Shown in pieces: positions 1-41,404 of a stretch of DNA of 41,404 nt (positions within the stretch are counted from its first letter, which is position 1; each line of letters starts with the position of its first letter). Origin of the DNA: Candidatus Lambdaproteobacteria bacterium (lineage in GTDB: Bacteria > SAR324 > JACQKK01); NCBI GenBank assembly GCA_016199125.1, contig JACQHH010000181.1, positions 1 through 41,404 of the forward strand, given 5' to 3'. Both the position numbers and the translations under genes were made by a program. The notes under the pieces are model-generated. The model was not told the DNA's origin. It worked only from the letters and a program-made list of their open reading frames with translations, and did no database searches.

Positions 1-33
1 GGTTGCGGCCTGCACGGCTTTTCTGGCCGCCAT

Positions 34-86
34 CTTAAAATCCATCGGTGCTTGCACCGTGCTGGTTCGACCCCCCGCCCTGGGCA
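34..86 (+). other. tRNA-Leu(UAA)-like 3' fragment
   Basis: The stretch resembles the 3' half of a leucine tRNA. It has a CTTAAAA anticodon-loop-like start, a variable-arm hairpin (CGGTG-CTTG-CACCG), a GGTTCGA T-loop box and a CTGGGCA acceptor-like end. The bases to the left do not form a D-arm or a matching acceptor strand, the anticodon stem does not pair, and the T-stem pairs poorly. It is therefore not a working tRNA. It could be a decayed leftover from integration into a tRNA gene or chance resemblance. A short minus-strand reading frame starting at 45 and running off the left edge is an alternative use of the same bases. Confidence 0.3.
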
Positions 87-113
87 TGGGCTACATTGGT
101 GCTCTGCACGGTG

Positions 114-131
114 GGCCGGTGTACACCGGCC
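114..131. repeat. 18-bp perfect palindrome
   Basis: GGCCGGTGTACACCGGCC is its own reverse complement. It lies about 100 bp beyond the 3' end of the acyl-CoA-ligase-like gene and has no T-run beside it. It could be an operator or a weak stem-loop; nothing else in the window matches it. Confidence 0.5.
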
Positions 132-227
132 TGTATCGGGTGAGCAATTGCGGTGTGCCGGTGCGCATGCCGCACGATCCGCCTTGAGTCGAGGCTGGCG
201 GCTTGCACGACAATGTCCGTCAGCGAC

Positions 228-2009
228 TCAGGTCGCGGCTGGTGTGCCGCCGTCAGGCTCCGCCAGGGGATGCACAGGCAGGTCGAGGCGGGCGACGCGT
301 TCCGCCACACGCTGCCGGCGCGCGTTCATGAGCGGTGTCAGCTCGCCGCTTTCGTTGCTCAACTCCTGGTCGAGCACGACATAGCCGCTGATGCCGTGGG
401 CGGCGGGCAGGGAGCGGGCCCCACGTTGCAGGCGCTGGCCGATCAGGGCCGTGGCCGCGGGCAAGGACACCAGGCTGCGGAAACCGGCGAAGGGCAACTG
501 GTGTTGGGTCGCCCAGGCCCCCAGCAGCCCCGCGTCGGCCTGCACCGCGGCGACGAGGCCCTGCCGGCCGTTGCTCAGCAGCACCGCCTCGCGGATGAGC
601 GCATCGGTCTTCAGCCCGGCTTCCATACGCTGCACGGCGGCGCCGCACTCCGCGGCGTCGTGCGGCCCTGGCGCCCTGCCGCGCAGAAGCAGTCCGCGCC
701 GAGTCGTTTCGCCCACATCCCCGCTGAGGGCCCATCCGTCCTCCTGCAGGGCTTGCGCCGAGACTTGTGCGCCCTGGAAGTGCAGCAGGCCCTGGGGCGA
801 GGCGCGCACCAGCAGCCGATCGAGCGGGAGCAGCTCGCCGGAGCGGTCGTGCTCCGCGGCCACCGCCACGATGCCCGCCGCCGCGCCGACGCTGTAGGCG
901 TCGCGAATGTTCGTGCCGACGGAACGGAAAAAGTCCGCGACGGCAGGCGGCAACATGCCGCCCGTGGACAGGGCGCAACGCAGGCTGTTGAGTCCGAAGT
1001 GCCGCTTGAGCGGCCGGAACAGGAGCAGCGACTGCCACGCGGCGGGCCGCGCATCTCCGCCGGTTTCCCCGGGCGCCTCCCGGCGGGCCGACGGGGCGCT
1101 CCCCAGCGCGCGGTTGAGCAGGTTCTGGCGCAGCCTCCCCGTCTGTTGTATCCGCAGCAGCAGATCGGCCCGCAGCTTCTGCCACATGCGCGGCGGGCCC
1201 GCCAGAATGGTCGGCGCGATTTCGCGGATGTCTCCCTGCATGGTACGCGGCGACTCGCTGAAATTGACGGACATTCCGGTCAGCAGCGGCAGCACGACGG
1301 ACAGGGCCTGCTCGGCCGGATGACCAAGCGGCAGCACGGACACCGTGCGGTCCGTGGCGCGCACCGCGAGGCGGTCGCCCAGGGCTCGCGCGGCGGCAAT
1401 CAGGTTCCCGTGGGACAGAAAGATCAACCGCGGATCGCCGGTGGTGCCCGCCGTCGTCGCGATCAGGGCAAGGTCGTCCGGGCCGGGTTCCGGCCCTTGC
1501 GCGTCGGCACCCGCCTGGAGTTCCATGAGCCGGTCCAGGCTGGTGATGCGTGCATCCGACTGGCCGTGCAGGGCGCGCTCCTCGACGGCCACGTAATGTT
1601 GCAGATCGGGCAAGGCCGCCACGTGGGGCAGCACCTTGTCCAGCCGCGCCAGCGTATCGAAAATCACCGCGCGCGCGTGGGTACGCGCCAGCACGTCCGC
1701 GATCTCCGCACCGGTCAGGCTGGGATAAATGCCGACGGGGATCCCGCCCGCCAGGCCAATGGCGTGTTGTGCCGCCATCCATTCGATGGAATTCGCCGCC
1801 AGAATGGCCACATGCTCGCCGTGGCCCAGCCCCAGCGCCCGCAGCCCCCGTGCCACCTGCCGGGCTTTGTCTTCCAGCTCACGCCAGGTCAGCGGCTGCC
1901 AGATGCCATAGCGCTTCTGCCGCGCGGCGGTGGCGCCGCCGTGCAGCGCCGCCCGCTGCCGCAGCAGCGCGCTCAAGGTGCTTGCGTGCAGGTCCGTGGA
2001 CGCACTCAT
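228..2009 (-). CDS. Acyl-CoA ligase-like AMP-binding protein, probably catalytically impaired
   Basis: This 593-residue protein has the fold markers of long-chain acyl-CoA ligases of the ANL superfamily, but its active site is eroded. The P-loop reads TTAGTTGDPR (185-194) instead of TSGTTGxPKG. The adenylate-binding YGxSE-type motif is AYSVGAA (about 371-377) and lacks the Glu that helps bind Mg-ATP. The C-terminal catalytic Lys position in ELTPLMNARR is Asn562. SGD (429-431) is kept. The ATG at 2009 overlaps the livF stop in an ATGA and has GGAG eight bases upstream, so I prefer it to the GTG at 2018. It is the last gene of the liv operon. A paralogue at 22859 has all these residues. It may bind acyl-AMP or CoA without full catalysis, or be decaying. 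Confidence 0.85.
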   Translation of the reverse strand: MSASTDLHASTLSALLRQRAALHGGATAARQKRYGIWQPLTWRELEDKARQVARGLRALGLGHGEHVAILAANSIEWMAAQHAIGLAGGIPVGIYPSLTGAEIADVLARTHARAVIFDTLARLDKVLPHVAALPDLQHYVAVEERALHGQSDARITSLDRLMELQAGADAQGPEPGPDDLALIATTAGTTGDPRLIFLSHGNLIAAARALGDRLAVRATDRTVSVLPLGHPAEQALSVVLPLLTGMSVNFSESPRTMQGDIREIAPTILAGPPRMWQKLRADLLLRIQQTGRLRQNLLNRALGSAPSARREAPGETGGDARPAAWQSLLLFRPLKRHFGLNSLRCALSTGGMLPPAVADFFRSVGTNIRDAYSVGAAAGIVAVAAEHDRSGELLPLDRLLVRASPQGLLHFQGAQVSAQALQEDGWALSGDVGETTRRGLLLRGRAPGPHDAAECGAAVQRMEAGLKTDALIREAVLLSNGRQGLVAAVQADAGLLGAWATQHQLPFAGFRSLVSLPAATALIGQRLQRGARSLPAAHGISGYVVLDQELSNESGELTPLMNARRQRVAERVARLDLPVHPLAEPDGGTPAAT

Positions 2010-2815
2010 GCCAGCCACTCCGGTACGGGCTTGCGCCGTTGCGCCTCGCGGAAGTCCTGCCGGTCGGCGCCGTGTTCGCTGATGCCGAGGTAGAATTCGC
2101 GGATGTCCTTGTTCTGCACCAGATCCTCGGCCCTGCCGTCGATGACCGCGCGGCCATTTTCGATCACGTATCCATAGGAGGCAGTGCGCAGGGCCGCGGT
2201 GGCGTTCTGTTCGACGATGAGCATGGACACCTCTTTCTCGCGGCTGATCTTGCGGATGATCTCGAAGATCTCGGCCACGATCATGGGCGCCAGGCCCAGC
2301 GAAGGTTCATCGAACAGAATCAGACGCGGTTGTGCCACCAGCGCCCGGCCGATCACCAGCATCTGCTGTTCACCGCCGGAAAGGTAGCCGGCGTTCTGCT
2401 TGCGGCGTTCGGCCAGGATGGGAAAGTACGAGTAGACTTCGTCAAAGGCGTGACGGCGCGCAGCGGGCCGCCCCACCGTGGCATAGGTGGCGGCGACCAG
2501 ATTGTCCTCCACGGTCATGTCCGCGAAGACATGCCTGCCTTCCCGCACCTGCACGATGCCGCTGCGCACCAGCAGGTGCGGTGCGGTGCCGAGAATGTCC
2601 GCGCCGCCCACCTGGATGGTCCCGTGGGTCACTTTTCCGCCTTCCAGCGGAAGAAATCCGGAGATGGCCTTCAGGGTCGTGGATTTGCCGGCGCCGTTTG
2701 CGCCGAGCAGAGCCACGATCTCGCCTTCAGGCACCTGCAACGAGAGTCCGTTGAGGGCCTGAATGGCGCCATGGTAGACGACCTCCAGATTGTTGATTTC
2801 CAGTGCCACGGTCAT
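2006..2815 (-). CDS. livF: Branched-chain amino acid-type ABC transporter ATP-binding protein LivF
   Basis: A 269-residue cytoplasmic ATPase that would pair with LivG to power import through LivH and LivM. It shows Walker A GANGAGKST (38-46), the LSGGEQQ signature, Walker B LILFDEPS, the LGLAP stretch and the switch histidine-region motif LIVEQN, typical of LivF. The start at MTVALEI (2815) was chosen because family homology begins there; a longer frame upstream would run into livK. It begins four bases after the livK stop and overlaps the ligase by four bases, so the three genes are translationally coupled. Homologues carry branched-chain amino acids, amides or aromatic and short-chain acids; the ligase neighbour hints at an organic acid. 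Confidence 0.93.
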   Translation of the reverse strand: MTVALEINNLEVVYHGAIQALNGLSLQVPEGEIVALLGANGAGKSTTLKAISGFLPLEGGKVTHGTIQVGGADILGTAPHLLVRSGIVQVREGRHVFADMTVEDNLVAATYATVGRPAARRHAFDEVYSYFPILAERRKQNAGYLSGGEQQMLVIGRALVAQPRLILFDEPSLGLAPMIVAEIFEIIRKISREKEVSMLIVEQNATAALRTASYGYVIENGRAVIDGRAEDLVQNKDIREFYLGISEHGADRQDFREAQRRKPVPEWLA

Positions 2816-2819
2816 GGGA

Positions 2820-4031
2820 TCAATCCGTCGTAATCCAGTCGGAGACCGGTTCCGGAGTCCAGTCCTTTTTGGCATTCCAGCGATAGATGCGGCCCACGCC
2901 GATCTTCTGCCCGCTGATGTTGACCTTGGTTCCGAACATGCCGCCGGTATCCCAATCCGTGACCGTGCGCAGGTTGTTGGCCAGGTTCGTGCCGGTGAGC
3001 GGCTGACCCTTGTCGATGGTCATCTCGATGGCCTTCGTGGCCAGCAGGGCATTGGCCCAGGAGTGGAAGTAGCCGATCTGCGCCTGCCCGTCGTATTTGG
3101 GGTTCTTGTCGCGCATGATCTTGTCGATCACTTTCAGGATCGGCTCGGAGCGGCCCGTGGTGGAATACGGATAGGGCTGCACGCCCATATAGCCGTCGGC
3201 GGCGGGCCCGATCTCCATCACCTTGATGCGGTCCATGGCCCAGATGGTGCCGAGAAATTTCGTGTCCAGTCCGTATTCTTTCACCTGCCGCATGATCTCC
3301 GGCCAGACGGAGAAGGCGTAGCCGTGAAAGACCACGAAATCCGGACGTGCCTGCCGGATGGCCAGGGCGAACGAGCCGACGTCCGTTTCAACGAATTTGG
3401 TCTGCTGGATCAGGGCGACGTCGATTTTCAGGCGCTTGGCAACCTGCTCCAGGCGTTCGACCGGGTCGCGGCCGAAGGCGATGTTGCTGTGCACCATGGC
3501 CACCTTGGGCGTGCCGGAGCCGGTGTACTGGGCGCGGACGTACTTCAGGGCGATTTCGATCATGTCGCCGTAGCTCGGTCCGGCCATGAAATGCAGCGGA
3601 TAGGTTTTGGTGTCGTCGAATTCCGTCGCGAACGACCCGCTGGTCATCAGGATGTCGTACGTGGAGTTGTTTTCCGCGTTGAGCGCCTTGGTCATGGCGG
3701 TGCCGTCGCCGGAGACATAGACCGGCTTGTAATTGGACAGCACGCGCTTGAAGCCCGCCACCGCCTCCGCCGGCTGGAACGTGGTGTCGGTCATCAACAG
3801 CTTGATCGTCCGTCCACGGATGCCGCCGTTGGCGTTCTTCCAGGCCACGTAGTCCTGAAAGCCTTCCGCCTGTTTTGAGCCGGAAAATGCGGCGGGGCCC
3901 GTAATGCCCACGTGGACGCTCCACACGATCTCCTCCGCCGCGGCGGCCGCACCCGAGGTGCCGATGACCAGCAGGGCCAGCGCACCGAGCGCCAACAATC
4001 GTCGAATCCAGCTCCTACGAATCGAGTTCAT
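2820..4031 (-). CDS. livK: Branched-chain amino acid-type ABC transporter substrate-binding protein (LivK-like)
   Basis: A 403-residue periplasmic binding protein of type I fold. It starts with a basic n-region and a hydrophobic stretch (about 11-31) ending in an Ala-rich signal peptidase site before EEIVWSVHVGITGP. The repeated Rossmann-like lobes and motifs such as GGIRGR and GSFATEFDDT fit the leucine/urea/aromatic acid binding family. GAAGGAG lies seven bases before the ATG, the clearest ribosome binding site in this operon and appropriate for an abundant binding protein. About 220 bp separate it from livM upstream, enough for its own promoter or leader. The ligand cannot be read from the sequence. 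Confidence 0.93.
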   Translation of the reverse strand: MNSIRRSWIRRLLALGALALLVIGTSGAAAAAEEIVWSVHVGITGPAAFSGSKQAEGFQDYVAWKNANGGIRGRTIKLLMTDTTFQPAEAVAGFKRVLSNYKPVYVSGDGTAMTKALNAENNSTYDILMTSGSFATEFDDTKTYPLHFMAGPSYGDMIEIALKYVRAQYTGSGTPKVAMVHSNIAFGRDPVERLEQVAKRLKIDVALIQQTKFVETDVGSFALAIRQARPDFVVFHGYAFSVWPEIMRQVKEYGLDTKFLGTIWAMDRIKVMEIGPAADGYMGVQPYPYSTTGRSEPILKVIDKIMRDKNPKYDGQAQIGYFHSWANALLATKAIEMTIDKGQPLTGTNLANNLRTVTDWDTGGMFGTKVNISGQKIGVGRIYRWNAKKDWTPEPVSDWITTD

Positions 4032-4249
4032 CGAGTTGCTCCTTCAATTCTGCTTGATGATTGAACCGCCTGAAATATGAATGGGCAGCAGCCGGGCTGC
4101 CGTCCCCGTCCTGTGTTGCCGGCCCGCATTGGCGCGGCAGCTCGTACCGGCATGGTCCGCGTGTGCTGGAGGTGCGCCACGCACACGGCTTCCGGCGGCA
4201 TCGTTCCCCTTCGCCCCGATCTGTGCCGAGACCTCCGGCACGGTTGCTT

Positions 4250-5287
4250 TCAACCCTTCAACGGCCACGTGGCAACAGCAAGCCGGATGCGCTCCCAGAT
4301 CTGCACCAGGCCGTGCGGTGCGAAGATCAGAAACAACACGATCAGCAATCCGAACACCGTCTCCCGCAACGGAACAAGGACCTTCGTTACGTCCACCCCG
4401 TATGTGTCGCCGAACAACTGCACGATCAGACGCAGCACCTCGGGCAGGATGGTCATGAACAGCGCCCCCAGGATGGAGCCGAGGGTCGAGCCCATGCCGC
4501 CCACGATCACGCTGGCCAGAAAGAACACCGACAGCAGCAGCCCGTACTGCTCGGGAATCACGAAGCGGAAAAAATAGGCCATCAGGCCGCCGGCCACGCC
4601 GGCATAGAAAGAGCCGATGGCAAAGGACATCAGCTTGTACTTCACCAGGTGCACGCCCAGAACCTCGGCGGTCAGATCGCGCTCGCGGATGGCCACAAAT
4701 GCACGCCCTACCCGGGAGCGGAAGAGATTGTGCGCGAACAGCAGCATGACGATCGCCACCGGCGTGACCAGGAAGAACATGTGCCGCTCGGTGTTCAGCG
4801 TGATGCCGAAGATGCGCGCCGGTTCCAGCACCAGCCCGACGTCTCCCTTGGTCAGACTGTCCCATTCCACGAACACAAAATGCAGGATGAATTGCGCCGC
4901 CAGGGTGGCGATGACCAGATACAACCCGCGAATCCGCAGCGAGGGCAGACCGAAGGCCACGCCCACGAGTGCCGTCAGCGCCCCGGCCGCGGGCAGCGTC
5001 AGGTAGAACGGCATGTTGAAATGCACCGCGAGCAATGCCGCCGTGTAGGCTCCCACGCCCATGAAGGCCGCGTGCCCCAGGGACAGCAGGCCCGTGTACC
5101 CAGTGATGATGTTGAGCCCGGTCGTGGCGATGATGTTGATCGCCAGCAACCCGCAGAAATACACCCAGTGGCCCGGGCCGAAAATGGGGAAGAGCACCAG
5201 CACCGCCCCGAGCAGCACGGCCCAGACGATCTGTCCGCGGGTGCGGAACAGGGCCTCGTCCTGAATGTAGCTGGTCGTGATCTGCAT
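4250..5287 (-). CDS. livM: Branched-chain amino acid-type ABC transporter permease LivM
   Basis: A 345-residue inner-membrane permease with many hydrophobic helices. It carries the LivM landmarks: the TGLNIITGYTGLLSLGHAAFMGVGAYTAA-type region near 70-100 and the permease EAA-like loop around RVGRAFVAIRERDLTAEVLGV, where the ATPases dock. It forms the channel with LivH. The ATG at 5287 shares its A with the LivH stop (TGATG), showing translational coupling. The reading frame stays open further upstream over livH, but that part is antisense-like noise in another frame of livH. Confidence 0.93.
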   Translation of the reverse strand: MQITTSYIQDEALFRTRGQIVWAVLLGAVLVLFPIFGPGHWVYFCGLLAINIIATTGLNIITGYTGLLSLGHAAFMGVGAYTAALLAVHFNMPFYLTLPAAGALTALVGVAFGLPSLRIRGLYLVIATLAAQFILHFVFVEWDSLTKGDVGLVLEPARIFGITLNTERHMFFLVTPVAIVMLLFAHNLFRSRVGRAFVAIRERDLTAEVLGVHLVKYKLMSFAIGSFYAGVAGGLMAYFFRFVIPEQYGLLLSVFFLASVIVGGMGSTLGSILGALFMTILPEVLRLIVQLFGDTYGVDVTKVLVPLRETVFGLLIVLFLIFAPHGLVQIWERIRLAVATWPLKG

Positions 5288-6159
5288 CAGATGCGCTCGA
5301 TGGGCTTGGTTCCGAACAACCCGTGCGGCCGCGTGAGCAGCACCAGCAGCGCGGCGATGTACGGCGTGATGTCGCGCCATTCGCTGCCCAGCAGGTAGCC
5401 CGTCACGGCTTCGAGCCAGCCGACGATCAACCCGGCCACCAGCACGCCCCCGATGCTGTCCATCCCGCCCAGAATCACCACGGCCAGCACGTTCAGCGCC
5501 ACCAGTCCCAGCGAGGGCGAAAGAGAGTTGATGGACGCCATCAGAATCCCGCTGATGGCGCCGGAGATGGCGGCGATGACCCAGGTCATGGCAAAGATGC
5601 GGTGTACATTGATGCCCATGGCGAACGAGGTGGTCTGGTCGGCCGCGGTGGCACGCAGGGCCACGCCGGCCCGCGAATAGCGAAAGTACAACACCAGCCC
5701 CACCACGACCGCCACCGCCACGGCGAAGGCACGCGCCGTCTTGCCCGGAATGAACAGCTCGCCGAGCATCACGGGGTCCCGCGAAAGAAACGAGGGCATC
5801 TGGTCGGTGTCCGACCCCCAGATGATCGATGCGATGCCGCGCATCATGATGCCCGCGCCGAACGTCACCATCACCAGGGAGATGATGGGCCGGCCCAGCA
5901 TGGGCCGCAGGATCAGCCGTTCCATCACCAGCGCGATGAGGACGGACACGGCGATGGTGACCGCCAGGCCCACCATCCAGTTCCAGCCCATCAGCACGAC
6001 GCACATGAAATACACGTAGGCCGAGACCATCATCATCTCGCCCATGGCGAAATTGAAGGTCTGGCTGGCCTTGAAGATCACGACGAAGCCCAGCGCGATG
6101 AGGGCGTAGACGCCTCCGGCCGCGATGCCCAGCGCTGAATATTCGAGGAAAATCTGCAT
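5287..6159 (-). CDS. livH: Branched-chain amino acid-type ABC transporter permease LivH
   Basis: A 290-residue integral membrane protein matching LivH in length and pattern. MQIFLEYSALGIAAGGVYALIALGF is the typical first helix, followed by FNFAMGEMMM and the cytoplasmic GVALRATAADQTTSFAMGINV coupling loop. The GGMDSIGGVLVAGLIVG segment near the C terminus is also characteristic. It follows livG by 39 bp and overlaps livM by one base. Confidence 0.94.
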   Translation of the reverse strand: MQIFLEYSALGIAAGGVYALIALGFVVIFKASQTFNFAMGEMMMVSAYVYFMCVVLMGWNWMVGLAVTIAVSVLIALVMERLILRPMLGRPIISLVMVTFGAGIMMRGIASIIWGSDTDQMPSFLSRDPVMLGELFIPGKTARAFAVAVAVVVGLVLYFRYSRAGVALRATAADQTTSFAMGINVHRIFAMTWVIAAISGAISGILMASINSLSPSLGLVALNVLAVVILGGMDSIGGVLVAGLIVGWLEAVTGYLLGSEWRDITPYIAALLVLLTRPHGLFGTKPIERI

Positions 6160-6198
6160 GGTCCCCGCTTCTGTCGTTCTAGGGGCGGCGTACCGCGT

Positions 6199-6972
6199 TC
6201 ACGATGCTTCGGCGCGGCCCAGGTACGCGCTGATCACTTCCGGATTGTGCTTGACCTCGTACGAAGTGCCCGCGGCGATGTTGCGGCCGAAGTTGAGCAC
6301 CACGACGCGGTCGGAGAGGTCCATCACCATGCCCATGTCGTGTTCGATCAGCAGCACGGTCGTCTGCCAGCGTTCCCGCGCTTCGAGGATGAAATGGGAC
6401 AGTTCGCCCTTTTCCTCCCGGTTCATGCCGGCCACCGGCTCGTCCAACAGGAGCAGCTTGGGACGCATCACCAGGGCCCGCGCCAGCTCCACCCGCTTCT
6501 GCAGGCCATAGGAAAGCTCCTGCACCGGCTTGTGGCGAATGTGGTCCAGCTCCAGCAGGCTGATCACCTCCCGCTCGATCTGCTCGCGCAGGGCGGATTC
6601 CTCGCGTCTGGTGCGGCCCAGGAACACGCCGGCGGCCAGCGGCCCCGAACGCAGGGTGGTGTGGGCGCCGAGCTTGATGTTGTCCAGTACGGTCATGCCC
6701 CGGAACAGCGCGACGTTCTGAAAGGTGCGCGCGATCCCCAGGAAGGCGCGGCGGTGCGGGCGCACCGCCGTAATATCCACGCCCGCCATGCGCACGGCAC
6801 CGTGGTTGGGCTTGTAGAATCCGGAAACCACGTTGAACAGGCTGGTCTTGCCCGCCCCGTTGGGGCCGATCACTGCGGTGATTTTGCCCGCCGCGGCGCT
6901 CATGGACACGTCCGTCAGGGCATTCACGCCTCCGAACGATAGACTGATGTTATCGATTTCCAGGACGTCCAT
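6199..6972 (-). CDS. livG: Branched-chain amino acid-type ABC transporter ATP-binding protein LivG
   Basis: A 257-residue ATPase and the first gene of this liv operon. Walker A is GPNGAGKTS (36-44). The LivG-type signature LSYGLQKRVELARAL, Walker B LLLLDEPVAGM and the switch region LLIEHDMGMVM follow. The start MDVLEID at 6972 is where family similarity begins; the frame extends upstream but encodes nothing LivG-like. The promoter of the operon should lie in 6973-7327, which also holds a repeat element. Confidence 0.93.
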   Translation of the reverse strand: MDVLEIDNISLSFGGVNALTDVSMSAAAGKITAVIGPNGAGKTSLFNVVSGFYKPNHGAVRMAGVDITAVRPHRRAFLGIARTFQNVALFRGMTVLDNIKLGAHTTLRSGPLAAGVFLGRTRREESALREQIEREVISLLELDHIRHKPVQELSYGLQKRVELARALVMRPKLLLLDEPVAGMNREEKGELSHFILEARERWQTTVLLIEHDMGMVMDLSDRVVVLNFGRNIAAGTSYEVKHNPEVISAYLGRAEAS

Positions 6973-7135
6973 CCTCACATCCACTTCACGAGATTGCCGT
7001 AAGAACGAGCTGCACGGGAATTGCGGAAGATTGCCGGGGAAAGGTTCCAGGACCGCTGTGTTCGGCGCCGCCTGCTGGCGGTGGCGCAATACTCAGTAGC
7101 ATGTTGCATACGCCGGCACAACACCCACGGCAAGT

Positions 7136-7268
7136 CGGTAGTGGGTCAGTTTGAACAGAACAGCAGATTTCTCCCCGCGCTCGAAATGACACGTGCTTGT
7201 CACCCCAAGCGCAGAGAGGGGTCTGCTGTTCCTGTTCCGGCGGGAAAATTGAAACTGAGTCACTACCG
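7136..7268. repeat. Miniature inverted-repeat element (CGGTAGTG ends)
   Basis: A 133-bp non-coding element in the gap between livG and the luciferase-like gene. The ends are inverted repeats: CGGTAGTGGGTCAGTTT on the left and, on the other strand, CGGTAGTGACTCAGTTT on the right. Inside is a second dyad, GCAGATTTCTC...AAATGACA facing TGTCACCCC...GGGTCTGC. This core resembles those of the elements at 34526 and 38286, though their ends differ. It has no transposase and would need one supplied elsewhere. The rest of the 355-bp gap shows no gene. Confidence 0.7.
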
Positions 7269-7327
7269 GCAGTTCGCTGCGGGCGGCGTGCCGGCGCGCT
7301 GCGGCGACGGCCGCCCCATTCCCGCGT

Positions 7328-8371
7328 TCAGAAGGACAGGCGGGCCAGCTCGACCGGCGCAGCCTTGCGCAGCGCGGGCAGCAGCTCGCGGGAGATCATG
7401 CGCATGGAATGCAAGGCATGGTCGATGGGCATGCCGATGAAATGGGTGCGCAACACGAACGTCGTCACGCCCAGCTCCTCCCAGCAGGGCCGGAGCTGCT
7501 CGTAGCAATCCTCCGGGGTGCCGATCACGAAGCGCTCCCGCAGCAGCTCCGCGAAGGGCAGGTCCAGCCGCTCATCGGCGGGCATGGCCCGCGCCTGCCC
7601 CCAGCGCGAGTAGATGCGGTACTTCTCCCCCAGGTAGGGCGCCACCATCTCCAGCGCCTTGGCGCGGGTTTCCGCGCAGAAGATTTCCCGGCGGCAGGGC
7701 ACCTCGGCAGGCAGGGGCAGCCCCGCGGCGCGCCGCTCGGCCACGTAGAGCGCCATCTGCCGCCGGTTCGTGGCATGGGTGGCGTGGGGATTGATGTACC
7801 AGCAGTCGCCCAGGCGGGCCGCCCGGCGCACGGCGCGATCATGATTGGCCGCCATCCAGATGGGCGGATGGGGCTGCTGAACGGGCCGCAGGTTGAGCCG
7901 CACGCCCGCCAGCCGGCACTGGGGCGCGTCATGGCTCACCGTCTCGCCGGCCCACAGCCGCTTGACGATGTCCAGGTGGTCTTCCAGCCGGCGCACGCGC
8001 TGGCCCTTGGGCACGCCGAAGGCATCGAACTCCACGTCGCGGTAACCCAGACCGATGCCGAACACGAGCCGCCCGCGGGCGATCACGTCCAAGGTGGCCA
8101 TGGTTTCGGCGGTGTAGACCGGGTTGTGCAGGTTGAGCAGGAAGATGGCCACGCCCATGCTCATCTCCCCCGCCTCGGCTTGCAGGCGCGCCAGCAGGGG
8201 CACTTGCTGCATGGCCACCACGTCGCCGTCGTGGAGATAGTGCATGGAGGCCATGAAGCCGTCCCAGCCCTCGTCCCGCGCCAGGCGCACCATGGCGATC
8301 TGCTCGTCCAGCGAACGCACCAGGTCCGCCGGCAGATGATGTTGATTGTTGACGATGATCGCGATCTTCAA
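7328..8371 (-). CDS. Luciferase-like (LLM) flavin-dependent oxidoreductase
   Basis: A 347-residue TIM-barrel monooxygenase or reductase of the bacterial luciferase family, expected to use FMNH2 or F420-like cofactors. Markers are the N-terminal strand KIAIIVNN, the DEGWDGFMASMHYLHDGDV region, LDVIARGRLVFGIGLGYRDVEFDAFG and the PIWMAANHDRAVRRAARLGDCWY flavin-binding part. I place the start at a TTG (8371) with GAGGAG six bases upstream; the long upstream extension has no family similarity. It is followed by about 175 bp and is the most downstream gene of the minus-strand cluster. The substrate is unknown. Confidence 0.85.
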   Translation of the reverse strand: MKIAIIVNNQHHLPADLVRSLDEQIAMVRLARDEGWDGFMASMHYLHDGDVVAMQQVPLLARLQAEAGEMSMGVAIFLLNLHNPVYTAETMATLDVIARGRLVFGIGLGYRDVEFDAFGVPKGQRVRRLEDHLDIVKRLWAGETVSHDAPQCRLAGVRLNLRPVQQPHPPIWMAANHDRAVRRAARLGDCWYINPHATHATNRRQMALYVAERRAAGLPLPAEVPCRREIFCAETRAKALEMVAPYLGEKYRIYSRWGQARAMPADERLDLPFAELLRERFVIGTPEDCYEQLRPCWEELGVTTFVLRTHFIGMPIDHALHSMRMISRELLPALRKAAPVELARLSF

Positions 8372-8546
8372 GTGGCGCTCCTCTGGCCCCCTGCACGGCA
8401 CGCGCGGTCGCCGGCCAGGTTGGTGCAGTACGGCCCCGGCCGGCCGGGCCGGTCCCCGCCGGCTGCTCGGACCGGCGCCCAGGGGCTCCCGCACCGATGT
8501 TGCGCCCGAGCGCCAGTCCGGCGACGTCGCCCGCGGGGGCCACCGC

Positions 8547-9248
8547 CTACGGGGCGTAAAGTGCGATTTCCAGCCAGAACGACTCAGCCCCCAGATTCCT
8601 GCGCCGGGCCAGCTTGGCGGCGCCGCCGGGGAGCCCCGCTTCCGCCGCCTGCCACGCGGGCTCCTGCGCCGTGTGGGGGCAGGCGGTCTCGCACAGCGCC
8701 AGGTACTTTTGCGCGCCGGGGCCGCCGCCGTAGATCTTGCGTTCCGCGGTCATGATGGCCGAGATGCCCTCGTCCGCCTGGTAGAGCCGGCTGCGGAACA
8801 CCTGGGGCACGGCCGCCAGCGCGGGCAGCCAGCGGTCGACGAGCCAGTCGCGCAGCTCGTCCTCCGTGGCCGCTTCCAGGTTGAAGCGCTGCAGGAACAG
8901 GTAGGGCGCTTCCAGGGGCGCGGGCGCGCCGGCGGTTCCCAGCAGCGCGTAGATGTTGCGCTGGGTATTGCGGAAGTGCGTCAGGGATTCGGTGGTCCAC
9001 GGCGAGGGATGGTTCAGCGCAGCGAGATACGGCGCGCTGGACAGCACGGCGGGGCTGTCCGTCTCGTAAAACATGAAGTACAGGGGCGCCGGCGGCACGC
9101 CGCGGTAGCGGCGCCCCACGTTGAAGCCCGGAATGTTCACGCGCTCGGGGATGTGCTCGCAGTTGTGCCACTCCTGGAAGCGCGGCAGGTAGTCTCCGTC
9201 GATGTCCGCCCAGATGCCGAGCAGGCCTTGCGAGCCCGTGCGCTGCAT
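8547..9248 (-). CDS. Hypothetical protein, possible tandem ferredoxin-like (EthD/DUF4286-type) fold
   Basis: A 233-residue soluble protein with no signal peptide. I do not recognise it firmly. The start GLLGIWADIDGDYLPRFQEWHNCEHIPERV, with its W-x-x-x-EH-x-x-E pattern, recalls dimeric alpha/beta-barrel proteins in which a YDxEHLPL-like motif begins the first helix. A second half starting near LFLQRFNLEAATEDELRDWLVDRWLPAL repeats a similar strand-helix pattern, so it may be a fused pair of such domains. It sits between the PilZ gene and the luciferase-like oxidoreductase and may act with the latter. Function unknown. Confidence 0.7.
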   Translation of the reverse strand: MQRTGSQGLLGIWADIDGDYLPRFQEWHNCEHIPERVNIPGFNVGRRYRGVPPAPLYFMFYETDSPAVLSSAPYLAALNHPSPWTTESLTHFRNTQRNIYALLGTAGAPAPLEAPYLFLQRFNLEAATEDELRDWLVDRWLPALAAVPQVFRSRLYQADEGISAIMTAERKIYGGGPGAQKYLALCETACPHTAQEPAWQAAEAGLPGGAAKLARRRNLGAESFWLEIALYAP

Positions 9249-9299
9249 ATCCTCGCCTCGCCGTGAGGGATTTCCGCCGCGGTGGGACCGCCGGTGAGC

Positions 9300-9713
9300 T
9301 CAGCGGGAACCGGCGCGCACCCCTTCCATTTCCTTGATGGCCACCAGCATGCGCAGGCCCTGCTCCTCATCGGCGAACCGGCAGCGCACGCGGTAGCGCG
9401 CGGGATCGTGCAGCACCTGCAACGGCACTTCCTGGCACGCCAGCACGTCGGCTTGCGCTTCCACCAGGTTGCCCAAGGCGATCGTGATGGGCTGTCCGGC
9501 GGCAGGGCGCTCGTCGGCGTAGAATGAAATGCCGTTCGCCGAAATATCGACGGCGACCCGCCAAGGGGAAAGCGGCTGAGCCAACCGGTCCGGGTGCACC
9601 CGCACGCGCGGATTGCTCCGCCGCTCATGGCCCAGGGGCTCGTCCAGCACCTCCCCCCGTTTTTGGCATTCCGCCAGCAGACGCTGGTACGCTTCAACGA
9701 GCTTCGCATTCAT
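9300..9713 (-). CDS. PilZ domain protein
   Basis: A 137-residue protein. After a helical N terminus comes ERRSNPRVRV (30-39), the RRxxxR-type c-di-GMP loop, then VDISANGISF (55-64), matching (D/N)xSxxG. A beta-barrel-like remainder runs to the end. Both ligand-binding motifs are present, so c-di-GMP binding is plausible. No output domain is attached, so it would act through a partner. It lies 152 bp downstream of the last permease gene and 51 bp upstream of the unknown protein, all on the same strand. A longer in-frame extension upstream is rejected because PilZ similarity and the ATG fit here. Confidence 0.8.
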   Translation of the reverse strand: MNAKLVEAYQRLLAECQKRGEVLDEPLGHERRSNPRVRVHPDRLAQPLSPWRVAVDISANGISFYADERPAAGQPITIALGNLVEAQADVLACQEVPLQVLHDPARYRVRCRFADEEQGLRMLVAIKEMEGVRAGSR

Positions 9714-9865
9714 CGCAAGAGTTCTCTCTCTGGTCTGCTGGTCCTCCGCCGCGCCACGGGAGATGGCCCGCGTGCCGACCATCATTCTACCACTTCGCGA
9801 GCGGGCCGCGACGGCCCCCCCTGGAATCGTCGTTCCGCTCCGCTGGGCGTGGGAATTCCACGCCG

Positions 9866-10759
9866 CTACACGCGCAGCTTGGGGTCCAACACGTCGCGCA
9901 GGGCATCGCCGAACAGATTGAAGGCGAACACGGAAGCCGTGATCGCCAGCCCCGGGAAAATTGGCATCCAGGGCGCGCTTTCCGCGTACTGCTCGGCGCC
10001 GCCCTGCAGCATGAGGCCCCAGGCCGGGGTGGGTTCCTGCACCCCCAGCCCGAGAAACGAGAGCGACGCCTCCAGCAGGATCGCCTGCCCCATGAAGGAG
10101 GTGAGCATGATCAGGTAGGGCGCCACCACATTGGGCAGCATGTGGCGGAAGACGATGCGCGAGTGACTGAAGCCCAGCGCCCGGGCCGCGTCCACGTAGG
10201 GCACCTCGCGCAGCACCAGGGCGCTGGAGCGCACCACGCGCGCGCAGCGCGGCACCATGGGGATCGTGATGGCGACGATCACGTTGTTCACCCCCGAGCC
10301 GAACACCGAGACGATGGCCAGGGCCAGCACGATCAGCGGAAAGGACATGAACACGTCCAGCAGCCGCTGGATGGTACTGTCCACCCAGCCTTTGAAATAG
10401 GCGCTGGCCACGCCGATCACGAGCCCGAGCGTGGCCCCGGCGAACGAGGCCACGAAGCCCACCAGCATGGCGGTGCGGGCGCCGAAGATGATGCGCGAAA
10501 GGATGTCCCGGCCGAAATCGTCCGTTCCGAACCAGTGGGACAGCGAAGGGGGCGTCATCATCGCGGCGTAATCCGGCGTCAACGGATCGAAGGGCGCGAT
10601 GAAACGCGCCCCCGCCGCCGCCAGGATGAACAGCAGCACGATCAGCATGCCGGCCGCGCCCAGCGGCTGGCCGCGCGCGAACCGCAGCAGGGCGCCGCCG
10701 CCGCGCTGCAGCCGGCCGGCCAGCACGATCCCGCTCCACGGGGCAGCGACTTCGGTCAT
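9866..10759 (-). CDS. Peptide/nickel-type ABC transporter permease (DppC-like)
   Basis: A 297-residue inner-membrane permease. One N-terminal helix precedes a periplasmic segment (RFIAPFDPLTPDYAAMMTPPSLSHWFGTDDFGRDILSR) that is diagnostic of the DppC/OppC family. Then come the multi-helix core and the EAA loop (YVDAARALGFSHSRIVFRHMLPN). It pairs with the DppB-like protein upstream, 15 bp away. Substrates of this family range from peptides to nickel, opines and glutathione. Confidence 0.93.
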   Translation of the reverse strand: MTEVAAPWSGIVLAGRLQRGGGALLRFARGQPLGAAGMLIVLLFILAAAGARFIAPFDPLTPDYAAMMTPPSLSHWFGTDDFGRDILSRIIFGARTAMLVGFVASFAGATLGLVIGVASAYFKGWVDSTIQRLLDVFMSFPLIVLALAIVSVFGSGVNNVIVAITIPMVPRCARVVRSSALVLREVPYVDAARALGFSHSRIVFRHMLPNVVAPYLIMLTSFMGQAILLEASLSFLGLGVQEPTPAWGLMLQGGAEQYAESAPWMPIFPGLAITASVFAFNLFGDALRDVLDPKLRV

Positions 10760-10774
10760 AGGCCCTCCGCTCGA

Positions 10775-11728
10775 TTACCGGTAGTACACGCGCGGATCGA
10801 TCCAGGCGTAGAGGATGTCCACGACCAGATTCGTCACGATGAAGACCATCGCCACCAGCATCACCAGCGCCTGCACCATCGTGTAGTCGTGGTTGCCCAC
10901 GGCCTTGACGAACAGCAGGCCGATGCCGTTGAGATTGAACACCTGCTCGGTGACCACCAGGCCCCCCAGCAGAAAGGCGAACTCGAGCCCGATCACGGTG
11001 ATGATGGGCAGCAGGGCGTTCTTCACGGCGTGCCGCACGAGCACGATGCGCTCGCGCAGGCCCTTGGCGCGCGCCGTGCGCACGTGATCCTCGCGCAGCA
11101 CCTCCAGCACCGCGGAGCGCGTCATGCGCGTGGCGACCGCGGAATAGCGGTAGCCGGTCGCCAGCGCCGGCCAGATCAGTTGCGTCAGGTTCGCCACCGG
11201 ATCCACCCAGATCGGCGTGTAGCGGATGGGCGGCATCCACTGGAAGAAGATCAGGAAGCCCAGGATCATGAGGATGCCCAGCCAGAACGACGGCGTGGCC
11301 AGCCCCGCGATGGAAAACACGCGCACCGCATAGTCGATCAGCGTGTCCTGCTTCAACGCCGACAACGTGCCCAGGGGAATCGCCAGCAGCGTGGCCAGCA
11401 GCGTGGCCATGATGGCGATCTGCAGCGACAGGCCGAAGCGCAGTCCGATTTCATAGGAAATCGGCTGCCCGGTCCACATGGAGATGCCGAAGTCGAAGCG
11501 CGCGATGCCCACGATCCAGTGCACGAATTGCCAGACCAGGGACTGGTCCAGCCCCAGCCGGGACCGCTCCTGGGCCATCATCTCTTCGGTCACTCCGCCC
11601 CCCTCGCCGGCGAAGCGGATTTCCACGATGTCGCCCGGAATCAGGCGCATGAGGATGAAGATCAGCACGGCCACCCCCAGCAGGGTGGGAATCATGAGCA
11701 GCACGCGCCGGATCACATAGCGCAACAT
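10775..11728 (-). CDS. Peptide/nickel-type ABC transporter permease (DppB-like)
   Basis: A 317-residue permease with the family start MLRYVIRRVLLMIPTLLGVAVLIF, the VLREDHVRTARAKGLRERIVLVRHAVKNA coupling loop and a final YAWIDPRVYYR tail, all typical of DppB. It forms the membrane channel with the DppC-like protein. Between it and the binding-protein gene upstream is a strong stem-loop (11745-11782). Confidence 0.93.
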   Translation of the reverse strand: MLRYVIRRVLLMIPTLLGVAVLIFILMRLIPGDIVEIRFAGEGGGVTEEMMAQERSRLGLDQSLVWQFVHWIVGIARFDFGISMWTGQPISYEIGLRFGLSLQIAIMATLLATLLAIPLGTLSALKQDTLIDYAVRVFSIAGLATPSFWLGILMILGFLIFFQWMPPIRYTPIWVDPVANLTQLIWPALATGYRYSAVATRMTRSAVLEVLREDHVRTARAKGLRERIVLVRHAVKNALLPIITVIGLEFAFLLGGLVVTEQVFNLNGIGLLFVKAVGNHDYTMVQALVMLVAMVFIVTNLVVDILYAWIDPRVYYR

Positions 11729-11744
11729 GAGTCACCGCAAGACG

Positions 11745-11782
11745 GCCCGGACGGACGGCCGCAAGGCGCCGGCCGTCCGGGC
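11745..11782 (-). terminator. GC-rich stem-loop between binding-protein and permease genes
   Basis: GGCCGTCCGGGC at 11771-11782 pairs with GCCCGGACGG(ACGG)CC at 11745-11760, giving a stem of about ten pairs. There is no U-run, so it is more likely a partial terminator or 3'-end-protecting hairpin than a full stop. It lies directly after the binding-protein gene, where such hairpins often let the binding protein be made in excess. Confidence 0.55.
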
Positions 11783-11807
11783 GGATGGGCGGGTGACGCG
11801 GGCCGGC

Positions 11808-13418
11808 CTACTCCTCCAGCCACACGTTTCCCAGGTCCTGGTTGAGGTAGTGGCTGGGGGTGATCTTCCAGCCCTTCACCTTGCTGCTGTGGGGGATGAT
11901 GCGGTGCCACCACAGCGTGGGGATGTAATGGCCCTGGTCGATGAGGCGCTGCTGCATCTGCATCAGCAGGGCCTTCTGCCTGGCCGGGTCGGATTCGCGC
12001 ATCTGCCGCTCGTACAGGTCGTCCAGCACGCGGTCGATGTATTTGCCGTTGTTGGACTTGCCGATGTCCGCCGAGATGAACAGGCTCACGTCCAAGGTGG
12101 GGTTGATCAGCGTCTGGCAGTTGAAGTCGATGGAGACGTCGAATTCCTGGGGCGCCGGGCTGCGCAGCACCTTGAAGAAGGGTCCGGTGGGCTGCACCCA
12201 TTGCTCCACGTCCAGGCCGATCTGCCGCCACTGGTCGACCAGCCAGGTGCCGACGATCTTGTAGGGCTGGTCCACGTCGCGGTTGTGCAGCTTGAACTTG
12301 AAGCCCTGCGGCACGCCGGCCTCGGCCAGCAGCTTGCGGGCCTTGGCCCGGTTGGCTGCGATGTCCTTGCCAAAGCCCTCGAGCTGTTCCAGCTCGGCCT
12401 CGGTCGGGGCCAGCGCATGCCCGGGAAACACGATGCCGCCCACGGTCTTCACGATGGCGATGCGGGACAGGAACTGCGAGCCGCCCCTGCGGTCCATGGC
12501 CAGGCTGAGCGCGCGCCGCACGCGGGCATCGTCGAAGGGCTTCTTGTGCGGATTGGGCACCACGTACAGGCCGCAGTTCCAGGTGCTCTCCTGCACGGTG
12601 ATCTTGTCGCCCAGGGCACGCACCAGGTCGTCGCGGGCCGCGGGCGAAAAGCCGCGGAACTCGATGTGCGCGCGCTCGCCGCGAATGGCCTGCACGCGCA
12701 CACTCTCCTTGCTGGCGAAGATGGCCTCGTACCCGTCCAGGGAGGGCTGGCCCGCACGGTAATAGCTCTCGTTGCGCTCACCGACCCAGTTGGCGCCCGG
12801 CGAGCGGGATTTGAACTTGAAGGGCCCGGAGCCCAGCACGTTCTTCTCGTACCAGTGAATGTCCTGGGCCAGCTTGTCGGCGCTGTAGAGGAAATTGAAC
12901 GGCACCGCCAGGGCGGGCATGAACGCCGGGCTGGCGAACTTGAGCTTGAACACCACGGTGTACTCGTCGGGATTCTCCACCGCATCGACCATCAGGTAAT
13001 ACGCCTGGCGCGCGCTGAGCACGCCCTCGGGCGGGAAGATGATCTTGCGGTACGTGGCCACGACGTCGCGGGCCGTCAGCGGCGTGCCGTCCCAGAACTT
13101 CACATCGCGGCGCAGCTTGAAGGTGTAGGTCTTCTTGTCGCCGCTGACCGTCCAGCTTTGCGCCACGTCGCCCACGATGTCGCCGCTGGCGGGCTCCTGC
13201 GGATCGACGCGCACCAGCACGCTGTAATGCGGTGCGATGGGGTGGATCAGGGCAAAGGTGGTCTCGCGGTGCCCGTCAAAGCTGGGGGGCTCGTCGGGCA
13301 CCACCATCACCAGCGTTCCGCCGCGCTTCTGCGCCAGCACGTCCATGGCCCCCACGCTCGTCAGGCCCAGCGCGACCAGGGCACCCAGCAGCCCGTTCAG
13401 GATTCGATGCCAGTTCAT
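11808..13418 (-). CDS. Peptide/nickel-type ABC transporter substrate-binding protein (DppA/SBP family 5)
   Basis: A 536-residue periplasmic solute-binding protein. The signal peptide (about 1-29, ending VLAQ) is followed by KRGGTLVMVVPDEPPSFDGH, the usual start of family 5 proteins. YTFKLRRDVKFWDGTPLTARDVVATYRKI is the family signature. GAGGAG lies nine bases before the ATG at 13418; the upstream 48-codon extension lacks a signal and is rejected. It would deliver ligand to the DppB/C-like permeases. The ligand is not evident; the nearby flavin oxidoreductase does not settle it. Confidence 0.92.
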   Translation of the reverse strand: MNWHRILNGLLGALVALGLTSVGAMDVLAQKRGGTLVMVVPDEPPSFDGHRETTFALIHPIAPHYSVLVRVDPQEPASGDIVGDVAQSWTVSGDKKTYTFKLRRDVKFWDGTPLTARDVVATYRKIIFPPEGVLSARQAYYLMVDAVENPDEYTVVFKLKFASPAFMPALAVPFNFLYSADKLAQDIHWYEKNVLGSGPFKFKSRSPGANWVGERNESYYRAGQPSLDGYEAIFASKESVRVQAIRGERAHIEFRGFSPAARDDLVRALGDKITVQESTWNCGLYVVPNPHKKPFDDARVRRALSLAMDRRGGSQFLSRIAIVKTVGGIVFPGHALAPTEAELEQLEGFGKDIAANRAKARKLLAEAGVPQGFKFKLHNRDVDQPYKIVGTWLVDQWRQIGLDVEQWVQPTGPFFKVLRSPAPQEFDVSIDFNCQTLINPTLDVSLFISADIGKSNNGKYIDRVLDDLYERQMRESDPARQKALLMQMQQRLIDQGHYIPTLWWHRIIPHSSKVKGWKITPSHYLNQDLGNVWLEE

Positions 13419-13520
13419 CTCGAGCACTCCTCTGCAGAAATTAACCTCGTGGGCCACGCCAACTCGAGCGCCACCGCTGACTGCCGGTCGATCGTCGCGT
13501 GTGCTCGCCCCCCTTAATGC

Positions 13521-13550
13521 CGCGGCTCCCGCGGATGCGGTGGAGCCGCG
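13521..13550 (-). terminator. Stem-loop between ATPase and binding-protein genes
   Basis: CGCGGCTCC (13521-13529) pairs perfectly with GGAGCCGCG (13542-13550) across a 12-base loop. It lies in the 268-bp gap between the DppF-like and DppA-like genes. It may terminate some messages from the ATPase genes ahead of a separate promoter for the binding protein. No clear U-run follows on the minus strand. Confidence 0.4.
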
Positions 13551-13686
13551 CGCGCCCCGCACCGCGGCGCGACGAACGTTTCCGCCGTGGCCCGGCGGCC
13601 CTGCCCTGGCCGCGACACCGGCCCGCGCAACCCCGCCCCGGCGATGCGGGCGCTCCCGCGCCCCGCCGGTTCCCCCGCCGCGCGGC

Positions 13687-14697
13687 CTACACGTGATGGC
13701 AGGCCACCTGGTGGCCCGCGGCGATGTCCCGAAACACGGGCACCACGCGCCGGCAGATGTCGGTCGCCAGCGGGCAGCGCGGATGGAACACGCAGCCGCC
13801 CGGCGGGTTCAGCGGCGAGGGCACTTCGCCCTGCAGCAGCAGCGGCTCCCGCCGCGACTCCACGTCCGGGTCCGGAATGGGCACCACGGACAGCAGCGCC
13901 TGCGTGTAAGGATGCCGCGGATGGTCGTACAGCTCGCCGGAGCCGGCCAGTTCCATGATCTTGCCCAGGTACATCACGGCCACCCGGTCGCTGATGTGCC
14001 GCACCACCGCCAGGTCGTGGGAGATGAACAGATACGTCAGCCCGAACTCCCGCTGCAGCGTCTCCAGCAGGTTGATGATCTGCGCCTGGATGGACACATC
14101 GAGGGCCGAGACGGCCTCGTCGCACACGATAAACATGGGATTCATGGACAGCGCCCGCGCGATGCCCACCCGCTGCCGCTGTCCCCCGCTCAACTCGTGA
14201 GGATAGCGGCCGTAGACGTCGTCCGCGAGCCCGGTGAGGCCCAGCAGCTCGCGCACCCGCGCCTCGGTCTGCCGGGCGTTGCGGGTCAGCCGGTGCACGG
14301 CCGGCCCCTCGCCGACGATCTGCCCGATCGTCATGCGCGGATTGAGGGAGCTGTAAGGATCCTGGAAGATGACCTGGATCTTGCGGCGCACGGCGATCAG
14401 CGCGCGGTGCGAGAGGGCGCCCAGCTCCCGGCCTTCGAAGCGGATGCTGCCGGCGCTGGAGGGCGTCAGACGCAGAATGCAACGGCCCGTGGTGGTCTTG
14501 CCGCACCCCGACTCGCCCACCAGGCCCAGCGTTTCGCCGCGCCGGATGGAAAAGCTGATGCCGTCCACGGCCTTCACCGTGCCGGTGCGGCGCCGGAAGA
14601 CGATGCCCTGGGACACGGGAAAATGCACCCGCAGGTCCGCCACGTCCAGCAACACGGGCTGCGCCTGCGCCGGAGATGCCATTTGCGTCGCGTTCAT
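13687..14697 (-). CDS. Peptide/nickel-type ABC transporter ATP-binding protein (DppF-like)
   Basis: A 336-residue ATPase. Walker [10 protein letters not shown] (61-69), Q-loop [15 protein letters not shown], signature [15 protein letters not shown], Walker [12 protein letters not shown] and switch HDLAVV are all present. The C-terminal oligopeptide extension has the Cys-containing [14 protein letters not shown] region found in DppF/OppF. The Walker B segment has Ala where Pro usually follows DE. It follows the DppD-like gene by 58 bp and would form a heterodimer with it. Confidence 0.94.
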
Positions 14698-14755
14698 GGG
14701 CTTGCCTGTCCATGGGCCCTTGCGCCGCCGGAGCGGAGGCGGCGCCGAGCCCGCA

Positions 14756-15754
<999 letters not shown>

Positions 15755-16059
15755 GCTTCCTCACCAGGCGTACAGGTGCGCGCACGCGGTCGCCGAATCG
15801 CGCACGGTGCACCGTCCCGTGGGGGCGGCGATCGCGGGCGAACCGGCGGCATCGTCAAAACCAGGGTCATGCTGCGTTGGCAGTCCCGCCGCGTGGGCGG
15901 GCACAAGGCGTCGACATGGAACACCCCCCCAACCTGCCGTCGTCCATCGTGAAGAATCCCTCTGCCGGATTCAAGCACAAATCCAGTGGGGAGGAAATCC
16001 GCCGGGATGCGCCCCCGCGCGCTGCCTTGTCCGTAGCCCGCGGCATGCGCCGTGCCGGA
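15755..16059. other. Intergenic region, upstream of the ABC transporter operon
   Basis: About 305 bp separate the MFS gene stop from the DppD-like start. I see no gene. There is a small hairpin (CCCGCC-GCGT-GGCGGG-like, near 15887) and a TTGACG-like hexamer on the minus strand near 15855, but no convincing -10 partner. It should contain the transport operon promoter and possibly the end of the MFS transcript. Confidence 0.4.
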
Positions 16060-17277
16060 TCAGCGACGGGCGAACGCCAGCATCAGCAGGGGCCCCACCG
16101 CGGCGCCGGCGCCCATGGTCAGGAAGCCCGCGCCCCAGGATGGGCCGCCCGCTCCGCCGGCGACATCCAACGCGGCGCCCACCGCCAGAGGTCCGCAGAA
16201 CGCGCCCAGGAACCCGATGGCGGAGTGCACCGCCATGGTGGTGCCGCGCTTGTCCGGCCGCGCCTCGGCGATGGCCCCGCTGGTGAGTGACGCCGAATCG
16301 CCCGCGACCGTCAGCCCGTAGACCAGGCACATGGCCGCCACGGCCGAGCCCGGCAGCCAGGGCAGGAAGCCGACCGCCGCGGCCAGCAGCGCCGAGGCGC
16401 CCATCACCGCCGAGATCACCCGTTGCCGCCCGCAGCGGATGGACAGTTCGTTGCCGCCCACGCTGGCGGGCAGGCCCATCAGGTTCACCAGCGCGGCCAG
16501 CGTGGGCGGCGCGGCCAGCGCCCAGGAGGCGGGGTGGAGGCCCCGCGCGAACGTGAGATAGGCCACGATCCAGGCGCGCATGCCGAACAGTTCCCAGTTG
16601 TGCGCCGCATAGGCCAGGATATAGCCCATCGCGCTGCGGTTGCGCAGGACGTCGAGAAAATCGCGCAGCCGCAGTCCCCCGCCGCCGGCGCGTGCCTGGG
16701 GCGAAGGGGCGACGCGCCGCCACACCAGCAGGGTGGCCAGCAGGGGCCCTATCGCGGCCACTCCGAAGGCCCAATGCCAATCCCGCCACGCGGCCACCTG
16801 GCCCGCGAGATAATAGGAGGCGCTGGAGCCGATGCCGAAGCTGGCGGTGTAGAACGAGACGGCGCGCGCCTGGGTCTGTCCGGCGATGCGGTCGCTGAGG
16901 ATCTTCAGGCCGGGCATGTACGTGCCGGCCAACGCGATGCCGCCCGCGACCCGCAGGGCCGAGGCCGTCCAGAAGCCCTGCGCGAACAGCGCAAAGCCCG
17001 CCGTCGCGCCCAGGCTGAGCAGCATGCAGAACAGATAGATGCGCCGCGGGTCGATGCTGTCGGTCAGGCTCACCAGGATCAGCACGGCGGTCAGATAGCC
17101 GGCGAAGTACAGGCTGCTGATCCAGCCCGCGGCCACGTGGGTGAGCTGCCACTCGTCGATGAACGTGGGCAGCAGCGCGGGGAACGTGGCGATGGCGGAC
17201 ATGCTGGCGATTTCCGCGACGCACAGGGTCGCGATGAGAGCGACATCCCGCCGCCGCGCCCCCTCCTCTCCGCTCAT
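16060..17277 (-). CDS. MFS transporter
   Basis: A 405-residue protein with about twelve hydrophobic segments. The first half shows FPALLPTFIDEWQLTHVAAGWISSLYFAGYLTAV, followed by LTDSIDPRRIY, a loop 2-3 motif A variant. Later segments such as YMPGLKILSDRI and a second bundle after a mid-protein cytoplasmic loop (RRVAPSPQARAGGG) fit the 12-helix major facilitator plan. It is monocistronic, with gaps on both sides. The substrate cannot be inferred. Confidence 0.88.
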   Translation of the reverse strand: MSGEEGARRRDVALIATLCVAEIASMSAIATFPALLPTFIDEWQLTHVAAGWISSLYFAGYLTAVLILVSLTDSIDPRRIYLFCMLLSLGATAGFALFAQGFWTASALRVAGGIALAGTYMPGLKILSDRIAGQTQARAVSFYTASFGIGSSASYYLAGQVAAWRDWHWAFGVAAIGPLLATLLVWRRVAPSPQARAGGGGLRLRDFLDVLRNRSAMGYILAYAAHNWELFGMRAWIVAYLTFARGLHPASWALAAPPTLAALVNLMGLPASVGGNELSIRCGRQRVISAVMGASALLAAAVGFLPWLPGSAVAAMCLVYGLTVAGDSASLTSGAIAEARPDKRGTTMAVHSAIGFLGAFCGPLAVGAALDVAGGAGGPSWGAGFLTMGAGAAVGPLLMLAFARR

Positions 17278-17382
17278 GCCCCCTGCGCTCCCCGTTCCGC
17301 CGCGCCGGCCGTTGTCCGGGACGCCGCGCCGGCCGGTTCCCGCGCGCCGGGCCCAGGCACCGCACCGCGCCGACGCCGCACC

Positions 17383-17784
17383 CTAGAGCTGCACCGTGAC
17401 CGTGACGGTGCAGAAGGCCGTGGAACAGGTCTGCCGGCTCTTGCTCACGCCGTCCAGGTATATTTGTGCGGAAATGTCGCCCCAGGCGCAGCGATTCGTC
17501 ACGCCGAGCGCCAGCACCACGCCGCTCAGTTCGTCAGGATCGTAGGTGAACGCGGAAGACCAGGGCACGACTTGCTCGACACGCTGCTCCGTGCGGCCAT
17601 GGGCGTCCGTGGATTGGATGTCCGCCGCGCAGGCCGTGCCGGTGACCCAGTACTGGGCATCGCTGACGCTGCGCGTGTCGGCGCAGGCGCCCGCCAGCCA
17701 TCCACCCGCCAGCACGAGCGCCAGGCACAGTCCGTTGCGTGCCGCAAGTCCACCCGCTGCAAGCCTGACGCGGTGCATCAGCAT
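17383..17784 (-). CDS. MmpS-like small lipoprotein
   Basis: A 133-residue exported protein. The hydrophobic signal ends in LAGAC, a good lipobox, so Cys34 would be lipidated. The mature part resembles mycobacterial MmpS periplasmic domains: Y-V-TG-A-I near the start, DAxGxxEQRVEQVVPWSxxF in the middle, then ISAQIYLDGVSKS. Two extra cysteines near the end may form a disulfide. MmpS proteins assist MmpL-type exporters, but no MmpL is visible here. The TAG stop lies in a CTAG tetranucleotide like those used by the repeat elements of this window, but no element is inserted. Confidence 0.6.
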   Translation of the reverse strand: MLMHRVRLAAGGLAARNGLCLALVLAGGWLAGACADTRSVSDAQYWVTGTACAADIQSTDAHGRTEQRVEQVVPWSSAFTYDPDELSGVVLALGVTNRCAWGDISAQIYLDGVSKSRQTCSTAFCTVTVTVQL

Positions 17785-18043
17785 ATCGGTTTGCCGCCTG
17801 CTCGCTCCCGGCCAGCCCTGCCGCGCCGGGCCACGTATGACTGTGCAACGTCCGTCCGACCGGCGGCGCCGCGCTGGCGCATCGCCGCGCGCGCGCCGTC
17901 AACCCGGCGGGAAGCGCCATTGCGCGCCCGATCGACATCAGCCCCGGCCGGCGCGCGGGCGCGGGTCGATTCGCTCATGACAGGCTGGCGGGGGTGTTCG
18001 AGCGCAACGGAGCCGGCAGGGCGATCTGCCTGCCCCAGGACGT

Positions 18044-19225
18044 TCAGGCGAACGGATGCTGGGCCACCGCGGACTCGGCGCCGTACGCCACGCTCAGCGC
18101 CGCGCGATACGCCGCGATGGTCTGGTCCACGCAGCGCTTCCACGTATACTCGCGGGCCAGCTCAAATCCCGCCTGCTTCGCCGTCTGGCGAAAATCGTGA
18201 TCGTAGAGCAGCCGTTGCAGGCCGCGCGCAATGTCGTCCACGTCCAAGGGGTCGATCATGGCGGCGGCCCGGCCCACCACCTCGGGCATGGCGGAAACGT
18301 TGGAGGTCAGCACGGGCACGCCGCAGGCCATGGCTTCCAGCGGCGGCAGCCCAAACCCCTCGTAGAACGAGGGATAGGTGAATCCATAGGCGCCGGCATA
18401 AAGCATCGGCAGGGTCGCGGAGGGCACATAGCCCAGCCACAGCAGCTCCCCCTGGTCCTGCAGGGGCCGCATCCTGCTCTCGATCGACTCGGTCAGCCAG
18501 CCCTTGTGGCCGACCAGCACCAGCGGATGGGTGCGGCGCACGCTCTTGGGCAGGCTTGCAAAGGCCTGGATCAGTCCGGACAGGTTCTTTCTCGGCTCCA
18601 GCGTGCACACCGAAAGCAGGTAGGGCACGCCCGCCAACCCGTGTGGCTCCAGCACCGGCGTCAGCTCCGCTTCGCTGCGGGGGCGAAACTCTTCGCTGAC
18701 CCCCAGCGACACGATGGAGATGCGCTCCGGGGGCACGCCCATCATCCCCACCAGCTCCTGCCGAATGAACTCGGAGTGCGTGATCACCTGCGCCGCCTCG
18801 GCGACGGAACGCCCCAGGTGCTTCTCAAGCCGCTTCACGTTGACGCGCGGGTGAAAATGCGGATAGCGCAGGTGAGACAGGTCGGACACGGTGACCACGC
18901 TGGGTCCCGCGAAGCGCACGGCGATATAGTTGGGCTCGTGATAGAGGAAATCTTGTCCGGCCGTGGACTGGCGCAGCACGACTTCCGCGAGCTTGTCGCG
19001 TGCCTCGTAGGCGTAGGGCAGGCGCCGCACCGCATGGCGCACCCGGGCAGGGATCAAGGTCCTGATCGCGCTGCGATTCCTGGTCGGCACGCTGTGCATG
19101 CGCGAGAAGAATTGCAGCGAGGCCACTTCCGCTCGACTGGGCAGCGCTTCCGAAAGATGCAGGGTGTAGTTGCCGATGCCGGTGATCGGGGGCTTCAGTG
19201 AATCGATGTTCAGTATTACCTTCAC
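18044..19225 (-). CDS. Glycosyltransferase family 4 (GT-B)
   Basis: A 393-residue cytoplasmic glycosyltransferase, probably acting in surface polysaccharide assembly. The N-terminal [21 protein letters not shown] acceptor-domain start, the hinge segment [22 protein letters not shown], and the donor-site [20 protein letters not shown] with its EX7E pair match GT4 mannosyl- or rhamnosyltransferases. It reads away from the tRNA-Val gene, and a second glycosyltransferase reads away on the other side. The gap downstream (17785-18043) is empty. Confidence 0.9.
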
Positions 19226-19765
19226 GTAAGACCCTGAATCAATTAGGTGCCGCGGCCGAAGTCGCCATACCCAAGCCCCGTTACCGGGTCAGCAAAAGAA
19301 GAGTTTCAACTAACAGTTCACGCCGCGGCATGTCAATGCGGAAAACGCCACTGCGACAGCGGAGTGTGGTGACGTCGGCCCAGTTGGCCGAAACCGGCAT
19401 GGCCTGCGTCCCTGGCTCGTGTTCGTTGCGCGATTGTCGCAAGTGCCGGTTTGTTGCGCTGGATGCCGATCCCTGTAAAAGCAAGGACCGATGCTAGCAC
19501 GAAAGGGGCGCTATTCCTAGCGGCTTTTTCGCCCCCGCCGGCACGGGTCGTGGGTGCGAGCCGCGGGAAATCCTGGGATTTGCCGGGAGCAGCTTCCACC
19601 GGAGGAAAAAGGCGCTACAGTGGGAACAGGCGGTCTGCCGCGCGGCGCTCGTTGCCGGGGATCTGCCGGGAACGCGGCACTCCCGCCCGGCGTGCGCAGG
19701 GAGTCGCGGGTGCCGCGCAAGCCCCCACGCCGGGATCGGGCGCGGCCCCAGGCAGCCACCGTCGC
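19226..19765. other. Intergenic region between glycosyltransferase and tRNA-Val
   Basis: About 540 bp without a supported gene. The first 120 bp next to the glycosyltransferase start are less GC-rich than the surroundings and probably hold its promoter. Near 19500 GGGGCG and CGCCCC face each other across about 23 bases and could form a loose stem. No coding frame here has recognisable content or a convincing ribosome binding site. Confidence 0.4.
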
Positions 19766-19794
19766 TTGACGCTCCGCATGGCCTCGGTTAAACG
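19766..19794 (+). promoter_or_regulatory. Probable sigma70 promoter of tRNA-Val
   Basis: TTGACG (19766-19771) is followed after 16 bases by TTAAAC (19788-19793), or after 17 bases by TAAACG. The tRNA begins 18 bases later, a distance that fits initiation a few bases before the mature 5' end. Confidence 0.6.
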
Positions 19795-19811
19795 TACAGA
19801 CATTGGAAATC

Positions 19812-19883
<72 letters not shown>

Positions 19884-20437
19884 TGCCGGATTGGCGGCTG
19901 GCCCCGCCCAATCAGTCTCCAGGATGCCGGAGCAGGACGATCGGCAGGCGAGCGGGGCGCCGCCCCGGGACCGTTCACGCTCACGATCCCATCCCGTTGA
20001 AAGCGTCGCTGCATTGCGTCACGGCACGGCTCATGAGGAGGCTGCTGCGCCGGCGCCGCGGCAATCGCTGCAAACAGGTCTACGGCAGGACGCCCAAGGG
20101 CCTCGCGTTCCACGCTCATTCTGGAAGAGGACTCGCAGCCGTGCGGCGCTCATGAAGACCCTGGTTCAGGCTGTGCGCTTTTGCACCGTGTTGCGCATGA
20201 CAGTGACCGGACGATTTCGCCGGTTTTGGGCCAGGTGAGCCGCGCGCGCCGGAATTGTCTCCCTGCGCAAGGCACAGGTCGATCCGAGCGCCGGAATACG
20301 GGAACGGATTCCGCGCGCGCCAGGTGCGGTCGGCGGCGGCGTGCAGGGGCGGAATCCTGTGCATGAAATGTTGCAGCAGAGTGTGGCGATCAACTTCCCG
20401 CGTAAAAGCCGATACTCCATGGGATCATTATTGCGCG
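19884..20437. other. Intergenic region between tRNA-Val and the second glycosyltransferase
   Basis: About 550 bp with no gene I can support. A short stem-loop (19953-19967) may end the tRNA transcript. Base composition falls towards the glycosyltransferase start, from the window average to roughly half G+C. No integrase, direct repeat of the tRNA end or insertion sequence was found. Confidence 0.4.
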
Positions 20438-21460
20438 ATGAGCATTAACCATAGGTTGCTGCGCAGTGCCCGGGAGTTCTATCGGCGCCTTCCTGTTCCC
20501 TTGCGCTGGAAACAGCACTACTTGTTACCGACTATCTTTCGTTTGACGGGCGGATACTTCCGGGGCACCGGAGCCTATCAGAAATGGATCAGCGAGCGAA
20601 ATACCCCGCAATTCGATCACCTTGCCGATACGTATTATCGGCAGCTCATGTCCAACGGAAATCTTGCATTCAAGCTACAGGATCATACACCAAAAATATC
20701 GATTATCATCCTATCGTTTGGGCAGAGCAAATACACGTTGGCCTGCCTGCAATCGGTCAGTGTACATACCGCACCGGCACCGCCTTTTGAGGTCCTGGTA
20801 TTCGACAATGGCAGCAGCGCGGAGCATCTGGAGCGCATCGAAAAATATTCCTCGTCCCTGTGCCTGCTGCGCTCCGAAGAGAATCTTGGCTTCGCCAAGG
20901 GTTGCAATGCCGCGGCGGCACACGCACGGGGCGAATATCTTCTGTTCCTCAACAACGATACGCTCGTCACGCCGGGCTGGCTCACCGCCCTGCTGCACGT
21001 CATGCAGGCCCACGCCGATGCGGGCATTGTCGGTCCGAAGCTGATGTATGCCGATGGGACGTTGCAGGAGGCCGGGGCAAAGGTCCTGCAGGACGGCCAT
21101 GTGGAGCAGCGGGGCAAAGCCGACGATGCGCACCGGCCAATCTACAATCGCTGCGAAGCGGTACCGTATTGTACCGGCGCGGCGATACTCGTGCGCCGGG
21201 ACATCTTCCGGGCGGTTGACGGATTTGACGAATCGTATGCTCCCGCGTACTACGAGGACGCGGACTTGTGCTTCAAATTCCGCCAGGCCGGATATGAGAC
21301 GTACTATAGTCCCGATGCACTGGTGATTCACCGGGAAGGTGGCACGAGCCAGTCCATGTGGGGGGACAGCGGTGTCGCGGCGGTGGTGGAGCGGAATCGT
21401 CTGCGCTTTCTCGGCAAGTGGAAAGGCGAGCTCCAGCAGCACGCAAAGAAGTCGCGCTAG
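20438..21460 (+). CDS. Glycosyltransferase family 2
   Basis: A 340-residue GT-A enzyme. About 80 N-terminal residues lead into KISIIILSFGQSKYTLACLQSV, then VFDNGSSAEHL and LLFLNNDTLVTPGW, which supplies the DxD-like NND metal site. CTGAAILVRRDIFRAVDGFDESYAPAYYEDADLCFKFRQAGY matches WbbL-like rhamnosyltransferases. The ATG at 20438 is preferred to an upstream frame whose sequence has no similarity. The first 300 bp are AT-rich (about 42% G+C at 20641-20700), unlike the rest of the window, suggesting acquisition from outside. The TAG stop lies within the CTAG flanking a repeat element. Confidence 0.9.
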   Translation: MSINHRLLRSAREFYRRLPVPLRWKQHYLLPTIFRLTGGYFRGTGAYQKWISERNTPQFDHLADTYYRQLMSNGNLAFKLQDHTPKISIIILSFGQSKYTLACLQSVSVHTAPAPPFEVLVFDNGSSAEHLERIEKYSSSLCLLRSEENLGFAKGCNAAAAHARGEYLLFLNNDTLVTPGWLTALLHVMQAHADAGIVGPKLMYADGTLQEAGAKVLQDGHVEQRGKADDAHRPIYNRCEAVPYCTGAAILVRRDIFRAVDGFDESYAPAYYEDADLCFKFRQAGYETYYSPDALVIHREGGTSQSMWGDSGVAAVVERNRLRFLGKWKGELQQHAKKSR

Positions 21461-21612
21461 GCTTTGTCTGAAAAGGCAACCGCCGCCCTTGTATGTCTGT
21501 ACCAGCCCGTCTCGAAGGGCGCGAACCCGCATTGCTGGCGCCGTGGCCTTCGAGACAGCCGCCATTGGCGGCTTCCTCAGGCACACGGTATTTATTCCCA
21601 AACAGAGCTTAG
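21457..21612. repeat. IS5-like miniature element, copy A
   Basis: A 148-bp core (21461-21608) lies between CTAG and TTAG. Its ends are GCTTTGTCTGAAAA and, from the other strand, GCTCTGTTTGGGAA, the style of IS5/IS427-group termini. Inside, GTCTCGAAGG pairs with CCTTCGAGAC. It encodes no transposase. The left CTAG supplies the TAG stop codon of the glycosyltransferase. Confidence 0.7.
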
Positions 21613-22022
21613 CCGGCCTTGCGCCACATTCCCCTGCGGCACGTTCCCCCGCGGCCGGATTCGCCCCCCTCCCCTCCCCCCGAAAAGAGCACATCCTCCA
21701 GCCTGCCCGACGCCTTGCCCGCCGCCGCGGCCGCCTGGGGCGCCCGGCCGCCGTTCCCTTCCACGGCCCCTGACGGTTTCTGTTGAAGACGCCTTCCAAG
21801 CGCGATAGGAGTGTCCAACCGGCCATCCGCCGAGCGGGCCGCAATTTGACCTAGGTCAAGCGCGGGCCGCGCAATTCGGATAGGGATGGCTGGTGCGAAT
21901 CCGCGATGGGGCCGGCCGTACGACGACCCGCCGGTCGGGATTCGCGCGGGAAATGGCCGCAGCGGGCGGTACTCCGCCGTCTGCCGCGCGGCAAATCAGG
22001 AACCAGCACCGGGGCCTGCCCG
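21613..22022. other. Intergenic region upstream of the second liv operon
   Basis: About 410 bp with C-rich tracts and no supported gene. It should hold the promoter for the livG-to-livF operon. The one clear element is the palindrome at 21846-21859, described separately. Confidence 0.4.
21846..21859 (+). promoter_or_regulatory. FNR-type palindrome upstream of livG2
   Basis: TTGACCTAGGTCAA is a perfect 14-base palindrome of the TTGAY-N4-RTCAA type bound by Fnr/Dnr-like regulators. A weak -10-like TAGGGA begins 28 bases from its centre. It differs in its outer base from the ATGAC-N4-GTCAT boxes of the respiratory cluster, so a different family member may use it. Confidence 0.45.
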
Positions 22023-22826
22023 ATGACTCTTGCCGCCACGACCACCGCCCCGGGCACCGCGCCGCCCGTGCTCGGCGCCGAGCACATGACCCTGCGCTTT
22101 GGCGGGGTCACGGCGCTGCACGACGTGAGCCTGGACGTGCGTGCGGACGAGACGCTGGCCGTGATCGGGCCCAACGGGGCCGGCAAGACCTCGCTGCTCA
22201 ACGTGTTCAGCGGATTCTACCATCCGCAGCAGGGGCGCTGCTTTTTCACGGGCACGGAGATCACCGGCAAGCCCACGCACGAGATTGCGCAGATGGGCGT
22301 CGCGCGCACTTTCCAGGGCACGCACATCTTCGCCGGCATGACCGTGCTGGACAACATCCTGGTCGGCCGGCACTTCCACATGCGCACCACCATTCCCCAG
22401 TCGTTCCTGTACTTCCCCTGGGCGCACCGCGAGGAGCTGCGCCACCGCGAGGTGGTGGAGGACATCATCGACCTGCTGGAGATCGAGTCCATCCGTTCGG
22501 CGCTGGTGGGCGCCCTGGGCTACGGGCTGCGCAAGCGGGTCGATCTGGCCCGGGCGCTGGCCATGGAGCCGCGCGTGCTGCTGATGGACGAGCCCATGGC
22601 CGGCATGAACACCGAGGAGAAGGAAGACCTGGCGCGCTTCATCCTGGACATCCGCGAGGCCCGGCACATCCCCGTGGTGCTGGTGGAGCACGACATGTCC
22701 GTGGTGATGGACCTCGCCGACCGCGTGGCCGTGTTCGACTTCGGACGCAAGATCGCCGAGGGCACGCCGCAGCAGATCCAACGGAATCCGGCCGTGATCA
22801 ACGCCTACCTGGGCGCCTCCGCCTGA
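22023..22826 (+). CDS. livG: Branched-chain amino acid-type ABC transporter ATP-binding protein LivG (second operon)
   Basis: A 267-residue ATPase with Walker A GPNGAGKTS (49-57), LivG-type signature LGYGLRKRVDLARAL, Walker B VLLMDEPMAGM and switch LVEHDMSVVM. A Thr/Ala-rich N-terminal 15 residues precede the family start. It opens an operon continuing with an acyl-CoA ligase gene 33 bp downstream. The longer upstream frame has no similarity. Confidence 0.92.
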   Translation: MTLAATTTAPGTAPPVLGAEHMTLRFGGVTALHDVSLDVRADETLAVIGPNGAGKTSLLNVFSGFYHPQQGRCFFTGTEITGKPTHEIAQMGVARTFQGTHIFAGMTVLDNILVGRHFHMRTTIPQSFLYFPWAHREELRHREVVEDIIDLLEIESIRSALVGALGYGLRKRVDLARALAMEPRVLLMDEPMAGMNTEEKEDLARFILDIREARHIPVVLVEHDMSVVMDLADRVAVFDFGRKIAEGTPQQIQRNPAVINAYLGASA

Positions 22827-22858
22827 GCCACGCACCGCACCACCGGGACGAACACCCT

Positions 22859-24856
22859 ATGCACCAGCCCCACACCCTTCCGCAGCTCCTGCTGGCCCGG
22901 GCCGGGCAGCAGCCCCAGAGCATCTGCCAGCGGCACAAGGACCGCGGCATCTGGCAGACCTATACCTTCGGCCAGGTGCAGGCCATCGTGCGCGAGCTGG
23001 CGCTGGGCTTCGCGGCCATGGGCCTGCGCCGGGGGGAATCGGTGATCCTGGTGGGCGAGAACGAGCCGGAGATTTTCTGGGGCGAATTCGCCGTGCTGGC
23101 CCTGGGCGCCAAGTGCATCGCGCTGTATCCCGACCTCACCGTCGACGAGCTGCACTACATGGGCGAGGACAGCGAGGCGGTGTTCATCGTCGCCCACGAC
23201 CAGGAGCAGGTGGACAAGGCCCTGGCCGCGCTGGAGCGCCTGCCGAAGATCCGCGCCGTGGTGTACTGGGACGAGAAGGGCCTGTGGTCCTACACCCATC
23301 CCCTGCTGCACACGTTTGCCCAGGTGCGTGCGCTGGGCCGCGAGCATGCCCAAGCGCATCCCGGGCTGTTCGAGCGCGAGGTGGCCGCGGGCCGGGACGA
23401 TGAGATCGCCATCCTCACCTATACCTCCGGCACCACCGGGCGCCCCAAGGGCGTGGTGACCACCCACCGCAATCTGTTCGACAGCGCCTACCGCTTCCTG
23501 GACGCGGTGCCGGTGCGCCCGCACGCCGAGTACCTGTCCTACATTCCCCTGGCCTGGGCCACGGAGCAGTACTACGGCATCGCCATCGGCCTGCTGGCCC
23601 CGCTGGTGGTCAACTTCCCGGAAAAGCCCGAGGAAGTGCTGAACAACATCCGCGAGCTGGCGGTGGAGGTGCTGGTCTTCGGCCCGCGGCAGTGGGAAAG
23701 CCTGGCCGCCACGGTGCAGGCACGCATGCTGGATGCCGGGCGCCTGCGCCAGGCGCTCTATCGCTTTGGCGTGCGCATCGGCCATGCCGTCCACGTGGCA
23801 CGCCTGGAGGGCCGCCGCCCCGGCTGGCTGGCGCGCCTGCTGTTTCCCCTGGCCGATGCCCTGGTGCTGCATCCCCTGCGCGACAAGCTGGGGCTGGTGC
23901 GGGCCAAGGTGGTGGTCTCCGGCGGCTCGGCCATGGCCCCGGACGTGTTCCGCCTGTTCCACGCCATGGGCGTCCCCCTGCGCAACATCTACGGGGCCAG
24001 CGAGATCGGCCTGCTCACCGCCCACCGGGGCACGCAGTACAACCTGGAAACGGTGGGCCATTGGATGACGGTGCGCCCGGAATTCGGCGCGGCGCTGGAG
24101 TGGAAGATCGGCCCCGACGGGGGGCTGCTGGTGCGCGGCGGCTCGGGCTTCAACGGCTACTACAACAAGGCCGAAAAATCCGCGGAGAAGATCAAGGACG
24201 GCTGGTTCGATACTGGCGATGCCGTGTCCGTCACGGAGTCCAACGAGCTGGTGTTCCTGGAGCGCGTGGACGACATGCGCACCCTGGCCAGCAACGAGAA
24301 GTACCCGCCGCAATTCATCGAGACCCGGCTGCGCTTCAGCCCCTTCATCAAGGACGTGATGACCGTCGGCGACCGGCGCCACCCCTTTGTCACGGCCCTG
24401 GTGAACATCGATCCGGAGGTCGTGGGCCGCTGGGCCGAGGAGCGGCGCATCGGCTTTTCCACCTACCAGGACCTCTCCCAGAACGCCGAGGTGCGCGCCA
24501 TGATCCAGCGCGAAATCGCGCGCATCAACGACCTGCTGCCCCCCCACGCGCGCGTGGTGCGCTTCGCCAACTTCCCCAAGGAGCTGGACCCCGACGAGGG
24601 CGAACTCACGCGAACGCGCAAGCTGCGCCGCGAGTTCCTGGAAGCGCGTTACCGGCCGCTCATCGACGGCCTCTACGGCGGGGAGCGGCACGTGGACGCC
24701 GTGATTCCCGTCACCTACCAGGACGGCCGCAAGGGCGAGCTGCGCGCCCGGGTGATCATCAACGACCTGGCTCCGGCTCCGGTGGAAGCCGGCGCGCCGG
24801 GTGCCGGCGGCGCCGCGCGGGCGGCGCGTCTGCAGGTGCAGGAGGTGGCGCCGTGA
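22859..24856 (+). CDS. Long-chain-type acyl-CoA ligase (AMP-forming)
   Basis: A 665-residue ANL enzyme that would convert an imported carboxylic acid to its CoA thioester through an acyl-AMP. TSGTTGRPKG (189-198) is the P-loop. NIYGASEIG provides the Mg-ATP Glu, DGWFDTGD the ribose-binding Asp, and GELTRTRKLRREF the catalytic Lys. Length and the FPEKPEEVLNNIREL region match bacterial FadD/long-chain-type ligases found inside liv operons. About 40 residues at the C terminus are Ala/Pro/Gly-rich and look disordered. It overlaps livH by four bases (GTGA). It is the intact paralogue of the gene at 228-2009. Confidence 0.93.
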   Translation: MHQPHTLPQLLLARAGQQPQSICQRHKDRGIWQTYTFGQVQAIVRELALGFAAMGLRRGESVILVGENEPEIFWGEFAVLALGAKCIALYPDLTVDELHYMGEDSEAVFIVAHDQEQVDKALAALERLPKIRAVVYWDEKGLWSYTHPLLHTFAQVRALGREHAQAHPGLFEREVAAGRDDEIAILTYTSGTTGRPKGVVTTHRNLFDSAYRFLDAVPVRPHAEYLSYIPLAWATEQYYGIAIGLLAPLVVNFPEKPEEVLNNIRELAVEVLVFGPRQWESLAATVQARMLDAGRLRQALYRFGVRIGHAVHVARLEGRRPGWLARLLFPLADALVLHPLRDKLGLVRAKVVVSGGSAMAPDVFRLFHAMGVPLRNIYGASEIGLLTAHRGTQYNLETVGHWMTVRPEFGAALEWKIGPDGGLLVRGGSGFNGYYNKAEKSAEKIKDGWFDTGDAVSVTESNELVFLERVDDMRTLASNEKYPPQFIETRLRFSPFIKDVMTVGDRRHPFVTALVNIDPEVVGRWAEERRIGFSTYQDLSQNAEVRAMIQREIARINDLLPPHARVVRFANFPKELDPDEGELTRTRKLRREFLEARYRPLIDGLYGGERHVDAVIPVTYQDGRKGELRARVIINDLAPAPVEAGAPGAGGAARAARLQVQEVAP

Positions 24857-25737
24857 CCGACTTTCTCATCTATCTCATCGAGGGGGCGCTGATCGGCCAG
24901 GTCTATGCGCTGATCGCCATGGGCTTCGTGGTCATCTACCGCGCCAGCAAGGTGTTCAACTTCGCCCAGGGCGAGCTGGTGGTGCTGGGCGGCTACCTGG
25001 TGTGGTGGATGGTGCTGGGCAGCGGGCTGCCGGCCTGGGTGGGCATTCCCCTGGCCTTCGCCCTGGCCGCGCTGACCGGCATCGTCATCGAGCGCATCTT
25101 CTTCTCCAGGCTGGTGGGCGAATCGCTGTTCTCCATGGTCATGGTCACGGTGGGGCTGCTGGTGCTGCTGCGGGGCGTGTTCCTGGTGATCTGGGGGGCG
25201 CACGTGCGCCCATTCCCCATGATCGTGCCCATGCGCCCGCTGATCCTGGGCGAGCTGTTCATCAGCCGCTCCCTGCTCATCGGCGGGGCGGTCACCGTGG
25301 TGGCGGCGGTGGGGCTGTCGTGGTTCTTCAACCGCACCACCGCCGGGCTGCGCATGACGGCCGTGGCGGAGGACCACCAGATCGCCATGTCCCTGGGCAT
25401 CTCGGTGAAGCGCTCGGTGGCCTTCGCCTGGATGCTGGGCGCCGTGCTCTCCACGGTGGGGGCCATCGTGTTCCTCAACGGCAAGTCGCTGAGCTTCCTG
25501 GCTTCGGACATCGGGTTCGCGGCGCTGCCCGTGGCCATGCTGGCCGGGCTGGAATCCATCGGCGGGCTGATCCTGGCCGGGCTGGTGGTGGGCATTGCCC
25601 AGGGCATGGCGGCGGCCTACCTGGATCCGCTGCTGGGCGGTGGCGTGAGCACGGTGCTGCCCTTCGTCGTAATGATCCTCATCCTCTTCTTCCGTCCGAA
25701 CGGGCTGTTCGGCTGGAAGCTGATCGAACGGGTGTAA
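24853..25737 (+). CDS. livH: Branched-chain amino acid-type ABC transporter permease LivH (second operon)
   Basis: A 294-residue membrane permease. It starts at a GTG (24853) sharing GTGA with the ligase stop, with AGGAGGTG seven bases upstream, inside the ligase tail. FLIYLIEGALIGQVYALIAMGFVVIYRASKVFNFAQGELVVLGG is a textbook LivH start. The coupling loop TTAGLRMTAVAEDHQIAMSLGISV and the GLESIGGLILAGLVVG segment follow. Confidence 0.93.
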   Translation: MTDFLIYLIEGALIGQVYALIAMGFVVIYRASKVFNFAQGELVVLGGYLVWWMVLGSGLPAWVGIPLAFALAALTGIVIERIFFSRLVGESLFSMVMVTVGLLVLLRGVFLVIWGAHVRPFPMIVPMRPLILGELFISRSLLIGGAVTVVAAVGLSWFFNRTTAGLRMTAVAEDHQIAMSLGISVKRSVAFAWMLGAVLSTVGAIVFLNGKSLSFLASDIGFAALPVAMLAGLESIGGLILAGLVVGIAQGMAAAYLDPLLGGGVSTVLPFVVMILILFFRPNGLFGWKLIERV

Positions 25738-25740
25738 GCC

Positions 25741-26799
25741 ATGGCCATGCTGCCTTCGGGCGTCTTTGCGGTCCGCTATGCGCAGGACCGCGCGCTGCTG
25801 CGCACCCGGCCGCAATGGGTCTCGCTGGCGCTGTTCATGCTGCTGCTCGCGCTGCTGCCGCACCTGGTCACGCCGCGGCTGCTGGCCATCGCCAACCTGA
25901 TGCTGGTCACGGCCATCGTCGTGGTGGGGTTGCAGATCACGCTGGGCTACGCGGGCCAGGTGAACCTGGGCCAGTCGGCGTTCATGGGCGTGGGCGCCTA
26001 TGCCGCGGGCGTGCTTTCCACCAAGTGGTCCCTGCCGTTCCTGGTGACGATCCCGCTGGGCGGCGTCGCGGCAGCCCTGTTCGGCTTCGTGTTCGGTCTC
26101 TCCGCGGTGCGCATCAAGGGCTTCTACCTGGCGCTGACCACGATCGCCGCGCAATTCATCTTCCATTTCGCCGTGCTCAACCTGCCCGTCTCGTGGCTGG
26201 GCGGCTCCAACGGGATTTCCATGCACCCGGCCCGCCTGGGCGGCATCGAGTTCAGCACGGACGTGAGCATCTACTACCTGTTCCTGGTGTCCTGCACGCT
26301 CATGGTGGCCGGGGCCTTCGGCATGATGCGCAGCCGCACGGGCCGGGCGTTCATCGCCGTGCGGGACGACGACGTGGCTGCCGGCATGACGGGCATTCCG
26401 GTCGTGCGCACCAAGGCCATGGCCTTCCTGGTGGGGGCCTTCTATGCGGGCATCGGCGGCGGGCTGTATGCGTATTACATCCGCTTCATCTCGGTGGACC
26501 AGTTCAATCTGTTCAATTCCGTGTGGTACCTGGGCATGATCATCGTGGGCGGCACCGGCTCCATCGTGGGCGCCCTGCTGGGCACCTTTCTCATCCGCGC
26601 CTTCCAGGAGGTGGTCACGTCCATCGGCCCCCTGCTGGCCGAGCTGGTGCCGTGGCTGGGCGGAGACATCGTGTTTGCCAGCATGAACATCCTGCTGGGC
26701 GGATTGATCGCGTTCTTTGTGATTGTCGAACCGGACGGCCTCATGCACCGCTGGAACATCCTCAAGGCCAGCTACCGCCTGTGGCCCTTCCGCTATTAG
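25741..26799 (+). CDS. livM: Branched-chain amino acid-type ABC transporter permease LivM (second operon)
   Basis: A 352-residue membrane permease beginning three bases after livH. LivM markers are TLGYAGQVNLGQSAFMGVGAYAAG and the RTGRAFIAVRDDDVAAGMTGIPV loop. With LivH it forms the channel. The next gene lies 169 bp away across a GC-rich spacer that could hold an internal promoter. Confidence 0.93.
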   Translation: MAMLPSGVFAVRYAQDRALLRTRPQWVSLALFMLLLALLPHLVTPRLLAIANLMLVTAIVVVGLQITLGYAGQVNLGQSAFMGVGAYAAGVLSTKWSLPFLVTIPLGGVAAALFGFVFGLSAVRIKGFYLALTTIAAQFIFHFAVLNLPVSWLGGSNGISMHPARLGGIEFSTDVSIYYLFLVSCTLMVAGAFGMMRSRTGRAFIAVRDDDVAAGMTGIPVVRTKAMAFLVGAFYAGIGGGLYAYYIRFISVDQFNLFNSVWYLGMIIVGGTGSIVGALLGTFLIRAFQEVVTSIGPLLAELVPWLGGDIVFASMNILLGGLIAFFVIVEPDGLMHRWNILKASYRLWPFRY

Positions 26800-26968
26800 G
26801 CGCGGCGCGGTCCGCCGCACCGCTGCGGGCAGAAGCACCGCGACCTGGGGGCCGCGGTCAGACGAACTGGGGGGTGCAGAGCGTTGGGGCGGCGCCGTGC
26901 GCTGCGGTGGCCCTTGGGGGCCCCGGCGCGGCGCTTCACGTGGCACCACTTCGATAGGGAGACGCAAA

Positions 26969-28204
26969 ATGAAGAGCTTTGGACGTACCGTGTTGGCGGT
27001 CCTGCTGGCGGGGGCCGCGGTGTTCGCGTGGGCGCTGCCGGCATCGCTGCGGGCCGCGCCGGTGGAATACAACGTGGCCGGGTTGGCCGACTATTCCGGT
27101 CCTTATGCCGATGTGATGCCCCTCATTTCCGACGGCCGCAAGGCGGTGTTCACCTGGTGGAACAAGGAAGTGGGTGCCAAGCTGGGCGTGCAGCTCAACT
27201 TCAAGGAATTCGACACGCGCTACGACACGGCCCAGACCGCCAGCCTGTGGCCCGGCGTGCTGGCCGACCTCAAGCCCATCATGATCATGGGCCTGGGTGG
27301 CCCGGACGTGGCGGCCCTGCGCCAGCGCCTGCCCGACGACAAGGTGCCGCTGTTGATGAGCACCGCCGCCTATGGCTTTGCGTGGCAGCCGGAGACGTGG
27401 TTCTTCAACCCGCGGCCCACCTACGCGCACGAGGCCGTGGCCTTCGCGGAGTGGTATCGCGGGCAGAAGGGCGCCAAGACCCTCAAGGTGGCCGTGATCA
27501 GCTCCGAGGCGTCGCCGGCCTATATCGACATCGCGAAAGGCATCGAGAAGTACGCCTCCATGAACCCGACGGTGGAAGTGGTGGAAACGGTGTACACGGC
27601 CGTGCAGCCCACCGACCTCTCCAGCCAGATCCGCCGCGTCGTGCGCAAGGGCGCCGAGGCGCTGCTGATCCAGACCAACACCGCCGTGGTGGTGGCCTCC
27701 AAGCGCGGCCTGGAAGCCGCGGGGCAGGGCGGCATTCCCCTCATGATGAGCTCCCACAACGGCCTGGCGGCTTCGGGCAAGGCCCTGGGCGGCCTGGAGC
27801 AGCTTGAAGGCTCCTTCGAGGTCTACGGCATCGCCAGCCCGGCCGACACCTCGGGCTCGGCCTACAAGTTCTACGAGATGCTGCGCAACGACTTTGGGGT
27901 GAAGGCGCCCTGGAACATCCTGGCCATCCAGGGCACGGAACAAGCCCTGTATTCGGTGCGGGCCGTGGAACAGGCCGTGAAGAAGGTGGGCGCGGCCAAT
28001 CTCACCGGCTCCGCGGTGCGCGAGGGGCTGTATGCGGGCAAGATCCCCAGCGAGGCAACCTTCGGCTTCCTGCCGGATCTGACGTTCACGCGCGAGGGGC
28101 CGTTCCCGGTGCGCGGGCTGACGGCCAACATCACCACCGTGAAGGGCGGCAAGTACACCCTGGCCGCGGCCAACGTGCCCGTGCCGGTCGTGGAAAAATG
28201 GTAG
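26969..28204 (+). CDS. livK: Branched-chain amino acid-type ABC transporter substrate-binding protein (second operon)
   Basis: A 411-residue periplasmic binding protein. The signal peptide (about 1-29, LPASLRAAP) is followed by VEYNVAGLADYSGPYADVMP, with the ligand-binding lobe start typical of organic-acid-type LivK relatives. AGGGAG lies eight bases before the ATG. It is only distantly similar to the binding protein at 2820-4031, so the two transporters probably take up different ligands. Genes next door suggest a carboxylic acid that is then CoA-activated. Confidence 0.92.
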   Translation: MKSFGRTVLAVLLAGAAVFAWALPASLRAAPVEYNVAGLADYSGPYADVMPLISDGRKAVFTWWNKEVGAKLGVQLNFKEFDTRYDTAQTASLWPGVLADLKPIMIMGLGGPDVAALRQRLPDDKVPLLMSTAAYGFAWQPETWFFNPRPTYAHEAVAFAEWYRGQKGAKTLKVAVISSEASPAYIDIAKGIEKYASMNPTVEVVETVYTAVQPTDLSSQIRRVVRKGAEALLIQTNTAVVVASKRGLEAAGQGGIPLMMSSHNGLAASGKALGGLEQLEGSFEVYGIASPADTSGSAYKFYEMLRNDFGVKAPWNILAIQGTEQALYSVRAVEQAVKKVGAANLTGSAVREGLYAGKIPSEATFGFLPDLTFTREGPFPVRGLTANITTVKGGKYTLAAANVPVPVVEKW

Positions 28205-28214
28205 GCCCACGGCG

Positions 28215-28246
28215 CCCCGGCGTGCCGTCTCCGCGGCGCGCCGGGG
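28215..28246 (+). terminator. Strong stem-loop after the second livK
   Basis: CCCCGGCGTGCCG (28215-28227) pairs with CGGCGCGCCGGGG (28234-28246) around the loop TCTCCG: 13 pairs including one G-U. No U-run follows. It lies 10 bases after the binding-protein stop, with livF still downstream, so it probably stabilises the upstream message or partly terminates. Confidence 0.65.
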
Positions 28247-28297
28247 TCTCCGGCGCGGCCCCGCGCCCTGGCCCCGCCCCATCGCAAGGAATCTCCC

Positions 28298-29089
28298 GTG
28301 CTTGAGCTCAACAACGTCGAGGCCATCTACAGCGAGGTGATCCTGGTGCTCAAAGGGATCAGCCTGCACGTCCCCGAGGGCGGCTGCGTGGCCCTGCTGG
28401 GCAGCAACGGCGCCGGCAAGAGCACGACGCTCAAGTGCATCTCCGGGCTGATCCGCCCGGAGGACGGCGCCGTCACCGGCGGCAACATCACCTTCCTGGG
28501 CAAGCGCATCGACGCGCTGCCCGCCGAGGCGGTGGTGCGCCGGGGTCTGGTGCACGTCATGGAAGGGCGCAAGGTGCTGGAGCACATGACCACCCAGCAG
28601 AACCTGATGGTCGGCGGGCACATGCACCGCGACGCGGCCCGGCGGCGCCAGAACCTGGAGCGCGTCTACGCCCTCATGCCGCCCCTGGCCAACCTGCGCC
28701 AGCGCACGGCGGGCTACCTGTCCGGCGGCGAGCAGCAGATGCTGGTCATCGGGCGCGCGCTGATGGCCGAGCCCACCATGATGCTCATCGACGAGCCGTC
28801 GCTGGGCCTGGCCCCCATGCTGGTCGAGGAAATCTACGCCATCCTGGCCGAGCTGCGGGCCCACGGGCTGACCTTGCTGCTCGTGGAGCAGAACACCCGC
28901 GCGGCGCTGGAGATCGCCGACCACGGCTACGTGATGGAAAACGGCCGCATCGTCATGGAAGGCAGCGCCGCGCAGCTCAAGAGCAACGAGGACATTCGCG
29001 AATTCTACCTGGGTCTGGACCAGTCGGGCGAGCGCAAGAGCTACCGCGACATCAAGCACTACAAGCGGCGCAAGCGCTGGCTGGGCTGA
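28298..29089 (+). CDS. livF: Branched-chain amino acid-type ABC transporter ATP-binding protein LivF (second operon)
   Basis: A 263-residue ATPase starting at GTG with CAAGGA seven bases upstream. Walker A is GSNGAGKST (35-43), the signature YLSGGEQQ, Walker B MMLIDEPSLGLAPM and the switch LLVEQN. A basic C-terminal tail (YKRRKRWLG) extends beyond the usual end, comparable to the extended tail of the other LivF (RRKPVPEWLA), so both belong to the same long-tailed subgroup. Confidence 0.93.
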   Translation: MLELNNVEAIYSEVILVLKGISLHVPEGGCVALLGSNGAGKSTTLKCISGLIRPEDGAVTGGNITFLGKRIDALPAEAVVRRGLVHVMEGRKVLEHMTTQQNLMVGGHMHRDAARRRQNLERVYALMPPLANLRQRTAGYLSGGEQQMLVIGRALMAEPTMMLIDEPSLGLAPMLVEEIYAILAELRAHGLTLLLVEQNTRAALEIADHGYVMENGRIVMEGSAAQLKSNEDIREFYLGLDQSGERKSYRDIKHYKRRKRWLG

Positions 29090-29116
29090 CCCTCACCCGC
29101 CTCTGGAGGACCTGCC

Positions 29117-30310
29117 ATGAGACCCGTCGTGATAGCCGGCGCGGGCATGACCCCGTTCGGAAAATTCCTGGAACGCAACGTGCGCGACCTGGCCGAGCAG
29201 GCCACCCGCGCGGCCCTGGACGATGCCCACCTGACCCCCGCGGAGGTGGGCATGGTGGCCTTCGGCAACTCCAGTTCCGGGCTCATCACCGGGCAGGAGA
29301 ACATCCGCGGCCAGGCGGCCCTGCGCAACACGGGCCTGCTGGGTTGCCCCGTGGTCAACGTGGAAAATGCCTGCGCCTCCGGCTCCAGCGCCTTTCACCT
29401 GGCTTGGCTCTACGTGGCCTCGGGGATGTGCGACGTGGCGCTGGCCGTGGGGGCGGAAAAGCTGGCCCACCGGGACAAGGCCGTGCCCTTCGCGGCCATG
29501 GAGGCGGCCCTGGACCTGGAGGAGCGCGAGCAGCTCAAGGCGTCGCTGCACCAGAGCGCCGGCGCCGGCGCCACGCAGTCCATCTTCATGGACGTCTACG
29601 CCAACCTGACCCGGCAATACATGCGGCAATCCGGGGCCACGGCCGAGAACTTCGCCGACGTGGCCGTCAAGAGCCACTTCGCCGGCGCGCGCAATCCGCG
29701 CGCGCAGTTCCGCGAGGAGGTGAGCCGCGAGGCCGTGCTGGCCAGCCGCATGATCTCCGAGCCGCTGACCCTGATGATGTGCTCGCCCATCGGCGACGGA
29801 GCGGCGGCCCTGGTGCTGTGCAGCGAGGAGGCGGCCCGCCGCGGGGGCGCCGACGCCGTGAGCGTGCGCGCCTCGGTGCTGGTTTCCGGCAGCGCCCGCG
29901 GCGAGCTGGAGCCCCCGCCCACGCGCGCCTCGCGCCAGGCCTACGCGCTGGCCGGCATCGGCCCTGAGGACGTGGACGTGGTGGAGCTGCACGACGCGGC
30001 CGCGCCCGCAGAGCTGATGCTCTACGAGGAGCTGGGCCTGGCCGGCCGGGGCGAAGGGCCGGCGCTGCTGGCCTCGGGCAGGACCCGCGTCGGCGGCAAG
30101 ATGCCGGTCAATCCCAGCGGCGGTCTGCTGAGCAAGGGGCATCCGGTGGGTGCCACGGGCTGCGCGCAGCTCTTCGAGCTCACCGAGCAGTTGCGCGGGC
30201 GGGCCGGAGCGCGCCAGCGCGAGGGGGCCCGGGTGGCCCTGGCCGAAAACGGCGGGGGCTTCCTCAACCCCGACCCGGCGGCCTGCACCATCACCATTCT
30301 CGCCCGCTAG
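29117..30310 (+). CDS. Thiolase family protein (SCP2-type)
   Basis: A 397-residue thiolase-fold enzyme that would cleave or form 3-ketoacyl-CoA or a related thioester. NVENACASGSSAF places the nucleophile at Cys86. VVELHDAAAPAE and NPSGGLLSKGHPVGATG carry the histidines, and the C-terminal ENGGGF replaces the CxG motif of classical thiolases. That pattern is typical of the SCP2/non-specific lipid-transfer subgroup. It begins 27 bp after livF in the same direction. Its TAG stop is part of the CTAG flanking repeat copy B. Confidence 0.9.
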   Translation: MRPVVIAGAGMTPFGKFLERNVRDLAEQATRAALDDAHLTPAEVGMVAFGNSSSGLITGQENIRGQAALRNTGLLGCPVVNVENACASGSSAFHLAWLYVASGMCDVALAVGAEKLAHRDKAVPFAAMEAALDLEEREQLKASLHQSAGAGATQSIFMDVYANLTRQYMRQSGATAENFADVAVKSHFAGARNPRAQFREEVSREAVLASRMISEPLTLMMCSPIGDGAAALVLCSEEAARRGGADAVSVRASVLVSGSARGELEPPPTRASRQAYALAGIGPEDVDVVELHDAAAPAELMLYEELGLAGRGEGPALLASGRTRVGGKMPVNPSGGLLSKGHPVGATGCAQLFELTEQLRGRAGARQREGARVALAENGGGFLNPDPAACTITILAR

Positions 30311-30472
30311 GCTTTGTTCGAGAATAGTTGCCATACCCTTCGAGACGCCGCGCATGGCGCGGCTCCTCAGGGATGCGGCTTTGAAATCACGAGTGAAACT
30401 GAATACCGCGTGGCTGAGGAGTGCCCGCAGGGCGCGTCTCGAAGCCCGCTTTTTTTCTCAAACAGAGCCTAG
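30307..30472. repeat. IS5-like miniature element, copy B
   Basis: A 158-bp core (30311-30468) with perfect CTAG duplications on both sides. Ends are GCTTTGTTCGAGAA and, from the other strand, GCTCTGTTTGAGAA. Inside, TTCGAGACGC pairs with GCGTCTCGAA, and CTCCTCAG with CTGAGGAG. The sequence is nearly identical to copy D2 at 38520. The left CTAG forms the thiolase stop codon. Confidence 0.8.
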
Positions 30473-30507
30473 GCCCGCGGGCCACGCGGCGACAGCAGGA
30501 GCAACCC

Positions 30508-31659
30508 ATGAACGCACCGTTGGCCGGCCTGCGCGTGCTGAGCCTGGCCGAGCAATACCCCGGCCCCTACGCCACGCTGATCCTGTCCGACCTGGGCGCC
30601 GACGTGGTGCTGGTGGAACGGCCGGGGGGCGATCCGGCGCGCATCTATCCCCAGTTCTTCGAGGCGCTCAACCGCAACAAGCGCAGCGCCACGCTGAACT
30701 TCAAGCTGCCCGCCGGCCGCGAAGCGTTCAAGCGCCTGGTGCGGGGGGCCGATGTGCTGCTGGAAGGCTACCGACCCGGCACCATGGCGCGCCTGGGGCT
30801 GGATTACGAGACGCTGAGCGCCATCAATCCGCGCCTGGTCTATGCCTCCATCTCGGGCTATGGCCAGGACGGGCCCTATCGCGACCGCACGGGGCACGAC
30901 ATTTCCTATGCGTCCACGGCGGGGCTGTTCTTCCCCCAGGCGCGGGACCCGGCCATCCCCGTTTCGCCCGTGGCGGTGGGCGACCTCTCCTCGGGCATGT
31001 TCGCCGTGATCGGCGTGCAGACCGCCCTGCTGGCGCGCGAGCGCACGGACCGCGGCACGTACATCGACGTCTCCATGTTCGACGGGCTGGTGTCCTGGAT
31101 GAGCGTGTTCGTGGTGCCGCCCATGAACGGCGATCCGCCGCCGCCCCTGGGCAGCGACCCGGGCTACGGCATCTACGCCTGCAAGGACGGCAAGGCCATC
31201 AGCCTCAGCGTGGCCCACGAGGACTGGTTCTGGCAGCCGCTCTGCGAGCGCATGGGCCTGACCGACCTGGCCGCCATTCCCCGCGACGAGCGCGCCGCGC
31301 GCGAAACCGAGCTGCGCGGGCGCCTGGGCCAGGCGTTCGCCACGCGCGAACGCGCCCACTGGGAGCAACTCTTCCAGGGCAGCGAGGTGCCCTTCGGCCC
31401 GGTGCACGACCTGGGCGACGTGGGGCACGATCCGCACGTCAAGGCGCGCGGACTGTTCACACGCGTGCCCACGCCCGCCGGCGAACGCTGGTTCACGCGC
31501 CAGCCCCTGGGCCTGCGCGGCTACGAGACGGCGCCCACGCGCGGCTGCCCGGCGCTGGGCGAGCACACGCGCGAGGTGCTGCGCGAGGGCGGCTTCACCC
31601 CCGCCGAGGTGGACGCCCTGTTGGCCGACGGCGCGGCCAGCGGAGCCGCCCCGGCCTGA
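30508..31659 (+). CDS. CaiB/BaiF family CoA-transferase (family III)
   Basis: A 383-residue enzyme expected to move CoA between two carboxylic acids. PLAGLRVLSLAEQYPGPYATLILSDLGADVVLVERPGGD is the family start. YIDVSMFDG carries the catalytic Asp187 equivalent to Asp169 of formyl-CoA transferase. AGGAG lies seven bases before the ATG at 30508. An upstream in-frame extension falls inside the repeat element and is rejected. Its place after the thiolase supports CoA-thioester catabolism. Confidence 0.92.
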   Translation: MNAPLAGLRVLSLAEQYPGPYATLILSDLGADVVLVERPGGDPARIYPQFFEALNRNKRSATLNFKLPAGREAFKRLVRGADVLLEGYRPGTMARLGLDYETLSAINPRLVYASISGYGQDGPYRDRTGHDISYASTAGLFFPQARDPAIPVSPVAVGDLSSGMFAVIGVQTALLARERTDRGTYIDVSMFDGLVSWMSVFVVPPMNGDPPPPLGSDPGYGIYACKDGKAISLSVAHEDWFWQPLCERMGLTDLAAIPRDERAARETELRGRLGQAFATRERAHWEQLFQGSEVPFGPVHDLGDVGHDPHVKARGLFTRVPTPAGERWFTRQPLGLRGYETAPTRGCPALGEHTREVLREGGFTPAEVDALLADGAASGAAPA

Positions 31660-31834
31660 GACGCGCCGGCCCGACCGACCGGCGCATCGCGGGGGCACTT
31701 TCTGCCGCCCGCGCGGTCTGAGCCGGCACCTGCTTCCCGCCGCTCGCTGTCCGCGTTGCCGTGCTGCCTTGCGTCGGGGCGCCGCGGCAATTCCTCACTC
31801 CCTGTTCTCTCATGTCACTCGCTGGAGGTCGCGC

Positions 31835-32623
31835 ATGGATAATCTTTTGGATCTGAAAGGCCGCATCGGGCTGGTCACCGGCGCCGGCCAGGGCGTGGGG
31901 CGCCAGATCGCCCTGCACTTCGCCGCGCACCGCGCGGGCGGCGTGGTGGTCAACGACTTCTACCGCGAGCGCGCCGAAGCCGTGGTGCGCGAGGTGCAGG
32001 CCGCCGGCGTCAAGGCGCTGGCGGTGGTGGGCGACATTTCCGATTACCAGGCCGTGCAGCAGATGGCGCGGCAGGCCGAGCAGACCTTCGGGCGCGTGGA
32101 CATCCTGGTCAACAACGCGGGCAATGCCGGCCCGGTCACCGACATTTCCAGCATCCCGCCCTTCCTGGAAAGCGACCCGGCATCCTGGCAGACCTGGTTC
32201 GGCACGAACCTCTTCGGCGTGCTCAACCTGTCGCGGGCGCTGGTGGGGGGCATGGTGCAGCGGGGCTACGGGCGGGTGATCACCGTCATTTCCGATGCCG
32301 GGCGCGTGGGCGAGCCGCACCTGGCGGTGTACTCGGCCGCCAAGGCGGGTGCCGCCGGGTTCATGCGGGCCCTGGCCAAGGGCGTGGGCCGCGCCAACGT
32401 CACGGTCAACTGCGTGGCGCCCGGCACCATCCAGACCCCCGCCACGGCCGGCCTGCTGGAGGATCAGGAAACCCTGAGGAAGATCCTGCGCCTGTACATG
32501 ATCCGCCGCCTGGGCGAGCCCAGCGACATCGCCAACATGGTGCTGTTCCTGGCCTCCGACGCGGCCGGCTGGGTCACCGGACAGACGTTTCCCGTCAACG
32601 GCGGCTATTCGGTGTCGGTCTAG
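31835..32623 (+). CDS. Short-chain dehydrogenase/reductase
   Basis: A 262-residue NAD(P)-dependent oxidoreductase. TGAGQGVG (15-22) is the cofactor loop, NNAG is at 93-96, and the catalytic triad is Ser153-Tyr166-Lys170 (VYSAAK). Asp41 after the second strand suggests NAD rather than NADP. A GGAGG precedes the ATG. It probably oxidises a 3-hydroxyacyl-CoA in the same pathway as the thiolase and dehydrogenase. It converges with the acyl-CoA dehydrogenase gene. Confidence 0.92.
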   Translation: MDNLLDLKGRIGLVTGAGQGVGRQIALHFAAHRAGGVVVNDFYRERAEAVVREVQAAGVKALAVVGDISDYQAVQQMARQAEQTFGRVDILVNNAGNAGPVTDISSIPPFLESDPASWQTWFGTNLFGVLNLSRALVGGMVQRGYGRVITVISDAGRVGEPHLAVYSAAKAGAAGFMRALAKGVGRANVTVNCVAPGTIQTPATAGLLEDQETLRKILRLYMIRRLGEPSDIANMVLFLASDAAGWVTGQTFPVNGGYSVSV

Positions 32624-32634
32624 GCCGCGGGCCT

Positions 32635-33822
32635 CTACTTCTGACCTGCCGCCGCCGCGCGCGGCGCCTCGCCGAAGGCGGACAGGCCCCCCAGCAGATT
32701 GCGCGCGATGACCAGCTTCTGGATCTGGCTCGTGCCGTCCGGGATGGTCATCATGCGCGCGTCGCGGAACAGGCCCTCCAGCGGATATTCCTGGCTCAGC
32801 CCGTAGGCCCCGTGAATCTGGATGGCGCGCGAGGTGATGCGCACGGCGGCCTCGGTGGCGTAGTACTTGGCCATGGAGGTCTGCGTGTCGCAGCGCGCGC
32901 CCTTGTCCACCAGCGACATGGCGCGGTAGGTCAGCAGGCGCGCGCAGTCCAGCTCGGTGGCCATGTCGGCGATCATGTCCTGGATGAGCTGGTGCTGCCC
33001 GATGCGCTTGCCCCACTGCTCCCGCTCCTGGGCATAGGCCAGGGAATGATCCAGCGCCGACTGCGCGATGCCCACCGAGGTGATGGCCACGAAGCAGCGC
33101 GCCCACTCGAACAGTTGCAGCGTGCGCTTGAGCCCCGTGCCCCATGCGCCCACCTGGGCCGAGGCCGGCACGCGGGCGTTGTCGAAGAACACCTCGGCCG
33201 TGGACCAGGCGTTGAGCCCCAGCTTGTGCAGCTCCCGCGTGGTGTAGCCGTGCGGCTCGCGGTCCACCACGAAGCGGTTCAGCCCCTTGGCCGCATCCTC
33301 GTGCCGCACCACGACGATGCACGCGTCCGAGATGCCGCCATTGGAGATCCAGTTCTTCTGCCCGTTGATCACGTAGCCGTCGCCCGCCGGCGTGGCCTTG
33401 GTGCTGACGTTGCGCACGTTGGAGCCCACGTTGGGCTCGGTGATCGCCGAGCAGCCGATCAGGTCGCCCGACATCAGCCCGGGCAGGTAGCGCGCGCGTT
33501 GCTCCGGCGTGCCGTCGTGATACAGCGTGAGCAGGAAGCCCTCGTTGATGAACGCCGTGCCCGCCAGCCCCGGAAACACGCGGAACAACTGCTCGTACAG
33601 CAGCCCCGAGGTCAGCACGGGCAGGCCCATGCCCCCGTCCCGTTCCGGAATGCTGCCTACGATGTAGCCGAAGGGGACGATCTTGCGCAGCAGCTCGTGC
33701 ATCACGGGCTTGGGCACGACGGTGTCGCGGTATTGTTCGGCATAGGGACGAATGTCCTGCTCCAGGAAGCGCCGGGCCGCATCGACGGCCAAGCGCTGCT
33801 CTTCGCTCAAGTCGAAATCCAC
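32635..33822 (-). CDS. Acyl-CoA dehydrogenase
   Basis: A 395-residue FAD enzyme. The N-terminal helices start at MDFDLSEEQRL from a GTG (33822) with GGAG seven bases upstream. CSAITEPNVGSN (124-135) and WISNGG bind FAD and substrate. RIGQHQLIQDMIADM and IQIHGAYGLSQEYPLEGLFRDARMMTIPDGTSQIQ are the C-terminal flavin motifs. The usual catalytic Glu of xEGTxxIQ is Asp362 here (PDGT). It would introduce the alpha,beta double bond before hydration. It converges with the SDR, leaving about 11 bp between stops. Confidence 0.92.
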   Translation of the reverse strand: MDFDLSEEQRLAVDAARRFLEQDIRPYAEQYRDTVVPKPVMHELLRKIVPFGYIVGSIPERDGGMGLPVLTSGLLYEQLFRVFPGLAGTAFINEGFLLTLYHDGTPEQRARYLPGLMSGDLIGCSAITEPNVGSNVRNVSTKATPAGDGYVINGQKNWISNGGISDACIVVVRHEDAAKGLNRFVVDREPHGYTTRELHKLGLNAWSTAEVFFDNARVPASAQVGAWGTGLKRTLQLFEWARCFVAITSVGIAQSALDHSLAYAQEREQWGKRIGQHQLIQDMIADMATELDCARLLTYRAMSLVDKGARCDTQTSMAKYYATEAAVRITSRAIQIHGAYGLSQEYPLEGLFRDARMMTIPDGTSQIQKLVIARNLLGGLSAFGEAPRAAAAGQK

Positions 33823-33952
33823 GGTCTTTCTCCACGCTGAGATGGAAGGTTCGGGTGCCTGGTGCGGCGGATGCCCCACGCGGGGGGCGTGCGCGGTCCG
33901 GGCCTGAAGCCCAGGCATTGTACGAGGGTGCGCCAGGCGCGGATGTGCCTTA

Positions 33953-33993
33953 TGTCACTATTCCGGTGTCACTGTTCCAGTGTCACGTTCCGG
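33953..33993. repeat. Three tandem 14-base repeats
   Basis: TGTCACTATTCCGG, TGTCACTGTTCCAG and TGTCACGTTCCGG follow one another without gaps. They lie about 130 bp upstream of the acyl-CoA dehydrogenase start and 75 bp before the DUF2249 operator, in a 430-bp divergent gap with no gene. They could be an array of regulator half-sites. Confidence 0.6.
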
Positions 33994-34064
33994 CCCGCGC
34001 CGTTCCGGTCAGCGCCGGGCATCCCGGCAGGGCCGTGGTCGCCGCGACCCACTTGCGCCCGGAG

Positions 34065-34106
34065 ATGATGTTTGTCATAGGAGAGCCGGCCACGAATCGC
34101 TAGTCT
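34065..34106 (+). promoter_or_regulatory. Crp/Fnr-type operator and -10 for the DUF2249 gene
   Basis: ATGAT-GTTT-GTCAT (34065-34078) is a near-perfect palindrome. TAGTCT at 34101-34106 would be the -10, giving a start near 34113 and placing the operator centre at about -41.5, the class II activator position. A leader of about 140 bases then precedes the ATG at 34253. Confidence 0.6.
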
Positions 34107-34252
34107 GAGCGAACCCAGGCGCAACCCGGACGTGGCGCGGCGCCGTTGCGCCGCCCCGCCGCTTGCGCCGAGCTGGGCCCCGGCGCCGGCCCGCCGCATG
34201 GCGCGGACCCCCGGCGCCCGCCACTTCCGCCGTCCCCACCCGTGGGCCGCCC

Positions 34253-34525
34253 ATGATCGCGTTCGAGCAGATCGATCCCTTCGTGAAGTTCTGGCAGGAA
34301 GACCGCACCTATCACCTGGACGTGCGCGAGCTGCTGGACAACGGCGGCGAGCCCTACGAGGTGATCATGTCCTGCGTGCTGCAGATCGACGCGGACGATC
34401 GGCTGGTGCTGCACGCCCCCTTCGAGCCCAAACCCCTCATCCGCCAGTTGCGCGGCATGGGCCTGCAGGCCCACAGCGCGCGGGTGGACGTGGATCATTG
34501 GACATTGGCCGTCAGTCGCGACTAG
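34253..34525 (+). CDS. DUF2249 domain protein
   Basis: A 90-residue soluble protein. YHLDVRELLDNGGEPYEVIMSCVLQI and LVLHAPFEPKPLIRQLRGMGL match the small DUF2249 fold, often encoded with respiratory and nitric-oxide-response genes. No biochemical role is established for it here. The start at 34253 is the first ATG beginning the domain. The ribosome binding site is weak. The TAG stop is part of the CTAG flanking repeat copy C. Confidence 0.75.
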   Translation: MIAFEQIDPFVKFWQEDRTYHLDVRELLDNGGEPYEVIMSCVLQIDADDRLVLHAPFEPKPLIRQLRGMGLQAHSARVDVDHWTLAVSRD

Positions 34526-34698
34526 GCATTGTGTTGGAATGGCGGATCGCGTGAATCCGGCCGCGTTTGTCATTCCGAGGCCCGCAGTTTGGGCCGAGGA
34601 ATCTCATTGCTATAGCACGATGAGATTCCTCGCTGTGCTCGGAATGACAACAGGCGGGTAATTTTGAAGTTGCCATCGCATTGCCGAACAGAACCTAG
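34522..34698. repeat. IS5-like miniature element, copy C, separating two convergent genes
   Basis: A 169-bp core between two perfect CTAG copies. The ends are GCATTGTGTTGGAAT and, from the other strand, GTTCTGTTCGGCAAT. The interior is a long hairpin in which TTGTCATTCCGAG pairs with CTCGGAATGACAA and GAGGAATCTCAT pairs with ATGAGATTCCTC. This core type is known as a dispersed repeat in many bacteria. The left CTAG contains the DUF2249 stop and the right CTAG the stop of the convergent membrane protein. Confidence 0.8.
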
Positions 34699-35084
34699 TC
34701 CCGCGTCCAAAGCAGGGCGCGCAGCCTGGGGTGGCGCAGCGCCAGCCCGACCCACAACAGCGCCGCCACGTAGCACGGAAACAGCGTGTGGCTGAACAGC
34801 GGGCTGCCGATGCGCACGTGCGTGGCCACCGCACCCCCGAGATAGCCCGTCAGCCAGATCGAGCCGTAGAGCGCCGTCCACGGGATGACATAGAGCACCA
34901 GGCCCGCCAGCAGGAGTGCGCCGATGACCGGCACCGCGCCGGGCGGATAGCCGAGCTGGACGGTCCACTGGACGACGGCTTCCATGCGCAGCGCATGGGT
35001 CACTCCGTCGAAGAGGAGAAAAGCCACCGCGAGGCCGCTGAGCACGCGGCCGCTCCAGAGCTGTTTTCGTGTCACCTGATTCAT
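34695..35084 (-). CDS. DoxX-like membrane protein
   Basis: A 129-residue protein with four predicted transmembrane helices. VLSGLAVAFLLFDGVTHAL, the conserved LGYPPGAVPVIGALLLAGLVLYVIP region and YGSIWLTGYLGGAVATHVRIG are typical of DoxX-like (DoxX_2) proteins. I chose the ATG at 35084, with GGAGG upstream; an earlier Met at 35135 is possible. The role is unknown. It ends in the CTAG at the right edge of repeat copy C. Confidence 0.8.
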   Translation of the reverse strand: MNQVTRKQLWSGRVLSGLAVAFLLFDGVTHALRMEAVVQWTVQLGYPPGAVPVIGALLLAGLVLYVIPWTALYGSIWLTGYLGGAVATHVRIGSPLFSHTLFPCYVAALLWVGLALRHPRLRALLWTRD

Positions 35085-35230
35085 TGGCGTCGACCTCCCG
35101 TCCAGTCGGTTGGGCTGCGTGATGCGCTTGAACATCCCGTGGGTGCCGCGGGCGTCGCCCGGGATGCCGCAGGTCCATCCCCTTGCCGCCCGATGCGGCA
35201 AGGCCCGCGAATCCGCGCGCCACGGCGGGA

Positions 35231-35926
35231 TCAGGGTGAAGAGTCCTGGGACATCAGCTCCCGCAGCGCGTCCAGGTCGGGAATGAGAAATCCCTCCGGC
35301 GCCGAGTGCACCACGTTGTCCTTGTTCCAGCGGCTCATGATGCGGATCACGGTTTCCACCCGGGCGCCCACCATGCCGGCCACTTCGTTGCGGCTCAGGT
35401 GCACCGGCACCAGCACCCCGCCGTCCTGCTCCCGCCCCATCTCCCGCGCGTAGGTGAGCAGCAACTGGGCGATGCGCGACTGCACGCCGGCCTCCCCCAG
35501 CACCTCCAGCCGATGCCGCAGCGAGCGCACGCGCAGGTTGAGGTCGCGGATGATGGAGCGCGAAACCTCGGGAAAGCGCTCCAGCAGCTCCAGGTACTCC
35601 TTGCGCGCCAGCAGCATCACGCCGGCGTCCGTGCGGGCCACGGCATTGGCCGGGAAATCGTCGCCATTGATCAGCGCCACTTCGCCGAACGCTTCGCCGG
35701 GGCGGATGATGTCCATGATCATCTCACGCCCGGATTCCAGCGCCTTGAACACGGTCACCTCGCCCCTGAGCACGAAATAGAAATGCGTGCACGGATCGCC
35801 CTCGAAGAAGATCGCCTCGCCCTTGCGGTATTCGCGCAGGCTGCTCTGCTGGTGCAGCAGGGCGCGTGCCTTCTCGGAAATCCCTGAAAAGCGGGCGATT
35901 TTCTGGATGATGGCGGGGTCGATCAA
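35231..35926 (-). CDS. Crp/Fnr family transcriptional regulator, Dnr-like
   Basis: A 231-residue activator. The N-terminal cyclic-nucleotide-type beta-roll (about 35-115, with FGEVALINGDDFPANAVA) has no Fnr-type cysteine cluster, so it holds no iron-sulfur cluster. A dimerisation helix follows, then the helix-turn-helix (178-199, SRNEVAGMVGARVETVIRIMSRW). Glu191 and Arg195 match Fnr Glu209 and Arg213, but the Fnr Ser212 position is Ile, which fits operators beginning ATGAC instead of TTGAT. The start is a TTG with AGGA six bases upstream; the ATG at 35998 would place the operator over the start codon. Haem-based NO sensing, as in Dnr, is possible but not visible. Confidence 0.9.
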   Translation of the reverse strand: MIDPAIIQKIARFSGISEKARALLHQQSSLREYRKGEAIFFEGDPCTHFYFVLRGEVTVFKALESGREMIMDIIRPGEAFGEVALINGDDFPANAVARTDAGVMLLARKEYLELLERFPEVSRSIIRDLNLRVRSLRHRLEVLGEAGVQSRIAQLLLTYAREMGREQDGGVLVPVHLSRNEVAGMVGARVETVIRIMSRWNKDNVVHSAPEGFLIPDLDALRELMSQDSSP

Positions 35927-35997
35927 GAGCGATCCTGATGCGGGGGCGGTCCCGGGCGCGGCGGGCGCTGGCGCAGGCGCCGTCCTACCCGCTACCA

Positions 35998-36040
35998 TAT
36001 GACCGATGTCATAGTCGCGGCAACATGGCTATGGCAGAAT
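35998..36040 (+). promoter_or_regulatory. Crp/Fnr-type operator and -10 for the cytochrome b fusion gene
   Basis: TATGAC-CGAT-GTCATA (35998-36013) is a perfect dyad apart from the spacer. CAGAAT at 36035-36040 ends 34.5 bases from the operator centre, exactly as at the DUF2249 promoter. No matching -10 is seen on the minus strand, so the regulator gene itself does not appear to be activated from this site. Confidence 0.65.
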
Positions 36041-36112
36041 AGAATACCGATCAGAATTCAAATCCGCTGCCCCTGCCCGGGAGCCGCCTTCGCTTGAGCA
36101 CGGAGTTTCGTC

Positions 36113-37714
36113 TTGCAGACGCCCCACACCTATTTCCCCACACGCCCGCCGGCCGCACGGCTGGTGGAGCGGATTTTCAATCCGCTGGACACGCTGTGCA
36201 ACCGTCTCTACGGCTCGCGCTACAATCCGCTCTACCAGAGCGGCACCATCGCCGTGCTGAGCCTGCTGGTGCTGCTGGTGACGGGGCTCTACCTGCTGTG
36301 GTTCTACAAGATCGGAGCCCCCTACGAGTCCGTGACCAACATCGAAGCGCAGTGGTGGGGCGGCCGTTTGATCCGCGCGGTGCACGTGTATGCCGGTGAC
36401 GTCATGATGGTCGCCGTGGCGGTGCACGCGCTGCGCATGGCCCTGCGCGGGCGCACCTGGGGACCGCGGGTGCTGGCCTGGATCAGCGGCGTGGTGCTGG
36501 TGTCCATCGTCATGATGAGCAGCATCACGGGCATGGTGCTGGTGTGGGATGTGCAGGGCCAGTTGCTGGCCATCGAGGGCGCGCGCATGGCGGACACGCT
36601 GCCCATCTTCTCCGAGCCCATCCAGCGCACGTTCATCAGCAGCCAGGGGGTGCCGGCCTCGTTCTTCTTCCTCAACCTGATCCTGCACATGGTGTTTCCC
36701 TTCGCCATCCTGATCGGGCTGTGGGTGCACACGCTGCGCGTGTCGCGGCCGGCGCTGCTGCCGCCGCGCAAGCTGTCGGCGTGGCTGCTGGTGGCCCTGT
36801 TGGGGGTGTCGCTGGCCTATCCGGCGGGCATGCTGCCGCCTGCGGACTACCTGACCATCCTGGGCCGGGTGCCCGTGGACTGGATCAACACGTTCTGGCT
36901 GCTCGTCTCGCGCAACGTGCCGCCGCCGGTGACGCTGCTCAGCGGGCTGGCGCTGTTCCTGTTCCTGGTGAGCGTGCCCTGGTGGTGGAAGCCGCGCCTG
37001 GCGGCGCACCCGGAGCCCGCGCGGGCCAACCCCAACCTGTGTACGGGCTGCACCCAGTGCTACAAGGACTGCCCCTACGGGGCCATCAGCATGGTGCCGG
37101 CGCCGCCCAGCAACCATGCCACGGACATCGTGGCGCTGATCAATCCGGCGCTGTGCGTGAGCTGCGGCATCTGCGCCGGGTCCTGCGGCCCCATGGTCGT
37201 GGGTCCGCCGGGGCGCGTGGGGCGCGACCACCTGCTGGCGGCCCAGCGCCTGATGACCGCCGCGGCCCCCGGCGCCGAGGACATCGTGCTCATGGCCTGC
37301 GAGCAGGGGCTGGGGCTGGAGCCGGTGCTGGCCGGGCTGCCGCACGTGACCGTGCACCGCCTGCACTGCGCCGCCGCCGTGCACACCTCGGCCATGGAAT
37401 ACCTGCTGCGGCGCGGCTGCGGCGGGGTGTACGTGCTGGCCTGTCCGGAGCGCGACTGCGCCTATCGCGAAGGCCCCAGGTGGCTCCGTGAGCGGCTCTA
37501 CGAGGACCGCGAGGCCGAGCTGCAGCCGCGCGTGGACAAGCGCCGCGTGAAGATGGGCGGTTTCGGCCCGGCCGACCTGCCCCAGGCCCTGGCCGACATC
37601 GGCGCGTTCCAGGCGGACATCGCCGCCCTGGCCCACGAGGCCCGTGACGAAGGGGACGTGCAGCTCGAACCCGATTGCGAGCCCATGCCGCTGGCGGAGG
37701 TGGCCCATGGTTAG
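36113..37714 (+). CDS. Cytochrome b / bis-[4Fe-4S] ferredoxin / MvhD-like fusion protein
   Basis: A 533-residue fusion, started by a TTG with GGAG seven bases upstream. Residues 1-290 form a cytochrome b with about six helices. His91/His105 and His192/His206, both 14 apart, match the two haem-ligand pairs of bc1 cytochrome b. Next are two cluster motifs: Cys310, 313, 316, 320 and Cys348, 351, 354, 358. The last part (390-465) resembles MvhD/FrhD, the [2Fe-2S] subunit of hydrogenase-heterodisulfide reductase, with Cys396, 419, 444 and 449. It would pass electrons between quinone and a soluble donor or acceptor. It overlaps the next gene by 8 bp. Confidence 0.88.
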   Translation: MQTPHTYFPTRPPAARLVERIFNPLDTLCNRLYGSRYNPLYQSGTIAVLSLLVLLVTGLYLLWFYKIGAPYESVTNIEAQWWGGRLIRAVHVYAGDVMMVAVAVHALRMALRGRTWGPRVLAWISGVVLVSIVMMSSITGMVLVWDVQGQLLAIEGARMADTLPIFSEPIQRTFISSQGVPASFFFLNLILHMVFPFAILIGLWVHTLRVSRPALLPPRKLSAWLLVALLGVSLAYPAGMLPPADYLTILGRVPVDWINTFWLLVSRNVPPPVTLLSGLALFLFLVSVPWWWKPRLAAHPEPARANPNLCTGCTQCYKDCPYGAISMVPAPPSNHATDIVALINPALCVSCGICAGSCGPMVVGPPGRVGRDHLLAAQRLMTAAAPGAEDIVLMACEQGLGLEPVLAGLPHVTVHRLHCAAAVHTSAMEYLLRRGCGGVYVLACPERDCAYREGPRWLRERLYEDREAELQPRVDKRRVKMGGFGPADLPQALADIGAFQADIAALAHEARDEGDVQLEPDCEPMPLAEVAHG

Positions 37715-38339
37715 GCGCGCGGGACTGTGGGTGCTGCGCTTCGCGGTGCCCGTGCTGGCGCTGCTGGCGCTGGTCTGGGTGGCGCGGCTGCCCATGGGCA
37801 GCGATCCGCGGGATGGCCTGCTGCGCCTGGCCTGGCGCACCGTGGGCGCGCGCATCAAGGTGTGCCGCGACTACACGCCCGCAGAGCTGCAACGCGTTCC
37901 CGCGCACATGCGCGCCCAGCGCATCTGCGCGCAATCGCTGCTGCCCTATCGCGTGCGCGCCAGCGTGGACGGCGTGCCCGTGGTGGATCAGCTCGTGCAA
38001 CCGGCCGGCGTGCGCGGCGACAGGCCGCTGTTCGTGCATCGCGACCTGACCCTGGCGCCGGGCACCCATCGGCTGGCGTTGCACTGGGACCCGGAGCCGG
38101 CCGAGGGCATCGAGGACGCCGCCTTGCGCGACGCCACCCGCGACGCCACCGCCGACGCGTCCCGCTACGCCCTGGAGCGCGAGGTGCGCATCGCCGCGGG
38201 GCGCATCGTCATGATCGAGCTGGACGAAGCGGCGCGCGGATTCCGCGTGATCGGCGAGGGCCAGACCGCCTCCCGCGGCAACCAGGCTCTGTCCGGGAAA
38301 GACGAATCGTCGATTCTTCGGGCCCTGGTGTCATTCTGA
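37707..38339 (+). CDS. Unknown membrane-anchored protein with element-derived C terminus
   Basis: A 210-residue protein with one N-terminal helix (about 8-26) and a periplasmic remainder. I do not recognise it. It has Cys53 and a second Cys about 20 residues later, then a beta-rich region (HRDLTLAPGTHRLALHWDPEP). Translational coupling to the cytochrome b fusion suggests it assists that protein. The codon at 38283 is CAG where the flanking tetranucleotide of the repeat family predicts TAG. The last 18 residues (Gln193-Phe210) are therefore read from repeat copy D1, and the ancestral protein probably ended at residue 192. Confidence 0.75.
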   Translation: MVRRAGLWVLRFAVPVLALLALVWVARLPMGSDPRDGLLRLAWRTVGARIKVCRDYTPAELQRVPAHMRAQRICAQSLLPYRVRASVDGVPVVDQLVQPAGVRGDRPLFVHRDLTLAPGTHRLALHWDPEPAEGIEDAALRDATRDATADASRYALEREVRIAAGRIVMIELDEAARGFRVIGEGQTASRGNQALSGKDESSILRALVSF

Positions 38340-38460
38340 GGCCCGCCCCGCGGGCCGAAGCATCTGTCGATCGCAGGCACATTGGATTCCCCGCTGTGCC
38401 CGGAATGACATCCCTTCGCCGGCGTTCGGAACTTCCCCCGCATTCCCAGACACAGCCGGG
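38282..38460. repeat. IS5-like miniature element, decayed copy D1
   Basis: The core spans about 38286-38456. Left end GCTCTGTCCGGGAAA and right end (other strand) GCTGTGTCTGGGAAT match the terminal repeats of copies A-C. The flanks have decayed to CCAG and CGGG. The interior TGTCATTCTGAGG...CCGGAATGACA is the same hairpin type as copy C. Its first 54 bases are translated as the C terminus of the preceding gene. Confidence 0.65.
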
Positions 38461-38515
38461 CCCCCCAGGGGGAGCCGGGCAGCCTTGCCCGGCGTGGGCT
38501 GCATCCTGACCCCCC

Positions 38516-38684
38516 CAAGGTTCTATCCGGGAATGGTTGCCGTACCCTTCGAGACGCCGCGCCTGGCGCGGCTCCTCGGGGATACGGCTTTGAAATCACG
38601 AGTGAAACTGAACACCGCGTGGCTGAGGAGAGCCCGCAGGGCGCGTCTCGAAGCCCGCATTTCACATTCTCGGACAGAGCTTAG
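38516..38684. repeat. IS5-like miniature element, copy D2
   Basis: A 161-bp core (38520-38680) nearly identical to copy B. Ends are GTTCTATCCGGGAAT and, from the other strand, GCTCTGTCCGAGAAT. The right flank is TTAG, whose complement CTAA provides the TAA stop of the SCO gene. The left flank CAAG is degenerate. Copies D1 and D2 lie side by side between two convergent genes. Confidence 0.75.
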
Positions 38685-39607
38685 CTGCCGGCGCCGTCCG
38701 CGCGGCGCACCGCCTCCACGATCCAGGAGACTGGCGGATTGTTGAGCGCGTAGACGATCCGCAGGTCGCGGTCCAGCACGAAGACCAGCGGCACGTGGTC
38801 GATGACGCCCGTCCGCTCGTCTCGCCGACGCGCCACGCCGAACTGGTCCAGCACGCGGTTCACCCGCTCCACGTCTCCCGAAAGCATGAGCGTGCGCTCC
38901 GGCAGCTCCCAGTTCCGGCGCAGACCTTCCAACGCCGAGGGCGTGTCGCGCCAGGGATCCATGGTGATCACCACCAGCGCCGGGTTGACCGTGGCGGCCA
39001 GCTCCTTGGCACTGCGCGCCACCGTGCGCAGCACCAGCGGGCACACCGTTTCGCAGTGCCCGAAGCCGAAGGAGACGATCGCCGGGCGCCCGCGCAGGTG
39101 CGCCAGGGACAGCTTGGCCCCGTGCTGATCCACCAGCACAAAGTCCGGGGCCGGACGCTCCAACCGGGGATATCCCGCCGGCAGGGGCGCGATGGACTGG
39201 TTCACCTGCGGACCGCCGGCGCCCAACAGTCCCTGCCCCAGGCGCATGGCCACCCAGCCCGTTTCCAGCACCAGGGCCAGGGCCACCAGCCACATCAGCC
39301 CCATGCCCAGCGGCCGGCGGCCCAGTGCCCGCAGCCCGGCCAGCAGCTCCTGGGTCCAGCCCAGCCACAGCAGCGCCAGCATGCCCAGCGGGCCGGCGAT
39401 CAGCGCGCCCCATCCGTATGGCGCGGGCAGGCCATTGGCCTGGGTGCCGAAGCACACGCTCTGCAGCCGGGCCAGCCACACCGGCGCGGTACCTCCCTGC
39501 GGGGCGAAGGCCAGCCCCCACCAGCTCATGGTCGCGGCCAGCCACAACAGCAGCATCAGCAGCGACAGGTTCGCCCCTGGTGAACTTTTGGCCAAACTAG
39601 CGTTCAA
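38681..39607 (-). CDS. SCO1/SenC family copper protein with N-terminal membrane domain
   Basis: A 308-residue protein. About 125 N-terminal residues carry three transmembrane helices (near 13-35, 65-85, 102-122), much more than the single anchor of ordinary SCO proteins. The thioredoxin-like SCO domain follows: PDFVLVDQHGAKLSLAHLRGRPAIVSFGFGHCETVCP has the copper cysteines Cys185 and Cys189, and His271 in GVIDHVP completes the site. It would deliver copper to the CuA centre of the subunit II encoded nearby. It is divergent from the oxidase genes, with a shared operator between them. Its stop codon lies in the flank of copy D2. Confidence 0.92.
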   Translation of the reverse strand: MNASLAKSSPGANLSLLMLLLWLAATMSWWGLAFAPQGGTAPVWLARLQSVCFGTQANGLPAPYGWGALIAGPLGMLALLWLGWTQELLAGLRALGRRPLGMGLMWLVALALVLETGWVAMRLGQGLLGAGGPQVNQSIAPLPAGYPRLERPAPDFVLVDQHGAKLSLAHLRGRPAIVSFGFGHCETVCPLVLRTVARSAKELAATVNPALVVITMDPWRDTPSALEGLRRNWELPERTLMLSGDVERVNRVLDQFGVARRRDERTGVIDHVPLVFVLDRDLRIVYALNNPPVSWIVEAVRRADGAGS

Positions 39608-39702
39608 TTCTTACTCGCGGTATGGATGAGCAGCCGAGGCGGCGTGAGGGCGCGGTGGCGACAACGGGTCGCACGGCCACGGTTCCATCGTTCCACATCT
39701 GC

Positions 39703-39772
39703 ATTACGAATGGTGCGCGCCCAGGGGTACATGACAATTGTCATGGCGCCCCCCCTGGCCGCACCGCATGAT
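39703..39772. promoter_or_regulatory. Divergent Crp/Fnr-type operator between SCO and oxidase genes
   Basis: ATGACAATTGTCAT (39731-39744) is a perfect palindrome. On the plus strand CATGAT (39767-39772) and on the minus strand CGTAAT (39708-39703) both end 34.5 bases from its centre, so one site could activate both directions. The spacing equals that of the two other boxes in this cluster. Confidence 0.65.
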
Positions 39773-39843
39773 GCACCTGACCGCTGTGCCGCGCCAGGCG
39801 GCAGGTGTTCGACAATGTCAACCCGCGAATCAAAGGGATAGCC

Positions 39844-40008
39844 ATGAGCGCAAGCCCTGACTCCAGAAACGAGCGAGTGCCGTTCATGCAGCAACTGTTC
39901 GACAGCCCGTTCCTGCTGCTCATTGCCGGGCTGGTGGTGATGTTCATCTTCTTTACGGGCTGGGGATTGGTGGAAATCTTCTCCCTGCCGCCCGCCACAT
40001 TGCCCTGA
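39844..40008 (+). CDS. Small membrane subunit, ba3 oxidase subunit IIa-like
   Basis: A 54-residue peptide with a single transmembrane helix (about 22-46). AGGGA lies six bases before the ATG. Position and size match the subunit IIa of B-family haem-copper enzymes, which replaces the missing first helix of subunit II. The subunit II gene follows after 20 bp. Confidence 0.75.
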   Translation: MSASPDSRNERVPFMQQLFDSPFLLLIAGLVVMFIFFTGWGLVEIFSLPPATLP

Positions 40009-40028
40009 CCGTAAACTAGGAGGCACCA

Positions 40029-40568
40029 ATGCCGATGCATTCGGGTATCGTCTCACCCCAGGGCGTCTGGTGGAAGCCCGTGGGCAAGCAGGAAAAAATC
40101 TGGGTCACCGTGGCCTTCATCTGGTGCATGGTGCTCTTTGCCATGATGCCCTTCTGGCACTTCAAGGGCGGCCAGAACCCCTCCGGCACCCGCAGCCGCG
40201 TGGAGCCGGCAGCCTATTTCGAGCGCGTCAACCGCTTCGTCGAAGACTACAAGGTCGGCGAGGAGAATGGCGTGCCCATCGTGGAACCGCCGCCGGGCAG
40301 CGAGGTGTACCTGTTGGCGCGCATGTGGCAATGGTATCCCATCCTCAAGCTCAAGCAGGGAGCCACCTACACGTTGCACCTCTCGTCGCTGGACCTGAAC
40401 CACGGCTTCAGCCTGTACCCGGTCAACATCAACTTCCAGGTCATCCCGGGCTACGACTATGGGCTGCAGATGACACCCAACCGTTCAGGTGATTTTCGCA
40501 TCGTCTGCAACGAATTCTGTGGGATTGGCCACCACTTGATGGTGGGCAAAGTCCTCGTCGAACCGTAG
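40029..40568 (+). CDS. Haem-copper enzyme subunit II with CuA site (ba3/NorY-type)
   Basis: A 179-residue membrane-anchored cupredoxin with one N-terminal helix (24-43). All CuA ligands are present: His125, Cys160, Glu162 (backbone), Cys164, His168 and Met171 in CNEFCGIGHHLM. It would accept electrons from cytochrome c or cupredoxin and pass them to subunit I. An AGGAGG-like site precedes the ATG. The short single-helix form is usual for B-family enzymes and also for the sNOR subunit NorY. Confidence 0.92.
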   Translation: MPMHSGIVSPQGVWWKPVGKQEKIWVTVAFIWCMVLFAMMPFWHFKGGQNPSGTRSRVEPAAYFERVNRFVEDYKVGEENGVPIVEPPPGSEVYLLARMWQWYPILKLKQGATYTLHLSSLDLNHGFSLYPVNINFQVIPGYDYGLQMTPNRSGDFRIVCNEFCGIGHHLMVGKVLVEP

Positions 40569-40613
40569 TCAACCCTTGCTCCGCAACGGAGCCCCCATTT
40601 CAGGAGGCATTCG

Positions 40614-41404
40614 ATGAGCGTTGCCCAAAGCGCAGCCGCACCAGGCCTGTTCCGCACATGCCCGGTGACGACGCTCAAGATTCACCGCAGCGCCGAAACG
40701 CTGATCAAGGTCAATGCGGTGGTGGCAGTGGTCGCGTTTCTGATCGGCGTCTCTGCCGCCATTCTGCTCGTTTTGACCCGCTGGCAGGTCGTGCACCTGC
40801 TGCCGGCCGACTGGTATTACCGCATCTTGACGGCCCACGGCCTCAACATGCTGATTTTCTTCATCCTGTTCTTCGAGATGGCGGTGCTCTACTTTGCCGG
40901 GCCCGTCCTGCTCAACAGCCGTCTGCCCGCGCCCTGGGCCGGCTGGCTGGCCTTCGGGCTGATGGTGGTGGGGGCCGCGATGGTGGAGGTGATGGTCTTC
41001 ACCGGGCGCGCCGACGTGCTGTTCACCTCATACGTGCCGTTGAAGGCCCATCCCAACTACTACCTGGGGATCATCCTCTTCGCCGTGGGCGCGCTGATCG
41101 TCACGATCCTGTTCCTGGCCACGCTGGTCGTGGCCAAGCGCGAGAAAACCTACACGGGCTCCATGCCGCTGGTGACCTTCGGCGCTCTCACGGCCGATAT
41201 CATCGCGATCGTCACGCTGCTGCACGGCGCGGCCATCTACATCCCCACCTGGCTGTGGTCCATGGGGCTGATGAACGTGGACCCGGAGGTCTACCGCATG
41301 GTGTGGTGGGCCCTGGGTCACGCCTCGCAGCAGATCAACGTGGCCGCCATGGTCTCCATCTGGTACCTCATGGCCGGGTTCACGGTGGGCGGCGTGGTGC
41401 TCAA
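40614..41404 (+). CDS. B-family haem-copper subunit I, NO-reductase-like (partial, cut by window end)
   Basis: 263 codons are present; the rest lies outside. AGGAGG lies six bases before the ATG. LTAHGLNM gives the first haem ligand His75. LFTSYVPLKAHPNYYLG is the B-family signature seen in ba3 oxidases. Helix VI reads WWALGHASQQINVAAM: His236, the CuB ligand, is kept, but residue 240 is Gln where oxygen reductases have the cross-linked Tyr. Loss of that Tyr is a hallmark of NO-reducing members such as sNOR (NorS). The later metal-site histidines are not visible, so oxygen reduction by a variant site is not excluded. Confidence 0.85.
   Translation, partial: MSVAQSAAAPGLFRTCPVTTLKIHRSAETLIKVNAVVAVVAFLIGVSAAILLVLTRWQVVHLLPADWYYRILTAHGLNMLIFFILFFEMAVLYFAGPVLLNSRLPAPWAGWLAFGLMVVGAAMVEVMVFTGRADVLFTSYVPLKAHPNYYLGIILFAVGALIVTILFLATLVVAKREKTYTGSMPLVTFGALTADIIAIVTLLHGAAIYIPTWLWSMGLMNVDPEVYRMVWWALGHASQQINVAAMVSIWYLMAGFTVGGVVL

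Follow-up and report, generated by a model that had tools for sequence, protein, structure and literature searches.

We conclude that the operon at the end of this stretch of DNA (41,404 nucleotides, hereafter the window, which is the entire contig C155 of a 2.98 Mb bin that is 73.5% complete) very probably encodes eNOR, a B-family-derived, CuA-containing haem-copper enzyme in which the active-site tyrosine is replaced by glutamine and which would be expected to reduce nitric oxide (NO). The window enzyme is a new member of a known family and is ordinary as an eNOR. More interesting than its family membership is how tightly it is linked to two partners: a membrane cytochrome b joined to iron-sulfur and MvhD/FlpD-like domains, and a paralogue of subunit I that lacks CuB ligands.

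Gene set and active site of the haem-copper enzyme

The genes that make up the operon, together with the neighbouring chaperone gene, are as follows.

38681-39607, minus strand: SenC/SCO copper chaperone (PF02630, E 1.1e-23), divergently transcribed from the eNOR genes
39805 or 39844-40008, plus strand: one-helix IIa-like peptide of 54-67 aa, with a likely ATG at 39844
40029-40568, plus strand: putative eNOR subunit II with a CuA site, carrying the full CuA motif CNEFCGIGHHLM
40614-41402, plus strand: N-terminal 263 aa of the putative eNOR subunit I (helices I to VI; PF00115, GHASQQIN), cut by the contig end

The subunit I reading frame is open to the contig end and contains SYVPLKAHPNYYLG and, further on, WWALGHASQQINVAAM. 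It matched PF00115 in a domain search (E 2e-26), is 74-78% identical to its nearest relatives, and has B-family oxidases (Aquifex 7deg and Thermus ba3) as its nearest solved structures, in agreement with the B-family placement given in the first-pass annotation of this DNA. The low-spin haem histidine is present in helix II (TAHG). In all true O2 reductases the residue at +4 to the CuB histidine is a tyrosine. Helix VI of the window protein reads GHASQQIN, with the CuB histidine kept and glutamine at +4, exactly as the annotation had read it, and Pfam and NCBI models do, as it had predicted of automated pipelines, annotate the protein as a cytochrome oxidase.

It can be seen from the list that a subunit II with a cupredoxin CuA domain is encoded directly upstream of subunit I, an arrangement that is a criterion for eNOR. 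Across the 50 eNOR loci compared, a subunit II homologue adjoins subunit I in 45, homologues of the IIa-like peptide, which have a common core with PFLLL, are found in 30 to 36, and a SenC/SCO gene is found in 37. The gene set listed in the first-pass annotation (CuA subunit II, IIa-like peptide and SenC) was therefore borne out, with SenC lying just outside the interval that it had marked.

The window carries half of subunit I, and the helix VII and helix X ligands of the enzyme are predicted from its relatives and from a second copy in the bin:

C200:14752-15714, minus strand: C-terminal half of a second putative eNOR subunit I, the contig starting inside the gene

This fragment carries the helix VII HH and the helix X GHFH. 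The ends of contigs C155 and C200 overlap in register by 38 nt, and as this overlap is only 66% identical the two halves were ruled out as parts of a single gene; the bin therefore has either two eNOR genes or fragments of two strains. Directly behind the C200 fragment is a gene for NnrS, a protein of NO metabolism (PF05940, E 5e-56).

Active-site residues, phylogeny and family assignment

Full or near-full sequences of the family were drawn from 37 named loci and nine relatives of the bin. The residues at +3, +4 and +6 after the CuB histidine are Gln, Gln and Asn in the window protein and in 52 of 52 family members, compared with Val, Tyr and Trp in six of six ba3 oxidases, and with a glutamine at +4 in every member this is no chance or sequencing oddity. 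A replacement tyrosine, which the first-pass annotation had suggested looking for, was found at the helix-VI site in none of the 52 family members examined, so that the usual route of O-O cleavage would be missing. The CuB histidine, the helix VII HH and the helix X HxH are kept across the family wherever the column is present, with two Thermus exceptions. Helix X reads GHFK, not GHFH, in L075 and L076, both on Thermus thermophilus plasmids, which puts lysine at the position of the second histidine, a low-spin haem ligand. Two of the four K-channel positions are also kept (the equivalents of Tyr248 and Ser309), and at the other two Tyr244 is changed to Val and Thr312 to His.

In the published residue key, Gln at this site denotes eNOR, Asn sNOR/CuANOR, Asp gNOR, Glu c/qNOR and Tyr an O2 reductase (PMC8756737 Table A4). 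Members of the published eNOR sets come from Thermus and from many Alpha-, Beta-, Gamma- and Deltaproteobacteria (PMC8756737), and an alphaproteobacterial 'ba3-a1' lineage, noted in 2019 as being without the tyrosine (PMC6431628), was renamed eNOR once NO-reductase activity had been reported (PMC8879329). For these reasons we file the window enzyme as a likely eNOR, an assignment resting on the residue key, the link to Thermus and the alphaproteobacteria, and tree topology. It might instead belong to another NO reductase family that has Gln at this site, such as nNOR, for which the published residue table has no entry; however, the published eNOR sets cover the taxa found here, from Thermus to the four proteobacterial classes named above (PMC8756737), and ba3-a1 was itself placed in eNOR (PMC8879329), so that we consider a family of this kind improbable. 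gNOR and bNOR were ruled out by residue, the window enzyme having Gln where gNOR has Asp and bNOR has Asn.

Two maximum-likelihood trees were built, with Thermus standing in for accepted eNOR such as the Rhodothermus enzyme, which has reportedly been tested biochemically. Window subunit I is nested among Gln-bearing enzymes of Thermus, Thermomicrobium and proteobacteria (94/96), and the clade that they form, taken with the CuB-less paralogues, is set apart from, and sister to, the ba3 oxidases (100/98). The window gene thus does not lie inside the oxygen-reducing ba3 oxidases, a placement that the first-pass annotation had named as refuting its reading. The window clade is also far from NorB in the tree, which together with a helix VI that has Gln and not Glu rules out cNOR and qNOR. 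B-family subunit I genes flanked by several c-type cytochromes were seen in L083, L085 and L088 (Burkholderia, Variovorax and Janthinobacterium plasmids); no GH pair was seen at their helix VI, and they form a distinct clade beside ba3.

The first-pass annotation had described the enzyme as a probable sNOR-type NO reductase, and although its description of a tyrosine-less, probable NO reductase stands, the sNOR type does not. sNOR of the norSY-senC type does have a similar set of CuA subunit II, subunit I and SenC (PMC6967387, PMC3772326). As a test of this assignment, amoA-bearing Burkholderiales genomes (with copies typical of ammonia oxidisers) were located and their haem-copper genes gathered. 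Their norY has a CuA norS as its neighbour (with a SenC-like reading frame as well in one genome) and reads GHVFIN or GHVVIN, and so has Asn; the +4 residue of the window enzyme is Gln, where that of sNOR is Asn (PMC8756737), and norSY of these genomes branches as a distant separate clade in the trees (100/100). We conclude that the window enzyme is most unlikely to be an sNOR.

Nitric oxide context and candidate regulation

The surroundings of the window enzyme point to NO metabolism, and NO reduction is its most likely function. NirK is encoded in the same bin, above the curated cut-off, and no cNOR, qNOR or sNOR was detected in this 73.5%-complete bin. An A-family oxidase is also encoded there, so a need for NO respiration cannot be argued from an absence of oxidases. 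When 58 relatives were compared, full-length nirS was confined to genomes with eNOR, being present in five out of 10, whereas the other 48 genomes had none (P = 5e-5, ignoring kinship), and NirS or NirK was present in eight of the 10 against five of the 48 (P = 3e-5, again ignoring kinship). At least seven loci have NirS as a neighbour of eNOR (L023, L031, L047, L070, L122, L245 and L254). Of these, scored with a d1-domain HMM, five are among the 50 loci and two are Burkholderiales regions; the same HMM ruled out the neighbour cluster 'c2' as pure NirS, since it is mixed with other cytochromes. Rrf2 and DUF542 genes adjoin the Thermus eNOR copies.

Three features of the window may bear on regulation.

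35231-35998, minus strand: CRP/FNR-family regulator (PF00027, PF13545)
35999-36012, no strand: palindrome ATGACCGATGTCAT, the second of two, between the CRP/FNR regulator and the cytochrome b gene
39731-39744, no strand: perfect palindrome ATGACAATTGTCAT in the eNOR/SenC intergenic region, a candidate operator for a CRP/FNR-type NO-responsive regulator

The same ATGAC-N4-GTCAT palindrome is found upstream of eNOR in L025, L048, L064, L067 and L044. Related loci totalling 301 kb contain eight copies of this 14-mer, most of them in front of eNOR operons, whereas base-shuffled sequence contains 0.1. The shorter TGAC-N4-GTCA occurs four times in the window where 0.5 would be expected, and the canonical FNR box TTGAY-N4-RTCAA showed no significant excess. 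Two of the ATGAC-N4-GTCAT palindromes in the window thus sit at the promoters of eNOR and of the cytochrome b gene, and a third is present at 5576-5589. A CRP/FNR-family regulator is encoded in 11 of the 50 eNOR loci, and the most natural candidate to bind the palindromes would be a NO sensor of the CRP/FNR type.

A CRP/FNR-like regulator would also fit low oxygen, and the B-family fold, the CuA site and the cytochrome oxidase annotation by Pfam and NCBI models are likewise what would be seen if the enzyme were a ba3-kind, high-affinity O2 reductase that manages without the helix-VI tyrosine, as has been argued for the N. europaea 'sNOR' (PMC6967387). However, the tyrosine is replaced in every family member, the clade excludes all Tyr-bearing ba3 enzymes, nirS is confined to eNOR genomes among the relatives, and the family is linked to NnrS and to Rrf2/DUF542. 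We therefore regard O2 reduction as an unlikely principal role, and favour eNOR.

Electrons would reach an eNOR of this kind from a periplasmic donor, such as reduced cytochrome c, and run through CuA and the low-spin haem to the haem/CuB centre, where two NO would be joined to give N2O and H2O. Protons would probably come from the cytoplasm via a putative remnant of the B-family K-channel. With the tyrosine absent, O-O cleavage would lack a donor of the fourth electron/proton, and O2 reduction would be poor or secondary.

Partner proteins and comparison with known systems

The two partners, with the one-helix protein that overlaps the first of them, are encoded at the following positions.

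36113-37714, plus strand: membrane cytochrome b fused to two [4Fe-4S] centres and an MvhD/FlpD-like domain, a candidate dedicated electron donor
37644-38339, plus strand: one-helix protein, which about ten relatives carry as a C-terminal fusion to the cytochrome b protein
C159:1243-2646 (L005, L132), minus strand: CuB-less eNOR paralogue, in the window's bin but away from the eNOR contigs
L038:3694-5235, L126:5850-7271, L122:9666-11087 and 27 Burkholderiales regions: other copies of the CuB-less paralogue

Profile comparison matched the modules of the cytochrome b protein to solved cytochrome b6, HdrA and MvhD chains. Within its family, four histidines (91, 105, 192 and 206) are invariant, and eight ferredoxin cysteines and four MvhD cysteines (396, 419, 444 and 449) are invariant or nearly so. 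In the predicted model of the protein (pLDDT 89), the membrane portion matches cytochrome b of bc1/b6f.

The gene for this protein is linked to eNOR in 41 of the 50 loci, several of the exceptions being short or truncated. Full-length homologues are present in exactly the 10 eNOR genomes of the 58 relatives (P = 2e-11, ignoring kinship), in two of them on another contig than eNOR, and the co-occurrence also holds within each of two families, at P = 0.008 in one and 6e-6 in the other. An independent sample of 399 Burkholderiales genomes gave 28 regions around full-length matches; eNOR lies within about 10 kb in 25 of these, and the remaining three, which lack eNOR, are cut by contig ends. The Burkholderiales also have a second eNOR-near cytochrome b, to which reductase domains (2Fe-2S, FAD and NAD-binding) are fused (L231:6627-8612 and similar loci). 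Both cytochrome b architectures point to a cytoplasmic source of electrons, which the cytochrome b/Fe-S/MvhD protein probably hands on to eNOR or to its quinol pool. The presumed direction of flow would be towards eNOR, with quinone, a cytochrome c or eNOR itself as the candidate partner.

The CuB-less paralogue forms the sister clade of eNOR (100/98), and its predicted model resembles ba3 subunit I. Helix VI reads GGGHxxQ, and in 39 of 39 paralogues the helix II, helix VI and both helix X histidines are kept while both helix VII CuB ligands are missing, so that it should hold two haems and no CuB. An HH pair present in 13 of the 39 was ruled out as CuB ligands, as it lies outside helix VII and is unconserved. 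The paralogue occurs in seven of the 10 eNOR relatives, was not found in the other 48, and adjoins the cytochrome b gene in 27 of the 28 Burkholderiales regions. Possible roles are electron transfer, NO binding or assembly.

A tentative reading, for which we would claim rather less than an even chance, is that eNOR is the terminal part of an undescribed dedicated NO-reducing system, in which the cytochrome b/ferredoxin/MvhD protein would draw on a cytoplasmic carrier, the two-haem paralogue would act as an electron-transfer, NO-binding or assembly subunit and, in the Burkholderiales, the second cytochrome b with its 2Fe-2S/FAD/NAD(P)H reductase would assist. Were this so, NO reduction would be tied to cytoplasmic reductant and not only to cytochrome c. 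The partner genes provide a testable hypothesis on the electron supply of eNOR. They are also good markers, since among the 58 relatives every eNOR genome, and no other, has the full-length cytochrome b/Fe-S/MvhD gene. Members of this family go under the name of cytochrome oxidases ('cbb3-type' or 'b(o/a)3-type' oxidase in the plasmid records), and N2O-producing organisms are missed as a result. The cytochrome b/FlpD domain combination is given in a single record of one table in PMC8756737; we found no description of the cytochrome b/Fe-S/MvhD partner or the CuB-less paralogue in the literature searched, and they may be described beyond it.

The closest known system is eNOR itself ('ba3-a1' of Degli Esposti; Hemp/Murali; Thermus, Chloroflexi and alphaproteobacteria), which shares with the window the Gln-for-Tyr replacement, the upstream CuA subunit II, a nearby SCO, the NirK/NirS context and B-family ancestry. 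The window differs in its new organism, in having half of subunit I, in the linked cytochrome b/Fe-S/MvhD protein and in the CuB-less paralogue in the bin. The ba3-type O2 reductase of Thermus thermophilus and haloarchaea has in common the fold, the haem and CuB ligands, CuA, the IIa-like peptide and the SYxPLKxHxxxYLG region, but has the tyrosine, forms a separate clade and keeps K-channel Tyr244 and Thr312, which are changed in the window family. The norSY-senC sNOR of ammonia oxidisers likewise has CuA subunit II, subunit I and SenC and a Tyr-less helix VI, but with Asn in place of Gln and in a distant clade. Finally, cytochrome b6, the C-terminal Fe-S part of HdrA and MvhD have their three modules and the His/Cys ligands in common with the 36113-37714 protein, which differs in that the modules are fused in one membrane protein that is tied to eNOR.
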